DNA from: Flavipsychrobacter stenotrophus
Lineage (GTDB): Bacteria; Bacteroidota; Bacteroidia; Chitinophagales; Chitinophagaceae
Direction of reading: 5' to 3'
DNA: 49,115 nt
Assembly: GCA_945902755.1 (NCBI GenBank)
Contig: CAMDNC010000003.1
Location: 1 to 49,115 of the forward strand
How positions within the stretch are numbered: the first letter of the stretch is position 1; the number at the start of each line of letters is the position of its first letter. Of the stretch, positions 1-49,115 are shown one piece after another. The position numbers were made by a program, and so were the translations under genes. A model generated the notes under the pieces. The model made no database searches and was not told the origin of the DNA. It worked only from the letters and a program-made list of their open reading frames with translations.

Positions 1-1100
1 ACTGTAGTAACACTCGATGTCTGGAAATACACAGTGCTTGCTGTACCTCCTGTGTAAGGAATAGTTGCTGCAGCGTTGGTATACAAATTAGTAGTAGGCG
101 ACCAGGTAGCAGCCGTAGAAGATGACAAAGCAGTAACACTACCATTACAAACACTAGTAGTAGCAGGAGTAATAGTAGGTGTAGCAGGCACAGGATTGAG
201 GCTAACTACAGTAGTGGCACTCATGGAGCAGGTACCATTAGTAGCGACAAGTGTGTAAGTACCAGCAGTGGCAGCAGTAACTGGAGCGACCACTGGTGTA
301 AGCGAAGTAGAAGTAAAACTGGCAGGACCTGACCAAGAATAAGAAGTAGCACCACCTCCTACGGTACCTGTGAGCGTAACAGTGCCCCCGGGACATACTG
401 CACCGCTGTTAGTAGCAGTAACTGTAACAGGACAAGGAGACCACCTGTAAACCTGATTGACAGAAGGAAATCCAAAACCTACACCTGATGGAAATGCAGT
501 AGTAGGTACGGGAGATGCACCGTAGTTAGGCAAGGTTCTCACATCTGCGGCTGTATTGGTTATACCAATAGTACCAGAGGGAGAACCGTAAGAATTAGTA
601 CCATAACAAAAATCGATCATATTGGAACCTTCGTACAATTTAATTTGAAGATTACCATTACCTGAAGTACTAAAGTGATGAAAATTGTTCCATTCGAAAG
701 TAAAAATCCTATTAGGGGCTGTGCCAGTAGTACTGTAATATGCAGTGTGACCAGAACCATGTAAATCATCCCAAAATGGCAATAGCCATCCAGCACTAGA
801 AATATTACCCAATACATTGGTAAAAGGGGCTACTCCGGTGTTCGAAAGGTTGACAAACCCATTTGAACAAGCTGCTAATTGAGTGTAGTTAGTTCCACAA
901 TAGTTAAATGTAAATCCTATTGGTATATTTGTTTGAGTAATATCATCTGCACTTATTCCACCAGTTGCTGTACCTGTAGAAGAGATGCTAGTATATGTAC
1001 TGCTGAATGCAGAAAAGAAGTAAGACGCCGTGGTTTGGGAATAACCTTTGCTGCCTAAGAGTAAAAAAATAAGAAAAGCGAGTAACGTAATTTTTTTCAT
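1..1100 (-). CDS. Secreted adhesin-like protein with Ig/PKD-like repeats, C-terminus beyond window edge (partial)
   Basis: Open minus-strand frame from ATG at 1098-1100 to the window edge: MKKITLLAFLIFLLLGSKGYSQTTASYFFSAFSS..., then Ig-like repeats (VCPGGTVTLTGTVGGGATSYSWSGPASF). Absent from the ORF track because it runs off the edge. Confidence 0.85.
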   Translation of the reverse strand, partial: MKKITLLAFLIFLLLGSKGYSQTTASYFFSAFSSTYTSISSTGTATGGISADDITQTNIPIGFTFNYCGTNYTQLAACSNGFVNLSNTGVAPFTNVLGNISSAGWLLPFWDDLHGSGHTAYYSTTGTAPNRIFTFEWNNFHHFSTSGNGNLQIKLYEGSNMIDFCYGTNSYGSPSGTIGITNTAADVRTLPNYGASPVPTTAFPSGVGFGFPSVNQVYRWSPCPVTVTATNSGAVCPGGTVTLTGTVGGGATSYSWSGPASFTSTSLTPVVAPVTAATAGTYTLVATNGTCSMSATTVVSLNPVPATPTITPATTSVCNGSVTALSSSTAATWSPTTNLYTNAAATIPYTGGTASTVYFQTSSVTT

Positions 1101-1447
1101 ATTGCCTTATCAGAAAATTAATTGTTGAGGAACACAATGCCTAAAGTAACACAGTCGTAAATTTAGAACATTAAGCAAGAGTTACAAAAAAATATTTTTA
1201 TTGTGACCAATTTGGAATCAATGTTATCAGTGAACTAATTGTAATAAAGCATATAGCAACCTATTAGAAAGCCTTACCAAAAATGTCAAAACACTAGATA
1301 ACACAAATTCTATAACTGCTTAGCAAAAGCAATACTTGAATGGCAACAAAAAAAATAAAAATGTTAGGCACAGCTAGAAAAAAAGAGGCAGAAATAAGGT
1401 AGAAACAGAAAAAATAATATTATTTAGTTTCGTAACAAGCCTGAAGA

Positions 1448-2038
1448 TTAATAGACGATGGATGTTACAAGATTTGACTTAACTACTTGCCACTCACGAT
1501 CGATTATGCTAAAAACAGCGGTGTTTCGATATGCCCCATTAGCTCGAATTCTCTCGTTTCTGAGAATGCCCTCAAATGTAGCGCCAATACCGATTATTGC
1601 TTTTCGACTACGAAAGTTATTTTCATCAGTAACAAATTGAACTCTTATCGCATTTATTGTTTCGAAACAATAAGACAATAATAATAATTTACATTCTCTG
1701 TTATACCCTGTTCGCCAATAGGACGGATCGTACCATGTCCAACCAATCTCTAATTTCCTGTGCTCGGAAAATATATTATGGAACATTGTACTACCTATGA
1801 CATTCCCCGTGCGATTACAGATAACTGTAAACGGATATTGCTCACCATTGGCGCGTTTGAGCATTGCACTTTCTAGGTGCAATTTCAATCTTTCAGAATC
1901 GGCACCATTTATAGAAATAAACTCCCAAATAGAAGGATTTGCACCTACACGCAATAGTTCGGGAAAATGAGCACGTTCTAGAGGCACTAATTTTACAAGT
2001 TTTCCCTCCAAAACAACAGGATGATTGATCCAATTCAT
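1448..2038 (-). CDS. GNAT family N-acetyltransferase (RimJ/RimL-like)
   Basis: 196 aa; LEGKLVKLVPLERAHFPELL..., GNVIGSTMFHNI...LEIGWTWYDPSYWRTGYNRECKLLLL pattern typical of GNAT proteins. Confidence 0.8.
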   Translation of the reverse strand: MNWINHPVVLEGKLVKLVPLERAHFPELLRVGANPSIWEFISINGADSERLKLHLESAMLKRANGEQYPFTVICNRTGNVIGSTMFHNIFSEHRKLEIGWTWYDPSYWRTGYNRECKLLLLSYCFETINAIRVQFVTDENNFRSRKAIIGIGATFEGILRNERIRANGAYRNTAVFSIIDREWQVVKSNLVTSIVY

Positions 2039-2135
2039 TATGCAATGTAAAAAATATAGTTAGGATGAATTACGAAACAACCTACTTGAAAGAATGACAA
2101 AGAAAACGATGATTGATTGATAGCATAAAAAAAGC

Positions 2136-2155
2136 GGGCTAAAGTAAGCCCGCAC
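2136..2155 (-). terminator. Hairpin terminator downstream of 2174-3082 CDS
   Basis: GCGGGCT-AAAGTA-AGCCCGC stem-loop; T-run on the minus strand after the stem. Confidence 0.7.
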
Positions 2156-2173
2156 GTTGCCATGATATAAAAA

Positions 2174-3082
2174 TTAGTCAACAAATAACTTTTGTTGAAC
2201 ATTGCTTTCAGCATCGTTAACTTGAATCATGTACATTCCTTTAACCAATCCTTTAGTATTCATTACAAAGTTATTCTCGCCTGACAAAGCCCGAAAAATT
2301 TGTGAGCGGAGTTGTTTACCAGAAAGATCAGAGACAACTACCTCTACTTGGCGAGCAGAAGCACTGTGATAATAAACAGTAACTTGGGAGTTAGTTGGAT
2401 TTGGGAAAAGTTTGAGAGTAGAATGCACAGCTTTTAAGGTAACTACACCTGTTGGTACTGTACCGATAAAAGCTAGATCATCTGCATAAAGATAGCTACC
2501 ATTAACCGCAGCTGCGGGATCTGCGCTAGACATGAGCACCACAATTCCAGTATCGGGATTAGCACCAGACATATAAGTTAGAGGGATTGTAAAATCGGAC
2601 CACGACATTGCCATACCCGTAAGAGTAGAATCGGCCATTGCAACAGTATCTCTAGTGCTGGTTACCGTGTTCCATTTAGTAAATATAACCCCTACCCTTC
2701 CATGGTCAGTACCTGATCCCATATGCTGCCATTTGCCTGTAAGACTGGCAGAACGAGTAGAGTGCGCAAAGCCACCTGAAAAATCGACAGAAAGTGGAGT
2801 GAGAACCACATTGAGCTCACCTGTAACGGCAACCCCAGGAGCTACTAATGCAAGTGCTGTTTTAGAGGTAAGTTTGATAAAAGCACTACCTGAAGGTGCG
2901 CCAGTAGTTCCTTTTTCGCATGTATAAACAGAAAATGTACTAGTAGTTGAATTTAGATTTCCCCAACCAGTAGGGCTATCATATGAGCCAGAAGTCCAGG
3001 TTTCAAATCCTGGATTAGGAATCTGAGCAAATGCAGCAAATGTTAGAAAAAGCAAAAAGAAGGTAGTAGAATATTTCTTCAT
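2174..3082 (-). CDS. Secreted protein with T9SS type A sorting domain
   Basis: Signal peptide MKKYSTTFFLLFLTFAAFAQIPNPGFETW; C-terminal LKLFPNPTNSQVTVYY...GLVKGMYMIQVNDAESNVQQKLFVD. Start at 3082 preferred over the longer ORF start at 3148. Confidence 0.85.
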   Translation of the reverse strand: MKKYSTTFFLLFLTFAAFAQIPNPGFETWTSGSYDSPTGWGNLNSTTSTFSVYTCEKGTTGAPSGSAFIKLTSKTALALVAPGVAVTGELNVVLTPLSVDFSGGFAHSTRSASLTGKWQHMGSGTDHGRVGVIFTKWNTVTSTRDTVAMADSTLTGMAMSWSDFTIPLTYMSGANPDTGIVVLMSSADPAAAVNGSYLYADDLAFIGTVPTGVVTLKAVHSTLKLFPNPTNSQVTVYYHSASARQVEVVVSDLSGKQLRSQIFRALSGENNFVMNTKGLVKGMYMIQVNDAESNVQQKLFVD

Positions 3083-3258
3083 TTGTTTCTTATTTAGAGG
3101 TATAAAACAAAGAACAAAATTACATAAATAAAAGTAGTGTATCACCATAACAAACGGCTAATTTTAATTGAAGTCACTATTAAGCATAAATGAACAATTA
3201 CTTTTGTTAAGTAAGCAATTGCAGGACACAAGTAATAACTAAAAAGTACCACATAAAA

Positions 3259-3648
3259 ATGAACGGAAACGAAATACTACATCAAAAGAAAAGCTATCGC
3301 TGGCTTGAAAACCTACACATATTACTATGGCTAATTAAAGACACCTGCTGGGCTATGGAGTGGAAAACTGGAGCAATAGCTATGATAATACCAACTATTG
3401 GTGTAGCAATCTATCTACTATATAAAAGTAAGAAAAATAAGACAGAATTGTATCACAACGCAGCAGTGTGTATGTGGATTATTGCGAATTCAACATGGAT
3501 GATAGGTGAGTTTGCGAACTATGACATGAGAACATTGGCTGCAACAACATTTGGTATAGGACTGGCGATACTAGCTGTTTACTATTTGGTTTATTTTAAA
3601 AACGACAGAATGGAACAACATAGAAAAGAAAACAAGTCAGGAGACTAG
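3259..3648 (+). CDS. Hypothetical small membrane protein
   Basis: 129 aa ORF with hydrophobic segments (AIAMIIPTIGVAIYLLY; LAATTFGIGLAILAVYYLVYF). Confidence 0.65.
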   Translation: MNGNEILHQKKSYRWLENLHILLWLIKDTCWAMEWKTGAIAMIIPTIGVAIYLLYKSKKNKTELYHNAAVCMWIIANSTWMIGEFANYDMRTLAATTFGIGLAILAVYYLVYFKNDRMEQHRKENKSGD

Positions 3649-3655
3649 CAAATAG

Positions 3656-4309
3656 TTATTTAGCGACTGTTTTGGGGAGTTTTTTCATCATCTCTGCCTG
3701 TAAGTAAAGCTGATACCGATAATTAGCTGCTCCTTCTAATATCTGCACTATGGCTTCCATTTCTTGATCTCGACCGGTGGGGTCATAATTTTGACGAAGG
3801 TTATTGTTGAACATCAAACCAACTGACTGCCAAACAACGGCAGAAAAACCGCTTTTTAGTTCGCGAATTATGCTATAACAATTTTGACCTGTTTGTCGGT
3901 TAATCAATTTTATGAGGACGTGCCCTTGATTGACTGTTAGATTTTTGAGTGGTTCTTTGAAAGATGCATCGAGTTGTCGATCAATTTCTTTGAGATACCG
4001 CCTTCTATCTCTGCGACCATCGAGCGTGTCGAGTGTATGGCTTACGTCTTTAAGAATGGCTGCGGCAGTAATTGCATATGGATATGCAATGTATATATCT
4101 CGGCGCAGCCTGTCGCGCCGAAGTCTGTCGGTAGGATTGATGAAAGTACTGGTAATTTCCACCTCTGGAAGAAAAGCGGTAGGATAGTTGATGCCATTGA
4201 TCACAGTCGCACCTACCCTGATGGTATCGTAAATGGAATATTGTGCCAAAGTAGTTTGGGATACAAACACTGCAAACACAAAGAGGCGAAATTTAAGCAG
4301 GTATCTCAT
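3656..4309 (-). CDS. DUF4294 domain-containing protein
   Basis: Signal peptide; VNGINYPTAFLPEVEITS; YPYA..., LTVNQGHVLIKLINRQTGQNCYSIIRELKSGFSAVVWQ as recalled for the Bacteroidota DUF4294 family. Confidence 0.75.
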   Translation of the reverse strand: MRYLLKFRLFVFAVFVSQTTLAQYSIYDTIRVGATVINGINYPTAFLPEVEITSTFINPTDRLRRDRLRRDIYIAYPYAITAAAILKDVSHTLDTLDGRRDRRRYLKEIDRQLDASFKEPLKNLTVNQGHVLIKLINRQTGQNCYSIIRELKSGFSAVVWQSVGLMFNNNLRQNYDPTGRDQEMEAIVQILEGAANYRYQLYLQAEMMKKLPKTVAK

Positions 4310-4456
4310 GAAATTACAATGTAAATTTCTTGATTTTTGTTGATATTAAACCTAAACCAATGATAAAATATTGCAAACAAAGAATGTTAATTTTAGAGTT
4401 ACACCAAATTATACCTGTCAGAGTGACTAATGGTAGTCTAACTTTGCCAAATAAAT

Positions 4457-4687
4457 ATGAAGAAGCTAATATTGACTATAATGGGAAGCGTGGCGTTGAT
4501 GACGTCTTGCAAAAAAGAAGTGAAAACTCAGTTGTCTAAAGAAGAAATACAAAAGCGAATAGACTCTATTTCGAGCGAAAAGATATTAGAAGTAGAGGAA
4601 TATGCAAAGAAGGAACTAGAATACAGAATAAAAATTGAAGTGAAAGTAAAAGCTGACTCGATAAGAGAAGCAACGAAAAATAAATAA
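4457..4687 (+). CDS. Small lipoprotein, charged coiled-coil-like
   Basis: MKKLILTIMGSVALMTSCKKEV: lipobox MTSC; remainder K/E rich. Confidence 0.65.
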   Translation: MKKLILTIMGSVALMTSCKKEVKTQLSKEEIQKRIDSISSEKILEVEEYAKKELEYRIKIEVKVKADSIREATKNK

Positions 4688-4730
4688 AAGGTAGCGTATT
4701 GTGGAGCATATAAGGCTAAAAAAATGAAAC

Positions 4731-5144
4731 GTGAGAATAGAACTGCAACCAAAACCAATTGTATACTTTGACGGTGTTTGTAACTTGTGTAATAATGCCG
4801 TGCGATTTATTATGAAACATGACAAAAAACAGCGGTTTTTGTTTGCCACTCTTTCATCAGATGCAGGTAAAAATGCAATGGAACAAGTGAATAAAGGTGG
4901 CAGAAGAATTGACAGCGTAATAATCTACTACAGAGGGAAATATTACACCAAATCAAGTGCAGTACTCCTTGCATTTAAACTACTGGGAGGCGCATGGCAA
5001 CTGTTATATCCATTTATTATTTTGCCAGCATTTATCAGAAATGCTGTGTATGACTGGATAGGTAAAAACAGGTATAAGTGGTTTGGTAAAAAAAACGAAT
5101 GTACCCTACCCTCCGCCGAAATAATGAAGCGGTTTGTAAACTAA
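4731..5144 (+). CDS. Thiol-disulfide oxidoreductase, DCC family (DUF393)
   Basis: VYFDGVCNLCNNAVRFIMKHD contains the DxxCxxC motif; GTG start. Confidence 0.85.
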   Translation: MRIELQPKPIVYFDGVCNLCNNAVRFIMKHDKKQRFLFATLSSDAGKNAMEQVNKGGRRIDSVIIYYRGKYYTKSSAVLLAFKLLGGAWQLLYPFIILPAFIRNAVYDWIGKNRYKWFGKKNECTLPSAEIMKRFVN

Positions 5145-5200
5145 GAATTAGTGAAATAAATTTCACCCTTCAAAAAAGTATATCTACCTTAAATTTGGAT

Positions 5201-6655
5201 ATGGCAAACCTGAGATTATATTCAATTTTGTTGTTACTCACGTTCGTTTTCTTGGACGTAAGTGGGCAAGAAGTAACGTATACTGAATATGAAAAATTTG
5301 ACAATAGAACTGATGCCTATACTGTGGTAGGTATGACAGGTGGCCACCTGTATACGTATTTGCGAAATGAGGAAGGCTCAAGATTAGAATCCTACAACGA
5401 CTCGATGAAAAAAGTTGCGACGATTCTGTTAGACTTTTTTCCGCAGCGAATATATCAGGTTAAATTCATAACGTACCCAGATAAGATGATGGTGCTCTAT
5501 CAGGCACTAGAAAGTAATAAAGTAGTGCAATATGCGGCGCTGCTAGACGCAAGTGGGCTGCTAATAAACAAACCAATAGAAATAGGCCATACCAAAACCG
5601 GGATTTTCGGTCCTACAAAAAACTATTATTCATCATCGGTATCTGACGATAAGAAAACGATACTGGTGTATACCGCTGCTGATAAGAAAAATGAAATTTC
5701 TTTTGAAGGGAAATGGCTGGATGACAAAGGTGTAGTTTTCAAACGTTGTAAAGCAAGTTTTAAAACTGAGAACTTGCCTGAGCATGGAGAGGTGAATGTA
5801 GCTAACGATGGCACTGTTTACATGGCGGCCTATACCCCTATTGGGGCACAAGACTATACTGACCAGTATTGGATACTAAAATTAAAGCCAGGGTCGCTTA
5901 AGTTTGAGGGTAAGGAACTACAGTTAGGTGACAAATTTGCGACAGGAGGTTATACCAAAATAGACAACGTAAATAACAAGGTTTACTTCGGAGGATTTTA
6001 CTCGGATAAAAAGAACGGTAGATTTGATGGTTTTATCTATGCTGCTTTCGATATTGCTACTGACACCTTCAGTACCAGACGGTTTATACCATTTGATAAC
6101 GAAATAATAAGTAAGGCCAATAGCAACAAAAGAAACTACTCATTTGATAACTACATGGTGCGCCAATTAATTGTAAAAAATGATGGAGGTTTTGTATTGG
6201 TAGCAGAGTCGCAGTATGTAACTATGCGCAGCAGTTTCACTCCTGGATTTGGGTATTATTCGTTTTACAGTCCGTATATGAATTCATCAGTAAGAGAGTA
6301 TCACTATAACGATATAATGGCGTTGGCTTATAATAATGAAGGTGTGCGAGAGTGGAATACTATCATACCCAAACAACAGTACTCGCAGGAAGATGATGGT
6401 GTTTTTTCTTCGTATGCTTTACTAAATACTGGAGGAACGCTAGCATTTCTTTTCAATGATTTTGACACACGACACTCGAGAATACAATTGGCAACTGTAA
6501 CTGCTGATGGAAAATCGGATATACATGGACTTACTGCCGAAGGCAATGATTATCCTGATTGGTTGCCAAAATCGGCTAAACAAGTATCCGGCCGAGTGAT
6601 GGTGGTGCCCTGCTTCTACAGAAAACAGATATGCTTTGCGAGGGTTAGTTTTTAG
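5201..6655 (+). CDS. Hypothetical secreted protein
   Basis: Long ORF with signal peptide MANLRLYSILLLLTFVFLDVSGQEV; no family recognised. Confidence 0.75.
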   Translation: MANLRLYSILLLLTFVFLDVSGQEVTYTEYEKFDNRTDAYTVVGMTGGHLYTYLRNEEGSRLESYNDSMKKVATILLDFFPQRIYQVKFITYPDKMMVLYQALESNKVVQYAALLDASGLLINKPIEIGHTKTGIFGPTKNYYSSSVSDDKKTILVYTAADKKNEISFEGKWLDDKGVVFKRCKASFKTENLPEHGEVNVANDGTVYMAAYTPIGAQDYTDQYWILKLKPGSLKFEGKELQLGDKFATGGYTKIDNVNNKVYFGGFYSDKKNGRFDGFIYAAFDIATDTFSTRRFIPFDNEIISKANSNKRNYSFDNYMVRQLIVKNDGGFVLVAESQYVTMRSSFTPGFGYYSFYSPYMNSSVREYHYNDIMALAYNNEGVREWNTIIPKQQYSQEDDGVFSSYALLNTGGTLAFLFNDFDTRHSRIQLATVTADGKSDIHGLTAEGNDYPDWLPKSAKQVSGRVMVVPCFYRKQICFARVSF

Positions 6656-6811
6656 ATAGCCATATAGTCATTCTCTAGAATTGGCGAAGCTTAACAAAGA
6701 TGTGTGAATTTAAAACACTGTTCAACACAAAATATCACAAGTAAGTGTTTAGTTGCTCCCGTTTATTGGCTACTAAGTATTGTAAGTGAAGTTTGTAGGG
6801 AACAGAAATGT

Positions 6812-8224
6812 CTAACGTGTTTTTGAGATTCCACCTTGGTAGACTGACATGTATATGTTTTTGTTCTCGAGATAAAGCAAACTACCATTGGCATCCCACC
6901 GCGGTTTGATCTTAAATCTTGTAAAGGGCGCTCCAGATAAATCGTTATAGTCATCGTTAAAAATGGTGCCATACTGCCGCAGTAGGGAACCATACCAAAG
7001 CATGGATTCGTAGCCCCTCAAGACCATTTCAGATGGAACACCTGCAAATTCGTTTTTGTAGGTTCTTTTTAAAGCGTTGACCAAATTGCTGTCGGCCGAT
7101 TCATAGTTGGACGAACTGGTTACATTAACTGCAAGATTCTTATAACTATTGTTTTTACGTAAGCTTGGAAGATCACTCCAGGTGGGCATTCCATAAACAT
7201 TGAAATGTGTGTTAGGGAAGTACTTGGAGAGTGCTTTAAGTAGGCTGTCTGCAAACGACTGATTGAGAATACTAACTACCACGGCATTGGGCCGAGTTGT
7301 ATCAAACACAGTCATTAATTCTGCCTTGGTAGGCAATTTATTGCACAATAATTTACGAAAGGTAACATCACTATATAGATCATTGAGCATGTATAGCGCA
7401 GCGTTGTCATCGGCAAGGGCAGATGTGCGATAGAGTAATGCTACATTTTGTCCTGCATATTTTGCAGAAACATCGTCGATTATGTACTCACAATGGCTTT
7501 TTACAGACGGCAAAAGCATTGTAAAATATTGGTTGTCTTTGACCCATGCATCATAATTGGTAAGTGCAGATACGAAATTGATTCTTTTTTTACGGGCGTA
7601 TCCAGCTAATACAGGAATATCATGTTGTTCAACCGCACCGATAATGAGATCGGTGGAATCGAGTCGTCGCCTATTGATTAGCATTTCGGGAGATTCATTA
7701 AACGAACCTGCATCGTGAATGTGTATATCTAATTTTGCACCCGCTCTCCTGAGGCTATCGGCAGCCAACTTAACCCCTTGGTAAAAAGCCAAACCGTCAG
7801 CAGCTTTATCTGGCACTTTGTCTTTGAAAGTTACTGACTCACCTCTTACCAGCTCGTCGAGGTACAAAGGTAATATCACACTTATTCTGTATTTTTTCTT
7901 GAATTTAGAATCAGGATAAGCTATTTCTTGTTTTCTTTTTCCAGAGGTTTTTTTCTGTTGTGATGCCCGTTTATCATTATCGATTTCTGTAGATGTGGAA
8001 ACTGACGAATAATTATCTTTATTTTTATTTTTCCTGCGCTTTTTACTTTGCTTGTTGTTCTCCTCTTCGCTAATTGATTGATTAGTACCAGCAACTTCTG
8101 TTCTATTTGACTGTCTTGATTTCTTTTTGCCGAACAATTGAGCGTGGGAAGAGAATGCCAAACTAAGTAGCATAAATGAAAAACCTACAACTAACAAGAC
8201 AATCTTATTAAACCTAAAATTCAT
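6812..8224 (-). CDS. Type 1 periplasmic-binding-fold (ABC substrate-binding-like) protein
   Basis: Signal peptide; basic low-complexity linker (KKRRKNKNKD); YRISVILPLYLDEL...FYQGVKLAADSLRRAGAKLDIHIHDAGS...DLIIGAVEQHDIPVLAGYARKKRINFVSAL. Confidence 0.75.
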   Translation of the reverse strand: MNFRFNKIVLLVVGFSFMLLSLAFSSHAQLFGKKKSRQSNRTEVAGTNQSISEEENNKQSKKRRKNKNKDNYSSVSTSTEIDNDKRASQQKKTSGKRKQEIAYPDSKFKKKYRISVILPLYLDELVRGESVTFKDKVPDKAADGLAFYQGVKLAADSLRRAGAKLDIHIHDAGSFNESPEMLINRRRLDSTDLIIGAVEQHDIPVLAGYARKKRINFVSALTNYDAWVKDNQYFTMLLPSVKSHCEYIIDDVSAKYAGQNVALLYRTSALADDNAALYMLNDLYSDVTFRKLLCNKLPTKAELMTVFDTTRPNAVVVSILNQSFADSLLKALSKYFPNTHFNVYGMPTWSDLPSLRKNNSYKNLAVNVTSSSNYESADSNLVNALKRTYKNEFAGVPSEMVLRGYESMLWYGSLLRQYGTIFNDDYNDLSGAPFTRFKIKPRWDANGSLLYLENKNIYMSVYQGGISKTR

Positions 8225-8276
8225 TGGCTGCGTTTTCAGAAAATTTAGATTTGATTAAAAATATTGATATTATTTT

Positions 8277-9476
8277 TTATCCCCTTCTGGATGTTTTTAT
8301 GAACATCATTTTTCTTTCGATTTTCCCTTTAGTTAAGTACTTTTTAAGAAAATCTTTCTGCTCATTGAGTATGCTATTGGCTTGTTTCATGGATTTTTCC
8401 ATGGTAACAATCATAACATCTAGTTTATCATACTTGCCAAAAATAGCTTTTATGCTTTTTTCTGCTTTCCGCATTTTAGTTTCGGCATTCGTGAGCATTT
8501 CTTGAATATGAGCATCGGTTTTGGCTGGCGTAAACTGTTTATTTCTAAACTCAATAAATGTGTTGAGGTCGTTTGTACCTTCGTTAAACTCTGTAACAGC
8601 GGCATTGTAAATATCTACTATTTCATTTTGCTGGCTTATAACCTCATTTTTCTTTGACACCTCTACAAAACTTTTGATCTTGGATAGCCTGTCATAAATC
8701 ACAGCGTTATTGATTCCGTTTTTCTCGATTCTGTCTATTTCAGTTTCGAAACGTTCTACTTCTGTTTGGCGTTCAAATTGAGCGATAGAATCGATGTAAT
8801 GGAATATATTAGCATCTTTTGTGTGGGCTGACGTTAGATCTGAGAATTGCCTGTATGAAACTGGACGATCTAATAATTGCCACATGGGATCGAAAGGCAT
8901 ATGCGTCTTGATGAGTGATTCGGGGATTGCTTTAAAGAATTCGTTACTAATCTTACTGACAAATTTATTGTTTTCAATATATCCAGAACCCCAAGTAGGG
9001 TCAACCAACTGCCACTTGGTTGCAACCTTCACCACGCACCAGCCATGTGGTATAAAAGAAGTAAAACCATTCTGACGAGTATACCCAACTACAATATGTG
9101 CATTAAGACCACATTTTATGCACAAATCTTGAAAAACGGCAGCATAGTTTTCGCAGATGCCTTTGTGAGTTTTTAATACCCGAGCTATTTTATCTTCCTG
9201 TTTTTCGTTGAAATTGATTGCAAACATGTTTTCTACGTCATATTCGAAGTTTGTAGCGGTCCATATAAAAATGGCTCTAGCTTTTTCGTCATCAGTACTA
9301 AAGTTTGCGTTTATGTAATTGGCAATATCCTGTGTTTTTTTTGTTTTATCGGTGGGTATTGCAAGTGCGATTTTATCGATAGCAGTATAATCTGCAGTGA
9401 GATTTTGTCCCAGTGCGGTAAGTGAAATTGAAAAAGATATAAGCACTATATTCAATATGGGAGATAGTAATTTCAT
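8277..9476 (-). CDS. Secreted transglutaminase-like domain protein
   Basis: RVLKTHKGICENYAAVFQDLCIKCGLNAHIVVGYTR...HGWCVVKVATKWQLVDPTWGSGY: Cys-His-Asp transglutaminase core. Confidence 0.85.
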   Translation of the reverse strand: MKLLSPILNIVLISFSISLTALGQNLTADYTAIDKIALAIPTDKTKKTQDIANYINANFSTDDEKARAIFIWTATNFEYDVENMFAINFNEKQEDKIARVLKTHKGICENYAAVFQDLCIKCGLNAHIVVGYTRQNGFTSFIPHGWCVVKVATKWQLVDPTWGSGYIENNKFVSKISNEFFKAIPESLIKTHMPFDPMWQLLDRPVSYRQFSDLTSAHTKDANIFHYIDSIAQFERQTEVERFETEIDRIEKNGINNAVIYDRLSKIKSFVEVSKKNEVISQQNEIVDIYNAAVTEFNEGTNDLNTFIEFRNKQFTPAKTDAHIQEMLTNAETKMRKAEKSIKAIFGKYDKLDVMIVTMEKSMKQANSILNEQKDFLKKYLTKGKIERKMMFIKTSRRG

Positions 9477-9741
9477 TTGAAAAATCTATAAATTAAGCGC
9501 TGTGGTTACGGGTACTAAAAAACTATGGCAAGATAAATACTTTAATTACGATGAAAAAAATAAACTCGGCATACAAAGAAACTATAACAAAGTAACTAGG
9601 GACCAATAATAGACGAAGCATAAGTGAATGGCAGACTGTAAGTGATAACCCGACTGTAAAAAAGCAGCTAAAAATGTCAGATTTACCCCCTAAATAGCTA
9701 AAAATTGCAAAGTAAATTTGATCATAAATTAAACATAAACA

Positions 9742-10173
9742 ATGAATAACTATCATTTAAATGAGAACATCACCCTATACACCATTACAGCAAGTAGTTT
9801 TCCTGAGGGTGTTGTGGCGGCTTTTGAAGAACTATACCAGCATGCTAGCCCTGAAGATGTGAGTGCATATTATGGAGTATCTTATGCAAATAAAAGCGGA
9901 GAAATAACCTATAAAGCAGCAATGGCTTTGAAAGAATCTGTAACTAATATACCTAAATTGGCAATTTTTATATTGTGTGCTGGGGAATATAGAGGGGAGG
10001 AGCTATTGAACTTCCGTGCTAAAATTGGAACAATTGGCAATACATTTCAGGAATTAATACATCAATCAGATCTAGATGAGCATGGATGCTGTGTAGAAAT
10101 GTATTATAATGATACAGATGTACGGTGCATGGTAAGAATAAAAGATAAAGTTGAAGAAGCCTCGAAACATTAA
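9742..10173 (+). CDS. Hypothetical protein
   Basis: 143 aa ORF, no family recognised. Confidence 0.6.
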   Translation: MNNYHLNENITLYTITASSFPEGVVAAFEELYQHASPEDVSAYYGVSYANKSGEITYKAAMALKESVTNIPKLAIFILCAGEYRGEELLNFRAKIGTIGNTFQELIHQSDLDEHGCCVEMYYNDTDVRCMVRIKDKVEEASKH

Positions 10174-10418
10174 GATAAAGATACACCGTAACTGTGGGTA
10201 ACAGCTATTGGCAGCAACGATTTGCTAAGAAAATGCAAAAAGTGCCTAGAAATGAACGTGTTATGTGATTTTGTATAGCTGATGCAACAAAATTACACAC
10301 CTACGCAACATACTTTAACGAGACAGAAACGTGTGTGGTATTAGATTTGCAATGTGGTAAATACAATCAATAATGATTGACATTAACTATTAATTTCTAA
10401 TAACAAAAAACGCGACGC

Positions 10419-11894
10419 ATGAAAAAAACACAGATTTTAGTAGCCATGCTACTGGTGAGTTTGACCCTGATAGTAGGGTGCAAGAAAAACGATGACAATA
10501 ACAACAACAACGGTGGCGGATCTGGCACTGCAACTGCACTTGTAATAAAAACAGGTGCACAAACATTGGCACCAGGAGGAACAGTAAGTTATGAAGCTGT
10601 AGTTGTAGACTCGAAAGGAAATGCAACTCCAGCAACAGGAGTAACATGGAGTGTAAGTAATTCTTTGGGTGCGTTTGCAGGTAGTGTGTTTACACCATCG
10701 GTATCAGGTAGCGGTATAGTAACTGCTTCAACTACCATAAGTGGTAAGACACTAACAGCACAAGTACCAGTAGGAGTTTATCTCCCAGCAGTGTTCACTG
10801 TAGTACCTTCTGCGGTAATTTGGACAACTAATGCTGGTACAATACCACTCACAAGTGTGTATCTGGGTACTGGTACAGTGTCTGGCTATACATACACTTC
10901 AAGTAACACCAGCATAGCATCGGTTGATGGCTCAGGTACTATCACATTTAATGCTCCAGGTGAGTGCGTAATTACGGTAACTGCTAATGGCATATCTGAC
11001 AACAACAAGGTATATGTACCTGTATTGGTTGTAGGCACACCACCAGCTGCATTGCCAGTGGTAAGAGTAGCAGTAAATCCAGTAGGTAAAGAAATGTTCC
11101 GCAATGAAACATCGGCGTTTACTGCGAAAGCCTATAACAGCTCTAACACAGAAGTAGCAAGCACCTTTACATGGGCTTCACAGGATGCCAGTATTGCGAC
11201 TGTAGATGCTAATGGTACGGTAACCGCAAAAGGACTTGGCCACACCATTATTACAGCTACTGCTAGCGGTATTACTGGTCAGGCAGAAGTAAATGTGCTG
11301 CCAGATACTACGATCATAGTTACTCCAATAATGGCAAGCTTAGGAGCAGGTGCAACAAAACAGTTTACCGCACAAGCATATGCTGTAAATAAGACTACCA
11401 AAGCACTGAATGCAATTGCGATGCCTCCAGGATTGACATGGGAGGTGCCTACTACTGGTATACCAATATTTGACATCGCGACTGTAAATGCTACCGGTCT
11501 TGTGACAATGCGTTCTTCTGCTACTGTAGGGCTATCAACCGTTGTAGTAGCACACGTAAGCTCACCAACTATAGCAGAAGGTGCAGCACTAATAATGGTA
11601 AGCGACTGTAACTGCGGCACTACAACACCAGGAGTAACAGGTATAAACATCACAACAGGCTCTACACTAAGCGTTAGCCTTACAGGTGGTCCGGTAACTC
11701 TTAATGCTACTGCCGTAGATGCAAGCAACAATCCAGTAAGCGGCGCTACTATTAAGCTATGTTCAGATAATATAGCTGTATGTAGTATAGACCCTACAAC
11801 CAATCAGATTATTCCTGCTGGCCCGGGTACTGCTATTGTTACGGTATGTAACGGTTCGATATCTACACAGGTTACTGTAACAGTATCCTTCTAA
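10419..11894 (+). CDS. Lipoprotein with repeated bacterial Ig-like (BIG2-type) domains
   Basis: Lipobox LIVGCKKNDD, Asn/Gly linker, repeated SIATVDANGTVTAKGLGHTIITATASG signature. Confidence 0.85.
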   Translation: MKKTQILVAMLLVSLTLIVGCKKNDDNNNNNGGGSGTATALVIKTGAQTLAPGGTVSYEAVVVDSKGNATPATGVTWSVSNSLGAFAGSVFTPSVSGSGIVTASTTISGKTLTAQVPVGVYLPAVFTVVPSAVIWTTNAGTIPLTSVYLGTGTVSGYTYTSSNTSIASVDGSGTITFNAPGECVITVTANGISDNNKVYVPVLVVGTPPAALPVVRVAVNPVGKEMFRNETSAFTAKAYNSSNTEVASTFTWASQDASIATVDANGTVTAKGLGHTIITATASGITGQAEVNVLPDTTIIVTPIMASLGAGATKQFTAQAYAVNKTTKALNAIAMPPGLTWEVPTTGIPIFDIATVNATGLVTMRSSATVGLSTVVVAHVSSPTIAEGAALIMVSDCNCGTTTPGVTGINITTGSTLSVSLTGGPVTLNATAVDASNNPVSGATIKLCSDNIAVCSIDPTTNQIIPAGPGTAIVTVCNGSISTQVTVTVSF

Positions 11895-11908
11895 ATTTCA
11901 ACAAATAT

Positions 11909-11957
11909 CAATATCAACAGCCCTGGTTGCTTATAGCTATCAGGGCTGTTGATATTG
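11909..11957. terminator. Long perfect inverted repeat, probable terminator/processing hairpin
   Basis: CAATATCAACAGCCCTG-15 nt-CAGGGCTGTTGATATTG (17 bp perfect stem) directly after the CDS ending at 11894; no clear T-run. Confidence 0.6.
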
Positions 11958-12006
11958 TAGCCGTTGTATGATGGCTTCAAAAAATGTAGCTTTGCAATCA
12001 ATTACC

Positions 12007-13164
12007 ATGACACAAAAAAAAGTCTTATTCCTTACTTTAGTTCACCCAGTATTTTTGCCGCCTGTATGGGCCATGGCGCAGGTACTGAAGGATGAGGGAT
12101 ATGCTATCCATATTCTCACCTTCGACCCTCACTTAGAATCAGAAATATTTGAAACCGATGGAGTAGTACTGGAGTCGGTAGGTAAACATCACGGCATTGG
12201 GTTATTGCAACGATTGACTATAAGAAGAAAATACACTGCAAGAGCCAAACAGATTGTGTCTGAAAACACAACAGCCATCATTTCATTTTGTGCTTTCTCT
12301 TACCTGTGCGGGTTAAAAGTGAGGAATCAACAACCTATTGTATATCATGCACTGGAGATGGCAGACTTTATATGGAGCTCATTGCCCCGCTCTCCCCTAT
12401 CCCAAATCAATAATTTTTTGGCACTGCAAAAAGTACATAGAGCAAGTTTGGTATCTACGCCATCTGCACAGCGATCGGCATGGCTAGCGGGAAGATGTAA
12501 GCTGAGTTTTTTGCCAGAAACTGTTCAGAATACCAATTATGTTCCATCAGTAGTAACTACAAACTATTCGGAAATTATTAAAAAGCTAGTACCAGAACAG
12601 CACCTCAACAAAACTGCTCTACTATACATGGGCTCTGTAAACCCGCTAAATTGTGTAGCCGAGTTGGTAGAAGCATTTTGTAAAATAAAAAATGAGCAAA
12701 CCGTACTACTAATTGCTGGCATGAAGGATAACAAATATTGTAATGAAATAAAGCAATATGCTGCCAGTCAGGGGGGAACTAACTGCATATTATTCTACCC
12801 ATACATAACAGGTGTAGAAAAAGAAGCATTGCAGCAATATGCGTCAATAGGAATTAGCTTAACCAAAGAAAACAAAGCAGACATAGAGTCTAAAATGACA
12901 GCACCCAACAAAGCTGGTGAGTATTTGGCAAAAAAACTGTACTTGATAGGAACTGAAACAGAATACATGAGACAGTTCAAATTTTCGGGAGTTGCATCAT
13001 TGGTAAGTTCACCTACCACTGAAAACATAACAACTGCAATTAATGAATCGCTTACAATTGCAACATCAGGCCACTACAAAAACAAAATAGAGGATATGGT
13101 AAATAGTACATATAGTATGCAGCAGCAAATGAAACCAATTACTAATTTACTTAAACAATTGTAA
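12007..13164 (+). CDS. Glycosyltransferase (GT4/GT-B fold-like)
   Basis: KVLFLTLVHPVFLPPVWAMAQVLKDEGYAIHILTFD; LLYMGSVNPLNCVAELVEAFCKI...LLIAGMKDN; ENKADIESKMTAPNKAGEYLA. Confidence 0.7.
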   Translation: MTQKKVLFLTLVHPVFLPPVWAMAQVLKDEGYAIHILTFDPHLESEIFETDGVVLESVGKHHGIGLLQRLTIRRKYTARAKQIVSENTTAIISFCAFSYLCGLKVRNQQPIVYHALEMADFIWSSLPRSPLSQINNFLALQKVHRASLVSTPSAQRSAWLAGRCKLSFLPETVQNTNYVPSVVTTNYSEIIKKLVPEQHLNKTALLYMGSVNPLNCVAELVEAFCKIKNEQTVLLIAGMKDNKYCNEIKQYAASQGGTNCILFYPYITGVEKEALQQYASIGISLTKENKADIESKMTAPNKAGEYLAKKLYLIGTETEYMRQFKFSGVASLVSSPTTENITTAINESLTIATSGHYKNKIEDMVNSTYSMQQQMKPITNLLKQL

Positions 13165-13175
13165 GAAGTAAAAAA

Positions 13176-14045
13176 CTAGTCAACCTTAACTCTTTTTTCT
13201 TCGATTATTATATCCCCTTCCTTAAGTCTGATGTAGTAAAAACCAGCAGGTACATCTGCTGCCTCGAACTCCACCCCAAACTCATGACCTGTGGCAGGAA
13301 ACTCTCTGTCTTCGAAGACCGACTGTACGGTATTGCCCATATCGTTATATACACCTAAAGTGAGACGTTTAGATTCTTTTGTAATTATTCTGAATGTTGC
13401 CACAATTTTTAAAGGTTTGGGAACATAGGCAGGCATATCTGGTACTTGTTCAGAAGGTGCATTGATAGTGTAATAATCGGGCTTTTTCCTGCCCGTGGCA
13501 TTGCTTATTACATCTAGTAATTGACGGGCTACTTCTGGTCTATTGGCATCATAAATATTAGATAAGCTTGCATTGTTAGTTACAGCCCAAACTGCATATT
13601 GCCCTAAATCATCAAACAAATTGTTTGCCTTAACGAACTTCATTACTGTAACCAGCGTATCGCTGCCTATTCCAGAATATCTAAACCCATGCCCTGAAGA
13701 AGGACAAGCCTTGGGGCTGTTACCACAAAATGTTTGAACTAGCATACTGGCTGAGCCTGATGGCTGTAGCACCAGCAATTCCTCTCCTGCCAATATTATG
13801 GGCTGATAGGAACTACTGTCTGGCGTAAGTACTGTACCAACATCAATTTTCACCTTCAGTAAGTCTCTACTAGTGTTAACAAGCACAATTGTGGTTGTTT
13901 TGCCCTGATAAGCTCCGGTAGTGTTGGATGCTGAAAACTTTACCATTTTAGTCTTAATGGCTTCATTCAGACTTAGTATACCTACAGCAGCCCGTAACTG
14001 CACAATCGGTATAAACAAAATAATGGCTAAAAAAGAACGCAGCAT
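13176..14045 (-). CDS. Hypothetical secreted protein, third gene of the deamidase cassette
   Basis: Signal peptide MLRSFLAIILFIPIVQLRAAVG; Cys-containing segment TFCGNSPKACPSSGHGFRYSG; C-terminal beta-sandwich-like segment ending FYYIRLKEGDIIIEEKRVKVD. Confidence 0.75.
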   Translation of the reverse strand: MLRSFLAIILFIPIVQLRAAVGILSLNEAIKTKMVKFSASNTTGAYQGKTTTIVLVNTSRDLLKVKIDVGTVLTPDSSSYQPIILAGEELLVLQPSGSASMLVQTFCGNSPKACPSSGHGFRYSGIGSDTLVTVMKFVKANNLFDDLGQYAVWAVTNNASLSNIYDANRPEVARQLLDVISNATGRKKPDYYTINAPSEQVPDMPAYVPKPLKIVATFRIITKESKRLTLGVYNDMGNTVQSVFEDREFPATGHEFGVEFEAADVPAGFYYIRLKEGDIIIEEKRVKVD

Positions 14046-14097
14046 GGATTGTAAATTGAGATAATAAAAATTGATATTCGCTTTACACAAACGATTA

Positions 14098-14466
14098 TTA
14101 CTTTTTCCTTCTTACTCTGAGTATAATATCAGAATATTCATTAGCACGCTTTACTAATACTGGTGTATTGGTTTTTTCAGACATCCTGAGTAACTCCAAG
14201 TATTCGGGAGCTGCATTCTTGGGTATTTTGTAAAACCTTGCTGACTCATTGAAGTTAACCTCTATATATGCATCATCACCAGCAGGCGGGTTGATAGCTG
14301 CTACAGTAAGGGCATACTCTACAGGTACTTTACCATTATTGTCAACTTTATTCTTTTGTACCAATGCGCAAGATGGAAATGCAATAGCCAGAAAAAATAA
14401 ACCCAACATGTATGTGGTACAAGTTGAGTTTACAAACAATTTACTAAACGACTTTTTTATGGACAT
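14098..14466 (-). CDS. Small lipoprotein resembling a protein-glutaminase pro-domain (candidate inhibitor/immunity protein)
   Basis: Lipobox AFPSC; LTVAAINPPAGDDAYIEVNFNESARFYKIP resembles VVTVADMNGVEGSSAIEVVFNENTEFFTVN in the upstream gene; ATG overlaps the stop of that gene (ATGTCCATAA). Confidence 0.75.
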   Translation of the reverse strand: MSIKKSFSKLFVNSTCTTYMLGLFFLAIAFPSCALVQKNKVDNNGKVPVEYALTVAAINPPAGDDAYIEVNFNESARFYKIPKNAAPEYLELLRMSEKTNTPVLVKRANEYSDIILRVRRKK

Positions 14467-15578
14467 GTAATTAAGTTCCTGTAATTGTAAAGGGTATTGT
14501 TTGTGGCAGAAAAAGTAGGATCTGTAGAGAATACTAAACCAGATGTACCAGAAGGAGCATAAGAAGCTGTAGGGCGGATGTTATACATCGTAACCTTTGG
14601 TATGAAGGAACCAGAGCATACCGGATTTTCTTGTGCATGTAACCACACAGACAAGAGAACAGGTTGATTAAACATTGCGGGGTCAAATACATAAGCTTTA
14701 GGTCCGGTAGGAGTTTTTACTGTAACTAATGGCGCAACATGATACCACCAGCGAATGCAGCAACCACCCCATTTTTGGCCTTGCACAGACAACTTGTAGG
14801 TTGAGGTAGGAGTGGCGAAACTGAATACTTTTTTAGTTCCATATTTATATCTTTTATTAATAATCCAACACATTTTGTGGGCGCGAGCATAACAACCATC
14901 TATACAGTATTGGAATGGGATACAGTAATCAATAGCATAGGGACCGGGTATAGCACAGCATTGTTTAGCTATGTAATTGAACATGAGTTGAGCTGTAGCA
15001 AAATCTGGTATTAGATTATTTAGTCCTGTGTCTGATAAATTGATTGTCCCTAGCTCTGACGGGTTGTCAATAACTTCGTCGGTAATAGTAGATGCTCTCA
15101 ATGATACAGCTGTCTCAGCACCTTTGTCTAAAACACGTCCACTTAGTGCTTCGGCCTGCTGACCTGTGGCATATTCGGCTTTTAGCAACGTACCCTTCCA
15201 AGGATTGAAAGATATTTGCAAAGGTTTGCCGTTGCTAAAAGCTTCTTTTACAACAGCTACAGTTGCAGGGTCATTAACTGTAAAGAATTCCGTGTTTTCA
15301 TTAAATACTACCTCAATTGCTGAACTACCTTCAACACCATTCATGTCAGCCACAGTTACAACACTAGTGAGAGTACGTTGAGGTTCGTTTTTACCTACGT
15401 TGTTATTCAATGCGGCACTATCATCGGTAGGAGCATAACAATTTGTTGTAGTAACTTTTGAACTGTTCTCCCCCTTTTTATTGCAGGAACTAAAAGTAAA
15501 AGAATAACCCATAAAGGCAACCAAAGTAACAACAGAGGCCAGTTTGGATATACGATTGAACATAAATTTGGGATGCAT
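14457..15578 (-). CDS. Lipoprotein with pro-region and protein-glutaminase (protein deamidase)-like catalytic domain
   Basis: GYSFTFSSCNKKG lipobox; pro-region IEVVFNENTEFFTVN; catalytic motifs DGCYARAHKM, CCIRWWYHVAPLV, AYVFDPAMF matching the Cys-His-Asp arrangement of the Chryseobacterium-type protein-glutaminase. Start uncertain (15605, 15578 or 15563). Confidence 0.8.
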   Translation of the reverse strand: MHPKFMFNRISKLASVVTLVAFMGYSFTFSSCNKKGENSSKVTTTNCYAPTDDSAALNNNVGKNEPQRTLTSVVTVADMNGVEGSSAIEVVFNENTEFFTVNDPATVAVVKEAFSNGKPLQISFNPWKGTLLKAEYATGQQAEALSGRVLDKGAETAVSLRASTITDEVIDNPSELGTINLSDTGLNNLIPDFATAQLMFNYIAKQCCAIPGPYAIDYCIPFQYCIDGCYARAHKMCWIINKRYKYGTKKVFSFATPTSTYKLSVQGQKWGGCCIRWWYHVAPLVTVKTPTGPKAYVFDPAMFNQPVLLSVWLHAQENPVCSGSFIPKVTMYNIRPTASYAPSGTSGLVFSTDPTFSATNNTLYNYRNLITCP

Positions 15579-15748
15579 AATGTCCTTGTATTTGATGATT
15601 GACAAAACTATTTAACTCTAATGTACGCAGCTTTTTTCTATAAATCAACAAATAGTAGATTTTTTATTTTTTCGGGCTATCACCTAGTACTATTCACAAA
15701 AATCATTAACTTTAATTGATCATAGATTTCACATACTCATTTCTGGTT

Positions 15749-17209
15749 ATGAAAAACACTATTACAATAGCTTTATTTTTATTTCTTGGGTTGAGCGCTA
15801 ATGCGCAGTACAAGAAAAAACATATGACTGTTGAAGGTCATAATCGATTTATAAGCGCATTATTACAGCAAAACAATGTAGAAAACAGTAAGGCTAAAGC
15901 AACCGCTGGAGTACCCACACAACGTGTGATAGCGCAAAGTACGAGAGACAATGCATTAGGAACGCTTTCGGACTCAGTGAAACTTAAATATAGCGGTATG
16001 AGAAAGTCAGCATATGACTACAACAACATGTTGTTTGCTTACAATTATACCTACAGCACATCTCCGATGTTTGATTATGCAGGCATTTTTACAGTACCTC
16101 AAGTAAAGTATGATACTTATTTGCATTGGACAATGGATCCGTTCAGTTTGCCTTCATTTGTATTTTATGAGTCTAATATTGCGGCTTATGATACTAACAG
16201 TAACCAAACTAGCTTTCAGGAAATATTCCCCGACACATTAAATGATGATCGTAAATACTTCAACACATTTAATACTAACAACACTATAAACAGTGGATTA
16301 TGGACAAACTTTAATACTGGTATCCCAGATAGTGCTTACAAACAGTTTTTTAGCTACGGAACTACAGGTAAGCTGATAAAAGATAGCGTTTACGAATACC
16401 ACATGGGGACTTGGAAACAAGTAGCAAAAACAACCTACTCCTATAGCGGCACGGGGAATTTACTGCAGATTGACCATTTTGCAAATCTAACCGACACGAC
16501 TTTTTCGTTACCACTCATACAGCAGTTGAAATATGTAAATACCTATGACGCTAGTGGTAGGCTTTTGACAGTGCAAACAAGTTTTTATGATGGTACTGTA
16601 TTAGGAGAATATGTAAGGGACACTTTTAGTTATAGTGGTTCATTGACCTTCCATAACTCTTGGAAACAACACCAATATGACCCAATACATGGCACTTGGT
16701 GGCCACAATACAATATGTCTAAACATATTACAGGCTCAAAACCAGATACGGTGTTTCATAAAGGATGGGATAGTATTGCAAATGCTTGGTCGCCTACATC
16801 CATGCAGATAGTAGGTTATAACACCAATAATGACCCAGATACTATTCTGCAATACCTGTACAATTGGACTTCATATTCGTTAACTCCAGACTATACTACT
16901 GTGTATTATTATGAAACATTTTTGGACACAACTCCTGTATTGAGCAATAATAATCTGCCTACTATTGAAGGATCTAGAATACTGCTATATCCCAACCCAG
17001 CAACAACAGAAATTCACGTAGCACTTGTAGAAAAAACTAATAAACTTAGTGCAACAATTTACAATATGAATGGCCAACTGCTATCGAAGCAAGAATGGTA
17101 TAATACTATTCATGAAACTTTGGACGCTAGCTTCTTACCATCAGGTGTCTATATTGTAGAAATTGCCAGTGACAACAATAAATATACCAAACAGTTTATA
17201 AAGCAATAA
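15749..17209 (+). CDS. Secreted protein with T9SS type A sorting domain
   Basis: MKNTITIALFLFLGLSANAQYKKKH; C-terminal LLYPNPATTEIHVALVE...LPSGVYIVEIASDNNKYTKQFIKQ. Confidence 0.85.
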   Translation: MKNTITIALFLFLGLSANAQYKKKHMTVEGHNRFISALLQQNNVENSKAKATAGVPTQRVIAQSTRDNALGTLSDSVKLKYSGMRKSAYDYNNMLFAYNYTYSTSPMFDYAGIFTVPQVKYDTYLHWTMDPFSLPSFVFYESNIAAYDTNSNQTSFQEIFPDTLNDDRKYFNTFNTNNTINSGLWTNFNTGIPDSAYKQFFSYGTTGKLIKDSVYEYHMGTWKQVAKTTYSYSGTGNLLQIDHFANLTDTTFSLPLIQQLKYVNTYDASGRLLTVQTSFYDGTVLGEYVRDTFSYSGSLTFHNSWKQHQYDPIHGTWWPQYNMSKHITGSKPDTVFHKGWDSIANAWSPTSMQIVGYNTNNDPDTILQYLYNWTSYSLTPDYTTVYYYETFLDTTPVLSNNNLPTIEGSRILLYPNPATTEIHVALVEKTNKLSATIYNMNGQLLSKQEWYNTIHETLDASFLPSGVYIVEIASDNNKYTKQFIKQ

Positions 17210-17264
17210 CACTTTAAATCATTTTTAAGTAATAGCAATTTGGCAGTAAAGCCAGGTAACACTC

Positions 17265-17483
17265 ATGCGATCGACTTATCTAAAAATTCTTGTAGTTTCA
17301 ATAGCATTAACGGCATTATACTTCTTTTTTGAAGACAGACCGGCTTATCTCACTTGGCAAGAAGATATAGAAGATATGCTGTTTTATGGGGTGATCTATG
17401 TATTGCTACTTTTTACTACGATTTCCGTGATTTACAACTACATTAGAAAAGAAAATATTTCTAGTAGTAAAAGAAGGAAATAA
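17265..17483 (+). CDS. Hypothetical two-TM small membrane protein
   Basis: 72 aa with two hydrophobic segments. Confidence 0.5.
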   Translation: MRSTYLKILVVSIALTALYFFFEDRPAYLTWQEDIEDMLFYGVIYVLLLFTTISVIYNYIRKENISSSKRRK

Positions 17484-17488
17484 AAAAA

Positions 17489-17517
17489 CCGGATAACAAC
17501 TTGAAATTGTTATCCGG
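17489..17517 (-). terminator. Terminator of the infA...rplQ operon
   Basis: CCGGATAACAA-CTTGAAA-TTGTTATCCGG followed on the minus strand by TTTTTTTA. Confidence 0.85.
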
Positions 17518-17541
17518 CACAAAAAATGAATACCTAGTAAA

Positions 17542-18165
17542 TTAAGCGTTATTCTCTTCTGCAGCAGTTTCAGTTGATTCAGTAGCAGTTTCAGTTGATT
17601 CAGTAGTAGTTTCAATTGATTCAGTAGTAGTTTCAGTTGATTCTGCAACATCTGTAATTTCAACAACATTTTCCTCAGCTTGAACTTCTGGCATAGTGTT
17701 TACTACAGATTCAGTTGCAGTTTCTACTGTAGATTTTGCTCCAGAGCTTCTACGGCTACGGCGTGTTTTCTTAGCTGCCGCAACCTCTGTGTCTCTACCG
17801 TAAATGGTATTGAAATCAACTAACTCAATCATCGCCATATCAGCCGCATCGCCTATACGACGAGGCAACTTTATGATACGAGTATAACCACCTGGACGAT
17901 CAGCAACTTTGTCGCTTATAACACCAAATAGTTCTTTAATGGCTTCTTTATCTTGCAAATAGCTAAACACGATACGACGATTGTGCATATTGTCGTTTTT
18001 GCTACGAGTAATAATTGGCTCAGCATAGACGCGTAGCGCCTTAGCTTTAGCCAAAGTAGTAGTGATACGCTTGTACTGTATCAGTTGGCAAGTAAGGTTG
18101 GAAAGTAACGCTGCACGATGTGAAGCTGTGCGACTTAAATTTTTGATTTTGTCTCCGTGACGCAT
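17542..18165 (-). CDS. rplQ: 50S ribosomal protein L17 with long acidic repeat tail
   Basis: [56 protein letters not shown]; extended C-terminus of TESTETA repeats. Confidence 0.95.
17561..17643 (-). repeat. Four 21-bp tandem repeats inside the rplQ 3' end
   Basis: Units ending ...GTTTCAGTTGATTC, e.g. AGTAGCAGTTTCAGTTGATTC, AGTAGTAGTTTCAATTGATTC, AGTAGTAGTTTCAGTTGATTC. Confidence 0.9.
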
Positions 18166-18241
18166 GACATTTGTGTTTTAAGCCCTCATACCGTGTCAGG
18201 ATTTATGAGGTTGTTATAAAATGAAAAATGTAGATAAAAAA

Positions 18242-18280
18242 GGTCAGTATTCACTTACCGCATGGTTAAGAATACTGACC
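18242..18280 (-). terminator. Terminator-like intercistronic hairpin between rpoA and rplQ
   Basis: Minus strand GGTCAGTATTC-17 nt-GAATACTGACC followed by TTTTTTATC. Confidence 0.65.
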
Positions 18281-18289
18281 AGAAAAATA

Positions 18290-19288
18290 TTAATCTTCTC
18301 CTCTGCGGAATTTGTTGATATCCATACCAAAGTGCAAACCGCGTTCGTGGAGCACTTGTTCGATTTCAGAAAGCGATTTCTGACCGAAATTACGGAATTT
18401 CATAAGTTCTTCCTGAGTGTACTGTACTAGTTCGCTCAGAGAGTTGATTTTTGCAGCTTTTAGGCAGTTGAAAGCACGGACAGAAAGTTCTAGATCTTCG
18501 AGTGGAGTGTTCAATACTTTGCGGACAAGAAGTGTTTCTTCGTCTACAATAGTTTCTTTCTCCTCACGTCTTGTATCCAACGAAATATTCTCATCAGTGA
18601 TGATCATGAGGTGCTGGATAAGAATACGTGATGCTTCTTTTACAGCCTCTTCAGGATGAATAGTACCGTCGGTAACTACCTCCATGATTAACTTTTCGAA
18701 ATCCGTACGTTGTTCAACGCGGGTATTTTCGATGTTGTACTTTACATTTTTGATAGGAGTGAAGATCGAATCAATAGCTATTAAACCCAATGGTCCATCT
18801 TCAGGACGATTTTCTTCTGCCGGTACATATCCACGACCTTTGCCAATGTGAACCTCCATTTGAAAACCAGTACCTGGATGCAAGTTGCATATAACTAAAT
18901 CAGGGTTCATTACTTGAAAGTCAGGTAATGCTTCACCTATCATACCAGCGGTAAAGATTTCTATCCCCTTAACGTTGATGTCTACTTTGTGACTTACAAA
19001 ATCGCCAACTTCGCCAATGGCTTTAAGACGAACCTGCTTTAGATTGAGGATAATTTCTGTAACATCCTGAAAAACACCCTTGATAGTAGCAAACTCATGA
19101 TCTGCACCGGGGATTCTGATTGCAGTGATTGCAAAACCTTCTAGAGAAGACAGCAAAACACGGCGCAATGCATTACCTATTGTAACGCCATAACCAGGTT
19201 CTAAAGGACGAAACTCGAACTGCGCTTCAAAATCGGTTGTTTTCTGAAGAGCTATTTTATCCGGTTTTTGAAAATTCAATATGGCCAT
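18290..19288 (-). CDS. rpoA: DNA-directed RNA polymerase subunit alpha
   Basis: FEFRPLEPGYGVTIGNALRRVLLSSLEGFAITAIRI; C-terminal FNCLKAAKINSLSELVQYTQEELMKFRNFGQKSLSEI. Confidence 0.98.
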   Translation of the reverse strand: MAILNFQKPDKIALQKTTDFEAQFEFRPLEPGYGVTIGNALRRVLLSSLEGFAITAIRIPGADHEFATIKGVFQDVTEIILNLKQVRLKAIGEVGDFVSHKVDINVKGIEIFTAGMIGEALPDFQVMNPDLVICNLHPGTGFQMEVHIGKGRGYVPAEENRPEDGPLGLIAIDSIFTPIKNVKYNIENTRVEQRTDFEKLIMEVVTDGTIHPEEAVKEASRILIQHLMIITDENISLDTRREEKETIVDEETLLVRKVLNTPLEDLELSVRAFNCLKAAKINSLSELVQYTQEELMKFRNFGQKSLSEIEQVLHERGLHFGMDINKFRRGED

Positions 19289-19353
19289 ATTGATATTTGT
19301 TTGATATTTATTTGTGTACTGAATATTGTTACTGGTAGGCGAAAAACAACATA

Positions 19354-19372
19354 GCAGAGTGAAACACTCTGC
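19354..19372 (-). other. Intercistronic hairpin rpsD-rpoA
   Basis: GCAGAGTG-TTT-CACTCTGC on the minus strand, followed by TATGTTGTTTTT. Confidence 0.6.
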
Positions 19373-19388
19373 TGTTGATATGACGTTA

Positions 19389-19994
19389 TTACTTAGAGTA
19401 CAACTCTACAATCAGCTGCTCCTTAATGTTCTCGGGAACTGCTTCACGTTCTGGGTGGGCTATGTATGTTCCAACCAAATCTTTTTCGTTGAAATCTAAC
19501 CAGCTGATACGTGTATTCTTTGGACGAATCATAGCTGTTACCGTATTGTTAGCCTTGCTTTTAGGTTTCAATTCTATTACATCCCCTGGTTTCAGCGTGT
19601 AAGAAGGTATGTTAACAACATGGCCGTTAACCATAACATGCTTGTGAGATACTAACTGACGAGCAGCAGGACGTGTAGGGGCGATACCCATACGGAATAC
19701 TGCATTATCTAAGCGTGCTTCCAACAATTTGATAAGGTTTTCACCTGTTGCACCTTTAAGGCGTGAAGCCTCAACATAGGTGTTTGCGAACTGCTTTTCG
19801 AGCAAGCCATAGGTGTATTTGGCTTTTTGTTTTTCTTTCAGCTGCACAGCATATTCGCTTGGAGCCTTACGCTTGCGAGTAGGTCCGTGCTGACCTGGAG
19901 GGTTACTGTTTTTAGAAAGGCTTTTGCCTGATCCAAGAATCGGCTCTCCGAAAATGCGGCAGATTCTGTTTTTGGGTCCTGTATAACGTGCCAT
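19389..19994 (-). CDS. rpsD: 30S ribosomal protein S4
   Basis: MARYTGPKNRICRIFGEPILG...RLDNAVFRMGIAPTRPAARQLVSHKHVMVNG. Confidence 0.98.
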   Translation of the reverse strand: MARYTGPKNRICRIFGEPILGSGKSLSKNSNPPGQHGPTRKRKAPSEYAVQLKEKQKAKYTYGLLEKQFANTYVEASRLKGATGENLIKLLEARLDNAVFRMGIAPTRPAARQLVSHKHVMVNGHVVNIPSYTLKPGDVIELKPKSKANNTVTAMIRPKNTRISWLDFNEKDLVGTYIAHPEREAVPENIKEQLIVELYSK

Positions 19995-20128
19995 GACGAT
20001 TTTTGTTTTAGCTGCTCCGTCTCCTTTAAAAATCGTAAAATCCGATCCGGAACAGCACTTGTTATTAAAATTATTGAATAATGATTTTTAACTGAACAAT
20101 TGCAATGAAATGCAAATGACGCAATAGA

Positions 20129-20530
20129 CTAAACTCTACGTTTTTTGGGAGGGCGACAACCATTGTGTGGCAGTGGGGTAACATCCTTTATCGACGTAAC
20201 TTCTATACCAGAATTATTGATGGAACGTATAGCACCTTCGCGACCAGAACCTGGTCCCTTAACATACACATCTGCACGTTTCATACCAGCATCAACTGCA
20301 ACTTTAGCGCAGTCTTGAGCTGCCATTTGGGCAGCATATGGTGTGTTCTTTTTTGAACCACGGAAACCCATTTTACCCGCAGATGACCAAGATATAACTT
20401 GTCCACTTTTGTTGGTGATACTGATGATGATGTTATTGAATGTTGCACTGATGTGCACATCACCATGTGTGTCTACTTTAACGATTCGTTTTTTTGCAAC
20501 GACTTTCGCTGATGCTTGCGCTTTTGCCAT
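20129..20530 (-). CDS. rpsK: 30S ribosomal protein S11
   Basis: [49 protein letters not shown]...[15 protein letters not shown]. Confidence 0.98.
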
Positions 20531-20634
20531 TTTAGTTTTTTAATAAAAGGTAATCACTGAAAATTAACCGGCCACAGCCAGCCCACACCACTCCTCCCCA
20601 TTGCGCCACAATGGATCTGGCAGTGGAATAGATT

Positions 20635-21015
20635 TTATTTTTTTGGCGCTTTTTTCTTACCTGCAACTGTCTTACGCTTTCCTTTACGAGTACGACTGTT
20701 TGTACGAGTACGTTGACCACGTAATGGTAAACCCTTACGATGACGGAGGCCACGGTAACAAGCGATGTCCATAAGACGTTTGATATTCATCTGCACTTCA
20801 GAACGCAGCTGACCTTCCACTTTAAACTCAGCGTTAATGATGTTACGAATCGCAGTTTGCTCTTCGTCATTCCATTCGTAAGCTTTTTTGTCATAGCTTA
20901 CTCCTGCTTTGTCAAGAATGTAGCGCGCAGTATTGTTGCCAATACCATAGATGTAGGTGAGCGCTATTTCACCACGTTTGTTTTTCGGAAGGTCAATACC
21001 AGCTATACGAGCCAT
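20635..21015 (-). CDS. rpsM: 30S ribosomal protein S13
   Basis: [34 protein letters not shown]...[26 protein letters not shown]. Confidence 0.98.
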
Positions 21016-21134
21016 TGAAAATTGAATTTTTAAACTCTCAGCCCCTAAATGGGTGGCAGAGTATTTTACTAATTATTGTTATGCAATTTATTTTGTAGCT
21101 TCTTTGTGAAGCATCCTATCAAACAGAGAAAAGA

Positions 21135-21251
21135 TTAACCTTGTCTTTGTTTAAAACGAGGATTTTTTTTGTTAATGATGTACAGTTTGCCTTTACGACG
21201 TACAATCTTACAATCAACACTACGCTTTTTTATAGCTGCTCTTACTTTCAT
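21135..21251 (-). CDS. rpmJ: 50S ribosomal protein L36
   Basis: Manually translated minus-strand ORF of 38 aa (below the ORF-track cutoff): [38 protein letters not shown]. Confidence 0.97.
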
Positions 21252-21297
21252 GATATTGTATTTTGCTCTTTTGTTTTATATAAACCCAAAGGGTAAT

Positions 21298-21516
21298 TTA
21301 CTTGTATCTGTATATTATTCTACCACGACTAAGATCGTACGGACTCATTTCCACTCCTACTTTATCTCCTGGCAGTATACGAATGTAGTGCATGCGCATC
21401 TTACCTGATATTGTTGCTAATATTTCGTGCCCATTTTCTAAACGGACCCGGAACATAGCGTTAGATAGTGCTTCAACGATAGTACCGTCCTGCTTAATGA
21501 GTGATTGTTTGGCCAT
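21298..21516 (-). CDS. infA: Translation initiation factor IF-1
   Basis: [72 protein letters not shown]. Confidence 0.98.
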
Positions 21517-21532
21517 ATTTTTTTAAGGACTG

Positions 21533-21540
21533 CAAAGGTA
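21533..21540 (-). promoter_or_regulatory. Bacteroidota -7 element (TACCTTTG) of the infA operon
   Basis: Minus-strand TACCTTTGCA, matches TAnnTTTG, 16 bp upstream of the infA ATG. Confidence 0.65.
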
Positions 21541-21767
21541 GTAAAAACTTTTTATTTAATAGAAAAATTTTTCGGCAAATTAATTTTCACGTAATTCAAC
21601 GATAAACAGCAGCAATATTACTAGCCTAGACACCTAGAAAATGACCAAAGAAAGTAGCAAATAACAAACAACTATTACCAAGTGATAAAGCATCTCTATA
21701 AGTGGTTTTAGTACATTTGCACTTTCGTATAACTAGAAGTCTTCAGGGGCTTTCATTTTAACAATTC

Positions 21768-22328
21768 ATGCACGAAATTGAACCATTTTATAATTGGCGA
21801 CATCTTTACATTGCTGAAGAAGATGAGTTTTCCCCTTTTTATGGGGCAGAACATAGTGAGTTTGAATATTCTAATACTATTTATAACTATTATATACACC
21901 CACAATGGGATGACTTCGGGTCAAGGACTCTATACCTAAAAGTTCTATTTGTTGATTATGACTATAATTTTGCGATTATTGAACTAATAGGTGAATGGAA
22001 TGACGCTGTTGAGAACGACATTATGCAACTGAAACGATCTGTAATAGACCTTATGGTTGCAAAGGGTATCTTTAAGTACATACTAATAACAGAGAATGTA
22101 CTGAATTTTCATAGTAGCGACACAGACTATTATCAGGAATGGAGCGAAGATGTGAGAGATGATGGAGGATGGATAGCAAGTATAAATATGCCAGAGCAAT
22201 CTCAATATGATTTTCACAAAAGCCATATCGATTATTATGTGCACCTACTTGAAAGTCCTAACTGGCGTACATTTCAACCAAATGATTTTTTCCAGTCAAT
22301 AGACAACCAAATGCTTCGCCTAATGTAA
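21768..22328 (+). CDS. Hypothetical protein
   Basis: 186 aa ORF, acidic/aromatic rich, no family recognised. Confidence 0.65.
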   Translation: MHEIEPFYNWRHLYIAEEDEFSPFYGAEHSEFEYSNTIYNYYIHPQWDDFGSRTLYLKVLFVDYDYNFAIIELIGEWNDAVENDIMQLKRSVIDLMVAKGIFKYILITENVLNFHSSDTDYYQEWSEDVRDDGGWIASINMPEQSQYDFHKSHIDYYVHLLESPNWRTFQPNDFFQSIDNQMLRLM

Positions 22329-22335
22329 CAAGCAT

Positions 22336-22512
22336 CTACATGCCTGATAGTTTCCTCATTAGGTTTACCCCACCCTTCTTATTAGAGTTTGCTGATGCTT
22401 TTGATGCTACTGAGCCTTTTTTGCCTTTGGGTTGGTTGCCAAAAACTATTTGTTTAGCTGGGAGTTTAGAAGGGCCAGCTTTTTTATTTGTATTGTTTTT
22501 TGAATTTTCCAT
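22336..22512 (-). CDS. Small basic hypothetical protein
   Basis: MENSKNNTNKKAGPSKLPAKQIVFGNQPKGKKGSVASKASANSNKKGGVNLMRKLSGM; an opposite-strand ORF overlaps it. Confidence 0.5.
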   Translation of the reverse strand: MENSKNNTNKKAGPSKLPAKQIVFGNQPKGKKGSVASKASANSNKKGGVNLMRKLSGM

Positions 22513-22709
22513 AATGCAAGGTATGTTATTTATTGATTTAGTCAATGAAATACGCAAAAAAAACCAACTGAAAAACAATACAATATAATATTTGTTAGCT
22601 AATGTAAATAAATTACCCTATCTAATGTTACCAATTTCACAGAATATTATGTAATATTGTGGTCCTATCTACTCCTTTGGGTAAAAAAATCATCACTAAA
22701 TAGAAAACG

Positions 22710-24626
22710 ATGTCATACAAAGTACGCATCCTCCCCAGGTGGTTGGTCTTTTTATTAGACCTTTTTCTGGTATGCTTTTGCATTTTTCTATCAAGAATGC
22801 TGAAGCTGAACTTCAACTGGGATCAAATCGGTGTTGGTCTTCGCTTCATGATGGGCGTTGCATTTCTTTTGAATGCTGCACTTTTTTACATTTTCAAAAG
22901 CTACGCAGGTATTATCAGATACACCAATCTTGAGGATACCTCCCGACTGGTAATGGTGAATGCAATTGCCGCCTTCTTCTATTTGGTACTAAACATCTTC
23001 TTCCTAAAATCTGGCAACTATTTCACCCTTCAAATAGTTGCGATTAATTTTTTCATTACCAGTTTTGTAATCATATCGTACAGACTCACAGTTCGTTATG
23101 TATTCAATTTTTACAAAACGCTATCTCATGGTGGTGTTAAAGTCCTAAAGAAAAAAGTAGTTGTTCATGATACATCTGCAGATGGGCTTCATATTAAAAA
23201 AGTAATGAACAGTCTGCCTGATGGAGATATGCAAGTGGTTGCATTTCTAGATGATTCGTTTATCACTACAGGTAAGCTACTGGAGGGTATACCGATCTAT
23301 AGCACGCAAGAAAACAGTCTTGCAAAATTGAGCGCGGAGGGGGTAGAGATATTAATTATGGCCAGTAAGGTAATAGACACCAGAAAATTAAATGAGCTGG
23401 TAGATAATTGCCTTAAACATGGTATTAAAATTCAGCAAGTACCCGCAATGCGCGACTGGCTAAATGGAAAATTGGACACCCAACAACTTCAAAATATAAA
23501 CATTGAAGATTTGTTGGAACGGGAAGTGATCAAAATTCACAATGAGGCAATATATAGTGAACTAAAGGGTAAAAAAATTCTAGTTACTGGTGCAGCAGGC
23601 TCTATAGGAAGTGAACTTGTAAGGCAATTGCTTAACTATCGTCCATCGCTTCTTATATTGTGTGACAAAGCAGAAACGCCCATGCACGAGTTTATGCTAG
23701 AAATACAGGAAAAATTCAACAATCCTGTCGTAAAGGCATACATGGGAGACATTTGCGACAAAAACCGAATGGAACATCTTTTTGAAATATATAATCCGCA
23801 AATTGTGTTTCATGCTGCAGCTTACAAACATGTACCGCTGATGGAAGATAATCCATCTATTGCTGTAATAAACAATGTAGGGGGCACTAAAACGTTAGCT
23901 GAATTGGCAGTAGCCAACAATGTTGAGAAGTTTGTTATGGTATCGACCGACAAAGCTGTGAACCCTACGAATGTGATGGGTGCGTCTAAGCGTATTGCCG
24001 AAATATTTACGCAAAGCTTTTTCAAACAGCTGTCTATTTCTAATGAAAATAATCCTAATGCTAAGATAACCAAATTTGTAACGACCCGTTTTGGCAATGT
24101 TTTGGGTTCAAATGGTTCAGTTATACCTAGATTCCAGAAACAACTTGAGAAAGGTGGTCCTATAACCGTTACCCACCCAGATATTACCCGTTACTTTATG
24201 ACTATACCAGAGGCTTGCTTATTAGTCATAGAAGCTGGCGTAATGGGCCAAGGTGGCGAGATATTTGTATTTGATATGGGCGAACCCATAAAAATAGCTG
24301 ACTTGGCTAGAAAAGTGATTAAACTTTCAGGTAAAGAGCCTGATAGGGACATCCAAATAGTGTACACAGGGCTTAGACCAGGTGAAAAATTATACGAAGA
24401 ATTATTAAGTAGTGCAGAAAATTCAAGACCCACCTATCACGAAAAAATTCTGATTGCTGATGTTCGTCAGTACGACTTTAATGTAGTAGAGAAAAAAGTG
24501 AATAAACTTATTAGTAGCGCTAGTAGACATTATACGCTAGAAACTGTATCATTGATGAAAGACTTAGTACCCGAGTTTGTAAGCAATAACATAGCTTACG
24601 AAAAAATTAATGCTAAAATGAAATAA
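22710..24626 (+). CDS. Membrane nucleoside-diphosphate-sugar 4,6-dehydratase (CapD/WbpM/PglF-like)
   Basis: N-terminal TM helices; KKILVTGAAGSIGSELVRQLL; VFHAAAYKHVPLMEDNP; VSTDKAVNPTNVMGASKRIAE; VTTRFGNVLGSNGSVIPRF. Confidence 0.93.
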   Translation: MSYKVRILPRWLVFLLDLFLVCFCIFLSRMLKLNFNWDQIGVGLRFMMGVAFLLNAALFYIFKSYAGIIRYTNLEDTSRLVMVNAIAAFFYLVLNIFFLKSGNYFTLQIVAINFFITSFVIISYRLTVRYVFNFYKTLSHGGVKVLKKKVVVHDTSADGLHIKKVMNSLPDGDMQVVAFLDDSFITTGKLLEGIPIYSTQENSLAKLSAEGVEILIMASKVIDTRKLNELVDNCLKHGIKIQQVPAMRDWLNGKLDTQQLQNINIEDLLEREVIKIHNEAIYSELKGKKILVTGAAGSIGSELVRQLLNYRPSLLILCDKAETPMHEFMLEIQEKFNNPVVKAYMGDICDKNRMEHLFEIYNPQIVFHAAAYKHVPLMEDNPSIAVINNVGGTKTLAELAVANNVEKFVMVSTDKAVNPTNVMGASKRIAEIFTQSFFKQLSISNENNPNAKITKFVTTRFGNVLGSNGSVIPRFQKQLEKGGPITVTHPDITRYFMTIPEACLLVIEAGVMGQGGEIFVFDMGEPIKIADLARKVIKLSGKEPDRDIQIVYTGLRPGEKLYEELLSSAENSRPTYHEKILIADVRQYDFNVVEKKVNKLISSASRHYTLETVSLMKDLVPEFVSNNIAYEKINAKMK

Positions 24627-25116
24627 TAGTAGATTGATATCAAATTCTGCTCCAATCCTCTAATCAGTTCTTACTTAATTGCAATAACTAACCTATCGAA
24701 CTTTCTTTCGGTGATAACAAAGTCTTACATACAATAGTATTGATGCTATAGTAGGTACAGTACCTCTGTAATTCTGCCAAATAGGAGGGATTAAATTTAG
24801 CCATTGCTACACAACAGAAGCTCATTAAATAACTTTGGTACTGTACATCGCTAGATTGGTGATTTGCTTGCTTCTTAATCCAACCACTTCGACAAATTAT
24901 GGCATACTAAAATTAATATTGGGGGAGCTAGTTGTAAAAATTGGAAAATACTTTTACTATTCGTTTCTTGTTATAGTTGTCTCACTCTATCAACAAAAGT
25001 TCACCTGATTCTAACTGCAATTTGAGTGTACAATATTTATTTTATTACATATACTTATATATATTTTTTTCTTGGAAACATAGGTTACGTAACTGAGGCA
25101 AAGAAAAATACAAAAA

Positions 25117-25145
25117 ATGAAAGCCACCCAAAAGAGTGGCTTTCA
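25117..25145 (-). terminator. Hairpin terminator of the large T9SS type B gene
   Basis: ATGAAAGCCAC-CCAAAAGA-GTGGCTTTCAT; minus strand continues into a T-rich run. Confidence 0.75.
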
Positions 25146-25165
25146 TTTCATTATTATCCCATACT

Positions 25166-28100
25166 TTATCTTAAGATAGTAACATTGCCTTTATGTTGTT
25201 CTATCTGACCATCTTTGAAAGTGACATCAATTACGTAAACATATACTCCAGAAGGCTGAGGAACACCATTTAAGGCACCATCCCAACCTTGTCCGTCAGT
25301 GCTGGTGGTTTCGTATATCTGCTGTCCCCAACGGTTGTAAATGTTCATTCTGAAAGTGGTAACACCTCTAGATAAGAATTTACGAGGGAAGAAGAAGTCA
25401 TTTACTCCGTCATTATTTGGAGTGAATACGTTAGGAACATCAACGTAGCAATCTTTGTTCACAAACACTGTATCAGTGGTAGCACAACCATCAATAGTAA
25501 CAGTAGCAATGTAGGTACCAGGTTTAGTAACTACCAAACTAGACGAAGTTTGACCAGTATTCCAACGCCAACTAGCCTTCGGATTTAAATTATTTCTATC
25601 ATCCTTGAGCTGAATTGGGTTACCACCGGGGCATATTGCCGTATCTGGTCCCAAATACAAACCTGGCACATCGAACACATAAATTCTGAGTGATGCTGAT
25701 TTTTCTGGACAGGCTCTAAACTTGGCATCAAAAGTTACATCCATAGGTCCTACTCCTTCAAACGAATGCATTACAGGATTGGCATTGGTCATTTCAAAAC
25801 CATCGGTCATTGTCCATTTGTTGCCAGTATCGCCACTAGTGGTGTATATCGCACTCAGTGTTACCGCCTGACCACGACATATAGCTGTTACATCGCCAGA
25901 AACTTTAAGCGTCAATACACTGTTCGAGTCAACAACAATTGATTTTGTCATCGTATCGTAGCAGTGCTTACCTTTTGTAATATTGTGTACAACCAAAGAT
26001 GTGTTATAAGTACCCATATTAGTGTAAGAATGCACCACGTCCATGTTTTGGTCTACCCTACCATCGGCAAAATACCAAGTATAATCAAGACCAGTACCAG
26101 TGGATGTGTTAGTGAACGTAACGCTATCGATCTGACACAAGAATTTTTCAGGATTCATTGTAAAGTCCGCATTCTGAAAATGATTCAGGTTAAGTGTAAG
26201 TATAGAACTATCTACACATCTTGTATTTGTAGCAAACAACTTGATGATATAAGAAGAAGCTGTAGTATTGGTGTAAACATGGACGGGATTGATTTGGGTA
26301 GACGTACCACCGTCACCAAAATCCCAAGTATAGGTCAGTTCTCCTGCCGGGAATGAATTGTTTGTAAGAATCAGTGTGTCACCTTTACATCCATAATTTA
26401 CCAGTGTATCGAAACGCGCACCGATAGGCGGGGCTGCTAGCGTAGCAATAGAGGTTAACGTAGCTGTGCATACGCCAGCAGTTCTTACAGTGAAAGGAGT
26501 GTAGACCCCTTCACACAATGTAGAAAGCGTAATGGTACTATCTGAATTGATATAAAACGATAACGGTGTTTGGGCTACTCCATCTTTACTATAAGTAACT
26601 GTATCCAACTGATCTGGGTGTAGACCATCTAATTTGATCCAACCATCACAGTATCCACATTTAGAAGGATTCTGACTGGTTACTGCAGTAAGAGTAAACG
26701 GAGGATCTACTAAAGTAACTGGACCTATTGGATCGGCTGTACAATATCCATACCTGACAACAATATTGGAATATATTCCTGCTCTCAAATCAGGAATAAC
26801 CAACGTGCCTCCTGGAGAAACAACACCTATAATAGGAGGTTGAGGTATACCAAATTTATCATAGGTTACCGTATCTATACCACCGGGGTTAAGATTGCTA
26901 AGTAATATAGAACCATCATTTTTTCCACAATGACTTGGGTCAACGCCTTCAGCAATTGGCAAAAGTTTTGACGGCACCACCAATCTTATGGTATCAAACA
27001 AAGCACATTCAGTAGAAACGGACGTAAAAATAGTAGAAATATACAAACCAGGGCCAGGTAGTGGACCCGGCTCAAATAAATCAGTAAATGCTACAGAATC
27101 CACATAGGTAGCGAAAGTATCAGTTCCTACAGGTAAGGCTGGATTTGAAACTTTGATGGTCCAAGGCTGACCAGAACCGCCAGGAACTATGCGTACTACA
27201 GCCTTTGTGATGCAAGTTGCTTCTGCAATAACATTGTGGCTGATTGTAGGTACGGGATAAATACTGATTGTGTAAGCTATAGTATTGTTCCCATTTAAAG
27301 GACAGGCATCATCGCGAAGATTCAAGAAGAAAGTATAAACACCAGGAGTCATTAAAGAAGCATTACCGCTAAAAACACAAATTGGATTCGGGGTACCATT
27401 GTTAGTTACAGAAAAACTCATACCTGTAGGTAGACCAGTAGCGGTGCAAGTAACGTTTATAACAGCAGGCGTAGTAGTGTCTGGCCTTGGACGCATAGTT
27501 AAAGTAAATGAACCTTCATCACCACAAACGTGAAATGCTCTGGGACCATCAACTTCAATAACGCCACCAGTATCTACAGTACCGACTGTGGGGGCATTAA
27601 CTAAACAACCACGAACCAAAAATGTCATTTCTCTTTGCATGCTGCCTACCAAAGTACCACCACGAAATTCTTTGATTTCGTAAACCACAACACTCCTTTG
27701 AACGAAATTAGGATTGAAACATACCTGACCGTTTACAGGACTGAAACTGAAGCTGCCCGCCACGCATCTGAGTGGTGTAGTAGCAGAAACAGCTGTAGCT
27801 GGAGGTGTCCAAGCGGTACCAGTGTATGCTACATCAGCACCTGAAGTTGCACAATCTGATGTTGCATTTTTAGCAGGAATTAGTTCAAATCTCAAGCTGT
27901 CATCCTCTGGATCGATAGCACCAGGTGTGTAACAAATAGGTGTATTGAGACAGAAAAATGGTGTAGGTACAACTGTAAGGCTAGGGTTTGTGTTGTTATA
28001 TACAGTGTTGTTCAGTGTCGCAGTCAACTCCATCAATGTACCACCGGCACCTACTATATTAGTTATTGCAGCTGCACGACCAGCAGAAGAAGCTCCATAA

Positions 28101-28537
28101 GTTGAGTTAAAAACAAAGCGCCAATTTGCAGAGGTATACGGCAATGTGTAGTTTATCGAATACACAAACTTTTTGATACCTGGGATAGAGTTTGATGTAT
28201 TGGTACACTGGGTACGAGCCAATGAATCTGGACAAACTGGAGTAATTTCAACACCAGCGGATGGGGGGTTGACCGTGCATATCAATGTAGTTACTGGTGT
28301 TGCACCATCATAAACGCATACTCTTGGCGAACCGCCTGGAAGTGTTGCAAAAGCGCCAGCACTTGCAGGACCGCAATCACCATACAACACTACGGTAACC
28401 CTGTAAGTGCTACCAGATAGCCATGTGTAATAAATATCTCCTCCCACTACGTGAGATGCAAATGAACCTTTTGCACCAAACATCAGAACAAACACTAACA
28501 CGAGACTGCGTAAAAATACAGGTATCGATCTTCTCAT
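25166..28537 (-). CDS. Large secreted adhesin with PKD domains and gliding-motility/T9SS type B C-terminal domain
   Basis: SHVVGGDIYYTW; PKD motif YTWDFGDGGTSTQINPVHVYT; C-terminal VPNVFTPNNDGVNDFFFPR...IYNRWGQQIYET...GWDGALNGVPQPSGVYVYVI. Confidence 0.93.
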   Translation of the reverse strand: MRRSIPVFLRSLVLVFVLMFGAKGSFASHVVGGDIYYTWLSGSTYRVTVVLYGDCGPASAGAFATLPGGSPRVCVYDGATPVTTLICTVNPPSAGVEITPVCPDSLARTQCTNTSNSIPGIKKFVYSINYTLPYTSANWRFVFNSTYGASSAGRAAAITNIVGAGGTLMELTATLNNTVYNNTNPSLTVVPTPFFCLNTPICYTPGAIDPEDDSLRFELIPAKNATSDCATSGADVAYTGTAWTPPATAVSATTPLRCVAGSFSFSPVNGQVCFNPNFVQRSVVVYEIKEFRGGTLVGSMQREMTFLVRGCLVNAPTVGTVDTGGVIEVDGPRAFHVCGDEGSFTLTMRPRPDTTTPAVINVTCTATGLPTGMSFSVTNNGTPNPICVFSGNASLMTPGVYTFFLNLRDDACPLNGNNTIAYTISIYPVPTISHNVIAEATCITKAVVRIVPGGSGQPWTIKVSNPALPVGTDTFATYVDSVAFTDLFEPGPLPGPGLYISTIFTSVSTECALFDTIRLVVPSKLLPIAEGVDPSHCGKNDGSILLSNLNPGGIDTVTYDKFGIPQPPIIGVVSPGGTLVIPDLRAGIYSNIVVRYGYCTADPIGPVTLVDPPFTLTAVTSQNPSKCGYCDGWIKLDGLHPDQLDTVTYSKDGVAQTPLSFYINSDSTITLSTLCEGVYTPFTVRTAGVCTATLTSIATLAAPPIGARFDTLVNYGCKGDTLILTNNSFPAGELTYTWDFGDGGTSTQINPVHVYTNTTASSYIIKLFATNTRCVDSSILTLNLNHFQNADFTMNPEKFLCQIDSVTFTNTSTGTGLDYTWYFADGRVDQNMDVVHSYTNMGTYNTSLVVHNITKGKHCYDTMTKSIVVDSNSVLTLKVSGDVTAICRGQAVTLSAIYTTSGDTGNKWTMTDGFEMTNANPVMHSFEGVGPMDVTFDAKFRACPEKSASLRIYVFDVPGLYLGPDTAICPGGNPIQLKDDRNNLNPKASWRWNTGQTSSSLVVTKPGTYIATVTIDGCATTDTVFVNKDCYVDVPNVFTPNNDGVNDFFFPRKFLSRGVTTFRMNIYNRWGQQIYETTSTDGQGWDGALNGVPQPSGVYVYVIDVTFKDGQIEQHKGNVTILR

Positions 28538-28894
28538 AAAAATTATAATATAAAAGTTTGAAGGTATAATCTCTTTGCTAACAATCTATAAAGACAGCAA
28601 ATCAATTAAAACAGTTTGCTTAACTGTAAAAATAATTTGTTTGGAGGAAATAAAAAATTAAACAGCTATATTTTTTCCCCACTTCAATACACAACCAAGA
28701 AAGTATAAAAATATACAAATATACCCCTATGCTTGAAACGAGGCTAAGGCATTTTTTTGGTGCAAAAAAAATGAAATGACGACATTGGCATACAATACAT
28801 TGTTATAACCAAAAGATTGCCTTCTAACTGTCGACCAAAGTGAATATTTCTATTTTAGTTTGTAGTGTAATTTCCGTTTTTGTTTAAGATGTGG

Positions 28895-28902
28895 TAATTT
28901 TG
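28895..28902 (+). promoter_or_regulatory. Bacteroidota -7 element (TAATTTTG) upstream of aconitase
   Basis: TAATTTTGCAATC, matches TAnnTTTG; ATG 30 bp downstream. Confidence 0.5.
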
Positions 28903-28931
28903 CAATCTAAATAAAAAATTAATCCCTCATA

Positions 28932-31202
28932 ATGGCATTTGATATCAATCTGATCCGGAAAGTTTACGAACAACTACCCGGCAAAGTAGCCGCCGCCCGC
29001 ACACTTTTGGGTCGCCCGCTTACATTCGCAGAAAAAGTACTTTATTCGCATGCTTACGAAGCACCTTCAGTAACTTTTGCGCGTGGTAAAGACTATGTAA
29101 ATTTTGCTCCTGACCGTGTAGCTATGCAAGATGCAACTGCACAAATGGCCTTATTGCAATTTAGCACATGTGGTCGTAGTCAGGTAGCTGTGCCTAGCAC
29201 AGTGCATTGCGATCACTTGATACAGGCAAAAGTAGGTGCTGTAGAAGATTTGGCTACTGCTGTAGATGTAAATAAAGAAGTATACGATTTCCTTGCATCA
29301 ATATCTGATAAATATGGAATAGGTTTCTGGCGTGCAGGTGCAGGCATTATACATCAAGTCGTGTTAGAAAACTACGCTTTCCCAGGGGGAATGATGATAG
29401 GAACGGACAGCCATACACCTAACGCAGGTGGTCTAGGTATGATAGCAATAGGAGTGGGTGGAGCAGATGCTGTAGATGTTATGGCAGGACTGGCATGGGA
29501 ATTGAAAATGCCTAAACTGATAGGCGTAAAGCTAACCGGTAAAATGAACGGATGGACATCTGCTAAGGACATAATACTAAAAGTGGCTGGCATTCTCACC
29601 GTCAAGGGTGGCACTGGCGCAATAGTAGAATACTTTGGTGAAGGTGCAGAGTCACTGAGTTGTACTGGCAAAGCGACTATTTGCAATATGGGTGCCGAGA
29701 TAGGTGCTACATGCTCAATGTTTGCTTACGACGAAAAAATGGCTGACTACCTTCGTGGTACCAGCCGTGCCGATGTGGCTGAGCTGGCAAATGGTGTAGC
29801 TTCTGAGTTACGTGCTGATAATGAAGTACTTGACAACCCTGCTGCATACTACGATCAGCTCATAGAAATTAACCTAGACGAACTGGAACCTTATGTAAAT
29901 GGTCCATTCACTCCAGACTTAGCTACTCCTATCAGCGAAATGGCTGCTGCCGTAAAAGAACATGGCTGGCCTGACCAAGTAGAAGTAGCTCTTATTGGCT
30001 CTTGCACCAACTCTTCTTACGAAGATATTTCTCGCTCGGCCTTTATAGCAAACGATGCTATGAGTAAAGGTCTGAAAGCGAAAAGTGAATTCACCATTAC
30101 TCCGGGTTCTGAGATGGTACGTTTCACTATCGAGAGAGATGGTTTCTTGAGAACTTTCGACAAAATGGGTGGCGTGGTGTTAGCAAACGCTTGTGGACCA
30201 TGTATAGGTCAGTGGGCGCGTCACGTGAGCGATCCAGCTAAGAAAAACACCATTGTTACCTCCTTCAACCGCAACTTTGCTAAACGTAATGACGGACTTT
30301 CTTCTACGCATGCCTTCGTAGCATCGCCCGAAATAGTTACTGCATTTGCTATTGCTGGAAGTTTGTCTTTCAACCCACTAAAGGATAAATTGACCAATGA
30401 AGCTGGTGAAGAAGTAATGCTTGATGAACCTCAAGGTTATGAAATGCCCCCAGCAGGGTTTGATGTAGAAGATGCCGGTTATGTAGCACCTGCGGAAGAT
30501 GGCTCGAGCGTACAAGTAAAAGTAAGCCCAACCAGCGATCGTCTGCAATTGTTGGCTCCATTCTCTGCTTGGGATGGCAAAGACTACTCTGGCCTCAAAC
30601 TACTCATCAAAGCTTTTGGCAAGTGTACTACCGACCATATATCTATGGCAGGTCCTTGGTTGAAATATCGTGGCCACTTAGACAACATATCTAACAACAT
30701 GCTAATAGGCGCAGTTAATGCCTTCAACATGGATACCAATAAAGTAAAAAACCAACTTACTGGCGAATATGGTGAAGTACCACAAGTACAACGCTCTTAT
30801 AAAGCGGCTGGACTAGGAAGCATAGTAGTAGGAGACGAAAACTACGGCGAAGGTAGCAGCCGTGAGCACGCAGCTATGGAGCCACGCCACCTAGGTGTTA
30901 ACGTAATATTGGTAAAGAGCTTTGCACGTATACACGAAACCAACCTTAAAAAACAAGGTATGTTGGCGATAACATTTGCTGACAAAAGCGATTATGATAA
31001 AATACAGGAAAATGACACTGTTGATGTAATAGGTCTTACCACCTTTGCTCCAGGTGTGCAACTAACTGTAGTATTCAACCATGAAGATGGTAGCAAAGAT
31101 GAAATAAAAGTGAACCATACATACAATCAACAACAAATAGAGTGGTTTATTGCTGGTGGAGCATTGAATGTTATAAGAGCGGAATTCGCAGCTAAAAATT
31201 AA
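28932..31202 (+). CDS. Aconitate hydratase
   Basis: 756 aa; [85 protein letters not shown]. Confidence 0.97.
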
Positions 31203-31220
31203 TACAGTTTTTTGTTCAAT

Positions 31221-31262
31221 AAAGTGGGCTGTCTCAAAACAAGAGACAGCCCACTTTTATTT
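31221..31262. terminator. Bidirectional rho-independent terminator
   Basis: AAAGTGGGCTGTCTC-AAAACAA-GAGACAGCCCACTTTTATTTTT. Confidence 0.9.
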
Positions 31263-31300
31263 TTAACGTGAGTATTATTTTGTAAATGTATAGTAATGAC

Positions 31301-31675
31301 CTATTCCACTACGTTGATGTGGTAAGCAGTATCGGGCGTAGAGGTAAAAGCCAAACACATAGCACAATTCTGTCCAGAACTATTGGGAGCAATTAGACGA
31401 AATACTATATTGGATGATGTGTCTCTTTTGCCCCAAGTGCAAGGGTTTGCCACCTTAAATACCCTATCGTACACCTTACCACTATCCATTGGGTCATTCC
31501 ACCCAAACTGGCCAAAAGTGACACTTTCATTGGTAAACTGAACCATTATGTTACCACAAACGTCTTTGACGACTTTGCCTGCGTACACACGCTCTGGAGC
31601 CTCTACCCCATTTCTGCTGCAAGCACATAACTGAAGCATAACTAAACCGAAAATACCAAAAACCAAGAATCTCAT
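31301..31675 (-). CDS. Hypothetical lipoprotein
   Basis: MRFLVFGIFGLVMLQLCACSRNG lipobox. Confidence 0.7.
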   Translation of the reverse strand: MRFLVFGIFGLVMLQLCACSRNGVEAPERVYAGKVVKDVCGNIMVQFTNESVTFGQFGWNDPMDSGKVYDRVFKVANPCTWGKRDTSSNIVFRLIAPNSSGQNCAMCLAFTSTPDTAYHINVVE

Positions 31676-31827
31676 ATTGGGGGATTATTTCAAAAATATT
31701 TTGTTACAAGAATTGTACCAGAAAAACGAGTTCTTCTAATTTTAATTTTCAGAAAACATGAAATATAATTACAGATAAGCGTTAAGTTTGTTTTCGTAAA
31801 CAAATCAAACTCGAAGACCATATAGAT

Positions 31828-34800
31828 ATGAGGTATAATTTTTTCACAATAGCTATTGCTTTGTTACTGTTGATAGTTTTGCCAGCAAGCGCCCAAAAAT
31901 CGGGGCAGAGAAGTATTGACTCTTTGCTTAAAGTACTTTCGCATAGCAAAGAAGATACCAACAAGGGCAATATATATCATTATTTATCTAACGCATATTT
32001 CGGATCTAATAACGAAAAGGGAGCAACTTTTGCTCAGCAAGGTGCAGATCTTGCGATAAGACTGGGTTGGAAACAAGGTATCACAAAGCTTTGCAACACT
32101 ATGGGAAACTATAGTAGCATTAGACGTGACAATCCAAAAGCTATAGAATATTACCTTAAAAGCCTCAAAGCTGCTGAAGAAACAAATGACAAAAGGAATC
32201 AGATTGTAGCTCTAAAGAACATTGCCAATGTATATTCTTATAAAATTCGTGACTACCAAAAAGCGATAGACTACTACCAACGTTGCCTAAAGACAACTGA
32301 AGAGCTTGGCGACTTAAGAGAAATGGCCGATATATACGCAGAAATGGGCAGTGTATATCATGTACGCCGCGATTATGCCAAAGCTGTAGAACAATATAAA
32401 ATGGCTATGGGTAAAGGTGAATCATCGGGTGACAAAAAAATAGTGGGTGAGAATCTTGCAAATATTAGTGCAGTATACAATAGTCAGGCTAACTATCCCC
32501 AAGCTTTGGAATATGCACTACAATCGCAAAAATTTTATGAAGCTGCTAATGATAAAAAAGGCATTGCAAATGCATTACTGAAGACAGGATTAATATATAA
32601 CAATCAAAAAGACTATCAGAAAGCTTTGGATAATTTCTTAAAATCCCTGAAACTATCAGAAGAAAGCAATAAGAAAGACCTGATAACCGAAAACCTACAA
32701 AATGCTGCTGATGCATGTATAAGTATGGGAGATTACCCTAAAGCTATGCAATACTCATTAAGAGCATTACAAATAGCAGAAAATACTGGTGACAAATCTG
32801 CCATAGGTACAAATCTTGCCTATATCGGCAAATGTTATTATGAAATAGCAGAAAACAAATCTAAAGTACAGGTTCCGGATTCACTCACTGCGCTCAGTGT
32901 AGCTGTCCGACTACAGCGTTCATTCTATTACCTTGACAAAGCGGTAGATATCCTGAAAGAAACTGGCGACTACACACAACTGGAAGAATCTTACGAGGTA
33001 TTGTCTAAAGTACAATACCTACAGGGAGACAAAGAAGGTTCTAGGGAGAGTTTCAAACAACATAATGCATACCTAGAAAGTATGTACAATCAGGACAAGA
33101 GCAATGAGATAGCCCGAAAAGACATGCAATATGTGTTTAATAAAAAACAGGAAACACTAAAGCAAGAAAGCCAACAAAAAGAAGTGGCCATGCAAAAGGA
33201 AATGGAGATGAACGCACTGCGACATGAATATGAAATGAAGCAAGCTGCTGCAACCTCTGAAAAAGAAAGAGAGCAGCTAAGACTAGAAGAAGAACTGAAA
33301 CAAAGGCAAATAACAATGGAGTATGAGCAGAAACAAGCAGGATTAGAAGCTAAAGCAGCCATTGCGAAAGCTGAGCTTGAAAAAACAAATGCTCTGAATG
33401 AAATACAGATGAAACAAGCCAAAAAAGAAAGAGTCTTTTACATGGCTGGTTTACTGATGCTAGGAGTAATGTCAATAGTATGGTTCAACCGATTCACTCT
33501 AATGAAGAAAAACAAACTGCTACTTGAAGAGAAAAATAAACAAATAGCAGCTGAAAAAGAAACTGCAGACTTAATGAGAGAACGAGCGGAAAGCTCGGAA
33601 AAATTCAAACAACTTTTCTTGGCTAATATGAGTCATGAAATACGTACGCCCATGAATGCCGTAAGTGGCATGACTGAAATATTGATGCAAAAATCGCCTA
33701 GGCCTGACCAGCAAAGTTATTTACAAGCAATAAGTAAGTCGGCAGATGTGTTGCTTCATATCATTAACGACATACTTGACCTTTCCAAAATAGAGGCTGG
33801 GAAGATGGAATTGGAAAAAATTGACTTTTCATTGTCCGATACACTAAACCAAGTAAAAGATACGCTCACCCATAAAGCAGATGAAAAAGGACTACAAATC
33901 AATTTAAACATTCATGGCGATGTTACTGATGTCGTTGTTGGAGATCCATTCAGGCTAAATCAGGTACTAATAAATTTGGGAGGTAATGCTATCAAATTTA
34001 CAGAAAGAGGCGGCGTACATCTTGAGCTACATGCGGAAAAAACTGAAGATGATTTTGTCTGGATTAAATTTTCAATCATCGACACTGGCATTGGAATTCC
34101 CAAAGATAAAATTGGTAATCTATTTGGAAATTTCTCACAAGTAAACAGTTCAGACACACGTAAGTACGGAGGTACAGGTCTTGGATTATCTATCTCGAAA
34201 CAATTAGTAGAACTGCATGGTGGAACTATATCGGTGGATAGCACCCTAGGCAGTGGCACTACTTTCTACTTTACTATCAAGTACCCCAAAGGTTCACCAG
34301 AATTATTGGAAAAACGTCTGCAACAAGAGAAAAAAGCTGATGGAAGTGTACTAAATGGTTTAAAAGTGCTAGTAGTGGACGACAATGAATATAACAGAAT
34401 AGTGGTAAATGAAACACTGGAACTAAAAGCTGACCTAGAGATAGACAATGCGGTAAATGGACAGGAAGCGGTAGATGCGGTGCGCAAAAAACAATATGAC
34501 GTGATACTTATGGATGTACAAATGCCGGTAATGAACGGACTAGATGCTACCAAAGCAATACGTTTACTAAACTCCAAGCACAAAGATGTCCCAATTATTG
34601 CCCTCACCGCCAGCACACTAAGGGTAGATATTGATAAATGCCTAGAAAGTGGAATGAACTCCTATGTACCAAAACCGTTTAAGGCTTGGCAACTAATAAA
34701 CACAATGGCAGACGTAACTGGAAGAAAAAAAGGGGTGGAATACAAAGGCTCAGGAAAAAAACCAAAGCAACAAATAATGAATGACAGCAATTATATACCG

Positions 34801-35160
34801 CCTATGGCTCCCATTCCGGTTTCAGACCCGAATTCAGTGACAGATCCTCTGTACCTTCATAAGTTTTGTGAGGGTGATGAAAAAAGAATAAAAAAATACA
34901 TCACTATGTATCTTAAAGGTGTAAATCCTTTCTTGATAAAACTGCAAGAAGCAATAGACGCCAAGGATACAAAAGAAATTGCACTACGTATACACGCTTT
35001 CAAACCAAACTGGCTAATAATGGGAATGAAATCAACTGGTGAACTTGGTACTCAGCTAGAACATCAATGTGCTGAAAATGATGAGAATTTGTACAAAAAC
35101 ATCGAAGAACTCATAGCTCGCACCAAACAATCTGTAACTGAACTTGAAGGAAGGGTTTAA
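31828..35160 (+). CDS. TPR-containing hybrid sensor histidine kinase with receiver and HPt-like domains
   Basis: Signal peptide; TPRs (AIEYYLKSLKAAEETNDKRNQIVALKNIANVY); TM; FLANMSHEIRTPMNAVSGM (HisKA); DTGIGIPKDKIGNLFGNFSQVNSSDTRKYGGTGLGLSI (HATPase); VLVVDDNEYNRIVV...VILMDVQMPVMNG (REC); C-terminal HAFKPN (HPt-like). Confidence 0.93.
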   Translation: MRYNFFTIAIALLLLIVLPASAQKSGQRSIDSLLKVLSHSKEDTNKGNIYHYLSNAYFGSNNEKGATFAQQGADLAIRLGWKQGITKLCNTMGNYSSIRRDNPKAIEYYLKSLKAAEETNDKRNQIVALKNIANVYSYKIRDYQKAIDYYQRCLKTTEELGDLREMADIYAEMGSVYHVRRDYAKAVEQYKMAMGKGESSGDKKIVGENLANISAVYNSQANYPQALEYALQSQKFYEAANDKKGIANALLKTGLIYNNQKDYQKALDNFLKSLKLSEESNKKDLITENLQNAADACISMGDYPKAMQYSLRALQIAENTGDKSAIGTNLAYIGKCYYEIAENKSKVQVPDSLTALSVAVRLQRSFYYLDKAVDILKETGDYTQLEESYEVLSKVQYLQGDKEGSRESFKQHNAYLESMYNQDKSNEIARKDMQYVFNKKQETLKQESQQKEVAMQKEMEMNALRHEYEMKQAAATSEKEREQLRLEEELKQRQITMEYEQKQAGLEAKAAIAKAELEKTNALNEIQMKQAKKERVFYMAGLLMLGVMSIVWFNRFTLMKKNKLLLEEKNKQIAAEKETADLMRERAESSEKFKQLFLANMSHEIRTPMNAVSGMTEILMQKSPRPDQQSYLQAISKSADVLLHIINDILDLSKIEAGKMELEKIDFSLSDTLNQVKDTLTHKADEKGLQINLNIHGDVTDVVVGDPFRLNQVLINLGGNAIKFTERGGVHLELHAEKTEDDFVWIKFSIIDTGIGIPKDKIGNLFGNFSQVNSSDTRKYGGTGLGLSISKQLVELHGGTISVDSTLGSGTTFYFTIKYPKGSPELLEKRLQQEKKADGSVLNGLKVLVVDDNEYNRIVVNETLELKADLEIDNAVNGQEAVDAVRKKQYDVILMDVQMPVMNGLDATKAIRLLNSKHKDVPIIALTASTLRVDIDKCLESGMNSYVPKPFKAWQLINTMADVTGRKKGVEYKGSGKKPKQQIMNDSNYIPPMAPIPVSDPNSVTDPLYLHKFCEGDEKRIKKYITMYLKGVNPFLIKLQEAIDAKDTKEIALRIHAFKPNWLIMGMKSTGELGTQLEHQCAENDENLYKNIEELIARTKQSVTELEGRV

Positions 35161-35279
35161 TACACTGTTTAGAAAGTGGTGATTTTACCAACTTGTAAAT
35201 TATCAAATCATTACACTCTATCATTTTTTTGAAAACATCACTTATTGATCTAATTTCACTGCAAATAAAAAAACAAATA

Positions 35280-35747
35280 ATGGCAACACTACTTGGGCAA
35301 CAAGCACCTGATTTCACACTTCGCGACACAGAAAAAAACAAAGTTACACTCAGCGAACTTAAAGGTAAAAATATATTAATATTATTTTTCCCATTAGCTT
35401 TCACTAGCGTATGCACCAAAGAGCTTTGTATGACTCGTGACAACTTAACTATGTACAACGACCTTGAAACAACGGTATTGGGGATTTCTGTAGATTCTTT
35501 ATTCTCTTTGGGAAGATTCAAGGAAGATCAACAACTGAACTTTTCTTTACTTAGTGATTTCAACAAAACTGCATCTGCCGCATATGGTAGTTTGTATGAG
35601 CACTTCTTTAATGATATGGACGGAGTATCTAAACGCTCTGCTTTCGTTATAGACAAAGAAGGCATAGTACGTTATGAAGAAATACTAGAAAACGCAGGAG
35701 ACATACCAGACTTTAATGCAATAAACACTTGCTTGCAGTCATTATAA
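35280..35747 (+). CDS. Peroxiredoxin (AhpC/TSA-like)
   Basis: MATLLGQQAPDFTLRDTEKNKVTLSELKGKNILILFFPLAFTSVCTKELC. Confidence 0.92.
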   Translation: MATLLGQQAPDFTLRDTEKNKVTLSELKGKNILILFFPLAFTSVCTKELCMTRDNLTMYNDLETTVLGISVDSLFSLGRFKEDQQLNFSLLSDFNKTASAAYGSLYEHFFNDMDGVSKRSAFVIDKEGIVRYEEILENAGDIPDFNAINTCLQSL

Positions 35748-35788
35748 TGAAATTACAAATCGACCATAACGCCTAATTTCAGTTTCAA

Positions 35789-36796
35789 ATGAAAAGAATC
35801 TACGCATCACTAACTGCCCTACTCATTTCAGGAGTTGCTTTCGCCCAAACTTTTGACAACAATGGTATGGAAACATGGCGCACAGGCTCAACTGGCGCTT
35901 CACCTATAATTGCTATTCAGGCACCTACACAATGGTACGGTCTTGACTCTATGGTTGTAGCATTAGGTCAGTCATTTGGTGCTATAATAGGGGCAGGTTC
36001 TGATTGGCACTCACAGTTGTTTCAAGAAAATACTCTGAAGAATTCTGGTAGTTCTTCAGCTAAAATAATGACACTTAAACAAGATACTCTTGGTTACTTT
36101 TCTGGTTTACTGTCGAATGCGGCAGTTAATGTAGATGTCGCGGCATTAGCTCTAGGAGGCGACCCAATGAGTGCTGTGAGTTTTGAGGGTGGCACACCAG
36201 TTTCATTACGTGTTACTAGTGTTAGTGCTTGGGTGGCCTATTTTGCTGGCAAAGACGAAGTAACAGGTATGATGGGCGGACCAGATGAAGGTTTGCTTAC
36301 AGTACAGGCTATTGCTCTCATAGGTGGTGTAGATTCGGTTATTGGGACAGGTTCCGTTACGATACCTCCATCTGCAACATTTACACAAGTTACTGCCAAT
36401 CTTACTTACACTACTACTGGATTTGACATCAATAAGGTGCGCGTACTATTCGCAAGTAGCGGCGGTTCAGGAAGCCAACTTGACAGTAGCACATTATATG
36501 TAGATGATGTAACTATGGTAGGCGTACCTCAATCTGTAGATAACATTAACGGAACCAATGATTTGGTGAAAGTGTTCCCTACACCCGCTAAAAACACCAT
36601 TTACTTCAGCGGTCGTGTCAAAGAAACGTTGCACTGTGTGATATCATCCGTAAGTGGTCAAGCAGTAGCCAACATAGAAGTTGATGGCGACACAAGCACA
36701 GATGTGAATATGCTACCCGCTGGTTTATACTTATACACTGTAACCAATAATGACGGGTCAGCAGTACAACGAGGAAAAATGTGTATTGTCCACTAA
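35789..36796 (+). CDS. Secreted protein with T9SS type A-like sorting domain
   Basis: Signal peptide MKRIYASLTALLISGVAFAQ; C-terminal VKVFPTPAKNTIYFSG...LPAGLYLYTVTNNDGSAVQRGKMCIVH. Confidence 0.85.
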   Translation: MKRIYASLTALLISGVAFAQTFDNNGMETWRTGSTGASPIIAIQAPTQWYGLDSMVVALGQSFGAIIGAGSDWHSQLFQENTLKNSGSSSAKIMTLKQDTLGYFSGLLSNAAVNVDVAALALGGDPMSAVSFEGGTPVSLRVTSVSAWVAYFAGKDEVTGMMGGPDEGLLTVQAIALIGGVDSVIGTGSVTIPPSATFTQVTANLTYTTTGFDINKVRVLFASSGGSGSQLDSSTLYVDDVTMVGVPQSVDNINGTNDLVKVFPTPAKNTIYFSGRVKETLHCVISSVSGQAVANIEVDGDTSTDVNMLPAGLYLYTVTNNDGSAVQRGKMCIVH

Positions 36797-36856
36797 TTGC
36801 TTTGCAATTAAATTTATTTTTAATCTTTATTTCAGTTTAACAATAGCTTGTACTTA

Positions 36857-36903
36857 CCCGCATGTATTCCTTTTATAAAGAGATAATATATGCGGGGTTT
36901 TTT
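36857..36903 (+). terminator. Terminator downstream of 35789-36796 CDS
   Basis: CCCGCATGTAT...ATATATGCGGGGTTTTTTC. Confidence 0.8.
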
Positions 36904-36932
36904 CAGGATAAATATTATTTTTGCCCCCTGAT

Positions 36933-37685
36933 ATGCTTAATGGTAAAAAAATAGTGATCGTATTGCCTGCTTATAATGCAGCTCTGACCTTGGAACGTAC
37001 GTACAAAGAAATACCATTCGACATAGTCGACGATGTGGTTTTAGTAGACGACAATAGCCGCGATGATACAGTAGGCGAAGGTCGCAGACTAGGTATTAAA
37101 CATATTATAAAGCATGAAACTAACAAAGGCTATGGTGGCAACCAAAAAAGTTGTTATAGAAAAGCCTTGGAACTGGGTGCAGATATAGTAATAATGCTCC
37201 ACCCAGACTACCAATATACACCAAAGCTAATACACGCAATGTCTTCTATTATAGCAATGGACGTGTACCCGGTAGTATTAGCTTCACGCATACTTGGCAA
37301 AGGTGCATTGAGAGGTGGAATGCCCATGTACAAGTACATCTTTAATCGTTTCCTCACTTTGTTTGAGAATGTATTATTGGGGCAGAAACTGAGTGAATAC
37401 CACACGGGTTACAGGGCTTTTAGTGCAGATGTAATCCGGTCTATCAATTTCACACATAATAGCGATGACTTCGTTTTTGACAACGAGATGATATCGCAAA
37501 TCTTTATAAATGGTTATGAAATAGCTGAGGTTACTTGCCCTACAAAATATTTCGAAGAGGCATCAAGCATCAATTTTACCAGAAGTATGAAATACGGAAG
37601 AGGTGTGTTACGTGTTTCTATCACACATCGACTGCACAAATGGGGATTGATAAAAAGCAAATTATACCTCCCACCTACAGCGTAA
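36933..37685 (+). CDS. Glycosyltransferase family 2 (dolichyl-phosphate mannosyltransferase-like)
   Basis: KIVIVLPAYNAALTLERTYKEIPFDIVDDVVLVDDNSRDDTV...KHETNKGYGGNQKSCYRKALELGADIVIMLHPDYQY. Confidence 0.93.
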   Translation: MLNGKKIVIVLPAYNAALTLERTYKEIPFDIVDDVVLVDDNSRDDTVGEGRRLGIKHIIKHETNKGYGGNQKSCYRKALELGADIVIMLHPDYQYTPKLIHAMSSIIAMDVYPVVLASRILGKGALRGGMPMYKYIFNRFLTLFENVLLGQKLSEYHTGYRAFSADVIRSINFTHNSDDFVFDNEMISQIFINGYEIAEVTCPTKYFEEASSINFTRSMKYGRGVLRVSITHRLHKWGLIKSKLYLPPTA

Positions 37686-37690
37686 TATTT

Positions 37691-37737
37691 CACAACTCAG
37701 AAGGTCAGTTTTACGAACCTTTTGAGTTGTGAAAAAA
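37691..37737 (+). terminator. Terminator downstream of GT2 gene
   Basis: CACAACTCAGAAGGT...ACCTTTTGAGTTGTG stem; A-tract/T-tract suits the convergent minus gene as well. Confidence 0.6.
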
Positions 37738-37745
37738 ACTACCAC

Positions 37746-38258
37746 TTAGTACGTACTAATTGTTACAACATCTGGTACTATCATGCTTGGACTATACATT
37801 GAGTTGGCCTCTCTCAACATTCCTTCCGCATCTGTTCTGCTACGGTAATCTCCTACTTTCACTCTAAAATTAGGAGATATGTAAGATAAATAGGTATGGA
37901 CACCAGGGAACCGCCTCATAAACTCGGCCTTTACTTGCACCGCCTTGTCACGGCTAGAACCATTATATATCTGAACCCTAAAACCAGGTCCATTGTATAT
38001 CATCTTCAAATCATGATGTATGAGACCCGATGCTCCAACCGAAATATTATTGATAGTAGGTTTTGGTGGTGGCTCTATTATTTTTGCTACAGGATCAGGG
38101 TGCGACAACCTCACGTAGCTGTGATTTTTTCGTAGCAAAACAGCTAATCTTGCGTCGCTATGTATAACGACGTCACCTTTATCTCCTACCTGACTATAAA
38201 TAGCAGAAGTAGGGAACATTGATACTACAATAAATCCAATGAAGTATAATCTATTCAT
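37746..38258 (-). CDS. Secreted SPOR-like domain protein
   Basis: Signal peptide; FRVQIYNGSSRDKAVQVKAEFMRRFPGVHTYLSYISPNFRVKVGDYRSRTDAEGMLRE. Confidence 0.75.
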   Translation of the reverse strand: MNRLYFIGFIVVSMFPTSAIYSQVGDKGDVVIHSDARLAVLLRKNHSYVRLSHPDPVAKIIEPPPKPTINNISVGASGLIHHDLKMIYNGPGFRVQIYNGSSRDKAVQVKAEFMRRFPGVHTYLSYISPNFRVKVGDYRSRTDAEGMLREANSMYSPSMIVPDVVTISTY

Positions 38259-38354
38259 TCTACACCTGCTATGCAATTTGTTGCTGTCTATATCAATTGT
38301 TCTATTAATTATTATCCCAACTACTATGCGAAAAAGACACTAGCAAACAGACAA

Positions 38355-39047
38355 TTACTTTTCAATTAAAGGGTTATCTGATTCATATTCACTAAATTCC
38401 CTCATTATTTGCATACTATTTGATGTACCTATTCTGGTAGCTCCAGCATCTATAAGCTCCTTTGCAAAAGCAAAAGTACGTATGCCTCCAGAAGCCTTTA
38501 TACCAATAGTGTCTGGCAAATGATGTCTCATGATTTGTACAGCTTGTAGTGAAGCTCCAGCCTCTGAAAAACCAGTTGAAGTTTTCATAAACTGAATATC
38601 GTATTGCCTGTACAACTCACAACATGCAACTAGTTCAGTATTAGTGAGCAACCCACTTTCTACTATCAATTTCATCACTTTATTTGCATCTTTTGCTGGC
38701 TGCAAACAAATTTCAATTTCATTTTCTAAATGTTGCCAATCGCCACTTTTAAGCGCACATAGATCTATGACCATGTCTAGCTCGTCAGCACCCATAAAAA
38801 TAGCATCCCTTATTTCCTTTAGTTTCACATGGGTGGCATTATAACCCATAGGAAAACTTATTACCGTAGCCACTTTTACATTGGTATTACCTAATAATCG
38901 TTTTGCACCAGCTACATATTTAGGGGGCACACAAACTGCCATAAACCCAGAAGAAGATGCCTCTACACAGAGTTTATCAATATCTGATGCTGTTGTAGAT
39001 TGTTTGAGAGCTGTGTGATCTATGTAAGACGCTAGATTTATGGACAT
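38355..39047 (-). CDS. deoC: Deoxyribose-phosphate aldolase
   Basis: YIDHTALKQSTTASDIDKLCVEA; VATVISFPMGYNATHVK; ADELDMVIDL; FMKTSTGFSEAGASL; IKASGGIRTFAFAKELIDAGATRIGTS. Confidence 0.97.
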   Translation of the reverse strand: MSINLASYIDHTALKQSTTASDIDKLCVEASSSGFMAVCVPPKYVAGAKRLLGNTNVKVATVISFPMGYNATHVKLKEIRDAIFMGADELDMVIDLCALKSGDWQHLENEIEICLQPAKDANKVMKLIVESGLLTNTELVACCELYRQYDIQFMKTSTGFSEAGASLQAVQIMRHHLPDTIGIKASGGIRTFAFAKELIDAGATRIGTSNSMQIMREFSEYESDNPLIEK

Positions 39048-39199
39048 AAAGTGTATTTACTGAATCGAAAAGTAAATGTATACTATTAGCTAAAACTTAA
39101 AAAAACTTATTGCTGCCATTCCTAATGATTTAATTAAGAATAGCAACAATAAAAACAACTAACACATACCGATAAAATATTTAACTCGGAAGCTATTTG

Positions 39200-40483
39200 C
39201 TAACCTTCCATTACACCATTCTTTATGATTTCTTTTGCAAACTCACTTGTTTTAAGCAGAGTAGCATCTTTCATAAGGTTGTAAAAGTCTATTGTTACAC
39301 GTTTGCTGAGTATAGTAGCCGCCAGTGCATCTTCAATTAGTTTTGCAGCTTCATTCCAACCCATGTACTCTAGCATCATTACACCACTTAACAATAAAGA
39401 AGATGGGTTCATCGTATCTGTGTTGGCAAATCGTGGAGCAGTGCCATGTGTAGCCTCAAATACAGCGTGACCTGTAACATAATTTATGTTGGCACCAGGT
39501 GAAATTCCTATACCACCTACAGCTGCTGCAGCAGCATCTGATATATAATCACCGTTAAGATTCAGTGTTGCCACCACTGAATAGTCTTGTGGAGCTAATA
39601 ATATCTGTTGTAAAAAGTTGTCGGCAATTACGTCTTTGATGATGAGCTTACCCTGTGCCGTTTCGCTTTTCATTTTTGCATTTGCAGCTTCCTCACCTTG
39701 TGTTTTCCTTGCATTTTCCCACTGCCCCCAAGTGTATACCTTATCGCCAAACTCACGCTCTGCCAATTCGTAACCCCATATCTTAAAGCCCCCTTCGGTG
39801 AACTTCATTATGTTCCCTTTGTGTACAATAGTTACTGATGGCAATTTATTGTCTAGCGCATACTGTATTGCTGCTCTTATAAGTCGCTCAGAGCCATCTT
39901 TTGATACCGGTTTAATTCCAAACGCAGAAGATTCTGGAAATCTGATTTTCTTGCCAGCACCCAGTTCGTTTGTAAGAAAAGATAACAATTTAGCAGCCTC
40001 AGGGCTACCAGCACTGAATTCTATACCCGCATATATATCTTCCGTATTTTCTCTAAAGATAGTCATGTTGACATTTTCGGGATGTACCACTGGTGATGGC
40101 ACACCTTTGTACCACTTAATGGGACGCAAACACACAAAAAGATCTAATTCCTGACGCAATGCAACGTTAAGAGAACGTATACCACCGCCTATTGGAGTAG
40201 TAAGTGGGCCTTTTATAGAAATAAGGTATTCACGGGCTTTATCCAATGTTTCTATTGGCAGCCACTCCCCAGTTTTATTGAAAGCCTTTTCGCCTGCAAG
40301 TATTTCTAGCCATTCTATTTTGCGATTACCGCCATATGCATGAGCTATAGCCGCGTCTATTACTAGCTTGCTTGCCCCCCATACATCGGGTCCGATACCA
40401 TCACCTTCTATAAACGGAATAATAGGATTATCAGGTATATTCAGGCGCCCATCAGCCCCCATTGTTATCTTCTGCGTTGTCAT
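39200..40483 (-). CDS. icd: NADP-dependent isocitrate dehydrogenase
   Basis: [20 protein letters not shown]...[32 protein letters not shown]...[12 protein letters not shown]...[31 protein letters not shown]. Confidence 0.96.
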
Positions 40484-40544
40484 TTGTGTTAGTTTTTTGA
40501 GATGTGCGAAGTTAACACTACATAGGAGTGAACCCAAACAAAAA

Positions 40545-40562
40545 GGCGAGAATAATCTCGCC
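40545..40562 (-). terminator. Terminator of bacilliredoxin gene
   Basis: GGCGAGA-TTAT-TCTCGCC-TTTTTG on the minus strand. Confidence 0.85.
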
Positions 40563-40602
40563 CTAAATCAAAAAATTACTGAACGTTATATCTAAGCACG
40601 GT

Positions 40603-41016
40603 CTAGCAGTATGTTTCGAATGCCTGGATCAAATTTGCAGCTATCATTTGTGCAGATCTACCTTCAATGTTATGGCGTTCTATCATATGTACTACTTTTC
40701 CGTCTTTCAACAAAGCTATAGCAGGTGATGATGGAGGATATGGCAGCAAATAACTGCGCGCTTGTTTCACAGCATCTATGTCGAAACCAGCAAAACTTGT
40801 AGCCAGTCTGTCTGGTACTTTCGATGCGTTTTTCACAGCCATTATAACTCCAGGGCGTGCTGTACCGGCAGAGCAACCACATACACTGTTAATCATCAAT
40901 AACGTAGTACCTTCTTGTTTCAAAGTACTATCTACTTCTACTGGCGAGAGTAATTCTTTAAATCCCTGAGAGGTAAGCTCAGCCTTCATTGGGGATACTA
41001 TTTGTTCTGGATACAT
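40603..41016 (-). CDS. BrxA/BrxB family bacilliredoxin
   Basis: MYPEQIVSPMKAELTSQGFKELLSPVEVDS...LLMINSVCGCSAGTARPG (CGC active site). Confidence 0.93.
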   Translation of the reverse strand: MYPEQIVSPMKAELTSQGFKELLSPVEVDSTLKQEGTTLLMINSVCGCSAGTARPGVIMAVKNASKVPDRLATSFAGFDIDAVKQARSYLLPYPPSSPAIALLKDGKVVHMIERHNIEGRSAQMIAANLIQAFETYC

Positions 41017-41142
41017 TATTTTATGTGTTTATTACGGCAAAGTTAGGAAAACTAGGTTCCCGCTGCCCAATCTGCCAATAAGTAAATATTATACCCAATG
41101 GTGTGAGATGAAAAACAGCAGATAAGATCCAATACGCTGCAA

Positions 41143-41646
41143 TTACCTTAGCCCTTGACCAAAATAACGACAAGTATAGGAAGAAGTATCACGCTCTACT
41201 CTGTAATTAAGCCACAATGAATCGTTGCTGATTCGACCAGTACCAATATAAGTAAGACTGTTGTTGCTGCCTTGAAAAGTAAAAGAATCGACTCCTTGCA
41301 TAGTACACACCGCACTATCATCCATATCGTTAAGTATGTTTTTCATGGTCAACTCTCTAGGGTCTGTTAGCATAGCCCTGAAGTAGATAGGATATACAGC
41401 ATAAAAGGTAGTGTCTTTGTTACATGTATCTCTGCCATTAAATGTTTTTACGAGCTTATCGCGACTCAGCACCTCGCACCTGTCTCCTTCAAATCCTGTG
41501 GGACACACGCACTTTCCCCCGTCGCATGCGCCAAGGTTCATGCAAACAACATTTTCACAAGAATCTTTTTTGCAAGCTGTGTAAGTAATAGCAGAAAACA
41601 AGGCTATAGTAAGCAGAAATGTAAGTATGATATTTCTTTTTGGCAT
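41143..41646 (-). CDS. Lipoprotein with EGF-like domain
   Basis: Lipobox TYTAC; CENVVCMNLGACDGGKCVCPTGFEGDRCE six-Cys EGF pattern. Confidence 0.8.
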   Translation of the reverse strand: MPKRNIILTFLLTIALFSAITYTACKKDSCENVVCMNLGACDGGKCVCPTGFEGDRCEVLSRDKLVKTFNGRDTCNKDTTFYAVYPIYFRAMLTDPRELTMKNILNDMDDSAVCTMQGVDSFTFQGSNNSLTYIGTGRISNDSLWLNYRVERDTSSYTCRYFGQGLR

Positions 41647-41798
41647 CTCTTAGGTAATTTTGTACAGCTAAAATATTAAATGTTTACTCAAAGATAGCTT
41701 TCAGAATGATAATTTCCACACTTCGATTGGTAAAATATTCGCTACACGCAGGCAACGTCTATTTGCACCAATCCTAAAATGTTAATGCTTATAAAATG

Positions 41799-41824
41799 TA
41801 TAGCCCCGTTGTTTCGGGGCTATA
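41799..41824. other. Orphan strong hairpin
   Basis: TATAGCCCCG-TTGTTT-CGGGGCTATA, in an intergenic region with no obvious upstream gene to terminate. Confidence 0.7.
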
Positions 41825-42190
41825 AGTTATCACGGTGTCAGGAAACTGAGATATATAATATTAAATAGCCTGAGTTCGTTCTACAAATCTATACTAAATA
41901 GACATTGAAAGTACTAGAAAGTCATCAAAGTATCATACTTATGTTTCTTTTCACAAAGAGTATTTAAATTAAATTATAATAGCATAAGAATGAAATTAAC
42001 TCAGTGCGGTATAGCTGCATCAATATTGAATTCGTGATTGATGATGAATCAACTTATCATTTGTGTTTAAAAAATAGCATGATTATTTCATTTTTATTGA
42101 CCAGATTATGGTTGCAATACAGTTTTACTTACCAGGTACATACTGTATCTTCGTGTTTTGCGTTTAAGAAAGTTCAATCATTTTTTATTC

Positions 42191-42892
42191 ATGCACTTCG
42201 GCAGGTTTGTAATATCATTGGCGTTGGTTATGGTTTGTACGCGGGCTACTGCACAACGCCATATGCTTAGCATGCCCGACCATGATGATAAATTATACTT
42301 CTTCGGAATAACATTTGGCATCAATACTTCCGTTCACCGTATCAACTATTCTACGTCTTTCGCCACAACCGACACATTCAGTCGAATACAACCTTTATGG
42401 CAACCTGGATTCAATTTGGGCTTGCTGGGCAATCTAAGGCTGACTCGCTTCATCGACTTTCGTTTTATTCCCTCTTTGGCTTTTGCCGAAAAGAGGCTGA
42501 TTTACGAATATGGTCCGCCGTCCGACAGTATTGCTAATAGAACTATCGAATCTATTTACATGCACCTGCCATTCCAATTAAAGTTTAAAAGTGACAGGAT
42601 CAATAATTTCAGATTTTATGCACTCACGGGCTTCAAAATTGATTATGATTTGGCAGCTAATGCCCGTTCTAAACGACCAGATGAATTTTTAAAAATCAAT
42701 AATTTCGACTACGGATTTGAACTGGGAGTAGGCTTTGACTTCTTCAACCCTAATTTCATTTTTTCTCCCGAGATAAAATTAAGCCAAGGCCTATCTAATC
42801 AGCTTTTCCCTGATAGAGGTCTACAGCTTACCAATGCCATAGACCGTCTTAGCACTCGCATGATAGTGATTTCAATACATCTGCAAGGTTAA
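42191..42892 (+). CDS. porT: PorT-like outer membrane beta-barrel (T9SS accessory)
   Basis: Signal peptide; KLYFFGITFGINTSVHRINYS...WQPGFNLGLLGNLRLTRFIDFRFIPSLAFAEKRLIY...LPFQLKFKSDRINNFRFYALTGFKIDYDLA. Confidence 0.8.
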   Translation: MHFGRFVISLALVMVCTRATAQRHMLSMPDHDDKLYFFGITFGINTSVHRINYSTSFATTDTFSRIQPLWQPGFNLGLLGNLRLTRFIDFRFIPSLAFAEKRLIYEYGPPSDSIANRTIESIYMHLPFQLKFKSDRINNFRFYALTGFKIDYDLAANARSKRPDEFLKINNFDYGFELGVGFDFFNPNFIFSPEIKLSQGLSNQLFPDRGLQLTNAIDRLSTRMIVISIHLQG

Positions 42893-42919
42893 ACACTTTG
42901 CTTTAACATACCGTTCCAC

Positions 42920-42949
42920 TTTGCTACACAGCAAATACAATTACCTTTG
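42920..42949 (+). promoter_or_regulatory. Bacteroidota-type promoter TTTG-N18-TACCTTTG
   Basis: TTTG at 42920-42923 and TACCTTTG at 42942-42949 upstream of the thiolase ATG. Confidence 0.65.
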
Positions 42950-42987
42950 CGACCTACACACAAACTAAATCAAAAAACTACACCGTT

Positions 42988-44196
42988 ATGATGAATGAAG
43001 CATATGTAGTGGATGGTATACGCACTCCCATTGGCAATATTCGCGGAACACTATCTGGTATCAGAGCCGACGATATGGCAGCACTGGTGTTGAAAGAACT
43101 TGTAACCCGCAACCCTAATATACCAGCTCAAGACATAGACGATGTAATATTGGGATGCCACAATCAGGCAGGTGAGGACAACCGAAACGTAGCCCGAATG
43201 GCTCTGCTACTAGCTGGTATACCATGGAGTGTACCTGGCGAAACCATCAACCGATTGTGTGCATCGGGCATGTCGGCAATTATCAATGCCGCTCGTGCTA
43301 TAAAGGCTGGCGATGGCGATGTATTTATTGCAGGCGGCATGGAGCACATGACCCGCAGCCCATGGGTAATAGCCAAAACTTCGCAACCTTTTGGTGGCGA
43401 TGCGCAGATGTTCGACAGCAGTTTTGGATGGCGTTTTGTTAATCCTCGTATGCACGAACTTTATGGCACAGACCCAATGGGTATTACTGCCGAAAATGTA
43501 GCTGTAATGTACAACATAAGCCGAGAGGACCAAGACCTTTTTGCCTACCGTTCGCAACAAAAAGCCGCTGCAGCACAGCAGTCTGGCAGGCTGGCAGAAG
43601 AGATAACTGCTGTAACCATGCCGCAGAAAAAGGGAGACCCAATAGTTGTGACCAAAGATGAGTTTATAAAACCCACAACTACAGTAGAAAAACTAGGTCA
43701 ACTAAAACCATCGTTTAGCAAAACTGGCACCGTTACCGCTGGCAACGCATCGGGGCTCAATGATGGTGCCGCCGCTGTCTACATACTTTCTGGCAATGCA
43801 CTCGATAAATATGGCGTCACCCCCAAGGCACGTATAGTAAGCTCGGCAGTAGTGGGCGTAGAACCCCGCATAATGGGCATAGGCCCAGTAGGTGCTACCC
43901 AAAAAGCGCTAGCCAAAGCTGGTCTTACACTCAATGACATAGATATCATAGAGCTCAATGAGGCATTTGCAGCTCAGAGCTTGGCTTGTACTCGGCTGCT
44001 AGGCATAGCCGATGATGACCCACGTGTAAATCCTAATGGTGGCGCAATAGCATTGGGACACCCACTGGGTATGACAGGGGCTAGAATAGTGCAAAGTGCC
44101 GCTCTTGAACTACACAAACAAGGAAAACGCTACGCACTGGCTACTATGTGCATAGGCTTGGGTCAGGGCTATGCAGTGATACTAGAGCGCGTGTAA
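42988..44196 (+). CDS. Acetyl-CoA acyltransferase / 3-oxoadipyl-CoA thiolase-like
   Basis: DGIRTPIGNIRGTLSGIRADDMAALVLKELV; NQAGEDNRNVARMALLLAGIPWSVPGETINRLCASGM; GGMEHMTRSPWV; NPNGGAIALGHPLGMTGARI; ATMCIGLGQG. Confidence 0.93.
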   Translation: MMNEAYVVDGIRTPIGNIRGTLSGIRADDMAALVLKELVTRNPNIPAQDIDDVILGCHNQAGEDNRNVARMALLLAGIPWSVPGETINRLCASGMSAIINAARAIKAGDGDVFIAGGMEHMTRSPWVIAKTSQPFGGDAQMFDSSFGWRFVNPRMHELYGTDPMGITAENVAVMYNISREDQDLFAYRSQQKAAAAQQSGRLAEEITAVTMPQKKGDPIVVTKDEFIKPTTTVEKLGQLKPSFSKTGTVTAGNASGLNDGAAAVYILSGNALDKYGVTPKARIVSSAVVGVEPRIMGIGPVGATQKALAKAGLTLNDIDIIELNEAFAAQSLACTRLLGIADDDPRVNPNGGAIALGHPLGMTGARIVQSAALELHKQGKRYALATMCIGLGQGYAVILERV

Positions 44197-44202
44197 TAAC
44201 AG

Positions 44203-45225
44203 CTACCGGGTAGAAAAGTACACTATCACCGGAAAATGGTCGCTGTATCCGTTTATCCAATAGGTGCCTTTGAACGAACGATAAGGCTCCCCTTCTTTTC
44301 CTTTATACTTATCTATTATATAGTCTGGTTTAAAAACCTCTGCTCTGTCGTAGCAGAGGTTTTTGCATTGTACCAGTGAGCCCGACACAATTATTTGGTC
44401 AAACAGATTCCATTTTTTCTTATAAACCTCTGTACCTCCACCATTGTTATATATAGCCGCGTATGGGTTGTAAAATCCCTTATTAGCTACACTTTTTTTG
44501 TCTGCTACAGCCCCCAGTGTTTTTGTTACACTTTCATCATCAGGGTTATCATTGAGGTCGCCCATTACTATTACTTTCGCATTGCTATTTTTCTTCCACA
44601 GTGCCTCTGCTAGGTTCTTATTTACAATAGCCGCTATCTTTCTTTTAGGTGCACTAGCCTCATCGCCCCCCCTGCGCGATGGCCAATGATTTACCAGCAC
44701 AGTCACAGTATCACCACCCATCACTCCCGTGGCCTGCAGTGCATCGCGGGTCACTACCTTGCCACCGGTACCAGCGATATTGATGGACACGGGCTTGCTG
44801 TTAATGAGTCTGAACCTAACTGGGTCATACACCAATGCGACATTTATCCCCCTTGGGTCTGGCCCATCATACCATACATACTTGTACTTTCTCGCAGCTA
44901 TCTGTGGCTCATTTATCAGATCTCTCAGTACCTTACTATTTTCCACCTCCGCCAATCCTATTATAGCTAGTCCTTTTGGGTCACCCATGTCCTTTACCAC
45001 TCTGGCTATATTGTGTAGCTTCTGTTTGTATATACGTTCTGTATACTTATATTTTCCCTCTGGTGTGAATTCATCATCATCTTTCAGCGGATTATTTTCT
45101 GTGTCAAAAAAATTCTCACAATTATAAAATGCAACCCCAATAAGCTTGTTAGTTTGCTGTGCAATAGCCTCAAAACTGAAGAGAAAAAGGGCTAAAAAAA
45201 CAGATACAGAACGCACAAAAAACAT
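44203..45225 (-). CDS. Secreted endonuclease/exonuclease/phosphatase family protein
   Basis: Signal peptide; VAFYNCENFFDTENNP; IGLAEVENSKVL; LVNHWPSRRGG; VIVMGDLNDNPDDESV; YSDHFPVIVYF. Confidence 0.92.
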   Translation of the reverse strand: MFFVRSVSVFLALFLFSFEAIAQQTNKLIGVAFYNCENFFDTENNPLKDDDEFTPEGKYKYTERIYKQKLHNIARVVKDMGDPKGLAIIGLAEVENSKVLRDLINEPQIAARKYKYVWYDGPDPRGINVALVYDPVRFRLINSKPVSINIAGTGGKVVTRDALQATGVMGGDTVTVLVNHWPSRRGGDEASAPKRKIAAIVNKNLAEALWKKNSNAKVIVMGDLNDNPDDESVTKTLGAVADKKSVANKGFYNPYAAIYNNGGGTEVYKKKWNLFDQIIVSGSLVQCKNLCYDRAEVFKPDYIIDKYKGKEGEPYRSFKGTYWINGYSDHFPVIVYFSTR

Positions 45226-45286
45226 AATATAATAGTGATTAGGGTGTTAAGAAAAATGTTTACTTTTCACAAAAATACACGCTACA

Positions 45287-45796
45287 ATGCCACTTAACGA
45301 ATCTTTGATCGCAGAATTAACGGAAGAAGCTGCAAACACCCGTAAAATACTACAACTGGTGCCCCTTGACAAAGCAGACTGGAAACCCCACACTGTGTCT
45401 ATGCCCTTGGGTGCGCTAGCAGTACACATTGCTGAAATACCAGGATGGACAGCTATGACACTGCATACGGATGGAATAGACTTTGCCAAAATGGACTTCA
45501 AACCAAGGAAAGCTGCAACTACCGAAGAGCTAATAAACATGCTTGAAGAAAATGTAGCAAAAGCAATGGCCGCACTACAAAACAGCAAAGATGATGACTA
45601 CGAAAAAAGCTGGACTATGCGCACTGGGGAAACCATTCACTTCGTGTTACCGAAAAGCACCGTAATACGCACCTATTCATACAACCACCTTGTGCACCAT
45701 CGTGCACAGCTTGGCGTTTATCTTCGCTTATTAAACATTCCATTACCTGGCTTTTATGGCCCCACTGCCGATGAGATGGCAGCTTTTGGGAAGTAA
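45287..45796 (+). CDS. DinB family protein
   Basis: LLQLVPLDKADWKPHTVSMPLGALAVHIAEIPGW-like pattern; HLVHHRAQLGVYLRLLNIPLPGFYGPTADE. Confidence 0.9.
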   Translation: MPLNESLIAELTEEAANTRKILQLVPLDKADWKPHTVSMPLGALAVHIAEIPGWTAMTLHTDGIDFAKMDFKPRKAATTEELINMLEENVAKAMAALQNSKDDDYEKSWTMRTGETIHFVLPKSTVIRTYSYNHLVHHRAQLGVYLRLLNIPLPGFYGPTADEMAAFGK

Positions 45797-45816
45797 GCTT
45801 GATAATTTTTACACAA

Positions 45817-45858
45817 AAAAATGGATCGTTTCTCTTTGCAGAACGGTCCATTTTTTTT
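45817..45858 (+). terminator. Rho-independent terminator after dinB-like gene
   Basis: TGGATCGTT-TCTCTTTGCAG-AACGGTCCATTTTTTTT. Confidence 0.85.
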
Positions 45859-45914
45859 GCAATACCATGTGAATGTACTAATTTCATATTTCAATTTTAT
45901 TTATCACCCACCAT

Positions 45915-47423
45915 ATGAAAAAAATCACCACCCTATTATTTTGTTTTTTTAGTGCATTGTTCGCCACTGCCCAAAACTACAACTGCATCCAGCCCGAACG
46001 CAAAAGCTATTTTATAAATGAAATAGGCTATTTAAGAGGCATACGTATTGATTCAGTAAATGAGCAACCAGAATATAAAATATTTTACCCCTTCCATACT
46101 CCACGCAAATACTGGGATATGTTTTTCGAATATGGAGTGGATGGTGCTGATGATACAGCAGGCGGTAGCTGGCTAGGCAAAAAAATTATTAGCCAAAACG
46201 ACGGCACATATTTATTCAATACATTCTTTGGTGATACAGTGGTTATAAAAACACAAGCCTCACTGGGAGAATCTTGGGTATTATTAAACGACACCAGTTT
46301 GATTTATTATAAAGCAACTGTCACATCTAAATCAGCAAGAATAATAAAAGGCACATTAGACTCAGTTAAGGTCATAACAGTAAGAGCATATCACCAGGTC
46401 ACAGGACTTATAGATAATGACCCAGTCAACAACCTGCGAATAATAATTAGCAAGAACTATGGATTTTATGAAGTCTTTGATTTGCATATGTTCCCACATA
46501 GGCTGGTAAAACCAAAAACACCTCCTCCCGGCGTTTACGACTACGATTATGATACTTACGACTATTTTTTTGAGCTTTCCGATAAACAACAATTCTATCT
46601 TACAGAATTATACATACCTAGAAATGAAGAATTTTACAATTACAAAGTAGGTGACATCTTGCAAACCAGTGAAAACATCACTACCACAATTTCCACAGAA
46701 TCAATTTATCTAACAAACGAAGTAATAAGAATTGACTCCACTTATTCCGATAAAATAATCTACACATACAACACAGTATCTCGCAGACAAAAAAGTGAAT
46801 GGGGAGTTCATTATTACATTGACACAACTACTTATTACGAAAGTGGTTTCGTTGCACATTTCGGTGTATCTACAATTTTCGACACCACACTTATGCCAGA
46901 AGAACACGGCAATTACTCTATTTATCATTATTTACCCAACGATAGCTCTTATTGCACAGTAAGCACAAAGTATTCGCGAACTACAGTGGAAAGAATTGCT
47001 TTCGGTGATGAATATACTGGATGCACCCAAAACCTAACATTAAAAATAGATGTAGGAGAAGTTAAATCTAGCAATTGTCAAAATGCTATATACTCTAACC
47101 AACATTTGATGTCAATAAAAAGAAATTCAGGACTATGTCAAGAATCTTCTACTACCCCTATTTCTACTGCTGTTGTAATTGCCAACAACAGCATCAAACT
47201 ATACCCAAACCCTGCCAACAAAGAAGTAAAGATTGACCTACCTGATAATGACATTTACAGCATTTCTATATCATCTTACGTAGGGCAAATAATGTACCAA
47301 AACGATAAATGCACTAACACCCACACCGTAAATACAGAAAACCTACCTACTGGTTTGTATGTGGTGTATGTAACCGACAAAAACGGCTCTAAAACCATTT
47401 CCAAACTATCTATTACACACTAA
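45915..47423 (+). CDS. Secreted T9SS type A cargo protein (paralog 1)
   Basis: Signal peptide; NYNCIQPERKSYFINEIGYLRGIRIDS; C-terminal LYPNPANKEVKIDLPDN...LPTGLYVVYVTDKNGSKTISKLSITH. Confidence 0.88.
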   Translation: MKKITTLLFCFFSALFATAQNYNCIQPERKSYFINEIGYLRGIRIDSVNEQPEYKIFYPFHTPRKYWDMFFEYGVDGADDTAGGSWLGKKIISQNDGTYLFNTFFGDTVVIKTQASLGESWVLLNDTSLIYYKATVTSKSARIIKGTLDSVKVITVRAYHQVTGLIDNDPVNNLRIIISKNYGFYEVFDLHMFPHRLVKPKTPPPGVYDYDYDTYDYFFELSDKQQFYLTELYIPRNEEFYNYKVGDILQTSENITTTISTESIYLTNEVIRIDSTYSDKIIYTYNTVSRRQKSEWGVHYYIDTTTYYESGFVAHFGVSTIFDTTLMPEEHGNYSIYHYLPNDSSYCTVSTKYSRTTVERIAFGDEYTGCTQNLTLKIDVGEVKSSNCQNAIYSNQHLMSIKRNSGLCQESSTTPISTAVVIANNSIKLYPNPANKEVKIDLPDNDIYSISISSYVGQIMYQNDKCTNTHTVNTENLPTGLYVVYVTDKNGSKTISKLSITH

Positions 47424-47434
47424 TTACTATTTCT

Positions 47435-48964
47435 ATGAAACAACTATTTACACTTTTGGCAATCTTTATCGCATACACTGCCTCCGCACAAAACTATAAT
47501 TGCATACAGCCTGGTGCAATAAAACACTTCCTCAACAGCTATGGGTATGTGCGTGGCATAAAAACCGATACAGCTTTCGTTTCGCCCGACTCAATAGTAT
47601 GTCACCTATTTCGCACACCCAGAGGCTTATACCCATATGGCTCAGACAGTACTTATTCGCTCGACCCTGATGGTGCATCTTGGCTGGGCAAAAGAACGGT
47701 ACAATATGCCAATGGCACATTTATGACCAATAATATATGGGGAGATACCGTAGTCATACATACACAAGCCAATATAGGTGACACTTGGATTTTTTATAAC
47801 GATGCTTCGCAGCGCAAATATGTAGCCGAAATGATAGGTATAGGCTATATATCATTAGGCGCTCCCGATACTGTAAAAAAAATACTTATCACAGCTTACG
47901 ATGACTCAGGTATTGTATATTCAGATCCTTGCAATTTCATGCAAATACAGATTAGCAAAAATAATGGCTTTTACAAAGTTTTTGACCTCTATACTTTCCC
48001 CTATCGCCAGCCCAACAACGTTTATACAATGGGCAACGATTACTTTCTCGATAAGATTTGCTCAAAATCTACCCCTGCTATACCTAATGCAGAAAACTCA
48101 ATTTTCACACAAATTACGTCCTTTGCGAATCCATACTACAGCTACCTATATCAGTACACTACAGGGTATGAGTATCAGTATAGTATTTGTAGTAAAAGTC
48201 ATCCAGGCAACGGTATTTATCCATATCAATATCTTTTCTTTCGCATAACTAGCCAAACCTCCACACCTACTCACATACAATATAACTATTCAGGATGGCT
48301 ATTAAACCAATCATACACTGAACCATATGTATCCAACTTCAATTATCCATATACAAAAAGCGATGTAACAGGATCCACCTTCATTCCTCAGGGCACAGTA
48401 TTCAAACAACCTGATTTATTACCCGAAGAAACAGGACAAACAGAAATTATGTATTACTTCCCTACCAATAATGAGCTATGTAGTAGCACACCCAAATATG
48501 CCATACAAGTAAGCAATATGGTGGGTAGCACATGGTACAACCACTTTGATAGCTCTGCTGCCGAAAAAACCTATAAACTTAATCTGGGTTTGGTAAAACA
48601 CCTAGAGCGCAAAGGCATTAACAGACTACTAGATACTACGCTTGTTTATTACCGTAAGTCCACAACTTGCAACAAATTAATGTACCCCACTTCAATATCA
48701 ACAATAAACGAAGACAAGATAAACCTATACAGTATATATCCATCTCCCGCCGACGATGAAATAAATATTGCTGCAAAAACCACCGACAAATATGATTTGG
48801 CAATTTTTGACATTATGGGTAAATGTGTGCGAAACATCGTGGCTACCTATGGCGAAATAACGATTCCCACCCACGATTGGGCAAGTGGCATTTATGTAGT
48901 AAAAATAAAGTCAGGAAATGGCTACTACCAACAGACAATATCTATAAAACATGTTGTCAATTAA
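47435..48964 (+). CDS. Secreted T9SS type A-like cargo protein (paralog 2)
   Basis: Signal peptide; NYNCIQPGAIKHFLNSYGYVRGIKTDT; SWLGKR..GDTVVIHTQANIGDTW; C-terminal YPSPADDEINIAAK...WASGIYVVKIKSGNGYYQQTISIKHV. Confidence 0.88.
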   Translation: MKQLFTLLAIFIAYTASAQNYNCIQPGAIKHFLNSYGYVRGIKTDTAFVSPDSIVCHLFRTPRGLYPYGSDSTYSLDPDGASWLGKRTVQYANGTFMTNNIWGDTVVIHTQANIGDTWIFYNDASQRKYVAEMIGIGYISLGAPDTVKKILITAYDDSGIVYSDPCNFMQIQISKNNGFYKVFDLYTFPYRQPNNVYTMGNDYFLDKICSKSTPAIPNAENSIFTQITSFANPYYSYLYQYTTGYEYQYSICSKSHPGNGIYPYQYLFFRITSQTSTPTHIQYNYSGWLLNQSYTEPYVSNFNYPYTKSDVTGSTFIPQGTVFKQPDLLPEETGQTEIMYYFPTNNELCSSTPKYAIQVSNMVGSTWYNHFDSSAAEKTYKLNLGLVKHLERKGINRLLDTTLVYYRKSTTCNKLMYPTSISTINEDKINLYSIYPSPADDEINIAAKTTDKYDLAIFDIMGKCVRNIVATYGEITIPTHDWASGIYVVKIKSGNGYYQQTISIKHVVN

Positions 48965-49015
48965 TAACTGCGCCAAAAACCGCTTACTAGATGTTCCAAA
49001 TATTCATAACCCCAC

Positions 49016-49115
49016 CTATTCCTCCTCCCGCATTGCCTTCCATTCACTTCTATGCTTGCGAAGTGGATGCTGTTTCGATTTATTGAAAATCATCATGCCG
49101 TTTTCCCTACCGGCT
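49016..49115 (-). CDS. Possible 3' end of a minus-strand CDS (partial)
   Basis: Open minus-strand frame to the window edge: ...AGRENGMMIFNKSKQHPLRKHRSEWKAMREEE*; too short to identify. Confidence 0.3.
   Translation of the reverse strand, partial: AGRENGMMIFNKSKQHPLRKHRSEWKAMREEE

Follow-up and report, generated by a model that had tools for sequence, protein, structure and literature searches.

A stand-alone homologue of the protein-glutaminase pro-domain, encoded beside its enzyme and proposed to act as an inhibitor in trans

The window analysed here, a stretch of 49,115 nucleotides from a Flavipsychrobacter stenotrophus contig (CAMDNC010000003.1), encodes a predicted protein-glutaminase (PG) and, overlapping its 3' end, a small exported protein that is homologous to the pro-domain of the adjoining enzyme. 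We propose that this partner is a stand-alone pro-domain and a trans-acting pseudo-substrate inhibitor of the upstream PG, serving self-protection or immunity. We hold this reading to be probable, with binding, inhibition and protection all inferred. What the computations show is homology of partner and pro-domain, the partner's predicted fold, conserved pairing with gene overlap, matching export status and extreme conservation of one loop. The features of the pair are as follows.

14457..15605, minus strand: PG, a Gln_deamidase_2-type deamidase (PF18626), predicted lipoprotein zymogen with an export signal
15171..15377, minus strand: cis pro-domain of PG (roughly residues 77-145), mostly beta with a single helix (model secondary structure, alignments)
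14634..14990, minus strand: PG catalytic domain core (PF18626 match; across 29 relatives C238 and H289 do not vary and D308 is kept in at least 90%)
14457..14466, minus strand: 10-nt overlap of the PG stop and the partner start, shared by all 28 partner-bearing loci of the genus
14098..14466, minus strand: small exported protein of 122 aa, stand-alone pro-domain homologue, proposed trans-acting PG inhibitor
14107..14319, minus strand: stand-alone pro-domain proper, residues 50-120 (AlphaFold model, Foldseek)
14230..14253, minus strand: proposed pseudo-substrate loop F72-NESARF-Y79 (conservation, and alignment with residues 34-86 of 3a54/3a56)

Both genes lie on the minus strand, and the protein sequences quoted in the first-pass annotation of this DNA are right. 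The PG has 382 aa when counted from the TTG start at 15605 given by the gene-calling tool; the ATG at 15578 is the likelier start. It matches PF18626 with an E-value of 1.7e-25 and 89.7 bits, above the curated Pfam cut-off of 25 bits, and scores 79.3 bits against NF040782, the NCBI model for PG, below the equivalog cut-off of 250 bits. Judged by these profile scores, it belongs to the same family as the Chryseobacterium PG but to a different equivalog. Its PDB matches are 3a54, 3a56, 2zk9 and 8z3i, its closest relatives there being the Chryseobacterium enzyme and FBPG, and its structure model matches 3a56 with an E-value of 1.2e-17 over 309 columns. The Chryseobacterium proteolyticum PG (3a54/3a56) resembles it in enzyme family, in pro-domain fold and in the substrate-mimic segment around Ala47. 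The lipobox Cys41 is invariant among 29 relatives, and Cys238, His289 and Asp308 align with the positions of the Cys-His-Asp triad, which in the Chryseobacterium lactis pro-enzyme is C156-H197-D217 (PMC13298967). On the Pfam cut-off, the triad and the pro-domain, though not on the equivalog cut-off, the window protein fits the PG family; glutamine deamidation itself is inferred. The cis pro-domain aligns with the pro-region of 3a54/3a56, and its family matches the Chryseobacterium pro-regions in hhalign (E 2.8e-7). Within the window's genus it is the variable part of the enzyme, with a mean pairwise difference of 0.68 against 0.27 for the catalytic domain. The PG of the nearest relative (genome G007, locus L002) reads with a stop codon in frame after the signal peptide and before the pro-domain, possibly a frameshift or an assembly error.

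The homology of the partner to the cis pro-domain was observed at several levels of comparison. The two window proteins share 45% identity over 29 aa in BLASTP (E 0.001, a single comparison), and hhalign of the partner family against the pro-domain of the PG family gives a probability of 94%, an E-value of 1.1e-7 and a score of 44.9; the best score in 100 column shuffles was 18.7. No match was found by hhalign between the partner family and the PG catalytic domain. The shared core IEVxFNExxxF proposed in the first-pass annotation is above chance; conservation among partners is centred on F72-x-x-S75-A76-R77-F78-Y79. A search of the PDB with the single partner sequence returned nothing and a family profile was needed: run against all PDB sequences, it placed pro-PG (3a54/3a56, residues 34-86) first, with E-values of 0.002-0.003. 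The AlphaFold model of the partner has three strands, a helix and two further strands, with a pLDDT of about 93 over residues 50-120; in the PG model the cis pro-domain has its strands in the same order. In Foldseek the model's top PDB match is 3a56_B (E 2e-4, rmsd 1.7 Å over 77 columns), followed by 3a54_A and 3a56_A, with another pro-PG, 8z3i, at rank 5. An absence of structural similarity to the pro-region, set beforehand as an outcome that would refute the idea, was therefore not encountered. Matches to the AB5 toxin B-subunit and other OB-fold proteins were rejected as general fold resemblance, weaker than the matches to pro-PGs.

Profiles point the same way. NF040782, a model made by others, matches stand-alone partners of other lineages at its pro-region (E 2.5e-5 for locus L077, 6e-4 for L109 and 0.005 for L116), although part of the match to the L077 partner may be signal peptide. 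An HMM built only from stand-alone partners and run against the 5166 ORFs of all loci retrieves the Chryseobacterium partners as well as PG pro-domains in cis, with the first unrelated ORF, among the matches listed, at an E-value of 2.8. The Chryseobacterium partners are diverged. A two-sequence alignment of the downstream lipoprotein gave an unconvincing hhalign probability of 3%, and 24 sequences of that family alone gave 14% (E 0.002); an HMM of partners from other lineages reaches an E-value of 6.7e-7 for the best Chryseobacterium member. The window partner itself has no match to any Pfam, NCBIfam or PADLOC family.

The partner's ATG sits within the final codons of the PG gene, an overlap from which translational coupling of the two is expected. 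Purifying selection acts on the partner, with a dN/dS of 0.11 against the nearest relative and of 0.09-0.22 over four close pairs. Its sequences carry basic tails and variable N-terminal linkers. The first-pass annotation had called the partner a lipoprotein, which holds for about half of the genus homologues, those with a Ser-Cys lipobox; the feature is not conserved, and the others have a signal-peptidase-I-type end. Eight nucleotides past the partner stop starts a gene for a 304-aa exported protein without a family match (13176-14090, minus strand), homologues of which adjoin the pair in only a few close relatives (L002, L003 and L010). On the other side, a divergently transcribed gene for a T9SS-sorted protein with RHS-like repeats (15716-17209, plus strand) adjoins the pair in nearly all genus loci; the protein is possibly a target or a co-secreted factor. 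Also nearby is an ordinary operon for ribosomal proteins and RNA polymerase alpha (17542-21015, minus strand; L17, RpoA, S4, S11, S13). The PADLOC models gave no match for PG, partner or the 304-aa protein, and membership of the pair in anti-phage defence was rejected on this ground.

Conservation of the pairing, whose absence elsewhere would have counted against the original proposal, is well supported. In a sample of MAGs labelled Flavipsychrobacter, Taibaiella or Chitinophagaceae, taken as the window's genus, the partner lies directly 3' of PG with the same 10-nt overlap in 28 of the 30 PG loci fetched. Searching the whole genomes of 101 relatives found 29 with one partner each, 28 of them beside PG and one cut by a contig end. 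A sample of 399 genomes from the phylum added four other partner matches, all beside PF18626 genes (Fisher p about 1e-8). Among 120 Chryseobacterium genomes, 70 have PG; the diverged partner is found in 66 of these and in none of the 50 without PG (Fisher p 1.7e-29), and it is directly downstream of PG in all 66. A genome carrying the C. proteolyticum PG sequence (L077) also has a downstream partner. These species counts are not independent events, and absences are less certain than presences, the first pass of some pairing searches having scored limited candidates. The pair also occurs in contigs assigned to Ferruginibacter and other Chitinophagaceae, to Chlorobiaceae, Acidobacteria, Verrucomicrobia and Candidatus Brocadia, and to a Xanthomonadales MAG (a gammaproteobacterium). 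These carriers are mostly MAGs, and the phylum range is provisional.

The form of the pair differs with lineage in a matched way. Outside Bacteroidota the partner consists of the domain alone, 74-98 aa long except for one longer ORF of uncertain start, and neither partner nor PG has a hydrophobic N-terminus. In Bacteroidota both carry export signals, leaving aside PGs with a missing or doubtful 5' end. Because both proteins have export signals or both are without them, PG and partner appear to work in one compartment. The genes around the pair vary from phylum to phylum, and no gene is common to the surroundings of the non-Bacteroidota pairs. A wider operon including the 304-aa protein was rejected, and we take the unit to be two genes, since the flanks differ and the third gene rarely follows. 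Some PGs stand alone: whole-genome profile searches found no partner in genomes G002 (loci L008/L126) and G040 (L018/L140) despite a PG of the same type, and a few PGs of other lineages are also without one. G002 and G040 would be useful natural controls.

PG is sold as a food enzyme and structures of its zymogen have been solved, and the neighbouring gene, present in nearly all Chryseobacterium PG genomes (the 66 of 70 above), is without a Pfam family; the bacteria that supply PG to the food industry also carry it. The partner bears on what PG is for and on what it threatens in its producer. If it inhibits, it would explain how producers withstand the broad protein deamidation of which PG is capable, it would offer a ready-made tool for the control or co-expression of PG, and it would bring deamidases under the rule, known from proteases, that a free pro-domain serves as inhibitor.

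The conserved loop connects the partner to the active site. Its F, S and R are invariant in all 47 distinct partner sequences, and the residue at position 76 is Ala in 28, Gln in 17 and Glu in two. The loop aligns with F43-M-L-T-A47-Q-F-Y50 of the Chryseobacterium pro-PG, which sets Ala76 opposite Ala47. According to its PDB title, 3a54 is the A47Q mutant of pro-PG, and the title of the structure paper speaks of pro forms 'converted into enzyme-substrate complex' (cited in PMC10318531). As far as these titles go, Ala47 is the substrate-mimic position, where the substrate glutamine is placed. Of the two loops in the window's genus, the partner's is canonical (FNESARFY), whereas the one in cis has drifted (FNENTEFF). 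The Chryseobacterium partner loop, S[APQ]Q[VI]FY, is without the R, and Pro is common there at the Ala47-equivalent position. Several non-Bacteroidota PGs have Gln at that position in the cis pro-domain, as in FHERQRIY (L113) and FNERQRIF (L120); with FNEKQRIF, such loops occur in L113, L120, L109, L110 and L112 and are a natural version of A47Q. We looked for a rule linking residue 76 of the partner to the cis-loop residue and saw none, and why 17 of 47 partners and several cis loops have Gln at the substrate position remains unexplained.

Under the proposed mechanism, PG would be exported as a lipid-anchored zymogen silenced by its own pro-domain, removal of which would yield active enzyme. 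The partner, in the same compartment and at levels matched through translational coupling, would then dock on mature PG in the manner of the pro-domain, and the F-x-x-S-[A/Q]-R-F-Y loop of the partner would enter the active-site cleft with Ala (or Gln) in place of the substrate glutamine. PG blocked in this way would not deamidate the producer's own proteins. In Bacteroides helcogenes, PG activity rises 17-fold when the pro-domain is cleaved; the severed propeptide and the mature enzyme purify together, suggesting that they bind non-covalently (PMC13139226). Since that cut propeptide appears to stay bound, binding of a detached pro-domain in trans is plausible, and with its loop the partner has the features that a trans-acting pseudo-substrate inhibitor requires. 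The lipid anchor of PG is on the pro-region, so maturation would release the enzyme, and the producer's envelope would be open to attack; a separate inhibitor, either periplasmic or held by a lipid anchor, suits the need to shield it, protection being inferred. Several points weigh against the inhibitor reading. PG already has a cis pro-domain, so that the additional copy may serve some other purpose; there are PGs of the same type that manage without a partner; the Gln-loop partners might be substrate rather than inhibitor; and the Chryseobacterium loop is without the R.

The first-pass annotation had left inhibitor, immunity protein and chaperone side by side, and the partner could indeed be an intermolecular foldase for the PG catalytic domain, with inhibition secondary. 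Some protease propeptides act so when supplied separately, the pro-domain fold, translational coupling and common compartment would suit the role, and help in trans might compensate for the variable cis pro-domain of the window's genus (0.68 against 0.27 for the catalytic domain). However, a foldase has no need of the substrate-mimic loop, where conservation is strongest, and folding could be done by the cis pro-domain, which is always present, while partnerless PGs exist. We think this role unlikely, and favour inhibitor or immunity protein over chaperone because the substrate-mimic loop is conserved. The same loop, invariant and part of a domain homologous to one that occludes, points to the active site rather than to an exosite, and so speaks against a permanent regulatory subunit bound beside the active site that alters which substrates active PG takes, where it sits or how stable it is, without switching it off. 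Co-export and conserved coupling would agree with such a subunit, as would the basic tails and variable N-terminal linkers, and in roughly half of the genus partners there is a lipobox by which the mature enzyme could be tethered; we rank the subunit after the foldase, as a doubtful possibility.

The Gln residues raise the question of whether PG deamidates its partner, Gln to Glu, so that binding loosens and a temporary block gives way to activity. The 17 Gln and two Glu among 47 partners at the Ala47 position are in line with this, as are the Gln in several non-Bacteroidota cis pro-domains and the A47Q pro-PG mutant, which to judge by the title of its paper gives an enzyme-substrate complex. 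But Ala is commoner and cannot react, Pro is common in Chryseobacterium, and cis and trans loops follow no consistent pattern, and as an account of the partner it is very improbable. A broader conjecture, which we consider quite improbable, is that enzyme and detached pro-domain make the PG family a two-component system in which the natural Gln, in partner or in cis according to lineage, is a self-substrate, PG slowly deamidating its own inhibitor as a built-in activation timer; if true, this would be a zymogen clock run by deamidation instead of proteolysis. Duplications of gene parts do occur, and a few lineages are without the partner, but a recent copy of the pro-domain retained by chance, without special function, is contradicted by the presence in contigs assigned to several phyla, the constant adjacency to PG, the dN/dS of 0.09-0.22 and the invariant loop, and is practically ruled out. 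The inhibitor in trans remains our preferred reading.

The statement in the first-pass annotation that no named system has this form stands for protein deamidases, for which none was found in the literature searched, but the principle is known for proteases. A close likeness is SpeB-Spi of Streptococcus pyogenes, in which a small adjacent, co-transcribed gene encodes Spi, described as 'a propeptide analogue' (PMC2873492; PMC3462683) of its papain-fold neighbour, the C10 protease SpeB. There the target is a protease and not a deamidase, the pro-domain is different, the range is restricted rather than spread over several phyla, and Spi is thought to be cytoplasmic, whereas the Bacteroidota PG partners have export signals. 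The PG partner is of the Spi type in its pro-domain sequence and fold and in its adjacent, same-strand, coupled gene; its target is no cysteine peptidase (PF18626) and it is not of the Spi family, and binding and inhibition are inferred. The Bacteroides pairs Bfp/Bfi and Btp/Bti likewise combine, in Bacteroidota, an exported lipoprotein zymogen with an adjacent small, exported, partly lipoprotein inhibitor (PMC3462683). Unlike the PG partner, which is the pro-domain itself, Bfi and Bti are staphostatin-like and have no identity to any propeptide (PMC2873492). A staphostatin-like (lipocalin-like) identity of the partner was rejected, the best Foldseek matches being pro-PGs and none of the 50 listed being a staphostatin. 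Stand-alone subtilisin propeptides (MEROPS I9: POIA1, yeast IB2, SUB1-ProM, TgMIC5) are free pro-domain copies that inhibit enzymes with the same kind of pro-domain, and SUB1-ProM adjoins subtilisin genes (PMC6993865), but they act on serine peptidases, the examples are eukaryotic and the fold is unrelated. The cathepsin propeptide-like inhibitors (MEROPS I29) are stand-alone propeptides of a papain-fold enzyme (PMC6010012); they differ in being eukaryotic, directed at cysteine peptidases and unrelated in sequence. In the literature searched we found no paper on the PG partner gene, no mention of a free pro-domain partner in the PG papers, and no earlier report of a propeptide-like inhibitor of a protein deamidase; most subscription papers were outside its coverage.

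Two further loci were observed during the searches. One Chryseobacterium genome (G518), in which no partner was found, has nine PF18626 matches; several of these stand in tandem on contig 2. At locus L187 (genome G774) a divergent PG-like protein has no obvious signal peptide, and the partner profile finds a match in its internal pro-domain.

Follow-up and report, generated by a model that had tools for sequence, protein, structure and literature searches.

The window analysed here, the whole 49,115-nucleotide stretch of Flavipsychrobacter stenotrophus DNA, carries on its minus strand a gene for a protein-glutaminase precursor of 373 amino acids, P0001 (14457..15578). It overlaps by 10 bp the gene for a protein of 122 amino acids, P0002 (14098..14466, minus strand), which by sequence and predicted fold is a free-standing homologue of the protein-glutaminase propeptide. 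Protein-glutaminases convert protein glutamines to glutamates and serve as industrial food enzymes. The P0001 reading frame begins with an ATG at 15578 and ends with a stop at 14457, and a TTG at 15605 is another possible start. A first-pass annotation had placed the frame at 14457-15578, and all of the motifs that it quoted were found in the translation; the enzyme's own pro-domain and the overlapping downstream gene were both absent from it.

On the evidence of PF18626, PDB matches and an AlphaFold2 model, P0001 consists of a signal peptide with a lipobox, a linker, a pro-domain and a catalytic domain, in this order, the last two being the only domains after the signal peptide. The protein scored 89.7 bits against Pfam PF18626 Gln_deamidase_2 (cut-off 25, E 1.7e-25) and matched the protein-glutaminases in the PDB at E 2.5e-19 to 6e-18. 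Against NCBIfam NF040782, the Chryseobacterium-type equivalog, it reached 79.6 bits and stayed below the cut-off of 250; P0001 is thus a family member, not a Chryseobacterium-type equivalog. With the C. proteolyticum enzyme (3a54, 3a56, 2zk9, and 2ksv) and with FBPG of Flavobacterium sp. 316 (8z3i) it has in common the Pfam family, the Cys-His-Asp triad and the layout of pro-domain and catalytic domain, at an identity of about 25% over the full alignment and 32-35% over the catalytic domain aligned by structure. From sequence and model, P0001 is an ordinary member of the known protein-glutaminase family (EC 3.5.1.44), with predicted activity. An enzyme of this type is present in a single copy in the source genome, and the nearest named record, 91% identical, belongs to the Bacteroidota metagenome-assembled genome (MAG) L035, among MAGs labelled Taibaiella and Flavipsychrobacter. 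In this closest relative the enzyme gene (6001-7118) shows a frame change near codon 40, the partner and the neighbours being intact; the gene may be broken, or the assembly may contain an error at this point.

The catalytic domain spans residues 186-373 (14460..15023, minus strand). The triad codons, also on the minus strand, lie at 14892-14894 (Cys229), 14739-14741 (His280) and 14682-14684 (Asp299), and these residues match Cys42, His83 and Asp103 of the mature enzyme when counted on the PDB alignment. Among 78 relatives, Cys229 and His280 were conserved in 78/78 and Asp299 in 77/78, so that the order and context of Cys, His and Asp proposed in the first-pass annotation are borne out by both the PDB enzymes and the relatives. 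The AlphaFold2 model, built with these 78 relatives, had a mean pLDDT of 83.6 and exceeded 90 across most of residues 70-150 and 190-373. Its top Foldseek matches were pro-protein-glutaminase structures (3a56, E 8e-23). A second aligner placed residues 66-373 on 8z3i (Z 29.8, 2.8 Å over 263 residues) and on residues 19-287 of 3a56 (Z 27.8), and residues 186-373 on residues 1-173 of 2zk9 (Z 23.6, 1.7 Å over 171). The superposition suggested earlier as a check therefore gave the expected fold, IPDFATAQLMF aligns with the start of the mature enzyme that it had been said to resemble, and sequence, profile and predicted fold all back the catalytic domain. The enzyme's own pro-domain, an OB-like domain at about residues 66-146 (15141..15383, minus strand), was delimited by superposing the model on 3a56; according to the position table, its Thr96 (15291-15293, minus strand) matches Ala47 of pro-protein-glutaminase.

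Several variants of the enzyme were seen among the relatives. At L057 / L029 (107-1231) an enzyme gene that is otherwise intact and keeps its partner has Ala in place of the catalytic Asp (AYVFAPAMF). L093 carries a tandem pair of protein-glutaminase genes (4093-5286 and 5476-6582, plus strand). A protein of more than 1,000 residues in genome G293 (L012, 1-2421, minus strand) contains a protein-glutaminase domain that has the triad motifs; ahead of it lie one clear pro-like domain and perhaps another.

The signal peptide of P0001 (15483..15578, minus strand) ends in a lipobox-like FSSC with Cys32. The first-pass annotation had contrasted this lipobox with a known enzyme that is merely secreted. 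The cysteine itself is real and conserved, occupying its column in 66/78 relatives (the remaining 12 have gaps). The contrast did not hold, as a lipobox-like cysteine occupies the same column in all 16 of the protein-glutaminases examined from Chryseobacterium and in most others (for example ...AALSFNAC- and ...TMLSFNSC-), and the lipobox was therefore rejected as a feature that sets P0001 apart. Surface anchoring, also proposed, is not indicated: Cys32 is followed by NKKGEN, with neither of the acidic surface-export signals C-X-K-(D/E)2 and SDDFE, which were defined in other Bacteroidota (PMC5080379). Because the anchor precedes the pro-domain, cleavage of the latter would release the mature enzyme untethered, as has been argued for the C10 zymogens of Bacteroides (PMC2873492).

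The downstream gene P0002

P0002 has a signal peptide with a possible lipobox (PSC, Cys33) and a domain at residues 46-122 (14101-14331, minus strand). Its Ala76 (14239-14241, minus strand) matches Ala47 of the propeptide. By eye, the stretch IEVNFNESARFYKI of P0002 resembles IEVVFNENTEFFTV in the enzyme's pro-domain and IKVSFMLTAQFYEI in the crystallised propeptide. When seven neighbours were aligned with ten pro-domains by hhalign, the two families aligned end to end with a probability of 77-86%, and a profile of the seven neighbours alone, run on a small database, matched Chryseobacterium propeptides at E values down to 3e-8. When 177,635 PDB sequences were searched with a profile of 46 neighbours, residues 34-91 of protein-glutaminase were the sole significant match (E 1.5e-5). 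In the reverse direction, canonical Chryseobacterium propeptides alone, searched against 3,657 ORFs, retrieved 41 neighbours and six other non-enzyme ORFs at E <1; at least two of these six are the form that the P0002 gene takes in Chryseobacterium.

The P0002 model reached a pLDDT above 90 over the domain, and both aligners gave 3a56 as the best match (Z 11.9, 1.9 Å over 73 residues, chain positions 19-93). Unrelated OB folds scored Z 9.2 and below, and the similarity to toxin B subunits, within this range, was taken as a shared fold only, so that kinship with them was rejected. On sequence and model together, P0002 is a homologue of the protein-glutaminase propeptide and is predicted to have the same fold. 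When free-standing pro-domains and those carried by enzymes were placed in one tree (78 columns, poor resolution), the two classes separated with 4 changes compared to 44 in shuffles; the partners are therefore not recent local duplicates.

Hashizume is said to have placed residue 47 of the propeptide at the active site in 2011, and the A47Q mutant was reportedly made as a mimic of the substrate complex. PDB entry 3a54 is titled as the A47Q mutant of pro-protein-glutaminase. At the equivalent position, the 46 partners carried Ala (27), Gln (17) or Glu (2), the Chryseobacterium partners Pro, and the enzyme pro-domains Ala, Glu, Thr, Gln or Pro. Surrounding this position, residues F72, S75 and R77 of P0002 were invariant in the 46 partners.

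Distribution of the pair and its genomic neighbours

A partner gene followed the enzyme gene directly on the same strand in 45 of the 54 loci with a near-relative enzyme, with the identical 10-bp overlap in 29. Nine loci had none; one of these stops at a contig edge, while eight Bacteroidota enzymes near P0001 lack the partner although the sequence continues past the gene. The labels of the MAGs with the pair include Bacteroidota, Chlorobiota, Acidobacteriota, Verrucomicrobiota, Planctomycetota, and Pseudomonadota, and may be wrong where they rest on a single contig. In a profile search of 294 genomes of the sampled Bacteroidota family, all seven partner copies encoded as separate genes adjoined an enzyme gene, and one further match lay within a large protein that also contains a protein-glutaminase domain. 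In Chryseobacterium, 16/16 loci had a lipoprotein of 102-106 amino acids just downstream, recognised by the partner profile (E 5e-7 to 2e-3) and separated from the enzyme gene by 67-77 bp in loci with a clear start. These partners have diverged and were found with the profile of canonical propeptides. The Chryseobacterium loci thus resemble ours in the stand-alone propeptide gene after the enzyme but differ strongly in its sequence and in lacking the overlap.

Among 42 untruncated loci, a signal-peptide-like N terminus was predicted on both proteins in 33, on neither in nine, and on only one of the two in none. The nine signal-less pairs all fall within one part of the enzyme tree and so may reflect a single event. 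They are found in L079-L085, L087, and L094 (the start of the L079 enzyme ORF is uncertain), in MAGs labelled Chlorobiaceae, Acidobacteria, Verrucomicrobia, Brocadia, Gemmataceae, and Xanthomonadales, and suggest that the two proteins stay in the cytosol or are exported in a different way. The distance matrices of enzyme and partner correlated with r 0.756, a value attained in 0 of 2000 permutations and expected from joint inheritance. In three close pairs, dN/dS was about 0.09-0.15, which indicates purifying selection. By these comparisons, enzyme and partner genes were shown to be conserved neighbours that are inherited together and, as predicted from their N termini, exported or non-exported together. 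Promoter and terminator scans at the locus gave no excess over shuffles.

Divergently upstream of the enzyme gene lies a gene for a protein of about 485 amino acids with a Sec signal and a T9SS sorting domain (15752..17209, plus strand; PF18962, 55.5 bits). It was divergently adjacent to the enzyme gene in 37 of the 39 Bacteroidota loci that have upstream sequence, including where the partner is absent, whereas it was not seen at the Chryseobacterium loci. Strong homologues occurred in exactly those 11 of the 294 family genomes that have the enzyme (Fisher 3e-20, kinship ignored; some genomes occur both among the loci and in the 294-genome set). The T9SS protein is a candidate substrate or co-secreted functional partner of the enzyme. 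Conserved glutamines did not single it out as a substrate: across 35 orthologues, only 2 of its 23 Gln were conserved at 90%, below the average residue, which leaves synteny and co-occurrence as the evidence for such a role.

Downstream of the partner, P0003 (13176 to about 14045, minus strand) is an exported protein with no Pfam or NCBIfam family. Among the relatives it accompanies the module in L035, L036, and L043, the nearest ones, and in no others, and it was therefore rejected as a third part. With its paired cysteines and a GQYAVWAVTN motif, P0003 is reminiscent of thioester domains and may contain one. Elsewhere in the window, the product of 8277-9476 (minus strand) shows by eye a transglutaminase-like Cys/His/Asp pattern (KGICENYA, HGWCVVK, WQLVDPTWG) and is a second putative cysteine enzyme, with amides or peptides as its substrates. 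No match to defence-system families was found with PADLOC, and P0001 shows only its pro- and catalytic domains after the signal peptide; an anti-phage defence system, or a polymorphic-toxin effector with its immunity protein, gains no support from these observations.

Possible roles of the free-standing propeptide

We consider it probable, from sequence, models and analogy with SpeB-Spi, that the locus encodes a zymogen and a trans-acting inhibitor or self-protection protein of the propeptide type, P0002. The zymogen would be exported with its N-terminal tether on the pro-domain side, and proteolysis between pro-domain and catalytic domain would then release the active enzyme. P0002, residing in the same compartment, would plug the active-site cleft through its S-(A/Q)-R loop, which is the counterpart of the propeptide loop around Ala47. 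The envelope proteins of the producer would thereby be shielded from deamidation, and P0002 would act on its enzyme as Spi does on SpeB. Cleavage of the propeptide raised the activity of PGB, another member of the family, 17-fold, and the cleaved propeptide appeared to remain with the enzyme during purification, which makes binding in trans plausible (PMC13139226). Three points count against an inhibitor. The enzyme already has a pro-domain of its own and does not require another one to be latent; eight close Bacteroidota enzymes have no partner; and the Gln-bearing partners could be substrates rather than dead-end inhibitors.

As the propeptides of many secreted enzymes aid folding, P0002 might instead act in trans as a propeptide chaperone or secretion aid. 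In C. proteolyticum QSH1265, a 'highly conserved hypothetical protein' with a 22-residue signal and 80 further residues (102 in all) is exported and shares the protein-glutaminase promoter, and a part in secretion was conjectured for it (PMC6132073); to judge by its size and position, it is probably the Chryseobacterium free-standing propeptide. We nevertheless regard a folding role as unlikely: the covalent pro-domain would already do this job, several enzymes have no partner gene, conservation in P0002 is highest (F72, S75, R77) in the loop that, in the zymogen, is turned towards the active site, and foreign hosts yield mature enzymes from pro-forms (PMC13139226). The loop itself invites another explanation, namely that Gln-bearing partners bind like the A47Q pro-enzyme and are slowly deamidated to Glu, upon which their affinity changes, so that the inhibitor times itself. 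The Gln of 17/46 and the Glu of 2/46 partners at the critical position would fit, as would the annotation of 3a54 as an A47Q mutant of pro-protein-glutaminase; with Ala in the window's own partner and in 27/46, and Pro in Chryseobacterium, we hold it to be quite improbable. That P0002 does not act on the enzyme at all, being a relic or a protein with another target that is paired by mere linkage, would agree with the eight close relatives without a partner, but purifying selection, conservation across several phyla, the concordance of signal peptides and the retained adjacency make it very improbable.

An inhibitor or self-protection protein derived from a propeptide, as preferred here for P0002, has parallels in known systems. 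In SpeB-Spi, a cysteine enzyme, the streptococcal C10 protease, is likewise accompanied by an adjacent separate gene for a propeptide analogue (PMC2873492); SpeB is, however, a protease, the families are unrelated, and inhibition by Spi was established experimentally whereas for P0002 we infer it. The family I29 inhibitors (CTLA-2, BCPI, and crammer) are also free-standing homologues of an enzyme propeptide (PMC4089206) but, unlike P0002, are eukaryotic, of the papain type and not OB-like, with genes that are not paired in an operon with the target enzyme. Bfp-Bfi of Bacteroides fragilis and staphopain-staphostatin combine a lipoprotein or exported cysteine enzyme with a co-transcribed small exported inhibitor (PMC2873492); those inhibitors are staphostatin-like, while P0002 resembles the propeptide of its enzyme. 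We found no description of a free-standing propeptide for protein-glutaminase in the open-access papers searched. The arrangement is thus known in kind from Spi and I29, and P0002 is a free-standing propeptide that is widely conserved and had so far gone unexplained.

A broader proposal, that a dedicated propeptide protein regulates protein-glutaminases in trans across several bacterial phyla, that the natural Gln loop of one lineage makes a self-timing substrate-inhibitor and that the pair serves as a cytosolic enzyme-immunity pair in other phyla, appears doubtful to us. The second copy of the propeptide, conserved in Chryseobacterium and in distant phyla, nonetheless leads to the concrete hypothesis that this enzyme is inhibited, or its producer protected, by a factor with a gene of its own. 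If this is true, propeptide-derived inhibitor genes would extend from the proteases to a family of deamidases.
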